From Natronospirillum operosum (GTDB lineage: Bacteria; Pseudomonadota; Gammaproteobacteria; Pseudomonadales; Natronospirillaceae), in the NCBI RefSeq assembly GCF_004768465.1, contig NZ_SRMF01000003.1:62001-126000 (forward strand): a DNA stretch of 64,000 nucleotides, written 5' to 3'. Numbering within the stretch: the first letter of the stretch is position 1; the number at the start of each line of letters is the position of its first letter. The translations under genes and the position numbers were made by a program. The notes below the pieces were generated by a model. That model worked only from the letters and a program-made list of their open reading frames with translations, did no database searches and had not been told where the DNA came from. Positions 1-64,000 of this stretch are shown one piece after another.

Positions 1-779
1 GTGATCTGAGCTCATGGCTGATATTGGACAACAGCTTCTGCTGCGCCTCGATCAGGCTCTGCAGGCGCTCCGCCATATGGTCGAAGTCCTGGCCAAGCTG
101 ACCGATGTCATCGGCGCGTCGTGACACCACTGCCGGCACGCGGGATTCCAGTTTGCCACTGGCCAGTGACCGACTGGTGGTGCGCAGCAGCCGCAGGGGT
201 CGGGACAGGGAATTGGCCAGCCACAGGCTGAGCATGCCGCTGACCAGCAGTGCCAGCAGGGTCCAGGTCAGCCGTTCGTTGATCACTTCCAGCAGGCGGT
301 TGGCCGGAGTGTCGGTGATGGTCTTGATCAGGACACGGTAGGTCTCGCCGCGATGACGCAGCGGCATGGCGCCAATCCAGCGGATGTCTTCCCAGGTCGC
401 TGCCAGGGGGTCACCGGACTCCACCATGGCGCCGATCATGTAGAGTTCGATCTGGTCGGGTTGCGGCGTGCCGAGCAGGCGGAAATTGGGGTCGACGAGA
501 TAGAGGTCCAAGCCGAAACGAATGCTGGCATAGCGAATGGCCTGCAGCGGTGTCATGCCCGCTTCAAGATAACCTTCCAGCTCATCGCGCTGGTACACCA
601 ACAACTGTTCTTCATCCGGCGTCAGGTCAGTCAGGTCATAGGGTCTGGCCCACTGCTGCAGCACCAGAAAGGACACCATGGAGATCAGCACCAGCGTCAG
701 CCAGAACCAGATGAAGATGCGCCCCGTCAGGGACGCCAGGGGATTCAGCGAGCGGATCCAGGACAGGGGCAGTCTCATG
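1..779 (-). CDS. cpxA: CpxA-type sensor histidine kinase (N-terminal part, cut by window edge)
   Basis: This is an inner-membrane sensor kinase that would phosphorylate the CpxR-like regulator encoded just upstream. The 259 visible residues show a first membrane helix at about 21-40, a periplasmic sensor region of about 130 residues, a second helix at about 171-190, a HAMP region at about 191-243 and the start of the HisKA domain with phospho-acceptor His255 in SNISHELRS. The dimerisation remainder and ATPase domain lie beyond position 1. The start ATG is 15 bases after the cpxR stop, so the two genes are one operon. The CpxA assignment rests on the H-box context and the strongly CpxR-like partner; the periplasmic domain itself is not diagnostic. 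Confidence 0.87.
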
Positions 780-794
780 CGGACAGCAGACCGC

Positions 795-1496
795 CTAGTT
801 GGCTACAAACTGGTAGCCAACACCGCGCAAGGTCTTGATGGGCCTGTAGTCCTCTGACAGAGTCATGATCTTCTTGCGTACGTTACTGACGTGCATGTCG
901 ATGGAGCGGTCATAGGGCTCCAGCGGCCGACCCAGTACCGTCTGATACAGTTCGTTCTTGGTCACGACCTGGCCGGCACGTTCCATCAGCGTCTGCAATA
1001 CCTTGAACTCGGTCTGGGTCAGTTCCAGATCCTGCTTGTCGATCAGGGCCTGATAGACCCGGGTGTCCAGGGTCACACGGCCCAGCGTCAGCACCGGTTG
1101 CACGGCGGGGCCAGGGCGCTGATGCTCCATTTCGATGCGGCGCAGCAGTGCTCGAATGCGAGCGACCAGTTCGCGGTGGCTGTAGGGCTTGGGCAGATAG
1201 TCGTCGGCACCGAGTTCCAATCCCAGCACCTTGTCGAGCTCATCGCCCTTGGCGGTCAGCATCAATACCGGCACCGTATTGGCGTTGCGCATTTCCCGCA
1301 GTACATCCAGGCCCGACATGCCGGGCATCATGACATCCAGCAGTATCAGGTCGTAGTCTTTCTCGGCGAGCTTCTGCAGCCCCTCTTCGCCGGAGTAGGC
1401 CAGTTCCAGAGAGAACCCTTCGCTGGCCAGAAATTCAACCAGCAGTTCACCTAACTCTTTGTCGTCATCAATGAGCAGGAGTTTGTCGGTCTTCAT
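795..1496 (-). CDS. cpxR: CpxR-like OmpR-family response regulator
   Basis: This is a DNA-binding response regulator for envelope stress. The 233 residues hold a receiver domain with the acidic triad near residues 10-12, phospho-acceptor Asp54 in LLLDVMMPG and a stretch LGLELGADDYLPKP that matches E. coli CpxR closely, followed by an OmpR-type winged helix ending in RGVGYQF. I chose the internal Met of MKTDKLLL over a start 13 codons further up because it fits family length and has a GGAAGG site upstream. No cpxP-like gene is divergently placed here; the divergent neighbour is the Smr-domain gene. Confidence 0.93.
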   Translation of the reverse strand: MKTDKLLLIDDDKELGELLVEFLASEGFSLELAYSGEEGLQKLAEKDYDLILLDVMMPGMSGLDVLREMRNANTVPVLMLTAKGDELDKVLGLELGADDYLPKPYSHRELVARIRALLRRIEMEHQRPGPAVQPVLTLGRVTLDTRVYQALIDKQDLELTQTEFKVLQTLMERAGQVVTKNELYQTVLGRPLEPYDRSIDMHVSNVRKKIMTLSEDYRPIKTLRGVGYQFVAN

Positions 1497-1736
1497 GCGT
1501 GCACACCTTCCAGATTTGCGGCCCAGGCCTGACATCAGGCAATCTTTACAATGGGCGACTGTGGCGATAGTGCAGCAGTGCCCGGTGAATTGTAAAGAGT
1601 GGGTTGTGTCAGTGACCCCAGACTTTCACACCCTATACGTAGAGTGGGGCCGGGGAGCCTGTGTATCAATGCAAAGCGGCAAGCGGTCCAGTAAACTGTA
1701 GGGCTGCTGTTGGAGTCTGATAATTGGAGCGGGACC

Positions 1737-2321
1737 GTGTCAGAACAGGATGAAGATGATCTGTTTGCGCAGGAGATGGCCGGCGTGCGGCGGCTGCGCG
1801 CAGAACCTACGGTGCGTCTGCAGCGCCAGCCGGCGCCGGAAACGGATGCCGCCCTGGCCCGGCGGCGGGCCGCGGCGGAACGGGATCAGCAGGTGACGGT
1901 GGATGGCCTGTCGGAAACGCATATCGAGTGGGTGCAGCCGACCGATGTGCTGAGCTGGCGGGCTGCCGGCGTGGCGCATGGCGTGTTTCGGCGCCTGAAG
2001 CAGGGCGACTATATTCTGGACGCCCGTCTGGACCTGCACCGGCATACCGTCGAGCAGGCCAGGCGTGCCTTGATTCGTTTCATTCTGGACTGCCAGACCT
2101 ATGACGTGCGCGCCGCCATTGTGTTGCATGGCAAGGGCGAGCGCGGCGAACGCAAGGCGGTGATCAAGTCCTATACCCATCACTGGCTGCAGCGCATTCC
2201 GGAAGTACTGGCATTTCATTCGGCACAGCCCCGTCATGGCGGTGCCGGTGCACTCTATGTACTGATCAAGAAGAGCGAGAAAAAGAAGCAGGAGAATCGG
2301 GAGCGTTACAGAAACCAGTAG
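1737..2321 (+). CDS. smrA: Smr-domain protein, SmrA-type putative nuclease
   Basis: The protein has 194 residues with a charged, probably disordered N-terminal half and a C-terminal Smr domain. Typical Smr motifs are visible: LDLH at about 98-101 and HGKGER at about 131-136, and the C-terminus is basic. Smr domains in this family are associated with DNA or RNA endonuclease activity; the cellular role is unclear. I chose the GTG at 1737 because GGAG at 1726-1729 is well spaced from it; an in-frame TTG at 1710 would add nine residues without a comparable ribosome site. The gene is divergent from cpxR across about 240 bp that I could not resolve into promoters. Confidence 0.85.
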   Translation: MSEQDEDDLFAQEMAGVRRLRAEPTVRLQRQPAPETDAALARRRAAAERDQQVTVDGLSETHIEWVQPTDVLSWRAAGVAHGVFRRLKQGDYILDARLDLHRHTVEQARRALIRFILDCQTYDVRAAIVLHGKGERGERKAVIKSYTHHWLQRIPEVLAFHSAQPRHGGAGALYVLIKKSEKKKQENRERYRNQ

Positions 2322-2422
2322 CAGGCCCGTGTCGGCAACGACAAGGCACGCCACCAATGGCGTGGTGATCGATACAAGGGCGCTGAAGCAGGGTATACAG
2401 AAAGGAAAGCGTACTGGGAAAG

Positions 2423-2509
2423 TGGTGCCTAGGAGAGGACTTGAACCTCCACGGCCGTAAGGCCACTAGCACCTGAAGCTAGCGTGTCTACCAATTCCAC
2501 CACCTAGGC
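2423..2509 (-). tRNA. tRNA-Leu(CAG)
   Basis: The minus strand gives a class II tRNA with acceptor stem GCCTAGG pairing with CCTAGGC, then discriminator A and an encoded CCA. The anticodon stem CTAGC/GCTAG encloses the loop TTCAGGT, giving anticodon CAG. The D-loop (GGTGGAATTGGTAGACACG), a long variable arm and the T-loop GGTTCAAGTCC are all present. Length is 87 nt including CCA. A strong promoter lies about 45 bp upstream. Confidence 0.97.
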
Positions 2510-2553
2510 ACTTCAGGCTGATCTGCCAGGTCACCCCGGCAAACGTGGGGCGT

Positions 2554-2582
2554 ACTTTAGCCGAGGGCCCTGAGGCTGTCAA
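2554..2582 (-). promoter_or_regulatory. Promoter of tRNA-Leu
   Basis: Read on the minus strand there is a perfect -35 TTGACA (2577-2582), a 17-bp spacer and a -10 TAAAGT (2554-2559), followed by a GC-rich discriminator as is common for stable-RNA promoters. An A/T-rich run at about 2581-2605 lies directly upstream and could act as an UP element. Confidence 0.75.
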
Positions 2583-2851
2583 ATATTTTTTTGCAGAAAA
2601 AACAACAGACTAAAGAGCTATCCAAGGCAACACCGCAGCAAGGAAGCGGCAGGTCGACAGCGAGGCGGGGTTGAGTAGTGCACTAACGGCCTCAGACCCT
2701 CTGCAAGGGCCGGTTCTGGCGCCTTCTGTGCCTGTCAACCGAATGTGCACAACTTTTGTCAGAAAAATCTTCAGGCGGTCGTTGACAACATCGGAAAAAC
2801 TTACAGAGCCCTCTGTGGCGGGCCTTTCAGCGGGTTGGTCAATAATTCGAC

Positions 2852-2874
2852 CTATCCACAGATTCTGTGGATAA
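2852..2874. promoter_or_regulatory. Inverted pair of DnaA-box-like sites
   Basis: CTATCCACA (2852-2860, one mismatch to TTATCCACA) faces TGTGGATAA (2866-2874, a perfect reverse-strand box). Together they form a palindrome with 9-bp arms TATCCACAG/CTGTGGATA and a 3-nt centre. TGTGCACAA at 2744-2752 is a third, weaker match (TTGTGCACA). Binding by DnaA is inference. Confidence 0.4.
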
Positions 2875-3042
2875 GTCTGTTGGTAAAAATGGTAGAACCG
2901 GCTGTAGGCCAGCATCCATGCCGACCTGAACAGATACGCCAAAAATTACACAACGAAGCAATCTGACGGCTGTCGGGGGCCTGCACCAAACCCGTCGGGA
3001 CTTGGTAACACGGGGCGTTGACCATACCGCAGCGCCTTGTTC

Positions 3043-3094
3043 TGTAGGCTGTGAGCCTTGCTCACGCATGCGTGGCCAAGGGCCACAGCCTACA
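3043..3094 (+). repeat. REP-like palindromic element, copy 1
   Basis: This 52-bp element has perfect 11-bp ends, TGTAGGCTGTG and CACAGCCTACA, and an internal palindrome CACGCATGCGTG. A related copy in the opposite orientation lies at 25045-25111. It lies just after the 3' end of acs, which is typical of REP or small MITE-like elements. Confidence 0.75.
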
Positions 3095-3116
3095 AAGGGG
3101 AGGCATGAGGCGCCTG

Positions 3117-5060
<1,944 letters not shown>

Positions 5061-5191
5061 CTGTCTCTCCCTACCGTAAGTGGGTCTCTTGTTGTTATCG
5101 CCGTACCTGCAGGCCGCGTGGTCAGAAGGCATGCCACAGGCCTGCGGCGACGGAGCGGTCAGTGTAGGGTGACTTGCCGGTATTTAACAGG

Positions 5192-7588
5192 TCACCTTTT
5201 GCTGCTGTCCTCCTCTTCGCTCAGCCGGTCATGCATGGACCTCAGGTTCTGCCGCGCCTCATCGTGGATCAGCAGCGCATCCTGGCCGAGCAGCAGGGTC
5301 AGCACATCATCAATCTGCTGTGCAGCATAGATGTTGAACAGGCCGGCTTCCACAGCCTCGATGACTTCATCCTTCAGCATCAGATGACGTGCATTGTCGG
5401 CCGGGATAATCACCCCCTGACGCCCGGTCAGACCGCGACTGGCGCAGACCTTGAAGAAGCCTTCGATCTTTTCATTGACCCCGCCCACGGCCTGCACTTC
5501 ACCGTGCTGGTTCATGGAGCCGGTCACCGCCAGCGACTGCAGGACTGGAATATCGGTGACGGCGGAGATCAGGGCCACCAGTTCGGCACAGGTGGCCGAG
5601 TCGCCATCCACATGGCCATAGGACTGTTCCATGGCGATATGCGCATTCAGCGTCAGCGGGATGTCACGGCCATATTGGCGGGCCAGATAGCCGTTGAGAA
5701 TCATCACGCCCTTGGAATGCACCGCCTGGCCGAGCTGGGCCTCACGCTCGATATCCATGATGCCCTGCGAACCCAGAGACGCGGTGGCGGTAATGCGGGC
5801 CGGCGAGCCGAACACAGACTCGCCGATTTCCATGACCGTCAGGCCGTTCACGCAGCCGGCGCGTTCACCGTCGGTGGAGATCTTGACCGTGCCTTCGGCG
5901 ATTTCCAGAATCATCTGGTCGCTGATACGGCTGCTGCGATACTCCGCCGCGCGCAGCGCCAGCTCCACATGGCGCGCCTCGATCAGGCTGTCGCGCTTCT
6001 GCTGGCGCAGGTAATCGGCTTCGGCCACCATCTTGAACAGATGAATGATCTGGGCACTGATGCGTTCCTGGTGCTCGCCCTGGCGCAGTGAAAACTCGAT
6101 CAGTCGGGCCACGGCATCACGACTGATGGCCGGATAGCCTTTCTCGTCAGCATAGTGCTTGATGCGCAGAATAAGCTGCTGCACCGAGTCGTTGTCGCGC
6201 GGAATATAGCTGTCGAAATCGACCAGGATGCGGAACAGTTCATTGAATTCGGGATCCAGCGCCAGCAGTTGATAGTAGATGTCGCGCGAGCCGATCAGGA
6301 TGATCTTGACCTGCAAGGGCACGGTTTCCGGGCTCAGTGTTACCGCATGCATCAGGCTGGGGTCGATGAATGGCGACTCCATCTTGATCTGGCGGGTTTT
6401 CAGTGCCAGCTTGAGCGCGTCCCAGGCAAAGGGTTCCACCAGCAGCTTTTCGGCGTCCATGATCAGGTAGCCGCCATTGGCCTTGTGCAGGCTGCCCGGC
6501 TGAATCAACTGGAAATTGGTCACCGACATGCCCTGCTGGGTGGCGTATTCAATGCGCCCGAACAGGTTCTGGTAGGTCGGCAGCAGTTCGTACACCACCG
6601 GCACCCCGTTCTGCGGCTCGTTCTGCACCAGCAGGTTGGGCAGCAACTGGCCGTGCAGGGCCTGTTTGCGGTCCGGGTCGGAGACTTTCTCCAACGGGTG
6701 GTCTTCCAGAAACACCTCGCTGATCAGGGTCGGCAGTTGCTGTTTGAGCTGGCGCAGGTAGCGCAGCACGGAAATATTGCCGTCATACTTGTATTCCAGC
6801 TCGCGCAGCAGCGGCTTGACCGCCTGGGTGATGGTTTCATCATCCAGCTGACGCTGCTTCTCGCTGGTTTCCCGCCGCCACTGGGGCAATTCCAGCAGCG
6901 ATTCGTTGAGCAGTTCTTCCAGGTCCTGAATGCGGCGCTGGAATTCGCTGCGTTCGCTCTCGGCAAGCTGCGCGAATTCGGTTTCATCGAGCACCTTGCC
7001 GTCCACAATGGGCGCCAGGATGATGCTGCCCTGATCCGACAGCAGGGCGATCTCCTGCTGGGAGGCGACCTTGTCCACCTGCATGATGGCGAGGTCGTAT
7101 TTCTGGTTGAACTCGCGGTCGATGGCAGCGCGTCGGCGCTGGTAGCTGGGGTTCTCGAAGGCATCCGGGAAGGTGCTCATCAGCTCATCGACAAAGGCTT
7201 CCATATCCTCCCTGAACACCTTGCCCTGGCCGGCGGCCAGTTGCATGACCAGGGGTTCGCGGGTCTTGTCGAAGTTGTTGATGAAGCAGACATCCAGTGG
7301 CGGCGGGCGACGGGTGGCCACCTCGCGTACATAGCTGGAGACCAGTGACTGCCGGCCGGTGCCGGACTCGCCCATCACGAAGAGGTTATAGCCGCTGGCT
7401 TCCATGTTGATACCGAACTCCAGCGCTTCCTTGGCGCGCGGCTGGCCGAGAAAACCGGAGGCCCCGTCGAGATCTGCGGTAGTCTCGAAATCGAGGTAGC
7501 TCAGGTCCACACGCGAGCTCAACTGGCTGGCGTCAAGGCGAGCTGAGGGGAGAGCGGAGGCGACAGAGGCAGCAGAATCACTGGCCAT
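5192..7588 (-). CDS. LonB/YcbZ-type ATP-dependent protease (COG1067)
   Basis: This 798-residue protein is a Lon-family serine protease of the YcbZ/LonB type rather than classical Lon. Near residues 73-81 it has GESGTGRQS, a P-loop in which Arg stands in the usual Lys position, as I recall for this subfamily. The C-terminal protease domain shows the Ser-Lys dyad contexts HVDGDSATCAEL and GGVNEKIEGFF. The start ATG at 7588 has AAGGA upstream; a GTG 11 codons earlier is less likely. Its substrates cannot be told from the sequence. It is oriented like thyA and lgt, 59 bp downstream of thyA. Confidence 0.9.
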   Translation of the reverse strand: MASDSAASVASALPSARLDASQLSSRVDLSYLDFETTADLDGASGFLGQPRAKEALEFGINMEASGYNLFVMGESGTGRQSLVSSYVREVATRRPPPLDVCFINNFDKTREPLVMQLAAGQGKVFREDMEAFVDELMSTFPDAFENPSYQRRRAAIDREFNQKYDLAIMQVDKVASQQEIALLSDQGSIILAPIVDGKVLDETEFAQLAESERSEFQRRIQDLEELLNESLLELPQWRRETSEKQRQLDDETITQAVKPLLRELEYKYDGNISVLRYLRQLKQQLPTLISEVFLEDHPLEKVSDPDRKQALHGQLLPNLLVQNEPQNGVPVVYELLPTYQNLFGRIEYATQQGMSVTNFQLIQPGSLHKANGGYLIMDAEKLLVEPFAWDALKLALKTRQIKMESPFIDPSLMHAVTLSPETVPLQVKIILIGSRDIYYQLLALDPEFNELFRILVDFDSYIPRDNDSVQQLILRIKHYADEKGYPAISRDAVARLIEFSLRQGEHQERISAQIIHLFKMVAEADYLRQQKRDSLIEARHVELALRAAEYRSSRISDQMILEIAEGTVKISTDGERAGCVNGLTVMEIGESVFGSPARITATASLGSQGIMDIEREAQLGQAVHSKGVMILNGYLARQYGRDIPLTLNAHIAMEQSYGHVDGDSATCAELVALISAVTDIPVLQSLAVTGSMNQHGEVQAVGGVNEKIEGFFKVCASRGLTGRQGVIIPADNARHLMLKDEVIEAVEAGLFNIYAAQQIDDVLTLLLGQDALLIHDEARQNLRSMHDRLSEEEDSSKR

Positions 7589-7647
7589 GGTGTTCGGGTT
7601 CCTTGTACTGATGGGCCGCACGGGCCGGAACTGACGGGGTCGGTAGC

Positions 7648-8442
7648 TCAGACAGCCACTGGACCCTTGATATGAGGATGCGCCTGATAGCCGACGATTT
7701 CAAAGTCTTCAAAGCGATAATCGAACAGGGTTTCGGGCCGCCGGCGGATTTCCAGTTGCGGCAACGGATATGGTTCTCGCTTGATCTGCTTGTCAGTTTG
7801 CACAGCATGATTGCTATAGATATGCACATCGCCCCCGGTCCAGATGAATTCGCCTACTTCCAGGTCGGCCTGCTGGGCCATCATGTGCGTCAGCAGGGCA
7901 TAGCTGGCGATATTGAACGGCAGGCCCAGGAAGACATCACAGCTGCGCTGATAGAGCTGACAGCTGAGTTTGCCATTGGCCACATAGAACTGGAACAGAC
8001 AATGACAGGGCGGCAGGGCCATGCTGGGTACATCGGCCGGATTCCAGGCCACCACCAGCATGCGGCGCGAGTCCGGGCGGTGGCGGATCTGCTCCATTAC
8101 ATCACTGATCTGGTCGATGGTTTCGCCGCGCGGTGTTTCCCAGGCCCGCCACTGCCGGCCATAGACCGGCCCCAGATCGCCGTTCTCGTCGGCCCAGTCG
8201 TTCCAGATCGAGACCCCGTTTTCCTGCAGATAGCGCACATTGGTATCGCCGTTCAGAAACCAGAGCAGCTCGTGAATGATCGAGCGCAGATGGATTTTCT
8301 TGGTGGTTACCAGCGGGAAACCGGCGCCCAGATCGAAGCGCATTTGATAGCCAAAGATGCTCCGGGTGCCGGTGCCGGTGCGATCGGATTTGTCATGGCC
8401 ATGGGCTTTGATGTGACGAATCAGATCCAGATACTGTTGCAT
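7648..8442 (-). CDS. thyA: Thymidylate synthase
   Basis: The enzyme methylates dUMP to dTMP with methylenetetrahydrofolate, the de novo source of dTTP. At 264 residues it has exactly the E. coli length. The catalytic cysteine lies in [13 protein letters not shown], and the nucleotide-binding stretches [19 protein letters not shown] and HIYSNH are intact. The start at MQQYLDL matches the family; the frame is open far upstream into the lgt region but that is an overlap shadow. Lgt lies 20 bp upstream, a common lgt-thyA pairing. Confidence 0.98.
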
Positions 8443-8462
8443 AATCAGGGTGTCCTGTACTT

Positions 8463-9314
8463 TCAGCGTTTCTGCTTGCGTTTGGATTTGGCGGGTCCGC
8501 GCGCGACGGCGGGCTGCACCCGGTCGTCGATGTTCAGGCGGTAGGCCATGATCAGGAAGATCACGCCCAGAATGACCATGGGCAGCGACAGCAGAATACC
8601 CATGGTGAGCCAGTTGCCGGCCAGGTAGCCGATATGCTGATCCGGCTCGCGGAAGAATTCTGCAATACAGCGAAAAATCCCATAGCCGGCCAGAAAGAAA
8701 CCGGTAACCGCAAAGCGCGGCCGCGGCTTGCTGCTGAACCACAGCAGCAGCACGAACAGCAGCAGGCCCTCACCGGCCACCTGATACAGCTGTGATGGAT
8801 GGCGTGCGAGTTCGCCCGGTGCCTGCGGAAAAATCATGGCCCAGGGCACGTCACTGGTGCGCCCCCAGAGTTCACCGTTGACAAAGTTGCCCATGCGCAC
8901 GGCGGCGAAGCCCAGCGGCGCCAGCGGTGCAATGAAATCGGTCACCTGCCAGTAGCTCTTGCCATGGTTGCGCGCAAACAGCAGCAGCCCCAGCGACACG
9001 CCGATAAAACCGCCATGGAAGGACATGCCACCCTGGGTCAGGTTGAACAGATAGAGTGGGTTGTTGATGAACTCGCCGAACTGATAAAACAGCACATAGC
9101 CGATGCGGCCGCCCAGCAGCGTGCCCAGGATGACATAGTTGAGCATGGCGCTCACCTGATCCGTCGACCAGCCACGCCAGGGTTGATTGCGGGCACGCCA
9201 ATGACCGAGCCACCAGCCGCCCAGAAAGGCCACCAGGTAGCTGACGCCATACCAGTGCACCTGAATGAAGCCGAGGTCCAGGGCTACCGGGTTGAGATCG
9301 TGAACATAGGGCAC
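8463..9314 (-). CDS. lgt: Prolipoprotein diacylglyceryl transferase
   Basis: This inner-membrane enzyme attaches diacylglycerol to the lipobox cysteine of prelipoproteins, the first step of lipoprotein maturation. The 283 residues contain about seven membrane helices. The conserved Lgt signature is visible ([11 protein letters not shown], then FVNGELWGR). The start is GTG at 9314, preceded by AAAGGAG. Several likely substrates, the lipoproteins at 16.6-20.6 kb and PilP, are encoded in this window. The C-terminus is lysine- and arginine-rich. Confidence 0.97.
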
Positions 9315-9316
9315 AG

Positions 9317-9967
9317 TCAGTCTCCTTTTGTGTAACTGGGCAGCGCCCGGGACAGCGCGGCCCAGCCTGTTGCAATCATGCTGTCATGGCCCTGGCTGCC
9401 GTCGATCACTGCCTCGGCATGGCGGCGCGAAGGCGCGACATGGGTGAGAAAACCCGGCCGCACACTGGACTCATACTGAGCCAGCACGCTCTCGGCCGTG
9501 CGCCCCCGTTGCCGGATGTCACGGCGCAGGCGCCGCAGCAGGCACAGGTCCGCAGGGGTGTCGACGTATAGCCGCAGGCTCAGCGTATCCCGCAGTGCCG
9601 GCACGGTCAGCACAAACAGACCTTCGAGCAGTACCAGCGGAGCCGGTTGCAGGCGCCGGGTCTCGGCTGCCCGGGTATGTTGCCGGTAATCGTAAATGGG
9701 CTGCAAAACCGGCTGCCCGGAGGCCAGTTGCCGCAACTGGCTGACCAGCAGCGCATGATCCAGCGCTGCCGGGTCATCATAGTTCTGTCTTTCGCGCGTT
9801 GCCGGGCTCAGATGCGATTGATCCCGATAATAGGCATCTTCACCGAGCAGCAGCACCGACTGCGGCCCGTTGGCGGCTTCAAGACCGGCTTTCAGACCCT
9901 GTGCCAGGGTGGTCTTGCCCGACCCGGAAGCCCCCGCAATGCCCACCAGGGTGCAGGACGTCGTCAT
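9317..9967 (-). CDS. udk: Uridine kinase
   Basis: The enzyme phosphorylates uridine and cytidine to the monophosphates in pyrimidine salvage. The 216 residues begin with the P-loop GIAGASGSGKTT, followed by a nucleoside-binding DAYYRD region and the NYDDPAALD segment typical of uridine kinases. It ends 2 bp before lgt, so the two are probably co-transcribed. Confidence 0.92.
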   Translation of the reverse strand: MTTSCTLVGIAGASGSGKTTLAQGLKAGLEAANGPQSVLLLGEDAYYRDQSHLSPATRERQNYDDPAALDHALLVSQLRQLASGQPVLQPIYDYRQHTRAAETRRLQPAPLVLLEGLFVLTVPALRDTLSLRLYVDTPADLCLLRRLRRDIRQRGRTAESVLAQYESSVRPGFLTHVAPSRRHAEAVIDGSQGHDSMIATGWAALSRALPSYTKGD

Positions 9968-10192
9968 GCTGTCTGTCCGCCCGTGATTCAGATGGCGGTA
10001 TTAAAACACAGGTGCGCATGGCCGTCATTGCAGGTCTGCATCGGGAGTGCAGCAGAACTCTGATAATGCACTTGCAAATACGAACAATTATTACTAAGTT
10101 AATGATGCTGCACTGGATTAGATGCCAGTCGTGGCAGACCCGGCGCTCATGCGCCGACAACAGCGGACAACCAGGGGCAGGGTGTAATCAGC

Positions 10193-10360
10193 ATGGGAAC
10201 ACATCGGTTCGGACTGGATTCATTGGCCAATGGTCTGATGATGGTGCGACAGCGGCGTGATCGCAGTCGCCATCGCCTGCCGCTGACCTACAGCGCCCTG
10301 ATGATTGTCGGCCTGGCGGCCGGAGCCGGTCTCTCCATGGCTCTGTTCTCCCTGTACTGA
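10193..10360 (+). CDS. Small predicted membrane protein, 55 aa
   Basis: The start ATG is at 10193 and the stop TGA at 10358-10360. The first 30 residues are polar and strongly basic (RQRRDRSRHR), and residues about 31-54 form one hydrophobic helix ending in SLY. A weak purine-rich site (CAGGG) lies upstream, and the preceding 100 bp are A/T-rich enough for a promoter. I recognise no family. The basic N-terminus before one helix fits an N-in single-pass membrane protein. Confidence 0.5.
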   Translation: MGTHRFGLDSLANGLMMVRQRRDRSRHRLPLTYSALMIVGLAAGAGLSMALFSLY

Positions 10361-10443
10361 ACTCGGCGCTGTCAGACGGCCGACCTGCCGCACAAAATGT
10401 TATAACACAACATATTTTGATCAATATCTTCCTCTTGTGTCCT

Positions 10444-10845
10444 TTACCGCAACAAGGGCAGTCGGCCACACAGTCGGTCCACTGCCTTTCTCGGCCCGGC
10501 CAGCAAAAGGCCCTGTGGTATCTGCGCCGCAAGTGATGCGGAATTGATGCGCAAGGTGTAATCCGCATAGTCGCTGGCCTCGAATGCGGCGCGCATGTAG
10601 GCACAACGAAGCGGCAGTTCCGCAGCGGCAAGAAAGAGGTCGGGCAGATCACCTCCCGGGGCACCGAGGACAGGCAGGGGCACTTTAGTAATACCTTTGA
10701 GCTGTACACCATCGGCCGAGACGGTATCGTCGCCTACCAGATCAGGAAAATGCTTGCCAAGGCTCATGCCCAGAACAGCAGCGAAGTTTGCAACAAGGCC
10801 GGCCGGCAGATTGTCGGCCAGTACGATAACGGTTTTTGTTGACAT
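10444..10845 (-). CDS. DUF2000 family protein
   Basis: The 133-residue protein starts VIVLADNLPAGLVANFAAVLG and contains PDLVGDDTVSADG, a pattern I recognise as the DUF2000 family. That family has a peptidyl-tRNA hydrolase II-like fold and no established function. A perfect AGGAGG site precedes the ATG. Downstream, 10394-10418 forms an A/T-rich imperfect inverted repeat (AAAATGTT / AACATATTTT) that could act at the 3' end of the transcript. Confidence 0.8.
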   Translation of the reverse strand: MSTKTVIVLADNLPAGLVANFAAVLGMSLGKHFPDLVGDDTVSADGVQLKGITKVPLPVLGAPGGDLPDLFLAAAELPLRCAYMRAAFEASDYADYTLRINSASLAAQIPQGLLLAGPRKAVDRLCGRLPLLR

Positions 10846-10886
10846 GAATGATCCTCCTGTTGGGCTTCAGACTGCCCAAAGAAGGA

Positions 10887-11060
10887 TCATGGGTATTGAA
10901 CAAAAGTGATCTTTGGGCCAATCAGACTCTGTGCCTTGGGTGGCTTCTCGTCGGCCACGCCAATGCCAATGAATTCGGCCAGGAAGCCATCGATCTTCGC
11001 AAGCTTTGAGCGGACCTTCGAGAATGCATTGGACTCAACAGTATCGCCGTGCGCTGACAT
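10887..11060 (-). CDS. Small unrecognised ORF, 57 aa, in frame after the first bfr gene
   Basis: This frame begins 15 nt after the stop of the bfr gene at 11076-11543 and is in the same frame as it. The product starts MSAHGDTVES, has a mixed amphipathic middle part and ends KITFVQYP. No Shine-Dalgarno sequence precedes the ATG (the upstream bases are CCTCC). It could be a translationally coupled small gene, a remnant of a larger gene, or untranslated 3' sequence. I do not recognise a family. Confidence 0.35.
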   Translation of the reverse strand: MSAHGDTVESNAFSKVRSKLAKIDGFLAEFIGIGVADEKPPKAQSLIGPKITFVQYP

Positions 11061-11075
11061 GACGGAGGCATTTTG

Positions 11076-11543
11076 TCAGGCCTGCGACTGCAGGTAGTTT
11101 TCCAGCCCCATGGTGCGGATATGACCCAGTTGCTGTTCCAGCCAGTGGGTGTGATCCTGCTCGGTGTCGGCAAGCAGCTTGAGCAGGATGTCGCGGGTGA
11201 CGTAGTCCTGCTCTTTCTCGCACAGCGCTATGGCCTTGCGCAGGGCGGCGGCGTTGTCGTACTCGGTGTCCAGGTCATTCTGCAGCATGTCCGGCACGGT
11301 GGCGCCGATGCGGAGTTTGTCCCGGGCGGCCACATCCGGTGTGCCTTCGAGAAACAGAATGCGTTCGATCAGCAGGGTGGCATGGCCGATTTCGTCCTGC
11401 CGCTCATGGTCGATTCGCTCGTAGAGTTTCTGCAGGCCCCAGTTTTCATACATCTGGCTGTGCACGAAATACTGGTCGATGGACGTCAGTTCGATGGCCA
11501 GCAGCTTGTTCAGTGTGTCGATGACGGTCTTCTTGCCTTGCAT
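11076..11543 (-). CDS. bfr: Bacterioferritin, ferroxidase-active subunit without the heme Met
   Basis: Bacterioferritins form 24-mers that oxidise Fe(II) and store ferric mineral. Aligned by eye to E. coli Bfr, this 155-residue subunit keeps all six diiron ligands (Glu18, Glu51, His54, Glu94, Glu127, His130). The heme-ligating Met52 is replaced by Ile in the stretch DEIGHA. That is the pattern of the catalytic partner in two-subunit bacterioferritins. It lies 43 bp downstream of the second subunit gene and is probably co-transcribed with it. Confidence 0.95.
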   Translation of the reverse strand: MQGKKTVIDTLNKLLAIELTSIDQYFVHSQMYENWGLQKLYERIDHERQDEIGHATLLIERILFLEGTPDVAARDKLRIGATVPDMLQNDLDTEYDNAAALRKAIALCEKEQDYVTRDILLKLLADTEQDHTHWLEQQLGHIRTMGLENYLQSQA

Positions 11544-11586
11544 GCGAGACTCCTTGAAAGAGGTTGTGTCAGGGCGGGGCGCCTGT

Positions 11587-12054
11587 TCAGTCGGCCTGGG
11601 ACTGCAGGTAGTTGGCCAGCCCCATCTTGCCCATCAGCTCTATCTGGGTTTCGGCCCAGTCGTAGTAGTTTTCTTCCGCATCCAGAATATCCTGCAGCAA
11701 CTGGCGGCTGACGTAGTCGTGCTTCTGCTCACAGAGAGTGATGCCATCCCGAACCGTGGCAATGCAGTCCGTCATCAGGTCGAGATCGCACTGCAGCATT
11801 TCCGGCACCACTTCACCGATGCGCAGGCGGCCGAGATGCTGCAGGTTGGGCAGCCCTTCCAGAAACAGAATGCGTTCGATCAGTGCGTCGGCCCGTTTCA
11901 TGGCCCGGATGGATTCCTTGTAGACAGGCTCATTCAGCCCGGAAAGTCCCCAGTTGCGGCACATGCGGGCGTGGAGGAAGGTCTGGTTGATCAGAACGAG
12001 TTCATTGGACAGGACAGAATTGAGAGTCTGTACAATACCGGCTTCGCCTTGCAT
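11587..12054 (-). CDS. bfr: Bacterioferritin, heme-type subunit with degenerate ferroxidase centre
   Basis: This 155-residue paralogue keeps the heme-ligating Met52 (RAMKRAD). By eye alignment to E. coli Bfr it has lost most diiron ligands: Glu51 to Ala, His54 to Arg, Glu94 to Met and His130 to Tyr; Tyr25 is also changed, to Thr. It probably supplies the heme sites in a mixed 24-mer with the neighbouring catalytic subunit, as known for split bacterioferritins such as those of Neisseria and Magnetospirillum. Heme at the subunit interface is the docking and reduction route for Bfd, encoded 81 bp upstream. Confidence 0.93.
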   Translation of the reverse strand: MQGEAGIVQTLNSVLSNELVLINQTFLHARMCRNWGLSGLNEPVYKESIRAMKRADALIERILFLEGLPNLQHLGRLRIGEVVPEMLQCDLDLMTDCIATVRDGITLCEQKHDYVSRQLLQDILDAEENYYDWAETQIELMGKMGLANYLQSQAD

Positions 12055-12135
12055 GGCGGCATCCCTGTTGGTGACGGTTGAATTCGATGCCCGATGTTAT
12101 AGTTCAGACAGGGCGGGATTTCCAGTAGCGATTGG

Positions 12136-12360
12136 TCAGGCGGCAGCCGAGGCGGCTGAATAGAACAGATTGCCGGCAGTGGGTTCCGGCAGTGCCGGAC
12201 GGGCGGCATCAAGCAGGTCTCGCGCATCGCGGGCACACTTGCCGCAGCAGGTGCCGACACCGAACTCGCGCTGCAGATCACGCATGGAGTTGACCTGCCC
12301 CTGGCTGACAGCGGTGGTGATCTGCTGATCGGTGATGGCGTTGCAAAGACAGACGTACAT
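12136..12360 (-). CDS. bfd: Bacterioferritin-associated ferredoxin
   Basis: Bfd is a small [2Fe-2S] protein that delivers electrons to bacterioferritin heme to release stored iron. The 74-residue product has the family's four-cysteine layout, MYVCLCNAIT and then GTCCGKCA. The start MYVCLCN matches the family; the frame is open seven codons further. It is first in the leftward bfd-bfr-bfr cluster and sits behind a Fur-like box at 12405-12419. Confidence 0.95.
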   Translation of the reverse strand: MYVCLCNAITDQQITTAVSQGQVNSMRDLQREFGVGTCCGKCARDARDLLDAARPALPEPTAGNLFYSAASAAA

Positions 12361-12404
12361 GATATGAAGAATCCAGGCCATGCTTTGATTGCATTATCGA
12401 CGAC

Positions 12405-12419
12405 TGAGAATCATTGTCA
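12405..12419. promoter_or_regulatory. Fur-box-like operator upstream of bfd
   Basis: TGAGAATCATTGTCA matches the 7-1-7 Fur motif TGATAATnATTATCA with one mismatch in each arm. It lies 45 bp upstream of the bfd start. Iron repression of bfd by Fur is known in E. coli and would fit here. Confidence 0.65.
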
Positions 12420-12629
12420 ATAGCAAGTGCTTGTCATTCGATTTCGTATTGCGTCATGGGTACTGCGCCGCCAGTTTTGTAATAAACCTTCGGATATTTG
12501 TGCTTTTTGAAGGGAAAAGCAGTTCCAGTGTCGTTATTTTGAAAGAATATTCCATAAATCGGGTGCGAAAAGGCCTCCTAATCGGTAGAATGCGCGCACA
12601 ATATGCACAGACAACCGAGGGAGTGTCCC

Positions 12630-13814
12630 ATGTCCGTACTCAAGATGGCCGATCTGGATCTGACCGGTAAGCGCGTCCTGATCCGTCAGGACCTCAATGT
12701 GCCGCTGGACAGCGCACGCAACATCACCTCTGATCAGCGCATTCGCGCCTCAGTGCCCACCATCCGGCTGGCTCTGGAAAAAGGCGCCAGGGTTATGGTG
12801 ACCTCACACCTGGGCCGTCCCGAAGAAGGGCAGTTCGAGGAGAAAGCCTCGCTGGCCCCGGTCGCGGCGCATCTCGGCAAGCTGTTGGGACGGGAAGTGC
12901 CGTTGATCCGCGACTGGGTCGATGGTGTGGACATGGGTGATCATGACCTGGTGCTGCTGGAAAATGTGCGCTTCAACGCGGGCGAGAAGAAGAATGACGA
13001 CAATCTGGCCCGGAAAATGGCCGGCTTGTGTGATGTGTTTGTCATGGATGCCTTCGGTACCGCGCACCGCGCGCAGGCCTCTACCCACGGGGTGGCCAAA
13101 TATGCGCCCATGGCGGCGGCTGGCCCGTTGCTGGCGGCAGAGCTGGAAGCCCTGGCCAAGGCACTGAAAACCCCGGCCCGCCCCATGGTGGCGGTGGTGG
13201 GTGGCGCCAAGGTGTCCAGCAAGCTGACGGTACTGGAAGCCCTGTCGGAAAAGTGCGATGTGCTGGTCGTCGGCGGCGGTATCTCCAATACCTTTGTAGC
13301 CTCCGAGGGTTACAATGTCGGCAAGTCGCTGCATGAGAAGGACCTGATCCCCGAGGCCAGGCGCCTGCGCGAGAAGACCGAAGTCATCTTTGCCGAAGAC
13401 TGCCGCACCACCAAACTGGATTTCGACGACTGGCGGCATGACGCCCCGGTGGAAGAAAAGGCCGCGGATCAGATCGGCGATGACGAGCAGATCATCGACT
13501 ATGGCCCGAAAACCACCGCGAAAGTGGTCGAGATTCTGAAGCAGGCCAAGACCATTATCTGGAATGGTCCCTGTGGCGTGTTCGAGTTCGATGCCTTTGC
13601 ACAGGGTACGAAGGACATCGCCCACGCCATCGCCGAGAGCGACGCGTTCTCGATTGCCGGTGGCGGTGACACCCTGGCTGCCATCGACAAGTACGACCTG
13701 GCGGACAAGATTTCCTATATCTCGACCGGCGGCGGTGCCTTTCTGGAGTTTGTGGAAGGCAAGACCCTACCCGCCGTTGCCATCCTCGAGGAGCGCGCCA
13801 GGGGCCAGGGCTGA
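12630..13814 (+). CDS. pgk: Phosphoglycerate kinase
   Basis: This glycolytic enzyme transfers phosphate between 1,3-bisphosphoglycerate and ADP. The 394 residues carry the N-terminal signature [12 protein letters not shown], the substrate-binding TSHLGRP and the C-terminal nucleotide-binding GGGDTLAA with [10 protein letters not shown] chose the start [11 protein letters not shown], which has a GGGAG site; the frame is open nine codons earlier. It is followed by fba, a conserved glycolytic pair, with an apparent terminator and new promoter between them. Confidence 0.97.
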
Positions 13815-13842
13815 CCGCCGGCCCGATACAAGACACAACAAC

Positions 13843-13866
13843 GGCCCTGAGCGCACAGGGCCTTTT
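13843..13866 (+). terminator. Hairpin between pgk and fba
   Basis: GGCCCTG (13843-13849) pairs with CAGGGCC (13856-13862), followed by TTTT. The short T-run suggests a partial terminator or attenuator after pgk. Confidence 0.5.
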
Positions 13867-13894
13867 GGGCCGCGCACCGGCCATGATGTATAAT
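13865..13894 (+). promoter_or_regulatory. Probable fba promoter
   Basis: A perfect -10 TATAAT lies at 13889-13894. The best -35 candidate is TTGGGC at 13865-13870 with an 18-bp spacer, a weak match. The fba start is 45 bp downstream of the -10. Confidence 0.45.
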
Positions 13895-13938
13895 ACCGGG
13901 CGCGGACATTCGAGCACATGCACACAGGTAGAAACGCT

Positions 13939-15015
13939 ATGACCAAGATTTTTGACGCCGTAAAACCCGGAGTGGTAAGCGGTGAAGACGTGCAAAAGAT
14001 TTTTGCCATCGCCAAGGAGCACAAGTTTGCTCTGCCCGCAGTCAACTGCGTTGGCACCGACTCCGTCAATGCCACCCTGGAAGCGGCGGCCAAGGTCCGC
14101 TCCCCGGTCGTGGTCCAGTTCTCCAACGGCGGCGCGGCCTTTTTCGCCGGCAAGGGGCTGAATCTGGACGGTCAGCAGGCGGCCATTCTGGGCGGCATTG
14201 CCGGTGCCAAATACGTGCACACCGTCGCCGAAGCCTATGGCGTGCCGGTGATTCTGCATACCGACCACGCGGCCAAGAAGCTGCTGCCGTGGATTGACGG
14301 GCTGCTGGAAGCCGGTGAAAAGCACTATGCCGAAACCGGCAAGCCGCTGTTCAGTTCCCACATGATTGATCTTTCGGAAGAAAGCCTGGAAGAGAACATC
14401 GAGATCTGTGGTCAGTATCTGCAGCGCATGGCCAAGCTCGGCATGACGCTGGAGATTGAACTGGGTGTGACCGGCGGCGAGGAAGACGGCGTGGACAACA
14501 CCGGCGTCGATGCGGCGGATCTGTACACCCAGCCGGAAGATGTGGCCTATGCCTACGAGAAGCTGAACGCCATTGACCACCGCTTCACCATTGCGGCGTC
14601 CTTCGGCAATGTGCATGGAGTCTATCAGCCGGGCAACGTCAAGCTGACGCCCGAGATCCTGAAGAACTCGCAGGAATATGTCTCCGACAAGTTCAACCTG
14701 CCGCACAACAGCCTCAATTTCGTCTTCCACGGCGGCTCCGGCTCCACCGAAGCCGAGATCGAGGAGTCCATCAGCTATGGTGTCATCAAGATGAACATCG
14801 ACACCGATACGCAGTGGGCCACCTGGGAAGGCGTGCGCAACTACTACGAGGCCAACAAGGCTTATCTGCAGGGCCAGATCGGCAACCCCGAAGGCGAGCA
14901 CAAGCCGAACAAGAAGTACTATGACCCGCGCAAATGGCTGCGTGAGGGCCAGACTTCCATGGTCAAGCGTCTGGAAAAAGCCTTCAAGGATCTGAACGCC
15001 TACGACGTACTCTGA
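13939..15015 (+). CDS. fba: Class II fructose-bisphosphate aldolase
   Basis: This zinc-dependent aldolase interconverts fructose 1,6-bisphosphate with DHAP and glyceraldehyde 3-phosphate. The 358 residues match E. coli FbaA (359) closely. Zinc-ligand contexts LHTDHAAKK, FGNVHGVY and VFHGGSGS are present. I chose MTKIFDAV over an open start seven codons earlier. Transcription probably ends at the hairpin at 15073-15106. Confidence 0.97.
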   Translation: MTKIFDAVKPGVVSGEDVQKIFAIAKEHKFALPAVNCVGTDSVNATLEAAAKVRSPVVVQFSNGGAAFFAGKGLNLDGQQAAILGGIAGAKYVHTVAEAYGVPVILHTDHAAKKLLPWIDGLLEAGEKHYAETGKPLFSSHMIDLSEESLEENIEICGQYLQRMAKLGMTLEIELGVTGGEEDGVDNTGVDAADLYTQPEDVAYAYEKLNAIDHRFTIAASFGNVHGVYQPGNVKLTPEILKNSQEYVSDKFNLPHNSLNFVFHGGSGSTEAEIEESISYGVIKMNIDTDTQWATWEGVRNYYEANKAYLQGQIGNPEGEHKPNKKYYDPRKWLREGQTSMVKRLEKAFKDLNAYDVL

Positions 15016-15072
15016 CCCGTCGTCCCCGGGTCTGGCCGCCGTGCCGTGACCCGGGCCCTCGAATGGTCTGTG

Positions 15073-15106
15073 AAAGCCCCGTCGTTGCTGGCGCCGGGGC
15101 TTTTTT
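15073..15106 (+). terminator. Rho-independent terminator after fba
   Basis: AAAGCCCCG (15073-15081) pairs perfectly with CGGGGCTTT (15095-15103) and continues into a T-run. Confidence 0.9.
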
Positions 15107-15273
15107 GATGGCCCTGAAAACCGCGTTGCCATGATGGAGGAGAGCGCCATCACGGCTGTACGTAAACTGATCGCAGTGTGATAGAATCCGCGCTCCCGCT
15201 CCGCGGGGCGACCCCGAAGGTCGACGCCGGCACGGCGATTCTACTCAGCACAGATTCCGGAACCCAGAGATTC

Positions 15274-16503
<1,230 letters not shown>

Positions 16504-16526
16504 GACGCGGCCTGGGCCGCGTCTTT
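16504..16526 (+). terminator. Terminator hairpin after serA
   Basis: GACGCGGCC and GGCCGCGTC form a near-perfect stem (16504-16523) directly after the serA stop codon, followed by TTT. The T-run is short, so termination may be partial. Confidence 0.65.
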
Positions 16527-16604
16527 ACAAAGTTTTTTGGGCGACGGCAACGACCTTTGTCGCCGTTGCGAATACATTAACAATAAAGAAGCGAGGATGC
16601 GCTC

Positions 16605-17198
16605 ATGTTCAATTCACTGCTGCGCCCGGGCCTGATCCTGGGTACCGTGCTGTTGCTGGCTGCCTGTGGCGGCCGCAGCGATCAGGCGGAAGTGCCGCCC
16701 TGCTATTACCCCAACACTGACGACAGAGCGCCCGGCTGGGTCTGTGATCAGCCCGTGGACGGGCTTGAACTGAGCGCTGTGGGTTCACACCCGGAATCCG
16801 GCGCCGGCATGGATTTCATGCGGCAGCAGGCGGCGGCCAGTGCGCGCGTGCAACTGGCGCAGGCGTTTACCGTGCATGTGCAGAACATGATCAAGCAGTA
16901 CGCCGAGACCACGGGGTCCGGTGATACGGAAACGGTCGATCTGGTGAATACCTCGGTCAGCCGACTGGTGACGGATGAATATCTGGTCGGTTCGCGCATC
17001 TATGACAGCCGGGTGGCCAGTGATGGCACCCTCTACGTGCTGGTGGCCATGGATGACTCGGTCACCGCCCAGGCGACGCAGAATGCACTGCGTACCTCCA
17101 TCAACAATGACAACGCGCTGTGGCAGCAGTTCCGGGCCGAGCAGGGCTTTGAGGAACTGGATGACGAACTGACCCGGCGTATCTCCCAGGGGCGGTAA
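16605..17198 (+). CDS. LPP20-family lipoprotein
   Basis: The 197-residue precursor has a lipoprotein signal ending LLLAAC with Cys at about residue 21, so it should be lipidated and, with Gly-Gly after the cysteine, probably sent to the outer membrane. The mature part resembles the LPP20 family: a repeated-Ala helix region, then SRIYDSRVASDGTLYVLVAMD. It is first of four rightward lipoprotein genes (16.6-20.6 kb) with gaps of 9, 62 and 6 bp. A GAGG site precedes the ATG. The function is not established. Confidence 0.8.
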   Translation: MFNSLLRPGLILGTVLLLAACGGRSDQAEVPPCYYPNTDDRAPGWVCDQPVDGLELSAVGSHPESGAGMDFMRQQAAASARVQLAQAFTVHVQNMIKQYAETTGSGDTETVDLVNTSVSRLVTDEYLVGSRIYDSRVASDGTLYVLVAMDDSVTAQATQNALRTSINNDNALWQQFRAEQGFEELDDELTRRISQGR

Positions 17199-17207
17199 GG
17201 TCAACAC

Positions 17208-18905
17208 GTGCGCACCGTCAGACATTGCCGCAGGGCAGTCGCCCGTTGCGGCAGGCACTGCCTGTGGCTCCTGTTGCTGGGCCTGAGCGCCTGCTCCACC
17301 TATGGTGATCGACAGGCCGAGGCCATCCGCGCGGTCGAGCGAGGGGACTATGAGGTCGCCGAGGCGCGTTTCACTGAAACCCTGCAGGAGCGCGACCGCG
17401 ACTATCTGCTGTACCTGCTCGAGGTGGGCATGGTGCGTCATCTGGCCGGCGACTATCAGGGCAGCAATGCGCTGTTGCAGCAGGCTGACGAATTGCGCGA
17501 CACCCTGCCCTGGCGCTCTGGCGCCGAGCGTTTTGGCGAGTTCATGACCAGCCCGGCTCAGGGGCCGTATCGCGGGGCCGGTTACGAATATGCCTACGTC
17601 AACTACTTCAAGGCGCTGAACTTTCTGGCTATGGCGCAGGAAACCGGAGACCCGCGCTGGCTGGATGCAGCCCGGGTGGAATCACGGCGGCTGGAAATCA
17701 TCCTCAACGAGTTTGCCGCTGACGAAGGCGACTATCTGGAACAGGCCACGCAGGAAGACGACACTGCCAGTGCCTTTCTGCGTATTCTGCGTCAGCTGCG
17801 GGGTCAGTACCTGGACCCGGAGGATCTGATCTACCGTGATGATGCCTGGGGTCGCTTCCTTACCGGCGTGACCTATGAGAATCTGGGCGAATGGGACAGC
17901 GCCCGCGTTGCCTACCAGCAGGCCGCTCGGGCCTACGAGCTCGGTTATGCGGAGCAGTATGATCTGGGCCCCGAACCGGCCCGCCTGGCCTGGGCTTCGG
18001 TGGTGCGCATGATGCGCACCGGCGGCGGCTGGGAAGACGAATGGCCGCAGCTGGTGGAAGAACACGAGCTGGACACAGCCGAGATCCGGCCTCTGACCGC
18101 AGACGAATCCCTGCTGCTGGTGCTGGAGCACGCCGGGCGGGTGCCGCCGATCGGCGAGATGAACATGATTCTGCATCGACAGCCGGAGGCAGAGTCACTG
18201 ATGCTGCGCCCGCTGGTCTCGCGTGAAGGCGAGGAGGGTGCCCAGCAACTGGCCTGGTTCACGCTGCATTATGCCGACCATGGGCTGGGCGATTTGCTGT
18301 TGCGCTATCAGGCCGGCGGCGTGCTCCAGGTGCTGGACAACCCACTGCACTCGAAGCAGGTGTATCTGGGGCCGCTCTGGGAAGTGGCGCAGGAGGTTGG
18401 GCTGCTGGATGGTATCGGTCCGGTCGGGGTGCGGGTGTCCGTGCCCTGGTATCCGCCAGCCGGTCCGGAGCCCGCTGCCAGCCGCCTGCACCTGGGCGAT
18501 GACCGGCAGCCCGTGCGGCTGACCGTGATGGCGGATCCGGAACAGATCAAGCGGCAGGAGCGTTTGCGCGTGGCGCAGGACGAAATGATGGCGGCTCTGC
18601 TGCGGGAAACCGTGCGCAATACCACCAGTTCCGCCGTCAGTGGTGCCGTGAGCAACCACAGCGACGAGGGCCTGGGCCTGCTGATCAACCTGCTGGGGCG
18701 GGCCGCGACCACGGCCACGGCCCGGGCAGAAACCCGCCACTGGGCCACGATGCCCAGGCGCGCCCGGATGGCGCTGGTGCGCGTGCAGGCGGAGCCACAG
18801 ACCCTGCGCCTGGAGCAGTCCGGGCGCACCCAATGGACCCGTGAGATTGACCCCGTGCCAAGGCAGGTCAATCTCTATCTGGTCAGAACCTTTGAACAGC
18901 GCTGA
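17208..18905 (+). CDS. COG3014-like TPR lipoprotein
   Basis: The 565-residue precursor starts at GTG with a basic N-terminus and a signal ending LGLSACS, giving a lipidated cysteine at about residue 29. The mature part is helical with TPR-like pairs (for example AIRAVERGDYEVAEARF and YENLGEWDSARVAYQQA) and matches my memory of COG3014, an uncharacterised family found beside lpoB-like and LPP20 genes. A scaffold role in the envelope is inference. It sits 9 bp after the LPP20 gene. Confidence 0.72.
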   Translation: MRTVRHCRRAVARCGRHCLWLLLLGLSACSTYGDRQAEAIRAVERGDYEVAEARFTETLQERDRDYLLYLLEVGMVRHLAGDYQGSNALLQQADELRDTLPWRSGAERFGEFMTSPAQGPYRGAGYEYAYVNYFKALNFLAMAQETGDPRWLDAARVESRRLEIILNEFAADEGDYLEQATQEDDTASAFLRILRQLRGQYLDPEDLIYRDDAWGRFLTGVTYENLGEWDSARVAYQQAARAYELGYAEQYDLGPEPARLAWASVVRMMRTGGGWEDEWPQLVEEHELDTAEIRPLTADESLLLVLEHAGRVPPIGEMNMILHRQPEAESLMLRPLVSREGEEGAQQLAWFTLHYADHGLGDLLLRYQAGGVLQVLDNPLHSKQVYLGPLWEVAQEVGLLDGIGPVGVRVSVPWYPPAGPEPAASRLHLGDDRQPVRLTVMADPEQIKRQERLRVAQDEMMAALLRETVRNTTSSAVSGAVSNHSDEGLGLLINLLGRAATTATARAETRHWATMPRRARMALVRVQAEPQTLRLEQSGRTQWTREIDPVPRQVNLYLVRTFEQR

Positions 18906-18967
18906 CGGGTACACCCGTGCCATCAGCGCCCCGACATGAGACCACTGAGGCCATGAGGACTGAAACC

Positions 18968-19576
18968 ATGACCATTCGACACCCATCCAGGCTGACCGGC
19001 CTGTTGCTTCTGTTGTTGCTGGTGGTGCTGGCCGCCTGTGGCGGGCCTTCCGTTACCGTCAGCCGGGAAGACCCGGACCAGGAAATTGCGCTGACCGACC
19101 GCTGGAACTCCACCGATTCGCGGCTGGTCTCGCAGACCATGATCGAGGATATGGTCACCTTCCCCTGGTACAACCGCTTTGTTGCCGAACATGGCCGCGA
19201 GCCGGTGGTGATCGTGCACAGCATCCGCAATCGGTCGCATGAGCATATTCCCGTCAATACCTTCATCAACGATATCCGCCGCGCCATGCTGCAGACCGGT
19301 CAACTGGACTTCGTGGCCAGTGGTGAAGAGCGTGACGACATCCGCCAGGAACGCCTGGAGCAGGAGCAGCATGCGCGCGAAGACACCATCCAGGCCATGG
19401 GTCAGGAACTGGGCGCCGACTTTGCCCTGACCGGCGAGATCAATTCCTTCGTGGATACACTGGACGGCAACCGGGTCACCAGCTATCAGGTCGACATGCG
19501 ACTGATCAGCATTCTGGACACCCGGGATGTCTGGCTGGGTACCGAACGCATTCAGAAGTTCCAGCAGCGCCGGTAA
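18968..19576 (+). CDS. LpoB-like penicillin-binding protein activator lipoprotein (COG3417)
   Basis: The 202-residue precursor has a strongly hydrophobic signal ending VVLAACGG. The mature region contains PVVIVHSIRNRSHEHI, RRAMLQTGQLDFVASGEERDD and LGADFALTGEI, the pattern of LpoB-type outer-membrane activators of PBP1B. I chose the ATG at 18968, where GAGG is well spaced; other in-frame starts at 18917 and 18953 would place residues before the signal. LpoB would reach through the wall to stimulate a synthase; PBP1B is not encoded in this window, although PBP1A is. Confidence 0.8.
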   Translation: MTIRHPSRLTGLLLLLLLVVLAACGGPSVTVSREDPDQEIALTDRWNSTDSRLVSQTMIEDMVTFPWYNRFVAEHGREPVVIVHSIRNRSHEHIPVNTFINDIRRAMLQTGQLDFVASGEERDDIRQERLEQEQHAREDTIQAMGQELGADFALTGEINSFVDTLDGNRVTSYQVDMRLISILDTRDVWLGTERIQKFQQRR

Positions 19577-19582
19577 CGGCTG

Positions 19583-20602
19583 GTGAACAGGATGCGCGCA
19601 TTGTCGGCAGCGACCGCCCTGGGTGTTCTGGGGCTGCTGGCGGCCTGTACCTCTACCCCGGTACCGTCTGACACCGAGCGGGTCGGGGAGCGCCCGAGCT
19701 GGGTGGTACAGCCGACCCGTTCCGGCCCTGTGGTCTATGGCAGCGGCGGCAGTCCGCTGGACGACAACCTCGCGGCCAGTCAGTCGCGGGCCCGTCAGGC
19801 CGCCACCGCGGATCTGATGACCGGCCTGCGCGTGCGCATCATGGCCGAGACCCGCAGCGAGGTTACCGAGGCCGATGGCGCGGTGAGCCGGCTCTACAGC
19901 CAGTCGGTCAGCAGTCGGGTGGATGACATCGAGCTGGATGACGTGCAACTGGAAGACACCTGGGAGAGCCCGGACGGCTTTCTCTATGTACTGGTCTCGC
20001 TGGATACTGCCCGTGCCGCCGAGCGACTGCGGCAGGCCTGGCGCGATGATCTGCCGGCCATGGCCGAACCCACCGCGAGTGAACTGGATGGCGCCGGACT
20101 CTGGGCCCGCTTCACGGCCTGGCAACGGGTGATGACCGTGGTCGGCCGCCAGCAGGCGCGCGACCAGCTGCACCGCCTGTTTGCCGGGCGTGCGGTGGAC
20201 CCGGATTGGCCCGAACTCTACCAATCCCGTCGGCAGCAGTACACCGCCATTGTCGACGACATCAGTCTGTATCTGGATACGCGGGATGCCACCGGGCAGG
20301 ACAACAGAACGGTGCTGACCGCTCCCTGGACCGAGCGCGGTCTGGGCTTTGTCGATCAGCCCGCCGCCGCTGACTGGACGCTGCGGCTCTCCACCCGCCG
20401 CGAGAACAGGCAGCTCGAGCACGGCCATCAGGTACTGCTTACGGTCAATGCCGAACTGGTCGATGAGCTGGGCCAGATACGCTGGCAGACCAGCACCCAG
20501 CGGCGCGGACTGGGCGGTTCCTCCGACCGGGCCCTGCGCCAGGCGCTGAACAGTGCCGCCGAAGATCTTGTGACCGCCTGGATCAACAGCCTTAACCCCT
20601 GA
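19583..20602 (+). CDS. LPP20-like lipoprotein, long form
   Basis: The 339-residue precursor has a signal ending LGLLAACTS with Cys at about residue 22. Its N-terminal mature half resembles the first gene of the operon (RPSWVVQP, an Ala-rich segment, VRIMAETRSEV, then DGFLYVLVSLD), and a C-terminal domain of about 150 residues is unrecognised. The start could be GTG at 19583 or ATG at 19592; neither has a clear ribosome site. The gene is last in the lipoprotein operon, before the terminator at 20682-20719. Confidence 0.72.
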   Translation: MNRMRALSAATALGVLGLLAACTSTPVPSDTERVGERPSWVVQPTRSGPVVYGSGGSPLDDNLAASQSRARQAATADLMTGLRVRIMAETRSEVTEADGAVSRLYSQSVSSRVDDIELDDVQLEDTWESPDGFLYVLVSLDTARAAERLRQAWRDDLPAMAEPTASELDGAGLWARFTAWQRVMTVVGRQQARDQLHRLFAGRAVDPDWPELYQSRRQQYTAIVDDISLYLDTRDATGQDNRTVLTAPWTERGLGFVDQPAAADWTLRLSTRRENRQLEHGHQVLLTVNAELVDELGQIRWQTSTQRRGLGGSSDRALRQALNSAAEDLVTAWINSLNP

Positions 20603-20681
20603 CCGCAAACCTTTTGCCCGCCGCCATTATTCTCCTCTCCATCGCCGAACCCCAACGTTGCAATCGATTGCTGCACCCCCG

Positions 20682-20719
20682 GGGTGGGGGTGGATGCAGA
20701 GTCCAACCCCACCCTTTTT
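20682..20719 (+). terminator. Terminator of the lipoprotein operon
   Basis: GGGTGGGGGTGGA (20682-20694) pairs with TCCAACCCCACCC (20702-20714) at 12 of 13 positions around a 7-nt loop, followed by TTTTT. Confidence 0.8.
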
Positions 20720-20723
20720 CCTA

Positions 20724-20761
20724 CCCCCTGTGCCGATGCGGGGAGGAGTACGCACAGGGGG
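20724..20761 (+). promoter_or_regulatory. Inverted repeat with MalT-box-like loop upstream of malE
   Basis: Perfect 10-bp arms CCCCCTGTGC and GCACAGGGGG flank an 18-nt centre that contains GGGGAGGAGT (20740-20749), which is 9 of 10 to the E. coli MalT box GGGGA(T/G)GAGG. Whether a MalT-type activator exists in this organism is unknown; the sequence is G-rich, so a chance match is possible. Confidence 0.35.
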
Positions 20762-20908
20762 TGCAGGGCAGCGGGTGGAAATCCCTGCCGTTCGGCCTGA
20801 TTTGTTTGCTCCGATCTGCCGCCCGGGCGTAATTTTGGCGTCGCATTCGGACTCGGGTGTGCAACCCGGTCGTCCGCCACACAATAATAATGCGACAGGA
20901 TGATTCTC

Positions 20909-22099
20909 ATGAAAAAAGGTCTCGCTACTGCCATTGCTGCCACCAGTGCTGCTCTGGCGATGAATGCCCATGCAGTCTCCGAGGGTGAGCTGCTGATCTG
21001 GATCGGTGCCGACAAGGCCTACAATGGCCTGCAGGCCGTGGGTGACCAGTTCGCGGAAGAACTGGGTATCCCTGTTACCGTGGAAGCGCCGGACAACCTG
21101 GAAGAACGTTTCCAGCAGGAAGCCGCTGCCGGCCGCGGCCCGGACATCGTGATCTGGGCCCATGACCGCTTTGGCAGCTGGGCCGACTCCGGCTTCATTC
21201 AGCCGATTTCGGTGGGTGACGAGGTCCGTGGCCAGATTGATGACAGCTTCTGGACTGCCACCAGCTATGAAGGCACCCAGTACGGCTGGCCGGTCATGGT
21301 CGAGGCCGTGGGCCTGATCTACAACCGCGAGCTGGTCGACGCGGCACCGACCACCTGGGACGAGGTGTTTGCGTTGAACGAGTCCCTGAACGGCGCCAAT
21401 GCCATCCTGTGGGATTATGACAACACCTACTTCACCTATGGCCTGCTGTCCTCTGCCGGCGGTTACTCCTTCGGCATGAACGATGACGGCACCTATGACC
21501 CGGCCGATATCGGCTTTGCCAGCGACGGAGCCATCAAGGGTGCGCGGGTACTGCGTGACCTGATTGATCGCGGTGTCATGCCTTCGGGTGCCGACTACGG
21601 CGACATGGAAAACGCCTTTGTCTCCGGTGATGTGGCCATGATCATCAATGGCCCCTGGGGCTGGGCCGGCTATGAATCAGCCGGCATCGATTTCGGCGTG
21701 GCGCCGATTCCGGCCGTTGAGGGCGAACTCGGCAAGCCGTTTGTGGGTATCCCGGGTGCCGTGGTGAGCGCTTCTTCACCGAACATGGACCTGGTGGAAA
21801 TCTTCATGGAAGAGTATCTGCTCACCGTCGATGGCCTGCGCACCATGGATACGACAGATCCGAGCCAGACCCTGGGCGTCCCGGCCCACGAAGGCTACCT
21901 GCAGGAACTGGTGGACAATGCTGATGACGCGGATCGTCTGCAGGCCACCTTCGACAATGCCGAAATGGGTCATCCCATGCCCAATATCCCGCAGATGGAT
22001 GCCTTCTGGTCCAATGCGGAAGTAGCGCTGGGCAATATCACGTCCGGTCGCCAGTCGGTGGAAGCAGCCATGCGCGAGGCCGCCGAACGCATGCGCTAG
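20909..22099 (+). CDS. malE: Maltose/maltodextrin-binding protein
   Basis: This is the periplasmic receptor of a maltodextrin ABC importer. The 396-residue precursor has a classical signal peptide ([19 protein letters not shown], cleavage after AHA). The mature protein follows E. coli MalE closely: [32 protein letters not shown] and [17 protein letters not shown] chose the Met of MKKG; an ATG three codons earlier is also possible. A stable stem-loop separates it from malF. Confidence 0.95.
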
Positions 22100-22115
22100 G
22101 CGGCGCCGGTCCGCA

Positions 22116-22144
22116 GCCGGGGCCACGCACGAGTGGGCCCCGGC
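22116..22144 (+). promoter_or_regulatory. GC-rich stem-loop between malE and malF
   Basis: GCCGGGGCC (22116-22124) pairs perfectly with GGCCCCGGC (22136-22144) across an 11-nt loop, with no T-run after it. In E. coli the malE-malF gap carries REP hairpins that protect malE mRNA; the same role here is inference. Confidence 0.6.
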
Positions 22145-22203
22145 CGCTGACCACCTGATTTCTCGTCCTCTCACGACTCAACCTGTGGCCAGGAGTATCT
22201 GTC

Positions 22204-23778
22204 ATGGCTGATGCCAACGCCATTCCCATTGCACCGGATTCTGCCCGGCAGGGCCCTGCCCGCCGCATAGCGCACTGGCTGTTTACCGGCCTGCTGGGTG
22301 TGGGCATGTTCTGGGTTGCCACCCTGATGTTCTTCAACGGCGATCTGGTGTTCGCGGTCGGCATGACCTTTCTCGCCGGCCTGTTGCTGTATCTCTATCT
22401 GAATCCGCGCATCTATGTCGGCCGCTATGTGTTTCCCGGGCTGGCAGGGATCGGTATCTTCACGCTGTTCCCGTTGCTGTACAGCGTCTATATCAGTTTC
22501 ACCAACTATGGTGACGGCCACATGGTGACCCATGAACGGGCCACCCAGTATCACCTCTCCCGCACCTATCTGGATGAGGCGGGCACCTTTGATTTTGAAC
22601 TGCACCCGGCCGAGGATGAGCGCTACCGCATGGTGCTGCGGCGGGACGGTGACAAGTATATCAGCGCGCCAGTGGCCCTGGCCGCCATCGGCGAAGGCCA
22701 GCGTCCGCTGATCGAAACCCGGGCAGTGGCGCCGGGGTCGCTGGCGACCGAGGCCCTGAGCCTGCGTGATGTGCTGGCCAACCGGTCCGGCCTGCAGCGC
22801 GTGGTGGTGGAGCTGCCGCACGGCACCGAACTGCGTTACAGCGGCCCGCGCGCCTTCGGCGCTCTGCGCGAGCGCTACCAACAGGATGCCGATGACCCGC
22901 ATGTGCTGCATGACCAGCAGACCGGCGGCGCCATTACGGCGGATTTCGAGCGCGGCTACTATGTCGATGACGAGGGCAACCGGGTACGGCCGGGCTTCAC
23001 CACCCATGTCGGCTGGGACAACTATACCCGCATCTTCACCGACCGGGGCATGATGGCGCCCTTCTTCGAGATCTTTGTCTGGACCATCTTCTTCGGCGCC
23101 GTGACCGTCTTCGTGGCCTATGGTCTGGGGGTAACCCTGGCCTGCCTGCTGAACTGGAAGCTGATCAGAGGCTCGGTGGTCTATCGTATCCTGATGATCC
23201 TGCCCTATGCGGTGCCGGCGTTCATCTCGATCCAGATCTTCCGGGGCCTGTTCAACCAGAATTTCGGTGAAATCAACCTGATACTGGAGGTGCTGTTCGG
23301 GCTGCGCCCGGCCTGGTTCACCGAACCGGCGCTGGCGCGCACCATGGTGCTGATCACCAATATCTGGCTGGGTTACCCCTACATGATGATTCTGGCGCTG
23401 GGCATGCTGCAGTCGGTGCCGGATGATCTCTATGAGGCCGCCCATATCGAAGGTTCGGGTGTGATCAACAACTTTTTCCGGATCACCCTGCCGCTGATCA
23501 CCCGGCCCCTGATTCCGTTGCTGATCGCGGCCTTTGCCTTCAACTTCAACAACCTGGTGGTGATTCAGCTGCTGACCGAGGGCGGACCCAATATCGTCGG
23601 CTCCAACCCGAACGCCGGGCATACCGACCTGCTGGTCAACTATGCCTTCCGACTGGCGTTTCAGGATGGCACCCAGGAGTTCGGTCTGGCCGCCGCGATC
23701 ACCACGCTGATCTTCCTGCTGGTGGCCGGTCTGTCCATGCTGTATATCCGTCACGCCAGGATCGAGATGGCACGGTAG
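22204..23778 (+). CDS. malF: Maltose ABC transporter permease MalF
   Basis: MalF is one of two membrane subunits of the maltodextrin importer. The 524 residues (E. coli 514) include three N-terminal helices, a large periplasmic P2-type domain at about 100-285 and a C-terminal transmembrane domain. The EAA coupling loop that contacts the ATPase is visible in DDLYEAAHIEGSGVINNFFRITLPLI. It is 12 bp upstream of malG. No malK ATPase gene is next to it. Confidence 0.95.
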   Translation: MADANAIPIAPDSARQGPARRIAHWLFTGLLGVGMFWVATLMFFNGDLVFAVGMTFLAGLLLYLYLNPRIYVGRYVFPGLAGIGIFTLFPLLYSVYISFTNYGDGHMVTHERATQYHLSRTYLDEAGTFDFELHPAEDERYRMVLRRDGDKYISAPVALAAIGEGQRPLIETRAVAPGSLATEALSLRDVLANRSGLQRVVVELPHGTELRYSGPRAFGALRERYQQDADDPHVLHDQQTGGAITADFERGYYVDDEGNRVRPGFTTHVGWDNYTRIFTDRGMMAPFFEIFVWTIFFGAVTVFVAYGLGVTLACLLNWKLIRGSVVYRILMILPYAVPAFISIQIFRGLFNQNFGEINLILEVLFGLRPAWFTEPALARTMVLITNIWLGYPYMMILALGMLQSVPDDLYEAAHIEGSGVINNFFRITLPLITRPLIPLLIAAFAFNFNNLVVIQLLTEGGPNIVGSNPNAGHTDLLVNYAFRLAFQDGTQEFGLAAAITTLIFLLVAGLSMLYIRHARIEMAR

Positions 23779-23790
23779 GAGAAATTAAAG

Positions 23791-25020
23791 ATGATCAAGA
23801 CCACATCTGTCAGGGCCCGCGTCTGGGCCACGCATGCCTTCCTGATCGGGTTTTCGGCGCTGGTACTGTTTCCGCTGGCGATGATCATTTCGATCTCGTT
23901 TCGCGAAGGCAATTTTGCGCGGGGAAATCTGATACCGCAGAACTTCACGCTGGAGCACTGGACGCTGGCGCTGGGCCAGACCTATGTCGGCACGCGCAAC
24001 AACGCCACCGTGTTCAGTCCGGAGGCGGAGTCGGTGCGGGCCAGTCTCGGCCTGGGTCGGGTTACCGTGGAGCGTGACGGCAGTTGGGCACTGGATGTGC
24101 AGACCTCGGTCAACCCGCAGCACTTTCCGCTCGACAGCCATATCCAGCTGACCAACTTCCAGGCCGGTACCGAGCTGGCGCGCTCGGAGCGCATCGATTT
24201 CCGCCTGGTGGCCAACGAGGAGCAGGCCGCGGCGGCGCCGGAGGGCAAGCAGGTGGTGCGGGTCGGCGAGCAGCATCAGGGGCAGATCGACCTGCCCGAT
24301 GAGTTTGCCCGCATTGGCGGTCTGCGCCTCAACTATGGCGTGGCCTTCCATACGCCGCCGCCGTTCCCGGTGCTGACCTGGCTGTGGAACTCGGTCAAGG
24401 TGGCGTTCTCGTCGGCCTTTCTGATTCTCGGCCTGGCCACGATCAGTGCCTATGCCTTTGCGCGCATGCGCTTCAACCACAAGACGACCATTTTGCGCGG
24501 CATGCTGATTCTGCAGATGTTCCCGCCGTTTCTGGCCCTGGTGGCGCTGTACAACCTGTTCGACCGTCTGGGCGACTATGTGCCCTGGCTGGGCATAGAC
24601 ACGCATGGCGCCTACATCCTGGCCATGGTGGGCGGTATCTCGCTGATGATCTGGATGATCATCGGTTATTTCAGCACCATCGATGTGTCGCTGGAAGAGG
24701 CCGCTGCCATGGATGGCGCTACGCCCTGGCAGACTTTCTACCGCATTCTGCTGCCGCTGAGCGTGCCCATTCTGGCCGTGGTGTTCATCATCTCGTTCAT
24801 CAATGCCATCAACGAGTTCGCTCTGGCCTCGGCGTTGCTGCGCAGTACGGACAAGCTGACGCTGGCAGTGGGGTCGACCAACTACTTCCATCCGCAGAAC
24901 ACCCTGTGGGGCAATTATGCGGCGGCGGCGGTGTTGTCCGGCCTGCCCATTACCGTGGTGTTTCTGATCATGCAGCGCTTTCTGGTCAGCGGCCTAACAG
25001 CCGGTGGCGTCAAGGGGTGA
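23791..25020 (+). CDS. malG: Maltose ABC transporter permease MalG with enlarged periplasmic loop
   Basis: MalG is the second membrane subunit. The family's EAA loop [27 protein letters not shown] and the C-terminal GLTAGGVKG, which in E. coli reaches MalE, are intact. At 409 residues it is about 110 longer than E. coli MalG (296). The extra sequence sits in the first periplasmic loop, between HWTLALGQ and [14 protein letters not shown], and looks like a beta-rich soluble domain. The reading frame is continuous, so this is an insertion and not a fusion artefact. A REP-like element follows the gene. Confidence 0.95.
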
Positions 25021-25526
25021 GGGCCGCACCTGTTGTGCCTCCATTGTAGGCGGCGGCCCTTGGCCGCGCATGCGTGAGCAAGCCCCGAAACGTCGGACCG
25101 CACAGCCTACATGGATACGGTGGCAGGGTCGGAGTCGCCTGCCGGGTGCATGCCCTGTGAGACCGTTTGCGGCCAGGGACGGCCGCAACCGAGCTGTCAT
25201 GGATGACGTTTTTTGCGTGTCTCACAGGCATGTGCCTGAGCTTGGCGACATGACGGGCCTGACCCGATCTGCCGTTGTGAGCCTTATTCACAGCCGTTAT
25301 CTGCGTCAACAAGTGGTAATTAAATTACAAACTGGTATAGTGCGCGCCCCTTGAGACGACTTTGAGCCGACCGGAAACTCCGTGACCACCACGCCGCCCT
25401 AGTACACAGCCCCCCTCTGGCTCCTCGAGCCGCTGCAACCCTTTCTCAGAACCCCGGTGCTGATGGATCACTCCGTCCTGCGGAGTCGAGCCCCTGCTGA
25501 TCTGCGCCTTTGCCAAAGAGACACCC
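25021..25526. other. Intergenic region between malG and the SulP gene
   Basis: I see no credible gene. The left part holds a REP-like palindrome (25045-25111). The right part has an A/T-rich stretch with TATAGT at 25336-25341 as a possible -10, then an untranslated leader of about 185 bp before the SulP start. Confidence 0.55.
25045..25111 (-). repeat. REP-like palindromic element, copy 2
   Basis: This copy is the reverse orientation of the element at 3043-3094. It begins TGTAGGC, shares GGCCCTTGGCC and GCATGCGTGAGCAAG with the complement of copy 1, and ends CACAGCCTACA. It is 67 bp long because its right half carries extra sequence (around CCCCGAAACGTCGGACCG), and its ends no longer pair perfectly. 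Confidence 0.7.
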
Positions 25527-27029
25527 ATGCTGCAACGCTATCTTGAAGAATGGACCCGTAATATCCGCGGCGATCTGATCGCCGGCCTTGTCGTCGCCCT
25601 GGCGCTGATTCCCGAGGCCATCGCCTTTTCCATTATCGCCGGTGTGGACCCGCGTGTCGGCCTCTATGCCAGCTTCTGTATCGCCGTCATCATCGCCTTT
25701 GTCGGTGGTCGGCCGGGCATGATCAGTGCCGCCACCGGCGCCATGGCGCTGCTGATGGTGACCCTGGTACGCGATCACGGGCTGGAATATCTGCTCGCTG
25801 CGACCCTGCTGACCGGGGTACTGCAGATCATCGCCGGCTTCCTGAAACTGGGTACGCTGATGCGGTTCGTGTCGCGCTCGGTGGTGACCGGCTTCGTCAA
25901 TGCGCTGGCCATCCTGATCTTCATGGCCCAGTTGCCGGAGCTGACCGGGGTCACCTGGCCGGTCTATGCCATGACGGCCGCCGGCCTGGGCATCATCTAT
26001 CTGTTTCCCTACATACCCCTGGTGGGTCGTCTGCTGCCGTCGCCGCTGGTCTGCATCGTCGCGTTGACCGCAGTAGCCATGTTCCTGGGCCTGGATATCC
26101 GCACCGTTGGCGATATGGGTGAACTGCCCAGCACCCTGCCGGTGTTCCTGTGGCCGGAAGTACCGCTGAATCTGGACACCCTGCGCATTATCTTCCCCTA
26201 TGCCGCCGCGCTGACCGTGGTCGGTCTGCTGGAGTCGATGATGACCGAGACCATAGTCGATGATCTGACCGACACCCGCAGCAACCGCAATCAGGAGTGC
26301 AAGGGCCAGGGTATCGCCAATATCGGCTCCGGCCTGATGGGCGGCATGGCCGGCTGCGCCATGATCGGTCAGTCGATCATCAATGTGAAATCCGGTGGTC
26401 GCGGGCGCCTGTCCAGCCTGGCTGCAGGAGTCTATCTGATGATTCTGATCGTGTTCCTGTCCGACTGGCTGGTGCAGATTCCGATGGCGGCACTGGTGGC
26501 GGTCATGATCATGGTATCGATCGGCACCTTCTCCTGGTCCTCACTGCGCGACATGAAGAAGCATCCACTGTCGACCAACATCGTCATGGTAGCCACGGTG
26601 TCGGTGGTCGTGGTGACCCACAACCTGGCCATTGGCGTCTTCGTCGGTGTATTGCTGGCCGCCCTGTTCTTTGCCCACAAGGTGGCGCACTTCATGTCGG
26701 TCGACAGTGGCCTGACCCAGACCTCCGAGCGGGATGGCGAGCATCGCACCTATACCATCAGGGGGCAGGTGTTCTTTGTGTCGGCGGAGAAGTTTCTGGA
26801 ATCCTTTGATTTCCGTGAAGCCCTGGATCGTGTCACCATAGACCTGAGTCAGGCGCACTTCTGGGACATCAGCGCTGTCACCGCGCTCGACAAGGCGGTG
26901 ATTCGCTTCCGCCGCGAGGGTACCGATGTCGAGGTGCTGGGGCTGAATGAAGCCAGTGCCACCATCGTCGACCGCTTTGGCGTGCACGACAAACCCGAGC
27001 AGGCTGAAAAGCTGATGTCCGGCCACTAA
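25527..27029 (+). CDS. SulP-family anion transporter with STAS domain
   Basis: This 500-residue inner-membrane protein has the SulP layout: an N-terminal signature ([24 protein letters not shown]), about ten or more membrane helices to residue ~390, and a C-terminal STAS domain (about 410-490; [18 protein letters not shown]). SulP proteins carry sulfate, bicarbonate or dicarboxylates, and the substrate cannot be assigned from sequence by eye. A universal stress protein gene follows after 23 bp, a recurrent pairing that suggests control or co-expression. Confidence 0.9.
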
Positions 27030-27052
27030 AACAAGAACAGGGAAATCGAATC

Positions 27053-27907
27053 ATGAGAAAGATCATTGCCGGCATTGATGCCTCAAGTGCCTCAGGCGCA
27101 GTCTGTGATGCGGCGGCCTGGGCCAGCCAGCGGCTGGATACCGAAGTCATGGCGCTGCACGTACTGGAAAAGAGTCTTTATCCCACTGAGTCGGACCTCA
27201 GCGGCAATCTGGGCCTGGGGGCGCAGGAGCATTTGCTGCAGGAACTGGCAGAGCTGGATCACAAGCGCAGCAAGCTGATGCTGGAGCAGGGAAAGCTGCA
27301 GTTGCAGGCGGCCCGTGAGCGGCTGGAAAAGGCCGGAGCCACGTCGGTCAGCACCCGCCAGCGCCATGGCAGTCTGACCGAGACGCTGGTGGATCTGGCG
27401 GATGAACTGCGCCTGCTGGTGATCGGCCGCCACGGTGAAGCCCATGCCAATGAAATCGATGCCGTGGGCAGTCAACTGGAAAGCGTGATCCGGGTCGTCC
27501 ATCAGCCCATCCTGATCACCCAGGACGAGTTCCGCCTGCCGCAGCGCTTTATCCTGGCCTATGATGGCAGTGCCACTGCACAGGCCGCGCTGCAGCGCGT
27601 CTCGGAAAGCCCGCTGCTGACCGGCATTCCCTGTGTGCTGGTCTGTGTGGGCAAGCCGGGCAATACCGAAGCTGCGGACCTGGAGCAGGCTGCAGCAACA
27701 CTGCAGGCAGCGGGCATGCCCACCAAAACCGCGCGGGTGGAAAGCACCGAGGTGGCACAGACATTGTGTGAGCAGGTGAAGTCGCAGCAGGCGGATCTGG
27801 TGGTCATGGGGACCCATGGGCATTCCCGCATCCGCAAGTTCTTTGTCGGCAGTACCTCGACGGCGATGCTGCGCCGCAACCCGGTGATGACGCTGCTGCT
27901 GCGTTGA
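27053..27907 (+). CDS. Tandem universal stress protein (two Usp domains)
   Basis: The 284-residue protein has two Usp domains. The first begins KIIAGIDASSASGA and the second FILAYDGSATAQAAL. The second ends with the ATP-binding motif VMGTHGHSRIRKFFVGSTSTAMLR, of the G-x2-G-x9-G(S/T) type; the first domain's equivalent (IGRHGEAHANEIDAVGSQLE) is degenerate. It probably forms an operon with the SulP gene. The role is likely stress- or nucleotide-linked, without a known reaction. Confidence 0.9.
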   Translation: MRKIIAGIDASSASGAVCDAAAWASQRLDTEVMALHVLEKSLYPTESDLSGNLGLGAQEHLLQELAELDHKRSKLMLEQGKLQLQAARERLEKAGATSVSTRQRHGSLTETLVDLADELRLLVIGRHGEAHANEIDAVGSQLESVIRVVHQPILITQDEFRLPQRFILAYDGSATAQAALQRVSESPLLTGIPCVLVCVGKPGNTEAADLEQAAATLQAAGMPTKTARVESTEVAQTLCEQVKSQQADLVVMGTHGHSRIRKFFVGSTSTAMLRRNPVMTLLLR

Positions 27908-27933
27908 GTGCAGGGCCCGCCGCCCGCAAGGGC

Positions 27934-28701
27934 TTATTCGGTATCTTCGGCCTTCTCGGCTTCGGCGTCGCGATCCAGCGGCCGGACCCACTTGGAAAAG
28001 ACCAGCCCCAGCTCGAACAGCAGCCACATCGGCACCGCGAGAATGGTCTGCGAGAACACATCCGGCGGTGTGACCAGCATGCCGACGGCAAAGCAGCCGA
28101 TAAAGATGTAGGGCCGCTTGCGGCGCAGTGATTCCACCGAAGTAATGCCACTGTAGACCAGCAGCACGGTGGCGATGGGAATCTCGAACGCCAGCCCGAA
28201 AGCAAAGAACATCTTCAGACTGAAATCCAGAATGGCCGCAATGTCGGGCATGATGTTGACCATGTCCGGGCCGACCGTCGTGAAAAAGCCGAATACCAGT
28301 GGCATGACCACGAAGTAGGTAAACAGCACGCCCAGATAGAACAGCACCACGCTGGATATGAACAGCGGCATCATCAGCCGGCGTTCATGCAGATAGAGGG
28401 CAGGAGCGACAAAGGCCCAGAGCTGATACAGGATAAAGGGCATGCCCAGCATGACGGCGGCCACAAAGCTCAGCTTGAATGGCACCAGGAAGGGTGACGC
28501 CACGCCGGTGGCGATGATCTGCCCGGCCTGCTCTTCAACCAGAATACGCAACGGTGCCGACAGGATGCCGTACAGTTCGTTGGAGAACATGTACAGCACG
28601 CCAAACAGAGCCAGCACGATGATGACGCAGCGCAGCAGCCGGGAGCGCAGCTCTTTCAGATGGTCAATCAGCGACTGTGGCACGTCCTGCGGGTTGGTCA
28701 T
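27934..28701 (-). CDS. tatC: Twin-arginine translocase subunit TatC
   Basis: TatC is the six-helix inner-membrane core that, with TatB, recognises twin-arginine signal peptides of folded exported proteins. The 255 residues show the N-terminal SLIDHLKELRSRLL and the conserved AFGLAFEIPIATVLL and AVGMLVTPPDVFSQ segments. The gene overlaps tatB by 4 bp (ATGA). Confidence 0.97.
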   Translation of the reverse strand: MTNPQDVPQSLIDHLKELRSRLLRCVIIVLALFGVLYMFSNELYGILSAPLRILVEEQAGQIIATGVASPFLVPFKLSFVAAVMLGMPFILYQLWAFVAPALYLHERRLMMPLFISSVVLFYLGVLFTYFVVMPLVFGFFTTVGPDMVNIMPDIAAILDFSLKMFFAFGLAFEIPIATVLLVYSGITSVESLRRKRPYIFIGCFAVGMLVTPPDVFSQTILAVPMWLLFELGLVFSKWVRPLDRDAEAEKAEDTE

Positions 28702-29105
28702 GAGCGATCCCCCGGGGGCTGCTGGTCGGTGCTGCTGTCCGCATCGGGTGTTGCCGGCTGCTCCTCGGTCGGCGCAGCATCGTCCGTGCCGGGCTCCGGC
28801 GGGCGCCGTTCCGGATGTTCGGCATAGAAGCCGGGGTCGTTTTCCACCGGCTCACGGCGGGATGTCGTGGTGGTACCATCGTTGTTGGTGAACGTCTGGT
28901 CCTTGGTGTCTTCCATGATTTTGCGGTTGAGTTCTTCCAGCCGCATCTCCTGTTCGATCTGGCGCTGGAACTTGCCCACAAAACGCCTGGCCTGGCCGAT
29001 ATAACGGCCGACCGTGCGTGCTGCCACCGGCAATCTTTCCGGACCCAGCACGATCAGACCAATGCCGGCGAGCATGGCCAGTTCAAGAAACCCCATATCA
29101 AACAT
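28698..29105 (-). CDS. tatB: Twin-arginine translocase subunit TatB
   Basis: TatB is a single-pass partner of TatC. The 135 residues begin MFDMGFLELAMLAGIGLIVLG with the helix and hinge ERLP, followed by an amphipathic helix and an acidic, proline- and threonine-rich tail. It lies between tatA (8 bp upstream) and tatC (4-bp overlap). Confidence 0.97.
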   Translation of the reverse strand: MFDMGFLELAMLAGIGLIVLGPERLPVAARTVGRYIGQARRFVGKFQRQIEQEMRLEELNRKIMEDTKDQTFTNNDGTTTTSRREPVENDPGFYAEHPERRPPEPGTDDAAPTEEQPATPDADSSTDQQPPGDRS

Positions 29106-29113
29106 GGCTGGAC

Positions 29114-29371
29114 TCAGCTGTCTCCGGAGGACTTGTCTTTCTGCTTGCTGTCAGTGAAGTCGGCATCAGCCTCTTCTTTCTTCTGCAGCAACTGCTTTTC
29201 CTCTTCGGATTTCTCGCTCTGGTCTTCGTCCGGGTCTTTCATGCCGTCCTTGAAACCCTTGACGGCGCCACCAATGTCCTTGCCCATATTGCGCAGTTTC
29301 TTGGTGCCGAAGATCAGAATCACGATCACCAGAACGATGACCAGTTGAATCGGGCTGATACCCCCAAACAT
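29114..29371 (-). CDS. tatA: Twin-arginine translocase subunit TatA
   Basis: TatA oligomerises to form the translocation site. The 85 residues begin [20 protein letters not shown], followed by [24 protein letters not shown], the standard helix, hinge and amphipathic helix, and a very charged tail. It follows hinT by 27 bp in the same direction. Confidence 0.97.
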
Positions 29372-29398
29372 GGTTTTCTCCTCGTATTGTTATTCGGT

Positions 29399-29743
29399 TC
29401 AGAAGCCACGCCAGTCGGCGTCGCGAACATCGCCCAGAATGTGATAGTGCAGATGATAAACTTCCTGGCCGCCGCCGACACCCGTATTAACCACAGTACG
29501 GAAGCCCTGGGTGAGGCCGCTCTCGCGCGCGACAATCGGCAGCATGCGGGTGATGTGACCCACCCAGCTCGCGTCTTCTGCGGTCAGTTCGTCAAGGCTT
29601 TCGACATGATGATTGGGGATGGCCAGCAGGTGCACGCGGGCCCTGGGGTTGATATCCCGGAATACGGTCATGATGTCATCGCGGTAGACGATGTCGGCCG
29701 GTATGTCGCCGGCCACAATCTTGCAGAACAGACAGTCGGTCAT
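29399..29743 (-). CDS. hinT: HIT-family purine nucleoside phosphoramidase
   Basis: HinT hydrolyses AMP-lysine-type phosphoramidates in the cytoplasm. The 114 residues match the family. The start [17 protein letters not shown] carries a CxxC zinc-type motif and the catalytic histidine triad is HLHYHIL. It overlaps hisE by 4 bp (ATGA), so it is translationally coupled and sits between hisE and tatA. Confidence 0.95.
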
Positions 29744-30093
29744 GCATCACGCTCCTGAGTGTTCTCCGGCTTGCTGCGGCTGGCCTTCTCTTCCAGGCCC
29801 GAGAGCCCGAACCGACGCGACAGTTCATCGGTCACGGCGCTCACCGGCACGTTCTGTTGTGCCAGCATCACCAGAGTATGAAACCACAGATCTGCTGTTT
29901 CCGATACCAGATCCGCCTGATGGTCGGGCGTGGCGTCCTTGGCCGCCAGAATGACCTCGGTGCTTTCCTCGCCGACTTTCTCCAGAATCTTGTTGAGGCC
30001 GCTGGCATAAAGGGCCGCCACGTAGGAACTGTCTGGTGTTTCAGTCTTGCGCTGGTGCAGCACGACTTCCAGTTGGCGCAGAATATCTTGCAT
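29740..30093 (-). CDS. hisE: Phosphoribosyl-ATP pyrophosphatase
   Basis: HisE removes pyrophosphate from phosphoribosyl-ATP in the second step of histidine synthesis. The 117 residues contain the metal-binding pattern [15 protein letters not shown] and [13 protein letters not shown] of the all-alpha NTP pyrophosphatase fold. In Pseudomonas hisI precedes hisE here; in this window hisI is absent and hisE follows ubiB directly after 19 bp. Confidence 0.95.
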
Positions 30094-30112
30094 GGCACAT
30101 CCGTCGAGTCGG

Positions 30113-31717
30113 TCAGGAAGACCTCAGCAGGTGGCCGAGGGTCAGTAAGCCTGCCACGCCGGCCAGACCCAGGCCGCCGTACAGCAGTAATTCATTGTCG
30201 ACATGGTCACCCCAGGCGGCCAGACCGGCGCCGATGGCGGTCAGCAGCACGCCGGGGACACTGCTGCGCCGGGGCAGATTGACCTGAAAATCGGTGTTCG
30301 TGCGGGGCGGTTCACCCAGAGCCTTGACCATGCGCTCTACATGATACGGCCATTCCGGGGCCCGTTCCAGCAGGAAAGGCATCTGGTCGCGCAGGCTTCT
30401 GACCGTACGGCGCAGGCTGATGCGCTCGCGCAGCCATTTCTCCATGAAGGGTTTGGCGGTTTGCCACAGGTCCAGTTCGGGGTAGAGCTGGCGGCCCAGA
30501 CCCTCGATATTGAGCAGGGTCTTCTGCAGCAGCACCAGTTGGGGCTGCACTTCCATATTGAAGCGTCGCGCCACCTGAAACAGCCGCACCAGCAGCAGGC
30601 CGAAGGAGATGTCCTTCAGCGGGCGGGCAAAGATGGGCTCGCACACGGCCCGGATGGCCTGCTCGAAATGATGTACCGGGGTGTCCTTGGGTACCCAGCC
30701 CGATTCCACATGCAGGCGGGCGACCTTGTGGTAGTCCCGGTTGAAAAACGCCAGCAGGTTCATGGCCAGATAATGCTGATCTTCCTCGGCCAGGGTGCCG
30801 ACGATGCCGCAGTCAATGGCGATGTAGCGCGGCCGGGTCGGCTCCTCGGTGCTGACAAAGACGTTCCCGGCATGCATGTCGGCATGAAAGAAGCTGTCCC
30901 GGAACACCTGGGTGAAGAAGATCTCCACACCGCGTTCGGCCAGGGCCTTCATGTCGACGCCAGCCGCACGCAACTGGACGATTTCGTCAATGGGCAGGCC
31001 GTGGATGCGTTCCATGACCATGACCTTGCGGCTGCAGTAGTCCCAGTAGACATCCGGCACATAGAGCAGATCGGAGCCCTCGAAGTTGCGCTGCAGGTGG
31101 GTCGTGTTGGCCGCTTCGCGCAGCAGGTCCAACTCGTCGATAATGGTCTGTTCGAAGTCGCGCACCACCTCGACCGGCCGCAGGCGGCGGGCCTCGGGTA
31201 CATTGGCCAGCAGGCTGGCAAAGGCGTTCATCCAGGCCAGATCCTTGCGGATTGTCTTTTCGATATCCGGCCGGATGATCTTGACCACCACATCGCTGCC
31301 GTCATGCAGGGTGGCCGCATGGACCTGAGCGATGGAAGCGGAAGCCAGTGGCGTGCGATCGAAGGCACGAAAGGCCTCCTCGACCGGCTTGCCCAGCCCC
31401 TCCCTGACCACGGCAGCGGCCCGGTCACCCGGGAACGGCGGTACCCGGTCCTGCAGTTCGACCAGCTCATCCGCATATTCGCCGGGGTAGAGGTCGCGGC
31501 GGGTAGAGAGTATCTGCCCGAACTTGACGAACACCGGGCCCAGGGACTCGAAAAACCGTCGCAGGCGCACCGGGCCGGGCGTTCTCGGGTTGGGCAGAAA
31601 GAAGCGCCCGATGGACAGCCAGCGCACCCACCAGGGCAGGGAAGACCAGGGCACCAGAGTATCGAGGCGGTACCACAGAATCAGCAAGCCGATACGCCAC
31701 AGTCGCAGCCAATACAT
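30113..31717 (-). CDS. ubiB: Ubiquinone biosynthesis kinase-like protein UbiB
   Basis: UbiB is an atypical ABC1/ADCK kinase-like ATPase needed for ubiquinone synthesis. The 534 residues carry the family's KxGQ motif in [14 protein letters not shown], the Ala-rich nucleotide-loop region near [11 protein letters not shown], kinase-like HADMHAGN and IDCGIVG, and C-terminal hydrophobic helices for the inner membrane. It lies 5 bp after ubiJ. Confidence 0.97.
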
Positions 31718-31722
31718 CCGGG

Positions 31723-32382
31723 TCAGTCTCCTTGTTGCCGGTGCGTGCAGTCCTTGCGGAGCTGCATGGCCTGCTGTTCCAGTCGATCCAGGCGGCGGCG
31801 CAGGGCCTGTGCATCATCGCGCAACTGATTCGCCTCGCTGCGCGTGACCAGCCAGCCGAGTTCCCGGATCAGGTAGCGTTCGGTGGCGCGTTGCAGCCCG
31901 CTCAGACCGCCGTGCACAGCACTGCCGGCCTGGCGCCCGATACGGGCCAGATGGTGCGCCGGCAGGTCGCCGATATGGTCGCCCAGCCAGGCCTCCCAGT
32001 CGATGTCCAGGTCTTCCGCCAGCCCCTGCAGCTGCATGAAACTGCGCGTGCTGCCCTCCACCCGGATGGGCAGGCTGGCGAGAGCTGCAGTGCGGTCGTC
32101 GCTGCGCAGCAGGGCCAGAAAATCACGGCTGGCCCCCCTGACTTCGGCATCGGGTACCGAATCATCCGGGTGGTCCAGGCGCAGTCGTTGACCGTCGGAC
32201 TGCACGTCCAGTGACCAGCCCAGATCTTCCAGATGCAGCCGCCAGCATTGCGGACCCAGGATCTGCAGGCGCGCCCGGGCGGCCGGCGCATAGTCGAGCG
32301 CCCGATTCAGCGCCGGGTTGCCCAGTTGCAGCAGTGCAGAGGGCAGAGCGGTGTGTCGGCTGTCCGCGCGGTCTGCCATCAA
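31723..32382 (-). CDS. ubiJ: Ubiquinone biosynthesis accessory factor UbiJ
   Basis: UbiJ is an SCP2-domain lipid-binding protein that helps hold quinone intermediates in the Ubi complex. The 219 residues show an N-terminal SCP2-like domain and a C-terminal coiled segment ([21 protein letters not shown]). The assignment relies strongly on its place between ubiE (adjacent) and ubiB (5 bp). Confidence 0.88.
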
Positions 32383-33135
32383 TCAGCCCTTGTAACCGAT
32401 ATGCAGGGCGACGATACCACCGGTCAGGTTATGGTATTTGACCCGGTCGAAGCCGGCCTGCAGCATCATGTCGCGCAGGGTGTCCTGATCCGGATGCATG
32501 CGAATGGATTCGGCCAGATAGCGATAGCTGTCGGCGTCATCGGCCACCAGCCGACCCATAAAGGGCAGGGCACGAAAAGAATAGAGATCATAGGCCTTCG
32601 ACAGCAGCTCGGAGCGGGGCTTGGAAAACTCCAGCACCAGCAGCCGGCCGCCCGGTTTCAGCACCCGCTGCATGGAGGCCAGGGCACTGTCCTTGTCGGT
32701 CACATTGCGCAGACCGAAGGCGATGCTGACCACATCAAAATGGTCATCGGGAAAGGGCAGGCACTCGGCGTTGGCCTGCACACAGCGCACCCGGTGGCCC
32801 AGGCCACGGTCCACCATGCGATCCCGGCCCACGCGCAGCATGGAGGCATTGATGTCGGCCAGCACCACCTCGCCCTCGGAGCCGACCTGGCGTGCGAACC
32901 TGGCCGCCAGATCGCCGGTGCCACCGGCGATATCCAGCACCCGGGCGCCACTGCGGACGCCTGCCAGTTCGGTGGTGAAGAACTTCCAGAAGCGATGGAT
33001 GCCGAATGACATCAGATCATTCATGACATCATAACGTGCGGCCACCGAATGGAAGACATCCGCCACCCGACGGGCTTTCTCGCCTTTGGGCACATCCTGA
33101 AAGCCGAAATGAGTGGTGTCGTTGTCGTTCGCCAT
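32383..33135 (-). CDS. ubiE: Ubiquinone/menaquinone C-methyltransferase UbiE
   Basis: UbiE is the SAM-dependent C-methyltransferase of ubiquinone (and menaquinone) synthesis. The 250 residues show the SAM motif [12 protein letters not shown] and the UbiE signatures [17 protein letters not shown] and [17 protein letters not shown]. It heads the ubiE-ubiJ-ubiB-hisE-hinT-tatABC run. A heptamer-repeat element lies in the 261 bp upstream. Confidence 0.98.
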
Positions 33136-33211
33136 GCGCGATCTCTGGGTTGGCCGTCAGTCGCCGCATTGTACCTGCCCGCCACAGCGGGATAAACCAC
33201 TGGTTGTGGGG

Positions 33212-33396
33212 TTTAGTCGACGGTTGACAGTGCACAGTAGACAGTGGGTTTTAGTAGACAGATGACAGTCGACGGATGACAGTAAGGTATTGACAGCACT
33301 TTCGGTTATGGCAACGATCGTACCGTCTACCGTCTACCGTCTACCGTCTACCGTCTACCGTCTACCGTCTACCGTCTACCGTCTACCGTCTACCGT
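33212..33396 (-). repeat. Composite repeat element A with 7-bp tandem array (about 10.9 copies)
   Basis: The left block (about 33212-33297) is built from variants of AGTCGACGG, TTGACAGT, GTAGACAG and GATGACAGT. After about 23 bp, 33321-33396 is a near-perfect array of TACCGTC, about 10.9 units in 76 bp. The array ends exactly at the hslU stop codon (33397-33399). The first 26 bp of the left block are identical to the start of element B at 39173. It has the same orientation as the elements at 39.2 and 43.3 kb. Confidence 0.95.
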
Positions 33397-34728
33397 TCAA
33401 AGAATAAACCGACTCAGATCGTCGTCGTCCACCAGTTCATCCAGGGCATTGCCGACAAAGGCGGCATCCACGATCACCGGCTTCTTCTCGTACGCGAGTT
33501 CGGTGGCCTGGTAGGAGGTTTCTTCCAGCAGGCGTTCAAGCAGGGTATGCAGGCGTCGGGCGCCGATGTTCTCGGTGCGCTCATTGACCCGGAAAGCAAC
33601 CTCGGCGATCTTGGCGATGCCGTCTTCGGTGAACTGCAGTTCCAGACCTTCGGCACCCATCAGGGCAATGTACTGTTCGGTCAGGCTGTAGTCCGGCCCG
33701 GTCAGTATCTGTTCGAAGTCGGCCTGTTTCAGTGCTTCCAGTTCCACCCGGATCGGCAGGCGGCCCTGCAGCTCCGGGATCAGGTCGGAGGGTTTGGAGA
33801 AGTGGAAGGCGCCGCTGGCGATGAACAGAATATGGTCGGTCTTGACCATGCCGTACTTGGTGCTGACGGTGCTGCCCTCGATCAGTGGCAGCAGGTCGCG
33901 CTGGACGCCTTCGCGGGAGACGTCACCGCCGCCGCGCTGGTCGTTCTTGGCGATCTTGTCGATCTCGTCGAGAAACACGATGCCGTTGTGTTCGACCTGA
34001 TACAGGGCTTCGGCCTTGGTTTCTTCGTCATTGATCAGCTTGGCCGCCTCTTCGTCGATCAACTGCTTCATGGCATCGCGAATCTTCAGCCGGCGGGTCT
34101 GTGTCTTGTGCTGTGACAGGTTGCTGAACATGTTCTGCAACTGGCTGGTCATCTCTTCCATGCCGGGGGGCGCCATGATTTCCACCCCCATGCCGGCCTG
34201 GGAGATCTCGATATCGATTTCCTTGTCGTCGAGTTCACCCTCGCGCAGCTTCTTGCGGAACGACTGGCGGGTGGAGGACTCGCCCGAACTCTGGTCCTGT
34301 TGCTGGCCGCGCGCCGGTGGCAGCAGCGCATCCAGAATGCGGTCCTCGGCCGCGTCCTCGGCCCGGTGGCGTACCTTTTTCATGGCCTCTTCGCGCACCA
34401 TCTTGATGCCCATCTCGACCAGGTCACGCACGATAGACTCGACATCACGACCCACATAGCCCACCTCGGTGAACTTGGTGGCTTCGACCTTGACGAACGG
34501 GGCCTTGGCCAGCTTGGCCAGGCGGCGGGCAATTTCGGTCTTGCCGACGCCGGTAGGGCCGATCATCAGGATGTTCTTGGGCGAGATCTCGTCGCGCATG
34601 GTTTCTTCCAGCTGCATGCGCCGCCAGCGGTTGCGCAACGCCACGGCGACGGCCCGCTTGGCTTCGTGCTGGCCGATGATGTGCTTGTCCAGTTCGGACA
34701 CGATCTCGCGGGGGGTCATTTGACTCAT
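33397..34728 (-). CDS. hslU: HslUV protease ATPase subunit HslU
   Basis: HslU is the AAA+ unfoldase that feeds substrates to the HslV peptidase. The 443 residues equal E. coli length. The Walker [16 protein letters not shown], Walker [10 protein letters not shown] and the C-terminal DLSRFIL that docks into HslV are intact. It follows hslV by 6 bp. The stop codon directly abuts a tandem heptamer array. Confidence 0.98.
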
Positions 34729-34734
34729 TTCAGC

Positions 34735-35262
34735 TTATTCCTTGGTGATGCGTTCAATCACCAGCGAGTGATTGGTATAGACACAGATATCGGCCGCGAT
34801 GTTCAGGGCGTGTTCGGCCACTTCATAGGCGCCCTTGTCGGTATGCTCGTGCAGGGCACGGGCTGCGGCCAGCGCATAGTTGCCGCCGGAGCCGATGGCG
34901 ACTATACCGTGCTCGGGTTCTACCACATCACCGGTGCCGCTGATGATCAGAGAGGTGTCCTTGTCGGCCACAATCAGCATGGCCTCCAGACGTCTGAGGG
35001 CGCGATCACTGCGCCACTCCTTGGCCAGTTCCACTGCGGACCGGGTCAGGTGCCCGGAGTGCTGCTGCAGGTGGCCTTCGAATTTCTCGAACAGCGTGAA
35101 GGCGTCGGCCGTGCCGCCGGCAAAACCGGCGATGACGCGGTCGTGAAACAGACGCCGCACCTTGCGGGCGTTGCCTTTCATTACCGTGTTGCCCAGGCTG
35201 ACCTGGCCGTCTCCCCCTACCACGACTTCGTTGTCCTTGCGGACCGATACGATGGTGGTCAT
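34735..35262 (-). CDS. hslV: HslUV protease peptidase subunit HslV
   Basis: HslV is a proteasome-like threonine peptidase. The 175 residues begin MTTIVSVRK, so Thr2 becomes the N-terminal nucleophile after Met removal; GGDGQVSLG and [14 protein letters not shown] are conserved. A sigma32-like promoter lies upstream, consistent with heat-shock control. Confidence 0.98.
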
Positions 35263-35296
35263 GCGCCACTCCAGAACAAGTATTCAAACCGAGGAA

Positions 35297-35323
35297 GTGG
35301 CGGTGACAGGAGCAAAATTCAAG
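35297..35323 (-). promoter_or_regulatory. Possible sigma32 promoter of hslVU
   Basis: On the minus strand CTTGAA (35318-35323) is followed after 14 bp by CCGCCAC (35297-35303), comparable to the heat-shock consensus CTTGAA then CCCCAT. The -10 match is imperfect. hslVU is a heat-shock operon in E. coli. Confidence 0.45.
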
Positions 35324-35408
35324 AGGCAGCCATTGAGCACTGTGTGGAATTGTTCAGCGGCATCCAAATCAGCTACATTGATCGCACTTGTCCACAGGAG
35401 GGTGCACC

Positions 35409-36650
35409 ATGGATTCTGTCTCGATAAAGGCTGCCGCTATTGGCAGCAGGCTGACGGCGCTGGGCCTGGCCCTGAGCCTGTCTCTGACCGCGATGGCGGC
35501 AGACTGGCTTTATCTGTCTCCGGCCGGTGGCTGGGTGGAGCAATCGGTCACTGTGGACGCCTACCCCTTTACACTGGAAATACCCGGGCATGCCGATCGC
35601 CTCTGGTGGTCACCCGAGGCGGGTGACGGAGATCTGGTGCGTGAACGGTACAGTGAGGTGCCGGTCATGGAACCGGGTACGGATGTGGTGCTGGCCGCTT
35701 CGGTGCGGCTGCCGGGCATAGGCCCGCTGGTGGCCGGCGATCGCCTGACCATACGACAGTTCCTCGGTGACCGGGTGGTGGTTTCCGTGGACGACAAGGC
35801 CGTGGTGCTGGGACCGGATGTGTACAGCAATCTGTCTTTCCAGGTAACGCCGCTGGGCATGGATCGGGTGCGCTTGCAGGCAGATCGGGACACCCCGGAT
35901 ACGCGCCGGCTGGCCTGGTCATCGTCCCTGCTCAGCGCGGATGTGCGCTACCGACTGCAAATGGCCGGTGACGGTGTGCAGTTGCGTCAGTATCTGCGGG
36001 TCAGCAATGACGGTGATCAGGCTCTGAATGCACCTGGTCTGAGCTGGTTCCCGGGTGGTGCGGAAGCCGTCGAGACGCGCACCATGATGATGGAATCAGT
36101 GGCGGTCGATAGCCGGACCGAAGTCGCATCCGGTCCGGTGGCGGCGCTGACTGTTGATGAAAGTGTCCGCCTGCCGGCGCGTACCGAAAGCTGGTTGCTG
36201 ATTTCGGAGCAGCCGGTGTCAGCGTCGCATCACTACAGCCTGAACTGGGATACCCGTCAGGGTGAACAGACCGCGCGTGCTGCCGAGTGGCGGGTGCGCC
36301 TGCAGTCGGAAGCCGACCTGCCAAGACTGGCGGGCGCGGTGGAGCTGGGCTGGTTTGACGAGCGGCTGGCGGCCATCGACAGCTACTATCGGCGCGCGGA
36401 GGCGCGCCGGGCGGAACTGTCCCTGGGGCGCAACAATCAGGTTACCCTGAATGCGCAGCCAGGGTCTGCCGGCGAGGCCGAACTGGCAATCCATAACCAT
36501 CTGGATGCCGAGATCGAGGTGGCGTTGCAGATTACTCATCAACCGAACCGGCAGGTACCACCATTGACCGAGCGGCGCACGGTGTCGGTGCCGCCGGGGG
36601 TTGTACGGCTGGAAGTCCGTTTCGACGACAGCAGCCTGCAGGTGCGTTAG
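35409..36650 (+). CDS. Secreted protein of unknown function
   Basis: The 413-residue precursor begins with a signal-like region (basic start, then LTALGLALSLSLTAMA, cleavage near MAA-DW). The mature protein looks beta-rich throughout (for example VTVDAYPFTLEIPGHA and VVVSVDDKAVVLG). The composition and the late segment SWLLISEQPVSASHHY recall DUF4139-type envelope proteins, but I am not confident of a family. A perfect AGGAGG site supports the ATG. It is divergent from hslVU, and its stop overlaps that of the SPOR gene tail to tail. Confidence 0.8.
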   Translation: MDSVSIKAAAIGSRLTALGLALSLSLTAMAADWLYLSPAGGWVEQSVTVDAYPFTLEIPGHADRLWWSPEAGDGDLVRERYSEVPVMEPGTDVVLAASVRLPGIGPLVAGDRLTIRQFLGDRVVVSVDDKAVVLGPDVYSNLSFQVTPLGMDRVRLQADRDTPDTRRLAWSSSLLSADVRYRLQMAGDGVQLRQYLRVSNDGDQALNAPGLSWFPGGAEAVETRTMMMESVAVDSRTEVASGPVAALTVDESVRLPARTESWLLISEQPVSASHHYSLNWDTRQGEQTARAAEWRVRLQSEADLPRLAGAVELGWFDERLAAIDSYYRRAEARRAELSLGRNNQVTLNAQPGSAGEAELAIHNHLDAEIEVALQITHQPNRQVPPLTERRTVSVPPGVVRLEVRFDDSSLQVR

Positions 36651-37315
36651 GGCGTGTGGTTGCGCACCAGCCCCTGCATGCCGAGGCTGTCGAGCCGGTC
36701 GCCAATGCGCTGGGTTTCCTGCGTGCTGTCGACCGGGCCTACCAGAACGCGGTAGAAGATGCCGCGCTCACCCAGGTCAGCCTGGGTGACGTGAGCACTG
36801 GTCAGGCCTTCCAGAATCAACTGGGCGCGGAGGTTGTTGGCATCGGTCTCGGCGGAGAACGAGGCCACCTGAATGATGAACTGGCCCGGAGACTCTGTGC
36901 TGCTGTCCGCCGGGGCGTCGGGAATACGGTCTGACAGCAGGTCGGTGGCGGCCTCTTCGATCACTTCGCGCTGGCGCAGCGCCACCACTTCGTCGGGCAC
37001 GAACACATCGGTCTGCTGCAGCAGGGTGTAGAACTCCAGTTGCGCCTGGCGGCTGACCGAAGGTGTTTCTGCCGGCGGCGCCGTTGAAGACGGCGCCGGT
37101 TCGGTGGTGGACTGCGACGGCGCAGGGAACAGGCCCGACAGGCTGGGCAGTTCGATCTGCATCGGCTCGCCGTCCTCCGGCAACTGGCTCAGAAAGAACA
37201 GGCCGCCGACAAACAGCACCACCACAGAGGTGGTGAACAGCCATACCCAGCGCGGCACCCGGGACTGCTGAGGGGCCCGGCCTGGTTGTGGTTTCTGGGC
37301 GTAATCGCGAGGCAC
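36647..37315 (-). CDS. SPOR-domain cell-division protein, FtsN-like
   Basis: The 222-residue protein has a short cytoplasmic tail, one membrane helix at about 23-42 (VWLFTTSVVVLFVGGLFFLS), a proline/serine/threonine-rich periplasmic linker and a C-terminal SPOR domain (about 145-220; FIIQVASFSAETDANNLRAQL) that binds denuded septal peptidoglycan. Position downstream of argS and near hslVU matches the FtsN-like gene of Pseudomonas. Whether it is the essential FtsN is inference. Confidence 0.85.
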   Translation of the reverse strand: MPRDYAQKPQPGRAPQQSRVPRWVWLFTTSVVVLFVGGLFFLSQLPEDGEPMQIELPSLSGLFPAPSQSTTEPAPSSTAPPAETPSVSRQAQLEFYTLLQQTDVFVPDEVVALRQREVIEEAATDLLSDRIPDAPADSSTESPGQFIIQVASFSAETDANNLRAQLILEGLTSAHVTQADLGERGIFYRVLVGPVDSTQETQRIGDRLDSLGMQGLVRNHTP

Positions 37316-37337
37316 GCGCGGCTATCTCCTGTCGTTG

Positions 37338-39101
37338 TTACATGCTGTCGGGCGCACTGACACCCAGCAGGTGCAGGCCATTGGCGATCACCTGTTGCAC
37401 GGCCAGTGCCAGCGTCAGGCGCGCATTGCGCAGTTCATCTTCCCGGACCAGTACACGGGTTCCGTTGTACCAGGCATGGAAGGCGCCGGCCAGATCGCGC
37501 AGGTAATTGGCCATCTGGTGCGGCTCGTAGCTGAGGGCCGCATTGCGCAGCACTTCCGGATACTGGGCCAACTGCTTCAGGATGTCCTTCTCTGCATCTT
37601 CCGTCAGCAGTTCGATGTTGTCCAGACCATTCGCCCGGTCCAGCGGCTGGCCGTCTTCTTCCAGCTTGCGCAGCACGCTGGCGACGCGGGCATGGGCGTA
37701 CTGCACATAGTAGACCGGGTTGTCCTTGCTCTGTGATTTGGCCAGTTCCAGGTCGAAATCCATCTGCTGGTCGACCTTGCGCGTCACATAGATGAAACGG
37801 GCCGCATCATTGCCGACCTCCGCGCGCAGTTCGCGCAGCGTGACAAAGCTGCCGCTGCGGGTCGACATGGCGAGCTTCTCGCTGCCCCGGTAGAGGTTGG
37901 CAAACTGCACCATGGGAATAATCAGGTTGTCCGGGTCGTAACCCAGGGCCTGCATGGCGGCCCTGACCCGGGCGATATAGCCATGGTGGTCGGCACCCCA
38001 GATGTTGATGACCTTGCTGAAACCGCGCGCGAACTTGTTCTCGTGGTAGGCCACATCGGATGCGAAATAGGTGGTCTGGCCATTGTCGCGCTTGAGCACG
38101 CGGTCCTTGTCATCACCAAAGTCGGTGCTGCGGAACCACAGGGCGCCGTCCTTCTCATAGACATGACCCCTGTCCTGCAGCTTGCGGATGGCCTGTTCGA
38201 CCTGGGATTCGCCCTCGGTCAGGCTGCGCTCCGAGAACCACAGCTGATAGTCGATACCGAATTCGTGCAGGTCCTGCTCGATATCGGAGCGAATGCCTTC
38301 CAGGGCCTCGCCGAAGAAGCGTTCATAGCGCTCCGTGCCCAGTTGGCGGCGGGCGGCGGCAATCAGGTCGTCGATATGCTGTTCCTTGTCACCGCCGGCG
38401 CTGGCGTCCGGTCGTACGTCGGCAAACAGCTCGGCTGCAGGCAGGCGGAACTGCTCGCCGTCGGCGGCGAGAATGGCGCGCGCAATGTCGATGATGTAGT
38501 CGCCGCGATAACCGTTGTCGGGGAAGGAGGGGCTTTCGCCGCACAGTTCCAGGTAGCGCAGGTAAACCGAGGTAGCCAGGATGTCCATCTGCCGCCCGGC
38601 ATCATTGACATAGTATTCCCGATGCACCTCGAAGCCGACTGCGGCCAGCAGGTCCGACACCGTGGCGCCATAGGCCGCGCCCCGGCCATGACCCACATGC
38701 AGGGGGCCAGTCGGGTTGGCGGATACGAACTCCACCTGAATCTTTTCGCCCTGGCCGATGTTCTGGCGGCCGAACTGCTGGCCTTCCGCGAACAGGCGCT
38801 CCAGCAGCAGACGGCTGGTTTCCTCGGACAGGAAAAAATTGATGAAGCCGGGGCCGGCGATCTCGACATCGCGTACCAGCGGGCTGTCTGGCAGGGCCGC
38901 CACCAGACGCTCGGCAATCTGGCGCGGCGCCTGCCGGCAGGGCTTGGCGAGCGTCATGGCCAGATTGGTTGCCAGATCTCCATGCGCCTTGTCCCGGGTG
39001 TTTTCCAGCATGATTCGGGGTTCGACATCGGCAGGGATGAACCCTTCCGCCTGAAGGGACTGGACAGCCTGGGCGAGCAGTTCGCTGACGGCGCTTTTCA
39101 T
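37338..39101 (-). CDS. argS: Arginyl-tRNA synthetase
   Basis: ArgRS charges tRNA-Arg. The 587 residues show the class I HIGH-like motif as HVGH in SANPTGPLHVGHGRGAAYG and a DALR anticodon-binding C-terminus. I chose MKSAVSELL over an open frame ten codons earlier because a GGAG site precedes it. The SPOR gene follows after 22 bp. A repeat element lies just upstream. Confidence 0.97.
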   Translation of the reverse strand: MKSAVSELLAQAVQSLQAEGFIPADVEPRIMLENTRDKAHGDLATNLAMTLAKPCRQAPRQIAERLVAALPDSPLVRDVEIAGPGFINFFLSEETSRLLLERLFAEGQQFGRQNIGQGEKIQVEFVSANPTGPLHVGHGRGAAYGATVSDLLAAVGFEVHREYYVNDAGRQMDILATSVYLRYLELCGESPSFPDNGYRGDYIIDIARAILAADGEQFRLPAAELFADVRPDASAGGDKEQHIDDLIAAARRQLGTERYERFFGEALEGIRSDIEQDLHEFGIDYQLWFSERSLTEGESQVEQAIRKLQDRGHVYEKDGALWFRSTDFGDDKDRVLKRDNGQTTYFASDVAYHENKFARGFSKVINIWGADHHGYIARVRAAMQALGYDPDNLIIPMVQFANLYRGSEKLAMSTRSGSFVTLRELRAEVGNDAARFIYVTRKVDQQMDFDLELAKSQSKDNPVYYVQYAHARVASVLRKLEEDGQPLDRANGLDNIELLTEDAEKDILKQLAQYPEVLRNAALSYEPHQMANYLRDLAGAFHAWYNGTRVLVREDELRNARLTLALAVQQVIANGLHLLGVSAPDSM

Positions 39102-39171
39102 GGACAAGCGGCTCCTGAGTATGGATGGCAAGGGCGGGTATTATCCTGATTTTGGCGGGGGGATGTAAGGG

Positions 39172-39298
39172 TTTTAGTCGACGGTTGACAGTGCACAGCA
39201 GGGATTAGTCGACAGAAGACAGTAGACGGTCGACAGTGAGGGTTTGACAACCCTTGGAGGTCGTTTAACGAGTCTACCGTCTACCGTCTACCGTCTAC
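39172..39298 (-). repeat. Composite repeat element B with 7-bp tandem array (about 3.9 copies)
   Basis: The left block (39172-39253) begins with the same 26 bp as element A and continues GTCGACAGAAGACAG and GTAGACGGTCGACAGTGAGG, nearly identical to element C. The array GTCTACCGTCTACC and so on (39272-39298, unit TACCGTC) ends 5 bp before the priA stop codon (39304-39306). GTAGACGGT at 39222-39230 is perfectly complementary to ACCGTCTAC in the array, so a long hairpin can form. Confidence 0.93.
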
Positions 39299-39303
39299 TA
39301 AGT

Positions 39304-41472
39304 TCAAAATTCTATCGGATCGACGTCGACCCCCCAGCTCAGCCGACTGGGTATCTTCATGCCGCGTGCTATTGTCAGCACGGCGCTGTCGAGAGCCTGG
39401 TGCAGCGGTGCGCGGCGGGTGGCCTTGAGCAGCCAGAGCATGCGGTACTGGCCGGCACGGCGGCTCATCATGGCGGGCATGGGGCCGACCGCCTGCACGC
39501 CGTCTGGCAGCGCCAGGATGCGGCTCAGTTCATGCAGAAACCCCCAGGCGGTTTCCTCTTCCGGGTGGTCGGCACGCAGCAGGGCCAGATGCGAGAAGGG
39601 TGGCATGTCGGCCTGCTGACGCTCGTCCAGCAGGCGCTGCGCCAGGGTCGAATAGTCGTCCCGCAGAAACTGGTTGAGCAGGGGGTGTTCCGGCAGTCGC
39701 GTCTGCAGCAGGATTTCGGCTCTGGCGCGCCGCCGTCCGGCGCGGCCGGATACCTGGGTGAGCAGCTGCGCCGTGCGCTCGAAGGCCCGGAAGTCGGCAC
39801 TGAACAGGCCGCTGTCGGCATCGAGAATGCCGGTCAGCGTGACATTGGGGTAGTCATGTCCCTTGGCCAGCATCTGGGTGCCGAGCAGGATACCCGACTG
39901 CCCGGCCTGCACTTCACTGTTGATCCGGGCCCAGTCGTCCTGATTGCGGATACGGTCGCGGTCGATACGCCAGATGGTGGTGTCCGGCCAGCGCTGCTGC
40001 AGATACTGCTCCAGACCGGCCGTGCCCAGGCCCAGCGGCACCAGGCGGGTTTCACCGCAGTGCTCGCAGGGATAGGGCGGGCGGTGCGACCAGCCGCAGT
40101 GGTGACACAGCAGCCGCGCCGGGTTTTCGTGATAGGTGACATAGGCCGAGCAATTGGGACAATGCTGAATGGTGCCGCAGGCCTCGCAGATCATGCTGGG
40201 TGCGATACCGCGCCGGTTCAGGAACAGCATCACCTGTCGGCCGTGCTGCAGATGGTCGTCCATGCGCTCGACCAGCGGCGCACTGAGGCCGTGGGCCACG
40301 GGATGTCGGTTGAGGTCCAGCAGGCTGCGCGCGACCTCGCCCTGGTCACTGCGTCGTGGCAGATCATGCCGCTGATAGCGCCCGGTCACGGCATTCTGCA
40401 GGGTTTCCAGCGCCGGTGTGGCGCTGCCGAGCAGAATCGGACAGGCAGCCTGGTGGGCGCGCCACAGCGCCACATCGCGTGCATGATAGCGCACGCCGTC
40501 CTGCTGCTTGTAGGAGCCGTCGTGCTCCTCGTCGACAATGATCAGGCCCAGGTCGGCAAAGGGCGCCAGTACAGAAGAGCGTGTACCCAGTACCAGAGGC
40601 ACCTTGTTGGCGGCGAGGTCGCGCCACACCCGCAGTCGGGCGGCGTCACCCATGCCGCTGTGCAGTTGTTCGACCGGCATGCCCAGACGCTGACTGAAGC
40701 GTGCCACCATCTGCGGCGTCAGGCCGATTTCGGGCAGTAGAATCAGGCACTGTCGGCCCTGCTGCAGAATCTGCCGACACCACTCTATATAGAGTTCGGT
40801 CTTGCCACTGCCGGTGACGCCGAGCAGCAGTTGCGGTGCCCGGCCAGCCTGCAGTTCGGTCAGCACCGACTGCTGGGCGGCGCTCAGGGTGAGGTTGGAC
40901 TCGGGCGCGGGCCGGGGGCGAACGTGGCTTTCCTGCTGCCAGGCTGCGAGTTCATCCCGCACCAGCGAGTCGGCACTGGCCTTGCTGATATCCAGGGCCT
41001 TCAATTCATCACGGCTAAGCGTGCTGTGCTGCTGCAACTGACGCACCAGTTGCTGGCGCTTGGCCCCCTTGAGCTGATCGGGCGCCAGAGCCCGTCCGCG
41101 TTCGGTCAGTGTCAGACTGTGGGGCGAGCGGGTGGCGGGCAGGGCCAGGCCCGGACGCGCGGCGGCTGGCAGGCACAATTCATAGGCTTCGCCGATGGGG
41201 GCGTGATAGTAGCGGGCCATCCATTCGGCCAGCGCACACAGCGACTCCGGCAGCAGTGGCTCGGTGTCCGGCACCTGCTGAATGGGTTTCAGGCGCAGGT
41301 TGGTCGGCACGCTGTCCGCGCTGCCGGTGATGATACCGCCTGCCTGTCGGTTGCCGAATGCGACCCGGACCCTCTGCCCGCGCGCCAGGCCAGGAGGACC
41401 GGTGTAGGTGAAGGTCTGGTGCAGCGGGCAGAACACGGCGACAGCGTAGGGCACGCAATCCGATGCATCCAT
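39304..41472 (-). CDS. priA: Primosomal replication restart helicase PriA
   Basis: PriA is the 3'-5' superfamily 2 helicase that reloads the replisome at stalled forks. The 722 residues contain an N-terminal DNA-binding domain, Walker A GVTGSGKTELY, DEEH in IIVDEEHDGSYKQQDG, and the zinc-binding cysteine pairs (CEACGTIQHCPNC, CHHC and CEHC) of the family. I chose MDASDCVPY because the frame upstream overlaps the rpmE promoter region. It is divergent from rpmE. Confidence 0.97.
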   Translation of the reverse strand: MDASDCVPYAVAVFCPLHQTFTYTGPPGLARGQRVRVAFGNRQAGGIITGSADSVPTNLRLKPIQQVPDTEPLLPESLCALAEWMARYYHAPIGEAYELCLPAAARPGLALPATRSPHSLTLTERGRALAPDQLKGAKRQQLVRQLQQHSTLSRDELKALDISKASADSLVRDELAAWQQESHVRPRPAPESNLTLSAAQQSVLTELQAGRAPQLLLGVTGSGKTELYIEWCRQILQQGRQCLILLPEIGLTPQMVARFSQRLGMPVEQLHSGMGDAARLRVWRDLAANKVPLVLGTRSSVLAPFADLGLIIVDEEHDGSYKQQDGVRYHARDVALWRAHQAACPILLGSATPALETLQNAVTGRYQRHDLPRRSDQGEVARSLLDLNRHPVAHGLSAPLVERMDDHLQHGRQVMLFLNRRGIAPSMICEACGTIQHCPNCSAYVTYHENPARLLCHHCGWSHRPPYPCEHCGETRLVPLGLGTAGLEQYLQQRWPDTTIWRIDRDRIRNQDDWARINSEVQAGQSGILLGTQMLAKGHDYPNVTLTGILDADSGLFSADFRAFERTAQLLTQVSGRAGRRRARAEILLQTRLPEHPLLNQFLRDDYSTLAQRLLDERQQADMPPFSHLALLRADHPEEETAWGFLHELSRILALPDGVQAVGPMPAMMSRRAGQYRMLWLLKATRRAPLHQALDSAVLTIARGMKIPSRLSWGVDVDPIEF

Positions 41473-41638
41473 TGGTTGTGCTTTACTCTGGTTCTGGTAA
41501 GATTTGCCGCCCCATGAAGAGCGCTCCGATTGTGCCCGATGCATGATTGGAGTTCAAAACAAACCGTGCGGTGCCCGGGTAGGTGTCCAGACAAACGACC
41601 CACGCCGGGTAGCGGCACGTGAAAAACAGAGGTTTTCC

Positions 41639-41860
41639 ATGCAAGCAAGCATTCATCCCAAATATGAAGAGCTGGTGGCCAAGTGCTCCTGCGGCAATGT
41701 TATCACCACCCGCTCCACCCGTGGCGGTACCATGCAGCTGGACGTTTGCTCTGCCTGCCATCCGTTCTATACCGGCAAGCAGAAACTGGTTGATACCGGT
41801 GGCCGTGTAGACCGCTTCAAGAAGCGGTTCGGCAACCGTGGTGCCATCACCACCAAGTAA
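41639..41860 (+). CDS. rpmE: Ribosomal protein L31
   Basis: L31 is a large-subunit protein of the bridge to the 30S subunit. The 73 residues are the zinc-binding C+ form: KCSCGN and [14 protein letters not shown] give the four cysteines. The gene has its own terminator at 41877-41899. Confidence 0.98.
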
Positions 41861-41876
41861 GCAGGTACAGAAACAG

Positions 41877-41899
41877 AAACGCCCTTCGGGGCGTTTTTT
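41877..41899 (+). terminator. Terminator after rpmE
   Basis: AAACGCCC (41877-41884), loop TTCG, GGGCGTTT (41889-41896) and a continuing T-run form a perfect rho-independent terminator. Confidence 0.95.
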
Positions 41900-41984
41900 G
41901 TTTCAGCCGCGCTTACACTGAGTTATCTTAAGGTGCACCTTTAATCGGGTCTTTGAGTCACTCCCCAGGATTCGGAACGCAACC

Positions 41985-43238
41985 ATGTCACAATCAGAAT
42001 TCAAGAAAGACGCCCTTCGTTACCATGCAGAGCCCCGTCCCGGCAAGCTGAGTATCGAGATTTCCACCGCTGCTGAAACCCAGCGCGATCTGTCACTGGC
42101 CTACAGCCCCGGCGTAGCCGAACCCGTGCGTGCTATCGCTGCCGACCCCGAGGCCGCCTACCAGTACACCACGAAGGGCAATCTGGTTGGTGTCATCTCC
42201 AATGGCTCGGCGATTCTGGGTCTGGGCAATCTCGGTGCCCTGGCCAGCAAGCCCGTGATGGAAGGCAAGGCCCTGCTGTTCAAGCGGTTCGCCAATATTG
42301 ATTCCATTGATATTGAAGTCGATACGCAGGATGTGGACGAGTTCGTGCAGACGGTCGAGCGTATCGCGCTGACCTTTGGCGGTATCAACCTGGAAGATAT
42401 CAAGGCCCCCGAATGCTTTGAAATCGAGCGTCAATTGATTGAACGCTGCAACATCCCGGTGTTCCACGACGACCAGCATGGTACGGCCATTGTGACCGTG
42501 GCCGGCATGCTCAATGCGCTGGAGATTGCCAACAAGCCTATTGGCGAGGCGCGTCTGGTCTGTCTGGGTGCTGGCGCGGCGGCCATTTCCTGCTGCCGTC
42601 TGCTGAAAGCTGCCGGCATGAAACCGGAGAACATCCTGATGCTGGACCGCAAGGGTGTAATATCCAGGGGGCGCGACGGCCTCAACAAGTACAAGGAAGA
42701 GTTTGCCGTCGAGACGGACCGACGCACCCTGGCCGACGCGGTCAAGGATGCCGACATCTTCCTGGGCCTGTCCGGGCCGGACCTGTTCTCGGCCGACCTG
42801 CTGAAGACCATGGCGCCGCAGCCCATCGTATTCGCCTGCTCCAACCCCGATCCGGAGATTCTGCCGGAAGTGGCGCGGGAAGCGCGCCCCGACGTGATCA
42901 TGGCGACAGGTCGTTCCGACTACCCAAATCAGGTCAACAATGTACTCGGCTTCCCGTTCATCTTCCGGGGCGCGCTCGATGTGCGGGCGTCAGCCATCAA
43001 CGAGGAAATGAAGCTGGCAGCGGCCAAGGCCATTGGCGAACTGGCGCGGCTGCCGGTGCCGGAAGAAATTCTGCAGGCCTATGACGTGAAGGAAATGAGC
43101 TTCGGGCCGGAATACATCATTCCCAAGCCGATTGACGGGCGTTTGCTGAATACCGTAGCCGGGGCTGTGGCCCGTGCGGCCGTGGACAGCGGCGTCGCCC
43201 ATGCACCACTGCCGGATCAGTACAAGGCGACGATCTGA
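41985..43238 (+). CDS. maeB: NADP-dependent malic enzyme, short form
   Basis: The enzyme oxidatively decarboxylates malate to pyruvate with NADP. The 417 residues contain the malic domain (SLAYSPGVAEPVRAI, then GNLGALASKPVMEGKALLFK) and the NAD(P)-binding domain (VCLGAGAAAISC). It lacks the phosphotransacetylase-like C-terminal extension of E. coli MaeB, as does its counterpart at this position in Pseudomonas. A repeat element starts directly after the stop. Confidence 0.95.
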   Translation: MSQSEFKKDALRYHAEPRPGKLSIEISTAAETQRDLSLAYSPGVAEPVRAIAADPEAAYQYTTKGNLVGVISNGSAILGLGNLGALASKPVMEGKALLFKRFANIDSIDIEVDTQDVDEFVQTVERIALTFGGINLEDIKAPECFEIERQLIERCNIPVFHDDQHGTAIVTVAGMLNALEIANKPIGEARLVCLGAGAAAISCCRLLKAAGMKPENILMLDRKGVISRGRDGLNKYKEEFAVETDRRTLADAVKDADIFLGLSGPDLFSADLLKTMAPQPIVFACSNPDPEILPEVAREARPDVIMATGRSDYPNQVNNVLGFPFIFRGALDVRASAINEEMKLAAAKAIGELARLPVPEEILQAYDVKEMSFGPEYIIPKPIDGRLLNTVAGAVARAAVDSGVAHAPLPDQYKATI

Positions 43239-43239
43239 A

Positions 43240-43480
43240 GTTTTAGTCGACAGATGACAGTAGACGGTCGACAGTTGTTTGTAGTCGAAAGTTGACAGTA
43301 GACAGTGGGTTTTAGTCGACGGTCGACATTGGGTTGTAGTCGACAGATGACGGTCGACAGTAGACAGTGGGGTTTAGTCGACAGAAGACAGTAGACGGTC
43401 GACAGTGAGGGTTTGACAGCCTTCTGTGGTTTGGAACGATTCTACCGTCTACCGTCTACCGTCTACCGTCTACCGTCTAC
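43240..43480 (-). repeat. Composite repeat element C with 7-bp tandem array (about 5.7 copies)
   Basis: This is the longest element and fills the whole gap between maeB and ponA. The left block (43240-43420) holds several tandem variants of TTTAGTCGACAGATGACAG, GTAGACGGTCGACAG and TAGTCGAC. The array (43441-43480, unit TACCGTC) runs directly into the ponA stop codon (43481-43483). GTAGACGGT at 43260-43268 and 43391-43399 is complementary to the array unit. Confidence 0.95.
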
Positions 43481-45922
43481 TCAGAACAACCGGTTCGAAC
43501 CATCCCCCGAACCCGTGCCGCCGCTGCCTGAAGCACCGCCATTGCCGGAGCCGGTCACGCTTTCCGTGGGCACCAGATCGGAGCGGAACACTTCAAATAC
43601 GGCGCCATTGTAACCCGGTGGCGCCAGCTTGCCTGACTCGGGATCAATACGGACCTGCGCGATGCCCGAGGGCCGTGACCAGGGCGAATCCGGTGTGCCG
43701 GCCAGCGCTTCACTCATGAAATCGATCCAGATCGGCAGCGCCGCCCGTCCCCCGAACTCATTGAAACCAAGCGACGTATTGTCGTCCCGGCCCACCCAGG
43801 CGGCCGCCACCAGATTGGGATTGAAACCGGCAAACCAGGCATCGGCACCGTTGTTGGTGGTACCGGTCTTGCCGGCAATATCGCTGCGCCCCAGGCTTTG
43901 GGCCGCTGTACCGGTACCCCGTGTAATGCCCTGGCGCAGCATGTCGACCATCAGATAATGGGTCTGGGCGCTGAGGATGCGCTCGGCCAGACCCGGGGTT
44001 TCCGGGTCGCAATCGCGACAGGCCCTGACCCGCGGAGACTCGTAGACAATATTGCCATTGGGGTCTTCGATGCGGTCGACCAGATAGGGGTCGACCCGGA
44101 AGCCGCCGTTGGCGAACGCCGCGTAGCCGCGGGTCACCTCAAGCGGGGTGTAGGACGAGTTGCCGAGCACCATGCCGAGGTTGCGATCCAGCCGTGCCGG
44201 ATCAAAGCCGAAATTGCTGACATAGTTGGACGCATAGGTGACCCCGATATCATTCAGCAGACGTACGCTGGCCACATTGATGGACCGATACAGGGCTTCC
44301 CGCATCGGGATATAGCCCAGATAGCGATCACTGGAGTTGCGCGGCCGCCAGACCTCTTCCAGCGTCGCATCCTGCATGCTGATGGGCGCGTCATTCACCA
44401 GGGTGGAGGGTGAAAGGCCGGCATCCAGCGCGGCGGCATAGACGAAGGGCTTGAAGGTGGAGCCAGGCTGCCGATTGGCCTGCGTGACCCGGTTGAAGCG
44501 GCTGAGGAAGAAGTCGAAGCCGCCCACCATGGCCTTGATGCCACCATCATTGGGGTCCATGGCGATAAAGCCGCTCTGGGCCTCGGGAATCTGCGTCAGG
44601 CGCCAGTTGCCATTGTCGCCCCGGCGTACCCGAATCACATCGCCTTCCGTCAGCACATCACTGGGGCCGGAGATGCGCGGGCCATAGTTGTCGATGCTGC
44701 GCCGCTCGCGGGCCCAGGTCATGCCTTCCAGAGGGATTTCGATCCAGCCGCTGTAGCGCCCCCAGGCCAGCACATGTGGCAGGACAGTCGGTTCCGCTGC
44801 AGAGTCTTCATCTGCTGCGAGGTCCTGGCCGTCTTCCACATGGATGACCAGGGCTGGCTCCAGACCGCCGAAGAAGCCATGCTGACTGATCAGGCGCTGG
44901 TAGAGTTCGGTATCTTCTCGGTCGTGTTCTGTCGGCAGTTCGTGATTGGCCTCGGGGCCGACATAGCCATGGCGTTCCGAGTAGTTCAGCAGATGGCGCA
45001 CCACCGCCCGATTGGCCGCATCCTGCTGTCGGGCGTCAATGGAGGTATAAACCTTGTAGCCGGCATTGATGGCGTCCTCACCGAACAGGCGTACCACTTC
45101 GAGCCGGGCCTGTTCGGCCACATAGGGTGCACTGACCGCAATGCGGGCGGAATTGCGTTCCGCCGTGTTGGGCGCGGCAATGGCGCGCTGATACTCGGTG
45201 TCGGTGATGAAGTCCAGGTTGTACATCCGGTTGAGCACGGTATCGCGCCGGCTCATGGCGCGCTCGGGGAAGGCCAGCGGATTGGCGCCCGAAGGCCGCT
45301 GGTGCAGACCCGCCAGCATGGCCAGTTCGGGCAGTTCCAGCTCGCTGATGTCGCGCCCGTAATAGACCTGCGCCGCAGCCTGTATGCCGTAGGCGCGATG
45401 ACCCAGATACATCTGGTTGGAATACAGTTCCAGAATCTCGGCCTTGGTCAGGACCTGCTCCATGCGGAAGGCCAGGATGATCTCGGTAAACTTGCGGGTA
45501 AAGGTCTTGTCCGGGTTGAGGAAGAAGGAGCGCGCCACCTGCTGGGTCAGCGTGCTGCCGCCGGAGCCCGGGCGCCCGGTGGTAATGAACTCCAGCGCTG
45601 CACTGCCGAATCGCATCGGATCGACGCCGATATGATCTTCAAAGCGATGGTCCTCGATGGCCATCAAAGCTTTGACATACAGCTCCGGAATTTCTTCAAA
45701 TTGTAACGGCGTACGCCTTTGCTCGCCGATTTCGGCCATCAACTGGCCGTCAGCGGAATAAATGCTGAGGGGTGTCTGCAATTCGACATCCTTCAGTACT
45801 TCCACCGGCGGAATGGTAGGCGCCAGATAAAGGTAGATGGCAGCGCAGACTGTCACAAAACCGGTAAAGGCTGTGAGGCCGGCCCAAAGCAGAATATGCC
45901 ATCCCCGTTTAATCAGAATCAT
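43481..45922 (-). CDS. ponA: Penicillin-binding protein 1A
   Basis: This bifunctional class A PBP polymerises and cross-links peptidoglycan. The 813 residues have an N-terminal membrane anchor, a glycosyltransferase domain (catalytic Glu in AIEDHRFEDHIG; QQVARSFF), a linker OB-like domain and a transpeptidase domain with STFK (QPGSTFKPF), SIN (YRSINVAS) and KTGT. It ends with a Ser/Gly-rich tail. It is divergent from pilM as in Pseudomonas. Confidence 0.97.
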   Translation of the reverse strand: MILIKRGWHILLWAGLTAFTGFVTVCAAIYLYLAPTIPPVEVLKDVELQTPLSIYSADGQLMAEIGEQRRTPLQFEEIPELYVKALMAIEDHRFEDHIGVDPMRFGSAALEFITTGRPGSGGSTLTQQVARSFFLNPDKTFTRKFTEIILAFRMEQVLTKAEILELYSNQMYLGHRAYGIQAAAQVYYGRDISELELPELAMLAGLHQRPSGANPLAFPERAMSRRDTVLNRMYNLDFITDTEYQRAIAAPNTAERNSARIAVSAPYVAEQARLEVVRLFGEDAINAGYKVYTSIDARQQDAANRAVVRHLLNYSERHGYVGPEANHELPTEHDREDTELYQRLISQHGFFGGLEPALVIHVEDGQDLAADEDSAAEPTVLPHVLAWGRYSGWIEIPLEGMTWARERRSIDNYGPRISGPSDVLTEGDVIRVRRGDNGNWRLTQIPEAQSGFIAMDPNDGGIKAMVGGFDFFLSRFNRVTQANRQPGSTFKPFVYAAALDAGLSPSTLVNDAPISMQDATLEEVWRPRNSSDRYLGYIPMREALYRSINVASVRLLNDIGVTYASNYVSNFGFDPARLDRNLGMVLGNSSYTPLEVTRGYAAFANGGFRVDPYLVDRIEDPNGNIVYESPRVRACRDCDPETPGLAERILSAQTHYLMVDMLRQGITRGTGTAAQSLGRSDIAGKTGTTNNGADAWFAGFNPNLVAAAWVGRDDNTSLGFNEFGGRAALPIWIDFMSEALAGTPDSPWSRPSGIAQVRIDPESGKLAPPGYNGAVFEVFRSDLVPTESVTGSGNGGASGSGGTGSGDGSNRLF

Positions 45923-46094
45923 GGTCTAGAACACCCGCAGTTTGATAACCGTTTCGCAAAAAAAAACATTATACGCCAAGTTGGTAGGTGTGATAGTTGT
46001 CAAAACACTTCCGGTGCTTTCTAATGGGTTACTCAGTTTGTGCGCCATTTCTTTGACGCTCCCGGGTTCGCCCGACAGCTAACAGGTACCGTGA

Positions 46095-47736
<1,642 letters not shown>

Positions 47737-47740
<4 letters not shown>

Positions 47741-48366
47741 GCCTGAAAGATTCTCTGCAGCAACTGCAGGATTTCGATTTCAACAATATCGAATGGGAGC
47801 GCATGGGGGTCTGGCCGGCGCCGGTCAAGGTCCTGTTCGTGCTGCTGATCATGGGTGCCATCCTGACCATTGGCTATTTCCTGCTGCTCAAGCCGGCGCA
47901 GGAGAACCTGCAACGCGTGCAGGCAGAGGAGAGCCGGCTGATGGATGACTATGAAAGCAAGGCGTTCCAGGTGGCCAATCTGGAGGAATACAGAGAACAG
48001 CTGCAGAGCATGCGCGAAACCTTCGAGACCGTGCTGCGCCAGTTGCCGGATGATACCGAGATTCCCGACCTGCTGGTGGACATCAATGACACCGCCGAGT
48101 TCAGCGGCCTGACCGTGAATGAACTGAGCATCGACAGCCCGGAGCCCGAAGAGCTGTTCATCGAGCAACCGCTGAACCTGGAGGCCGTGGGCGGTTATCA
48201 CGAGATCGGCGCCTTCGTCTCCGGCATGTCTGCTCTGCCCCGTATCGTGACCCTGCACAACTTTTCCCTGGAACCGACGGGTGATCAGGGTTCAGCCGGT
48301 CCGCGCCTGCGCCTGCGCATCGATGTCAAAACCTACCAGTATCGTGATGCGGCGGAGGACAGATGA
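47737..48366 (+). CDS. pilO: Type IV pilus assembly protein PilO
   Basis: PilO pairs with PilN in the periplasm. The 209 residues carry one helix (about 30-52; VKVLFVLLIMGAILTIGYFLL), a coiled coil (about 55-90) and a C-terminal ferredoxin-like domain. It overlaps pilP by 4 bp. Confidence 0.95.
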
Positions 48367-48902
48367 TGCGACGCAGCTTTCCTCTGGCAGGCATGATGAT
48401 GATCGGAGTATTGCTGGCCGGCTGTGATACCGGACGGGATTTCTCGGATATCCGGGCGCGCATGGCAGAACTGGATGAGCGGCCGAGTGGCCGGGTGCCG
48501 GATGTGCCCGAGTATGAAGCACAGGAGCTGTTCTTCTACAGCGCCGCCGATCTGCGCAGTCCGTTCCAGTCCTTTATTGAAGAGCAGCAGCGGGAAGCCG
48601 AACAGGAAGAGGACACCGGCGTCGACCCGCCGGATGAAGACCGCGAACGCGAGCCGCTCGAAGCCTATGGCCTGGATGAGCTGCGCATGGTCGGTCACAT
48701 CCAGCGCGAGGGCGAGAGCATCCGGGCTCTGGTCACGGCGCCGGGCGGCACCCTGTACCAGGTGCAGTCCGGCCAGTATATGGGCAGAAATTATGGGCGC
48801 GTGGTGGTAATCACATCACGCCGAATCGATCTGGTGGAAACCGTCCCCAGCGGGCGGGGTGGTTGGCTGGAGCGGCCACAGTCGCTCAGTCTCGCCGAAT
48901 AG
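48363..48902 (+). CDS. pilP: Type IV pilus lipoprotein PilP
   Basis: PilP is a lipoprotein that connects PilN/PilO to the secretin PilQ. The 179-residue precursor has the lipobox VLLAGC (Cys about 20), an acidic disordered middle and the beta domain LRMVGHIQREGESIRALVTAP. It is 14 bp upstream of the chosen pilQ start. Confidence 0.95.
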   Translation: MMRRSFPLAGMMMIGVLLAGCDTGRDFSDIRARMAELDERPSGRVPDVPEYEAQELFFYSAADLRSPFQSFIEEQQREAEQEEDTGVDPPDEDREREPLEAYGLDELRMVGHIQREGESIRALVTAPGGTLYQVQSGQYMGRNYGRVVVITSRRIDLVETVPSGRGGWLERPQSLSLAE

Positions 48903-48916
48903 GCAATGGGAACAGA

Positions 48917-51016
48917 ATGATGAAAATCACAACAGCCTGCACATCAATGGGTCGCGTCCTGGGCAGCGCACTGGCGGCGCTGGTGCTGGCGCCACTGAGC
49001 TGGTCGGTCGACCTGACCGACATCAGTTTCGTGGGGCTGGATGGCGGGCGCGCGGAAATCACGCTGCAGTTTGACGGCCCGGCACCTCAGCCTACCTCCT
49101 ACGAGATACAGCAACCGGCACGGATTTCAATAGACCTGCCGGATACCGTCAGTGCCCTGCCCGAACGCTACTACACCATCGGCCTGGGCAACACCCGGGC
49201 GGCCACGGTACTGACTTCCGGCGACCGGACCCGAGTGGTACTGAACCTGAATCGCCTTGAAACCCATGATATTGAACGTACGGACGAACGCACGCTGGTG
49301 GTGCGGGTGGGTGGCCCGCGCGGGGTTTCCCAGGTGGCGCAGGAAGGTCGTGCCTCCGGCCAGGTGCAGGACCTCGACTTCCGGCGCAATGAGGACGGCG
49401 AAGCCCAGGTGCGTATCCAGATGTCCGACAATCGGGCCAATGTCGATATCTCGCGCTCCTCCGGGCGCATTCTGGTCGATATCCCGGAGTACGAACTGCC
49501 GAGCGAACTGGCCCGGCGCCTTGATGTGCTCGACTTTTCCACGGCAGTGCGCTACATCACGGCCCGTCAGCTGGGTGACGGCACTCGCATAGAGATCGAG
49601 CCCGAGCCCAACTTCGATTATGCCGCCTTCCAGACCGGCAACACCCTGGCCATCAACGTCAAGGAGCTGACAGCTGACGAACAGGTTGCTGCCGAAGACG
49701 AGTTTCCCTTCACCGGCGAGCGCATTTCCTTCAACTTCCAGGATGTCGAACTGCGGCGGGTGCTGCAGATCATCGCCGATACCGCCGGCAAGAGTCTGGT
49801 TGTAGCGGACAATGTCGGGGGCAATATCACCATCCTGCTCGACAATGTGCCGTGGGATCAGGCGCTCGATATTATCCTGACCGCACGCAATCTGGACCAG
49901 CGCGCTCAGGGCGACGTGCTGCTGATTGCACCGGCGCAGGAAATCGCCGAGCAGGAGCAGCAGCGGCTGGCCAACCAGCAGGCCATGGAAGAACTGGCAC
50001 CGCTGGAAACCGAGTTCGTGCAGATCAACTACACCACGGCCAGCAATGTGCTGTCGTTCATTCGTGACGACGAAAACCTGCTGTCCTCACGCGGCGCGGC
50101 GACCATCGACTCGCGCACCAACAGCCTGATGATTCGTGATACCGCGCCCAACCTGATGCGTATTCGGGAAGCCATAGATTTCATCGACATCCCGGTGCGC
50201 CAGGTCATGCTGGAAAGCCGTATCGTTGTGGCCCAGTCCTCCTTTACCAATGACATGGGCATTCGCTGGGGCGGTGGCGCGCTGGCGCGCGGCGGTGCCA
50301 CCAGCGGTTATATCACCACCGGTGGTATGGGTGGCGCGCAGGATTTCCGCCAGATCGGCTCCCAGTGGAGCGAGTTCTATGATGATCTGGGCCAGGGCGG
50401 CCAGGGTACACCGCCGTCCTATCAGAGTGTGGCGGTGCCGACCAACACCAGCATTCAGGCCATTCCGCAGCCGCTCAATTCGAATGCGGCGGCCTTCACG
50501 GTTGGCTTTGCGGCGCTTGACTATGCGCTGGACCTGGAGCTGTCGGCGCTGGAAAGCCGGGGCCAGGCCGAAATTGTCTCGCAGCCGAAACTGATTACCT
50601 CGGACGGCAACGAGGCCGAGATAGCCTCGGGTACAACCATCCCCTTCCCCGGTGCTGATGGCGGCACCGAATTCGTGGATGCGGTACTGTCCATGACGGC
50701 AACCCCACAGATTACCCCGGACAACCGGGTCATGCTGCAACTGGAAGTGATTCAGGATTCGCCTGCCGGCGGCGGCTCGGGTAATATCAACACCAACACT
50801 CTGCGGACTCAGGTGCTGGTGGATGATGGCGAGACACTGGTGCTGGGTGGCGTATATCGGGTGGAAGATGTGGAAGAAGTGACCCAGATTCCCGTGCTGG
50901 GGGATCTGCCGATACTGGGCCGCTTCTTCCGCAGTACCTCACAGCTTGAACTGAAAAACGAGCTGCTGATCTTCATCACACCACGACTGATTGAAGACCG
51001 GGTGGCCGGGAACTGA
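48917..51016 (+). CDS. pilQ: Type IV pilus secretin PilQ
   Basis: PilQ forms the outer-membrane channel for the pilus fibre. The 699-residue precursor has a signal peptide, AMIN-type domains at the N-terminus (DISFVGLDGGRAEITLQF and a second copy near residues 140-220), an STN/N0 region (ISFNFQDVELRRVLQIIAD), N1 repeats and the secretin core ending LPILGRFFRS and LLIFITPRLI. The start has two adjacent ATGs (48917, 48920); the frame is open 18 codons further into pilP. Confidence 0.96.
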   Translation: MMKITTACTSMGRVLGSALAALVLAPLSWSVDLTDISFVGLDGGRAEITLQFDGPAPQPTSYEIQQPARISIDLPDTVSALPERYYTIGLGNTRAATVLTSGDRTRVVLNLNRLETHDIERTDERTLVVRVGGPRGVSQVAQEGRASGQVQDLDFRRNEDGEAQVRIQMSDNRANVDISRSSGRILVDIPEYELPSELARRLDVLDFSTAVRYITARQLGDGTRIEIEPEPNFDYAAFQTGNTLAINVKELTADEQVAAEDEFPFTGERISFNFQDVELRRVLQIIADTAGKSLVVADNVGGNITILLDNVPWDQALDIILTARNLDQRAQGDVLLIAPAQEIAEQEQQRLANQQAMEELAPLETEFVQINYTTASNVLSFIRDDENLLSSRGAATIDSRTNSLMIRDTAPNLMRIREAIDFIDIPVRQVMLESRIVVAQSSFTNDMGIRWGGGALARGGATSGYITTGGMGGAQDFRQIGSQWSEFYDDLGQGGQGTPPSYQSVAVPTNTSIQAIPQPLNSNAAAFTVGFAALDYALDLELSALESRGQAEIVSQPKLITSDGNEAEIASGTTIPFPGADGGTEFVDAVLSMTATPQITPDNRVMLQLEVIQDSPAGGGSGNINTNTLRTQVLVDDGETLVLGGVYRVEDVEEVTQIPVLGDLPILGRFFRSTSQLELKNELLIFITPRLIEDRVAGN

Positions 51017-51022
51017 GACATT

Positions 51023-51550
51023 TTGGCACTGAGTAGTCTGTTTCTTGTCGGCCCCATGGGGGCCGGCAAGAGTACCCTCGGCCGCATGCTGGCCGATCTG
51101 CTGGACAAGACATTTGTGGACTCGGATCGGGTGATTGAAGAGCGAGCCGGGGCAGATATTCCCTGGATCTTCGATCTGGAAGGCGAGCCGGGTTTTCGCG
51201 TGCGCGAGATACAGGTTATAGATGAACTGACCCGGCAGCCCGATCTGGTACTGGCGACCGGTGGCGGCGCCGTTGTGCGGCCGGAAAACCGTGCCGCTCT
51301 GGCCGGTCGCGGCATCGTGGTGTACCTGCGCACCAGCGTGCCCACACAACTGGCCCGTACCAGCAAGGATCGCAATCGTCCCCTGTTGCAGAAACCCGAC
51401 CCCAGGCAGATACTGACCGACCTGCTGGCGGCGCGTGAGCCGCATTACACTGCCATTGCCGACCTGACCGTTGATACCGATCACATTCATCCGCGCGCAC
51501 TGGCTGAACAGATCGTGCAGTATTATCTGGAGCATCATGAAAACGCTTAG
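51023..51550 (+). CDS. aroK: Shikimate kinase
   Basis: AroK phosphorylates shikimate with ATP. The 175 residues show Walker A VGPMGAGKST, the shikimate-binding DSDRVIE and GFRVRE, GGG at LATGGGAV and the lid arginines in KDRNRPLL. The start appears to be TTG at 51023 with no strong ribosome site, so translation may depend on coupling to pilQ 6 bp upstream. It overlaps aroB by 14 bp. Confidence 0.95.
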   Translation: MALSSLFLVGPMGAGKSTLGRMLADLLDKTFVDSDRVIEERAGADIPWIFDLEGEPGFRVREIQVIDELTRQPDLVLATGGGAVVRPENRAALAGRGIVVYLRTSVPTQLARTSKDRNRPLLQKPDPRQILTDLLAAREPHYTAIADLTVDTDHIHPRALAEQIVQYYLEHHENA

Positions 51551-52625
51551 CCTTGACCTGCCTGCGCACCACTATGACATCCATATCGGTGCGGGCCTGC
51601 TGGCGCAGGCCGAACTGCTGGCGCCGCATTTGTCGCCAGAGGTACTTGTTGTTACCAACGAAACCATCGCGCCGCTCTATCTGGCGCGTCTTGAGGCTGC
51701 GCTGGTCAAACCGGATGCGAACCGCCGCATTGAAAGCGTGGTGCTGCCGGATGGCGAGCAGCACAAGCATCTGCGCACTCTGGATCAGGTGTTCACCCGC
51801 CTGCTGGAACTGAACTACTCGCGGCGCTGTACGCTGCTCGCGCTGGGTGGTGGTGTGATAGGCGACATGACCGGTTTTGCGGCCGCCTGCTACCAGCGTG
51901 GCGTCAACTATATCCAGTTGCCCACCACACTGCTGTCCCAGGTGGATTCCTCGGTGGGTGGCAAGACCGGGGTCAATCATGCGCTAGGCAAGAACATGAT
52001 CGGCGCCTTCAAGCAGCCCGAACTGGTACTGATCGACACCGATACGCTGAGCACCCTGCCCGATCGCGAATACGCTGCGGGCCTGGCCGAAGTGCTCAAA
52101 TACGGCCTGATTGCCGATGCCGGCTTTTTCGACTGGCTGGAACAACACTGGTCCGATCTGCTGGCCCGTCGCAGTGACGTGGTCAGTGAAGCCATCTACC
52201 GCTCCTGTGCACTCAAGGCCGAAGTGGTGGCCGAGGACGAAACCGAGCAGGGACGGCGCGCCATTCTCAATCTGGGCCACACCTTCGGCCACGCCATCGA
52301 GACCTGGACCGGCTATGGTGCCTGGTTGCACGGTGAAGCCGTGGCCACCGGCTTGCTGATGGCAACGGATCTGTCGCAACGCCTGGGCCATGTCGATGTG
52401 GCACTGGTTGAACGTGTGCGGACGCTGCTGCTGCAGGCCGAACTGCCGGTGCGCTCACCGACCGGAATGGCCCGCGACAACTATCTGCAGTTGATGGCGC
52501 GCGACAAGAAAGTGGAGTCCGGTGTGCTGCGCCTGGTGTTGTTAAACACGCTGGGCCATGCGATAGTGACCAGCGATTTCGCCGTTCAGGCTCTGTACGA
52601 GACGATCGACCATTTCAAGAGCTGA
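51537..52625 (+). CDS. aroB: 3-Dehydroquinate synthase
   Basis: AroB cyclises DAHP to 3-dehydroquinate with NAD and a divalent metal. At 362 residues it equals the E. coli length. Metal-ligand contexts LAEVLKYG, LGHTFGHAIE and WLHGEAVA are present, as is LGGGVIGD for NAD binding. The ATG at 51537 overlaps the end of aroK. Confidence 0.97.
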   Translation: MKTLSLDLPAHHYDIHIGAGLLAQAELLAPHLSPEVLVVTNETIAPLYLARLEAALVKPDANRRIESVVLPDGEQHKHLRTLDQVFTRLLELNYSRRCTLLALGGGVIGDMTGFAAACYQRGVNYIQLPTTLLSQVDSSVGGKTGVNHALGKNMIGAFKQPELVLIDTDTLSTLPDREYAAGLAEVLKYGLIADAGFFDWLEQHWSDLLARRSDVVSEAIYRSCALKAEVVAEDETEQGRRAILNLGHTFGHAIETWTGYGAWLHGEAVATGLLMATDLSQRLGHVDVALVERVRTLLLQAELPVRSPTGMARDNYLQLMARDKKVESGVLRLVLLNTLGHAIVTSDFAVQALYETIDHFKS

Positions 52626-52629
52626 GTTG

Positions 52630-54099
52630 ATGCCAGAACAGCCATCCTATGTCACCTACTACGGGCTGAAAAACGACCCGTTCGGCGGTCTGGTCGAGCA
52701 CCCCTTCGTGGCCGTCAGTGATCGCCAGCAGGTTGTTGATACGTTGCTGCACCTGCTCAGCTATACCGAAGATATAGTTTTCGTTGCCGGCCCTGCCGGC
52801 AGCGGCAAGACGGCTGTGCTTGAACAGCTTATCCGCCAGTTGCACGAGAATCTGGATCTGGTCATGGTGGATGTGGCCTCGATCAGCAGTGACAAGGAAC
52901 TGCTGTGGGATCTGGCCACCCAGTTTCATTTGCACCCGGATCGCTCCCATTCCACCCAGCGTCTGCAACTGATGCTGCAGGCGCATTGCCAGAGTCTGCA
53001 GGACCAGGGCAAGGTGCCGACCCTGGTGGTGGATGACATCGACGAGTTGCCGGTAGATGTACTGGCCGGGCTGAGTCCGGTGCTGCACGGCGGCCTCGAC
53101 AACACCGCGGGCCTCAGACTGGTCGGGCTGGCTTCGGACCCGGGCGAGATCCGGCGCGAACTGTCTGCGCTCGGCTTTGCGTCCGCCCAGATGATCGAGC
53201 TGGCGCCGCTGACCCTGCCCGAATGTGTCAATCTGCTGCAGGCCTACTTTCTGCGCGGCGGCCTGGATACCGGCATACCTCTGGATGGCAATACACTGAA
53301 GCGCCTGCACCGGCAGAGCCAGGGCCGACCCGGGCCCTTCCTCGACGGTGTGCGCGATACCCTGCTGGTGGAATCCCAGCGCCGGCGCCGGCGCTCGGTT
53401 GTGCCCTGGCCACACATGGTGGCCGGCGCCGCAATCATTGCCGTGCTGGCGCTCGCTGCCCTGTATCAGGGTGGATCTGATCCGGAGCCACAGGAGCTGG
53501 TTGATCCCGCCGCAGAGATGGAAATGGACTCTGACCCGGAGCCGGCGGATGAAACCCAGCCCGGCATTGATCAGGCGCTGGCGGAAGATACGGCTGAAAC
53601 AGTGCGGCAGCGCCTGGAAGAAGCCATGGGCGGAGGCCCTGAAGACAGCGCCCCTGAGCAGGCTCCCGAATCGGCACCACAGGACACCGAGGGTGCAGCC
53701 ATTCCGCCGGAATTACTGGCTGATCTGGAAGAGTCGGCGCCAGAGCCGACCCCTGAACCGGAACCCGAGCCGGAGCCTGCCCCGGCCGCGAGCGGCCACC
53801 CGCTGGCGTCTCCGGACTGGCTGCGGGCTGCTGACAGCGGTCATTTCACCATTCAGCTGCTGGGTGCCCGCGAGCAGGACAACATCATCAACTTTGCCCA
53901 GCAGCATGACCTGACGCCCGACAATGCCGCTCTGGTGCGCACTGAACTGGACGGCAGTCCCTGGTACGTGCTGGTCACGGGCAGTTACCCCGACAGGGAT
54001 GCGGCGCGTGCGGCGATAGAAGCACTGCCTTCCGATCTGCAGGGGCTGGCCCCCTGGCCCAGAACCCTGGGAGCCCTGCAGGGGGCTTCCGGCCCCTGA
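52630..54099 (+). CDS. DamX-like protein (AAA ATPase plus SPOR domain)
   Basis: The 489-residue protein has an N-terminal ExeA/AAA ATPase domain with Walker A GPAGSGKT at about 54-61 and Walker B LVVDDID at about 130-137, one membrane helix at about 260-283, a long acidic Pro/Glu-rich linker and a C-terminal SPOR domain (about 405-480; FTIQLLGAREQDNIINF). This is the layout of the DamX-like protein found after aroB in Pseudomonas and related genera; E. coli DamX lacks an intact ATPase. It is likely a septal-ring protein. Confidence 0.88.
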   Translation: MPEQPSYVTYYGLKNDPFGGLVEHPFVAVSDRQQVVDTLLHLLSYTEDIVFVAGPAGSGKTAVLEQLIRQLHENLDLVMVDVASISSDKELLWDLATQFHLHPDRSHSTQRLQLMLQAHCQSLQDQGKVPTLVVDDIDELPVDVLAGLSPVLHGGLDNTAGLRLVGLASDPGEIRRELSALGFASAQMIELAPLTLPECVNLLQAYFLRGGLDTGIPLDGNTLKRLHRQSQGRPGPFLDGVRDTLLVESQRRRRRSVVPWPHMVAGAAIIAVLALAALYQGGSDPEPQELVDPAAEMEMDSDPEPADETQPGIDQALAEDTAETVRQRLEEAMGGGPEDSAPEQAPESAPQDTEGAAIPPELLADLEESAPEPTPEPEPEPEPAPAASGHPLASPDWLRAADSGHFTIQLLGAREQDNIINFAQQHDLTPDNAALVRTELDGSPWYVLVTGSYPDRDAARAAIEALPSDLQGLAPWPRTLGALQGASGP

Positions 54100-54120
54100 T
54101 GCGGTTATACCGTTAAAATG

Positions 54121-54149
54121 TTGAAATAAATCGATTGCAGGCCGATATT
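54121..54149 (+). promoter_or_regulatory. Predicted gltBD promoter
   Basis: TTGAAA (54121-54126, 5 of 6 to the -35) and GATATT (54144-54149, 4 of 6 to the -10) are separated by 17 bp. The -10 is embedded in an inverted repeat AGGCCG / CGGCCT spanning 54139-54160, which could be an operator. Confidence 0.45.
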
Positions 54150-54237
54150 ACGTACGGCCTGATTGTTGGCTGCCGGTTGCCTGATTAACATTGTGGCAGG
54201 TGTTGATCAAAGAATAACCACCCAGGTATTGCCCCCT

Positions 54238-60119
<5,882 letters not shown>

Positions 60120-60219
60120 ACCGGCGCCGGACCGGCCGCGAGCCCGCAGTCTTGGGTCGCTCGGGAATCTGGGGTAGACTGCGCCGCTGGTCCGGACACA
60201 ATCGGGAAGACACTGGCAT

Positions 60220-61131
60220 ATGACACAGTACCGCATCGGCATTGATCTCGGGGGCACCAAGGCAGAGGTGATTCTGCTCAGCGGTGACAGCCAGGAGCAT
60301 TTTCGGACCCGGGTGCCGACGCCCAGGGGTGACTATGACGGCACCCTGGCCGTGCTGGCGGATCTGGTGGCGCAGGCCGAGGCTGCTGCAGGCCAGCAGA
60401 ATATCCCGGTCGGTGTGGGCATCCCCGGCACAGTGTCGCGCAAAAGCGGGCAGGTCAAGAATGCCAACTCGACCTGGCTCAACGGACGCACCATGCAGGA
60501 AGACCTGTCAACGCTGCTGCAGCGTCCGGTCACGATCATGAATGACGCCAACTGCCTGGCGCTGTCAGAGGCCACTGACGGTGCAGCGCGCGACTATGAG
60601 AACGTGTTTGCAGTGATACTGGGTACCGGCTGCGGCGCCGGCATCAGCTCTCGGCGCACGCCCATTGCCGGGCCCAACGGTGTGGCGGGCGAATGGGGCC
60701 ACAACCCGCTGCCCTGGACGCCGGAACACGAAATGCGCCGCCGCCCCTGCTATTGCGGGCGCATGGGCTGCAACGAGACTTTTCTGTCCGGCACCGGTCT
60801 GAGCCGAAGCTTTGAGCTGGCCACCGGTGAACAGTTGAAAGGGCATGAAATTGCCAGCCGGGCCGCTGAAGGCCAGGTTGCAGCGCAGCGCGTGCTGGAC
60901 GACTACATGGATCAACTGGCGCGTGGCCTGTCCAATGTGATCAATGTGCTGGACCCGGATGTCATCGTGGTCGGCGGTGGCGTGTCCAATATCAGTGCCA
61001 TCTACCAGCGCGTGCCAGCGCTGCTGCCCCAGTATGTTTTCGGGGGCGAGTGCGACACGCCCATTGTGCAGGCCATGCACGGAGATTCCAGCGGCGTTCG
61101 GGGAGCGGCCTGGCTGAATCCGCTGGATTGA
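60220..61131 (+). CDS. mak: Fructokinase of the ROK family (Mak-like)
   Basis: The enzyme likely phosphorylates fructose to fructose 6-phosphate. The 303 residues match E. coli Mak closely: IGIDLGGTKAEVI, PTPRGDYDGT, KNANSTWLNG, NDANCLALSEA, the zinc-binding GHNPLPW with CYCGRMGCNETF, and the shared C-terminus HGDSSGVRGAAWLNP. In Pseudomonas hemE follows gltD, so this is a synteny break. Confidence 0.92.
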   Translation: MTQYRIGIDLGGTKAEVILLSGDSQEHFRTRVPTPRGDYDGTLAVLADLVAQAEAAAGQQNIPVGVGIPGTVSRKSGQVKNANSTWLNGRTMQEDLSTLLQRPVTIMNDANCLALSEATDGAARDYENVFAVILGTGCGAGISSRRTPIAGPNGVAGEWGHNPLPWTPEHEMRRRPCYCGRMGCNETFLSGTGLSRSFELATGEQLKGHEIASRAAEGQVAAQRVLDDYMDQLARGLSNVINVLDPDVIVVGGGVSNISAIYQRVPALLPQYVFGGECDTPIVQAMHGDSSGVRGAAWLNPLD

Positions 61132-61155
61132 CAGCCGGCGGCCGCATTGTTGTGG

Positions 61156-61764
61156 TCAGTCTTCAGTGTCAGCCGGCATTTCCACCGGTTCGGTGGCAGT
61201 GGGTTCTTCTTCCACCTCCAGACGATTGTCGACGACGGCAACGGCCTCAAGCCGCTGTGACAGCTGGGTAGCGACCATACGCTCCAGTTCGGTTTCGACC
61301 GAACCTTCCAGCGTCAGGTGATCGCCATCCAGTACAAAGGTGATGTTTTCGCCATCCAGCACCGGGCTTTCCTCAAAGTCCTGTCTCAACTGGGCTGCGA
61401 TGTGGGCCTGCTGCCATTCATTGAACGAGGATTGCCGCAACTGGGCATTCTGCGCCGCTTCCGTACCGGTTTCCCCCTGCTGCAGATCCAGCGACTCTTC
61501 GACCTCACTGACGCCGGGCATGCTGGCGGCAACCGCCAGCGCCAGATCACGCTCCAGGTTGCTGCCAATGTTGCCGGTCAGCATCACGCTGCCGTCTTCC
61601 ACCGCCACATCTATCGAGCGCCCGCTCAATACCGGTGACAGGAGCAATGCGGTTTCAACCCGCCCCGTAATCCGTTCATCCGAATCTTCGGCCCAGGCCG
61701 GGCTGGTCCATACCATCGCGCTCAATACCAGGCAGAACAGCGGTATCTGGCTTTTGCGTTTCAT
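61156..61764 (-). CDS. OsmY-like periplasmic protein with BON domains
   Basis: The 202-residue precursor has a signal peptide ending SPAWA and two BON-type segments (SIDVAVEDGSVMLTGNI and ITFVLDGDHLTLEGSV). BON proteins bind membranes and are often osmotically induced. It is convergent with mak and divergent from the BCCT transporter, which fits a shared osmotic-stress theme. Confidence 0.85.
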   Translation of the reverse strand: MKRKSQIPLFCLVLSAMVWTSPAWAEDSDERITGRVETALLLSPVLSGRSIDVAVEDGSVMLTGNIGSNLERDLALAVAASMPGVSEVEESLDLQQGETGTEAAQNAQLRQSSFNEWQQAHIAAQLRQDFEESPVLDGENITFVLDGDHLTLEGSVETELERMVATQLSQRLEAVAVVDNRLEVEEEPTATEPVEMPADTED

Positions 61765-62112
61765 GACAACTCCTGTAGCAGCGCATTACTCGTATTCGAG
61801 GCAAGGGTAACATATCAGGCCAGGTCTTTCCCCGGGGCACCTCCTGCGGGCGTCTGTGCTTCACCTGATTGTAAAGATGCCCCGGCACGGATTTGACATG
61901 TCTTGTCTGAGGCCCTTAGGGTTGCCGCCTTCCTTTTTGTGTCAAGGTCTGCAGCGACGGTGCGGCGGGACCTGTTTTTGTCGTTAATTGGCTGGCCTTT
62001 TTTTGTACTTGTTGCAATTAGCTATTAGTATTAGAAGCGCAAGAGGGATTTACACATATTTTGCCAAGCAAATTCAGTAGCTACATTCAACCATGTTCAT
62101 GGGAGAAAAGCA
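61765..62112. other. Divergent intergenic region between the BON gene and the BCCT gene
   Basis: No gene is visible. The A/T-rich stretch from about 61980 to 62080, with many TTAGTA/TTGCAA-like steps, probably holds the transporter promoter, but I could not place a convincing -35/-10 pair. GGGAG at about 62100 is the ribosome site of the BCCT gene. Confidence 0.5.
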
Positions 62113-63723
62113 GTGAGTGAAAATCAAGACTTGAAAGAGCTAAAAGAAGAGTACGATACGGACTATCAGGCGGGGCAGGACAACATCAACCCCATGGGCC
62201 TGGATATCCACAATCCGGTATTCATCATCGCCGCAGTACTGATCCTTGTCTTCGTGGTCGGCACCATCATGGTTCCGGGTCCGGCGGGCGCGGCCATGGG
62301 GAATCTGCGCAGTTTCTTCGAGACCAACTTTGACTTTGCCTTCCTGGTGGCAGGCAACCTGTTTGTCCTGTTCTGTCTGACGCTGATCTTCCTGCCCATC
62401 GGCAAGATCCGCCTCGGCGGCGAAAGCGCCAAACCCGAGTTTTCCACCCTGTCGTGGTTTTCCATGCTGTTTGCCGCCGGCATGGGTATCGGCCTGATGT
62501 TCTGGGCTGTGGCGGAACCGGTCGGGTACTACACCGAGTGGTTTGGCACGCCGCTGAATGTTGAAGGCTTTTCGCCAGCGGCCGAACGTGCTGCCATGGG
62601 TGCGACCATGTATCACTGGGGTCTGCATCCCTGGGCGATCTACGGTGTGGTGGCGTTGGCGCTGGCGTTCTTCACCTACAACAAGGGCCTGCCGCTGACC
62701 ATTCGTTCCACCTTCTACCCGCTGCTGGGTGAGCGGGTCTGGGGTCCGATCGGTCACGTGATCGACATCCTGGCCGTGCTGGCCACCCTGTTCGGCCTCG
62801 CCACCTCGCTCGGTTTCGGTGCGCAACAGGCGGCTGCCGGCCTGGACTACCTGACCAACGGTGCCATCGAAGCCAATCTTGCCACCCAGATCGGTATCAT
62901 TATCGGGGTGACCTTCCTGGCCCTGATCTCGGTCATGCGCGGTATTCACGGTGGCGTCAAGATTCTGAGTAACATCAATATCGCCATGGCCGGCGTGTTG
63001 CTGCTGTTTGTTATTCTGGTGGGCGGTCTGGCCACCTTCTTCAGCTACCTGTTCACGACCACGACGTCGTATGCGCAATACATCTTCCCGCTGAGCAACC
63101 CGGTTGGACGCGAGGATGAAACCTTCTATCACGGCTGGACCATCTTCTACTGGGCCTGGTGGATCTCCTGGTCACCCTTTGTCGGCATGTTCATCGCCCG
63201 CGTTTCCAAGGGCCGTACCGTGCGCGAGTTCCTGACTGCGGTATTGATCATCCCGACCGTGGTCACGGTTGTCTGGATGAGCGCCCTGGGCGGCAATGGT
63301 CTGCAGCAGGCGGCCGAAGGCATCGGCGTTCTGGGCAGCGATGGCATTACCAATGCGGATCTGTCCCTGTTCCATATGCTGGACAATCTGCCGCTGGCGA
63401 ATATCACAGCCTTTGTGGCCATCATCCTGGTGCTGGTGTTCTTCGTGACCTCGTCGGACTCCGGGTCCCTGGTTATCGACAGCATCACCGCCGGCGGCAA
63501 GCTGGATGCGCCGCAGGCTCAGCGGGTGTTCTGGGTGGTTATCGAAGGCCTGATTGCCGCTGTACTGCTCTTTGGCGGTGGTGATGACGGTCTGACGGCC
63601 CTGCAGAATGCCTCCATCGCGACCGGCTTCCCGTTCGCGGTCATCCTGCTGCTGATGTGTGTGAGTATCGTCAAGGGGCTGACCCACGAGCGCAAGCTGC
63701 TGGCGGCCCAGAAACAGGCCTGA
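62113..63723 (+). CDS. BCCT-family betaine/choline/carnitine transporter
   Basis: This 536-residue inner-membrane symporter likely takes up glycine betaine or a related osmolyte. About twelve helices are visible, with the family's GMGIGLMFWAVAEPVGYY and the aromatic TM8 signature WAWWISWSPFVGMFIARVSKGR that forms the trimethylammonium site. The start is GTG with GGGAG upstream. The N-terminus is highly charged; there is no long C-terminal osmosensor tail. A terminator follows. Confidence 0.93.
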   Translation: MSENQDLKELKEEYDTDYQAGQDNINPMGLDIHNPVFIIAAVLILVFVVGTIMVPGPAGAAMGNLRSFFETNFDFAFLVAGNLFVLFCLTLIFLPIGKIRLGGESAKPEFSTLSWFSMLFAAGMGIGLMFWAVAEPVGYYTEWFGTPLNVEGFSPAAERAAMGATMYHWGLHPWAIYGVVALALAFFTYNKGLPLTIRSTFYPLLGERVWGPIGHVIDILAVLATLFGLATSLGFGAQQAAAGLDYLTNGAIEANLATQIGIIIGVTFLALISVMRGIHGGVKILSNINIAMAGVLLLFVILVGGLATFFSYLFTTTTSYAQYIFPLSNPVGREDETFYHGWTIFYWAWWISWSPFVGMFIARVSKGRTVREFLTAVLIIPTVVTVVWMSALGGNGLQQAAEGIGVLGSDGITNADLSLFHMLDNLPLANITAFVAIILVLVFFVTSSDSGSLVIDSITAGGKLDAPQAQRVFWVVIEGLIAAVLLFGGGDDGLTALQNASIATGFPFAVILLLMCVSIVKGLTHERKLLAAQKQA

Positions 63724-63772
63724 TACGCGCTTCGCAGCAAGCTGAGCCGTGCGGCGCACGGTTCAGCGTCTG

Positions 63773-63804
63773 AACCCGGTGTGGGAGACCACGCCGGGTT
63801 TTTT
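63773..63804 (+). terminator. Terminator after the BCCT gene
   Basis: AACCCGG (63773-63779) with an extended inner stem pairs with CCGGGTT (63794-63800), loop GAGA, followed by TTTT. Confidence 0.9.
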
Positions 63805-63860
63805 GTATGCGTGCGGATGCGGTAGGCTAAGCTTCGGATATTACATTGCGGAGCCGAAAC

Positions 63861-64000
63861 ATGACCAAGACACAGGGGTTGCCCGTTGCCTTTATCGGCA
63901 TGGGCGTCATGGGGTACCCGATGGCCGGGCATTTGCAGCAGGCCGGCCACCAGGTCAGTGTCTACAACCGGACAGCTGACAAGGCAGAACGCTGGGTGGG
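63861..64000 (+). CDS. Beta-hydroxyacid dehydrogenase (3-hydroxyisobutyrate dehydrogenase-like), partial
   Basis: The 46 visible residues start MTKTQGLPVAFIGMGVMGYPM and continue to SVYNRTADKAERW. This is the N-terminal Rossmann domain of the 6-phosphogluconate/3-hydroxyisobutyrate dehydrogenase family (MmsB, GarR, GlxR type), with GMGVMGYPMAGHL as the nucleotide motif. The substrate is not predictable from this part. The gene runs off the window. Confidence 0.85.
   Translation, partial: MTKTQGLPVAFIGMGVMGYPMAGHLQQAGHQVSVYNRTADKAERWV

Follow-up and report, generated by a model that had tools for sequence, protein, structure and literature searches.

The heptamer array that adjoins hslU is part of a family of elements that lies beside stop codons, elsewhere sometimes supplies them, and is strictly polar within this genus as well as in three other phyla. 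With a probability that we put at roughly 0.55, the elements are non-coding extragenic palindromes built from heptamers, which were copied between intergenic sites, changed in arm length by slippage and survived beside stop codons.

The hslU array and its element family

The TACCGTC array was found by TRF to have 100% matches over all its copies, and the TGA of hslU (TCA on the forward strand) occupies the next three bases (Table 1). The HslU protein matches the HslU model through its final residue (443/443), which identifies this TGA as the native stop of the gene. Thus, the near-perfect 76-bp array and its boundary at the hslU stop codon, both described in an earlier note on this DNA, were confirmed for this locus, and the array is internal to its contig. 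Searching the window, i.e. the whole stretch of 64,000 nucleotides that was analysed, with a 21-mer of the unit (up to 3 mismatches) yielded 13 matches, compared to a mean of 0.00 in 100 shuffles. The second arm is opposite in orientation to the array, so that the whole element is a palindrome-like composite.

Table 1 Features of the hslU region and the three elements of the window (positions in the window)
Feature	Position	Strand	Remark
Composite heptamer palindrome (whole element), hslU/ubiE spacer	33212–33396		hslU site likewise occupied in the sister species
Degenerate arm, AGTCGAC / AGTAGAC / AGATGAC type heptamers	33215–33283	+	38-bp higher-order repeat
Core separating the arms, AAGGTATTGACAGC...GGCAACGATCG	33284–33320	+	
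Homogeneous TACCGTC array, 10.9 copies	33321–33396	+	GGTAGAC on the hslU sense strand
hslU, 443 aa	33397–34728	−	stop codon 33397–33399 adjoins the array
ubiE, downstream of hslU	32383–33135	−	start 79 nt from the degenerate arm
Second element, priA/argS spacer	39172–39302		site empty in the sister species
Third element, between convergent malic-enzyme gene and mrcA	43241–43480		

The composite occurs at three places in the window, as noted before. Each copy has its homogeneous array facing the stop codon of a leftward gene (hslU, priA and mrcA) within about 5 nt, while the third element ends at most 6 nt from the stop codons of both the malic-enzyme gene and mrcA. A 38-bp higher-order repeat, composed of heptamers and a GGGTTTT-like spacer, was observed in degenerate arms at 33206–33283 and 43314–43412. 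Comparison of the whole window with Rfam at gathering thresholds gave no match except one tRNA gene, which is located on the minus strand at 2426–2509.

In the 4.34-Mb genome, 59 matches of varied strength to the hslU copy were obtained (E up to 10). Most of the match sites were fetched, and the scored set comprises 34 elements of this genome and 21 of the sister species (congener G001). The 55 scored rows were reduced to 50 by removing entries that agree in their first 60 bases; some separate loci were merged in this step as well. The elements have the architecture [AGTNGAC]n, a core of about 37 bp and [GTCNACY]n, with GGTAGAC, AGATGAC, AGAAGAC and AGTTGAC as variants of the unit AGTNGAC. Two-armed elements of this genome are about 60–240 bp long and carry GTAG within the arms. 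The outer borders often read TTAGTCGAC...GTCGACTAA, which gives many copies terminal inverted repeats. Among the 50 de-duplicated elements of the genus, 36 are two-armed and 14 one-armed; in 36/36 of the two-armed elements the GTAGAC arm comes first and the GTCTAC arm second, with none reversed. Among near relatives (57 genomes searched, own genome included), the element was found only in this genome and in congener G001. A search of plasmids with the third element gave no match.

Of the 13 array-bearing sites of this genome that could be read (one of which, L188, adjoins an N gap), 8 have the array arm turned towards a stop codon, as judged by eye. Therefore, the same orientation relative to a leftward gene end, which the earlier note had described, applies to all three copies of the window and does not extend to the genome as a whole. 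Six contig ends lie inside elements (G000, contigs C4, C8, C9, C28, C30 and C31) and N gaps adjoin elements at two sites, so that copy numbers may be wrong and neighbouring sequence is unreliable there. Further heptamer types (AGTTGTG, AGTCGAA, AGTTGAA and ACTCACA) were seen adjoining or inside elements at L185 (about 3900–3980), L201 and L231. REP-like GCGCCTACA repeats were observed inside a heptamer element or replacing one in the sister species (L230 and L244 of G001).

Position at gene ends and predicted folds

Stop-facing edges of the elements lie at most 12 nt from the stop codon in 17 of 34 cases in this genome (median 14 nt) and in 14 of 18 cases in the sister species (median 3). The corresponding values for start-facing edges are 1/26 (median 69) and 0/10 (median 94.5). 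Placement in the two species is hence not random with respect to gene ends, stop-facing edges being closer than start-facing ones, and the preference for 3′ ends suggested earlier is supported as an association. The base-exact junction seen at hslU is not kept, as the distance at the same gene is 2 nt in the sister species. Between tandem genes, the element is nearer to the stop side in 15/21 pairs of this genome (p = 0.08, not significant alone) and in 8/9 pairs of the sister species (p = 0.04); pooling of both species results in 23/30, with orthologous sites counted twice. Divergent gene pairs make up 2 of 28 compared to 32 of 159 in the background, a shortage that is not significant (p = 0.12).

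Both strands of the elements fold into long predicted stems. For 23 elements folded on both strands, all 46 folds were below the mean energy of 40 dinucleotide shuffles, with z-scores ranging from −1.4 to −11.5; the fold of the hslU sense strand reaches −91.4 kcal/mol (z −9.9). The median energy per base of 35 elements is −0.409, slightly beyond the window background of −0.375 (sd 0.054). A preference for the sense strand was not observed: it gives the more stable fold in 14 of 23 tandem cases, so that selection of the sense-strand RNA is not supported. Intrinsic terminators were rejected as an identity of the elements, because the large stems of the three window copies are not followed by a U-tract. 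The only terminator hits in or beside the window elements are small (43407–43424 on the plus strand, in a core, and 43513–43492 on the minus strand, at the mrcA end).

A 3′-end RNA function of the elements is plausible. It may even have come first, in which case a REP-like stem would be selected as an exonuclease block or termination aid and copying would be secondary. Placement after stop codons and the 46 folds more stable than the shuffle means are in line with this order of events, as is the maeB/mrcA spacer, where the sister species has a short, by eye hairpin-like sequence in the position of the element. For REPs of E. coli, the available part of the source describes a stabilisation of 3′ ends with no part in mediating termination (PMC13289151). 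However, there is no preference for the sense strand, the energy per base is modest, and arms and cores are very variable between species. We regard an RNA function that preceded copying as a tentative alternative, which overlaps with the reading of copied, slipping palindromes that we prefer.

Signs of copying, and turnover relative to the sister species

A total of 34 sites were compared with the sister species by eye, leaving out L186, which had no match, and a small number of weak remnants. The sister site is filled in 24 cases (diverged remnants counted), lacks the element in five, lacks it and is rearranged in three, and is undecidable in two. The clearest difference was found between priA and argS, where in the sister species the priA stop codon follows directly on the conserved argS leader and this genome has about 131 bp in addition; of the five lacking sites, this is the only clean one-step difference. 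At L189 and L208:13682 the absence of the element is accompanied by some changed bases, at maeB/mrcA a short unrelated spacer stands in its place, and L197 lies at a contig end of this genome. In this two-species comparison without outgroup, the lacking sites could also be losses in the sister species. A target-site duplication was not recognisable by eye at the sites where the sister species has no element.

Identical 43-nt cores occur at unlinked sites of this genome, one shared by window position 43411, L189 and L191 and another by L184, L192 and L195, which points to recent copying within this genome. The core at window position 39242 is one base off, and the sister counterparts of L184, L192 and L195 have different cores. 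The cores of L199/L225 and L202/L222 are mutual best matches, as predicted by vertical descent. Filled sister sites often have a different array unit or core: GGTAGAC corresponds to AGAAGAC at L190/L216 and to AGTAGAC at L187/L217, while the units agree at hslU and L199/L225. The array at hslU has 10.9 units here compared to eight full ones in the sister species; the GTCATCT units at L199/L225 number 10 and 6, respectively. These differences support the 7-bp, slippage-driven change of copy number expected in the earlier note, in the sense of a slippage-like pattern.

Neutral local growth by slippage in unconstrained spacers would be a rival account, in which adjacency to stop codons and polarity merely mark where growth was tolerated. 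It would accommodate the homogeneous arrays as well as the turnover of copy number and unit between the sister species, and in the literature heptamer repeats are reported to be over-represented in bacteria, with slippage as a proposed cause (PMC4692102). The one-step difference at priA/argS, the other sites without an element in the sister species, the identical cores at unlinked sites and the one-sided polarity (128 to 0 matches in genomes outside the genus, see below) indicate, however, that more than local slippage is needed. We therefore consider purely local growth unlikely. As judged from the compared sequences, copying or conversion inside each genome in combination with 7-bp slippage would explain the turnover of cores and units, which local slippage alone would not.

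According to the preferred reading, elements would be copied to further intergenic sites within the genome, possible routes being transposition in trans as well as gene conversion among the copies. One arm would then gain or lose 7-bp steps by slippage, as the homogeneous arrays and the differences in unit and length between the species suggest. The elements would survive where they do least harm or bring some benefit, i.e. beside stop codons, with the GTAGAC strand read after the coding sequence. There, the transcript beyond the stop codon could fold into a long predicted stem, and GTAGAC, AGATGAC and AGTTGAC units carry stop codons in all three frames. By analogy, the benefit judged most likely is a putative protection of mRNA 3′ ends by REP-like stems.

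Arrays in other phyla and relation to known repeats

A scan of species genomes for 3.7 GTAGAC units yielded at least 115 stretches, of which 80 were inspected by title and all 115 were used in the placement counts. The 80 titles include Chloroflexi, Gemmatimonadetes, Bacteroidetes groups, Acidobacteria, Nitrospirae, Planctomycetia, Myxococcaceae, Elusimicrobia and others. The element is thus not restricted to the genus, a possibility that was rejected on the basis of these arrays. In a sample of the class, GTAGAC arrays were found in 1 of 369 genomes, the own genome. The backward control of this sample gave matches in G203, G385 and G432 (13, 1 and 4, respectively) and 8 in the own genome; it is not clean because the reversed pattern spells CAGATGR repeats, i.e. 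arrays of the AGATGAC type. Unit variants or related arrays may hence occur elsewhere in the class, for example in these three genomes. A contig of Edwardsiella hoshinae begins with a 13-unit GTCTACC array (L102:2–91). Five contigs of a viral collection carry GTAGAC arrays (L285–L289), with an inverted pair of the usual polarity in L286.

All 19 inverted pairs found among the at least 115 listed loci have GTAGAC first and GTCTAC second. In 24 whole genomes chosen for holding arrays, 128 matches of this polarity (overlapping starts counted) and no reversed match were obtained. According to the record titles, the 128 matches are located in 10 of the 24 genomes, namely eight of Chloroflexi, one of Gemmatimonadetes and one of Blastocatellia. 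Based on longest-ORF calls and with no background counted, 19 distinct composites outside the genus lie between nine tandem, seven convergent and three divergent ORF pairs. For single arrays among the matches listed, the nearer gene is on the 5′ side of the GTAGAC strand in 64 of 71 cases, a count that leaves out 49 arrays (26 inside ORFs and 23 without flank) and one tie.

Among the matches listed, the stop codon of GTAGAC-sense arrays at gene 3′ ends falls within the array in 33 of 76 cases (32 TAG), 0–12 nt before it in 27 (9 TGA, 9 TAG and 9 TAA) and farther than 12 nt away in 16. GTCTAC-sense arrays at gene 3′ ends, likewise among the matches listed, have the stop codon within 12 nt in 1 of 42 cases and inside the array in none. 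These counts leave out 39 arrays inside ORFs (38 GTCTAC-sense and 1 GTAGAC-sense) and 11 behind another array. The contrast between 76 and 42 arrays is partly built in, since GTAGAC repeats have a stop (TAG) in three of three frames and the complementary GTCTAC repeats in none; the 18 TGA and TAA stops outside the arrays are not array letters. As several of the loci outside the genus come from the same genomes, the array counts are not independent. Genes ending in an array include mutS, a thiolase gene and a ketol-acid reductoisomerase gene (e.g. L069:3690–6407). The array supplies TAG and often the last residues, resulting in tails such as VDGRR, VDSRQ or SRQ. Pfam domains are present in 9 of 10 tested proteins with the stop in the array, and in four of them reach to within 7 residues of the end.

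The supply of stop codons could in itself set the polarity. An inward GTAGAC strand gives TAG in all frames within about 21 nt, so that only this polarity would be harmless beside a gene end. The 33 stops inside arrays, the repeat-encoded tails of domain-bearing proteins and the difference of three to no frames between the two strands are what such a constraint would produce. However, stop-free AGAAGAC arrays of the sister species keep the polarity (the adjoining gene is mostly lost to contig ends there), hslU uses its native TGA, and an equal strand rule is reported for the stop-free GGGAATC heptamers of Xanthomonas in the part of the source available (PMC4692102). We regard stop supply as a doubtful explanation of the polarity, which may act together with others. 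It is equally improbable in our view that all arrays form one multi-phylum class of GTAGAC palindromes, spread by a dedicated heptamer-recognising activity that targets or tolerates gene 3′ ends, with the palindromes supplying stop codons and mRNA 3′ stems.

That the elements are REPs of the GTAG super-family, with a RAYT (Y1 transposase) as their mover, is very improbable and largely refuted: GTAG is present in the commonest units, and one Y1 transposase gene was found here and at least one in 10 of 11 other element-bearing genomes searched, but different repeats, and no tandem heptamers, surround the own Y1 gene, none of 20 Y1 flanks examined (9 genomes; 20 of 28 genes found) holds even two tandem units, and GTAG is not an unpaired tag in these elements. 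No mobilising gene for the elements was found among the Y1 transposases. The own RAYT-like gene (L237:1456–1887) is flanked by REP-like repeats of its own (CGTAGGAGCTCGCCC...).

Tandem heptamers in intergenic DNA also make up the STRR repeats of cyanobacteria, which resemble the elements described here in this respect and differ from them in the unit. MITEs are short non-coding elements with terminal inverted repeats, whose sites are empty in relatives. The elements share the terminal inverted repeats and have five sister sites without an element; unlike MITEs, they have repeat arms of variable length and no target-site duplication recognised by eye. Like REPs, they are extragenic palindromes with a possible role at mRNA 3′ ends, but compared to REPs as characterised in the accessible part of the source they are longer, built from heptamers, and lack both an unpaired GTAG/CGTC tag and a flanked RAYT among the loci found (PMC3733652). 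The GTAG-REP form described there, a palindrome of 20–40 bp with an unpaired GTAG at one end, is not that of the present elements.

TAACTGA direct repeats were described from Beggiatoaceae, cyanobacteria and Bacteroidetes (MacGregor 2015; PMC4679880). They likewise form intergenic heptamer arrays with a patchy distribution over distant phyla, with a unit that differs from that of the TACCGTC array. In the Guaymas genome, according to the text available of this study, they are mostly located just upstream of start codons, with only one indirect repeat (PMC4679880).

The closest counterparts are the GGGAATC and GGGGA(C/T)T heptamers of Xanthomonas and Nostoc (Rehm et al. 2015; PMC4692102). As far as the available part of that source describes them, these repeats lie on the coding strand up to 50 bp after stop codons, form convergent inverted pairs (70 in Xcc and 75 in Xac), are few between divergent genes, and recur at the same genes in related species, where their length and sequence have changed; a function is not established according to their own authors. 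The present elements agree with this account in consisting of intergenic 7-nt units in tandem, either homogeneous or variable at some positions, in being located near stop codons on the coding strand, and in forming convergent inverted pairs. Their unit is GTAGAC-like, and TACCGTC/GACGGTA is without a G-run of three; a G-rich, quadruplex-forming unit, which is absent here, is a trait of the Xanthomonas/Nostoc sub-kind only. Further differences from the published description are the composite structure with a core, the occurrence in several phyla, an array that in some cases provides the stop codon, places where a sister species has no element, and cores that recur unchanged at unlinked sites. 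For the literal repeat, a full-text search of open papers gave no relevant published account, the matching papers dealing with other topics as judged by their titles or the opening of their abstracts.

Taken together, the elements are of the same kind as the GGGAATC repeats of Xanthomonas and Nostoc, with the unit, the wider spread and the signs of copying as the new features. Three new handles result: a GTAGAC unit in distant phyla with strict polarity, a pair of sister species in which some sites are filled and others lack the element, and genes that take their last codons and stop from the repeat. These handles make copying, slippage and 3′-end function separately testable, and the old puzzle of 7-letter repeats becomes easier to test.
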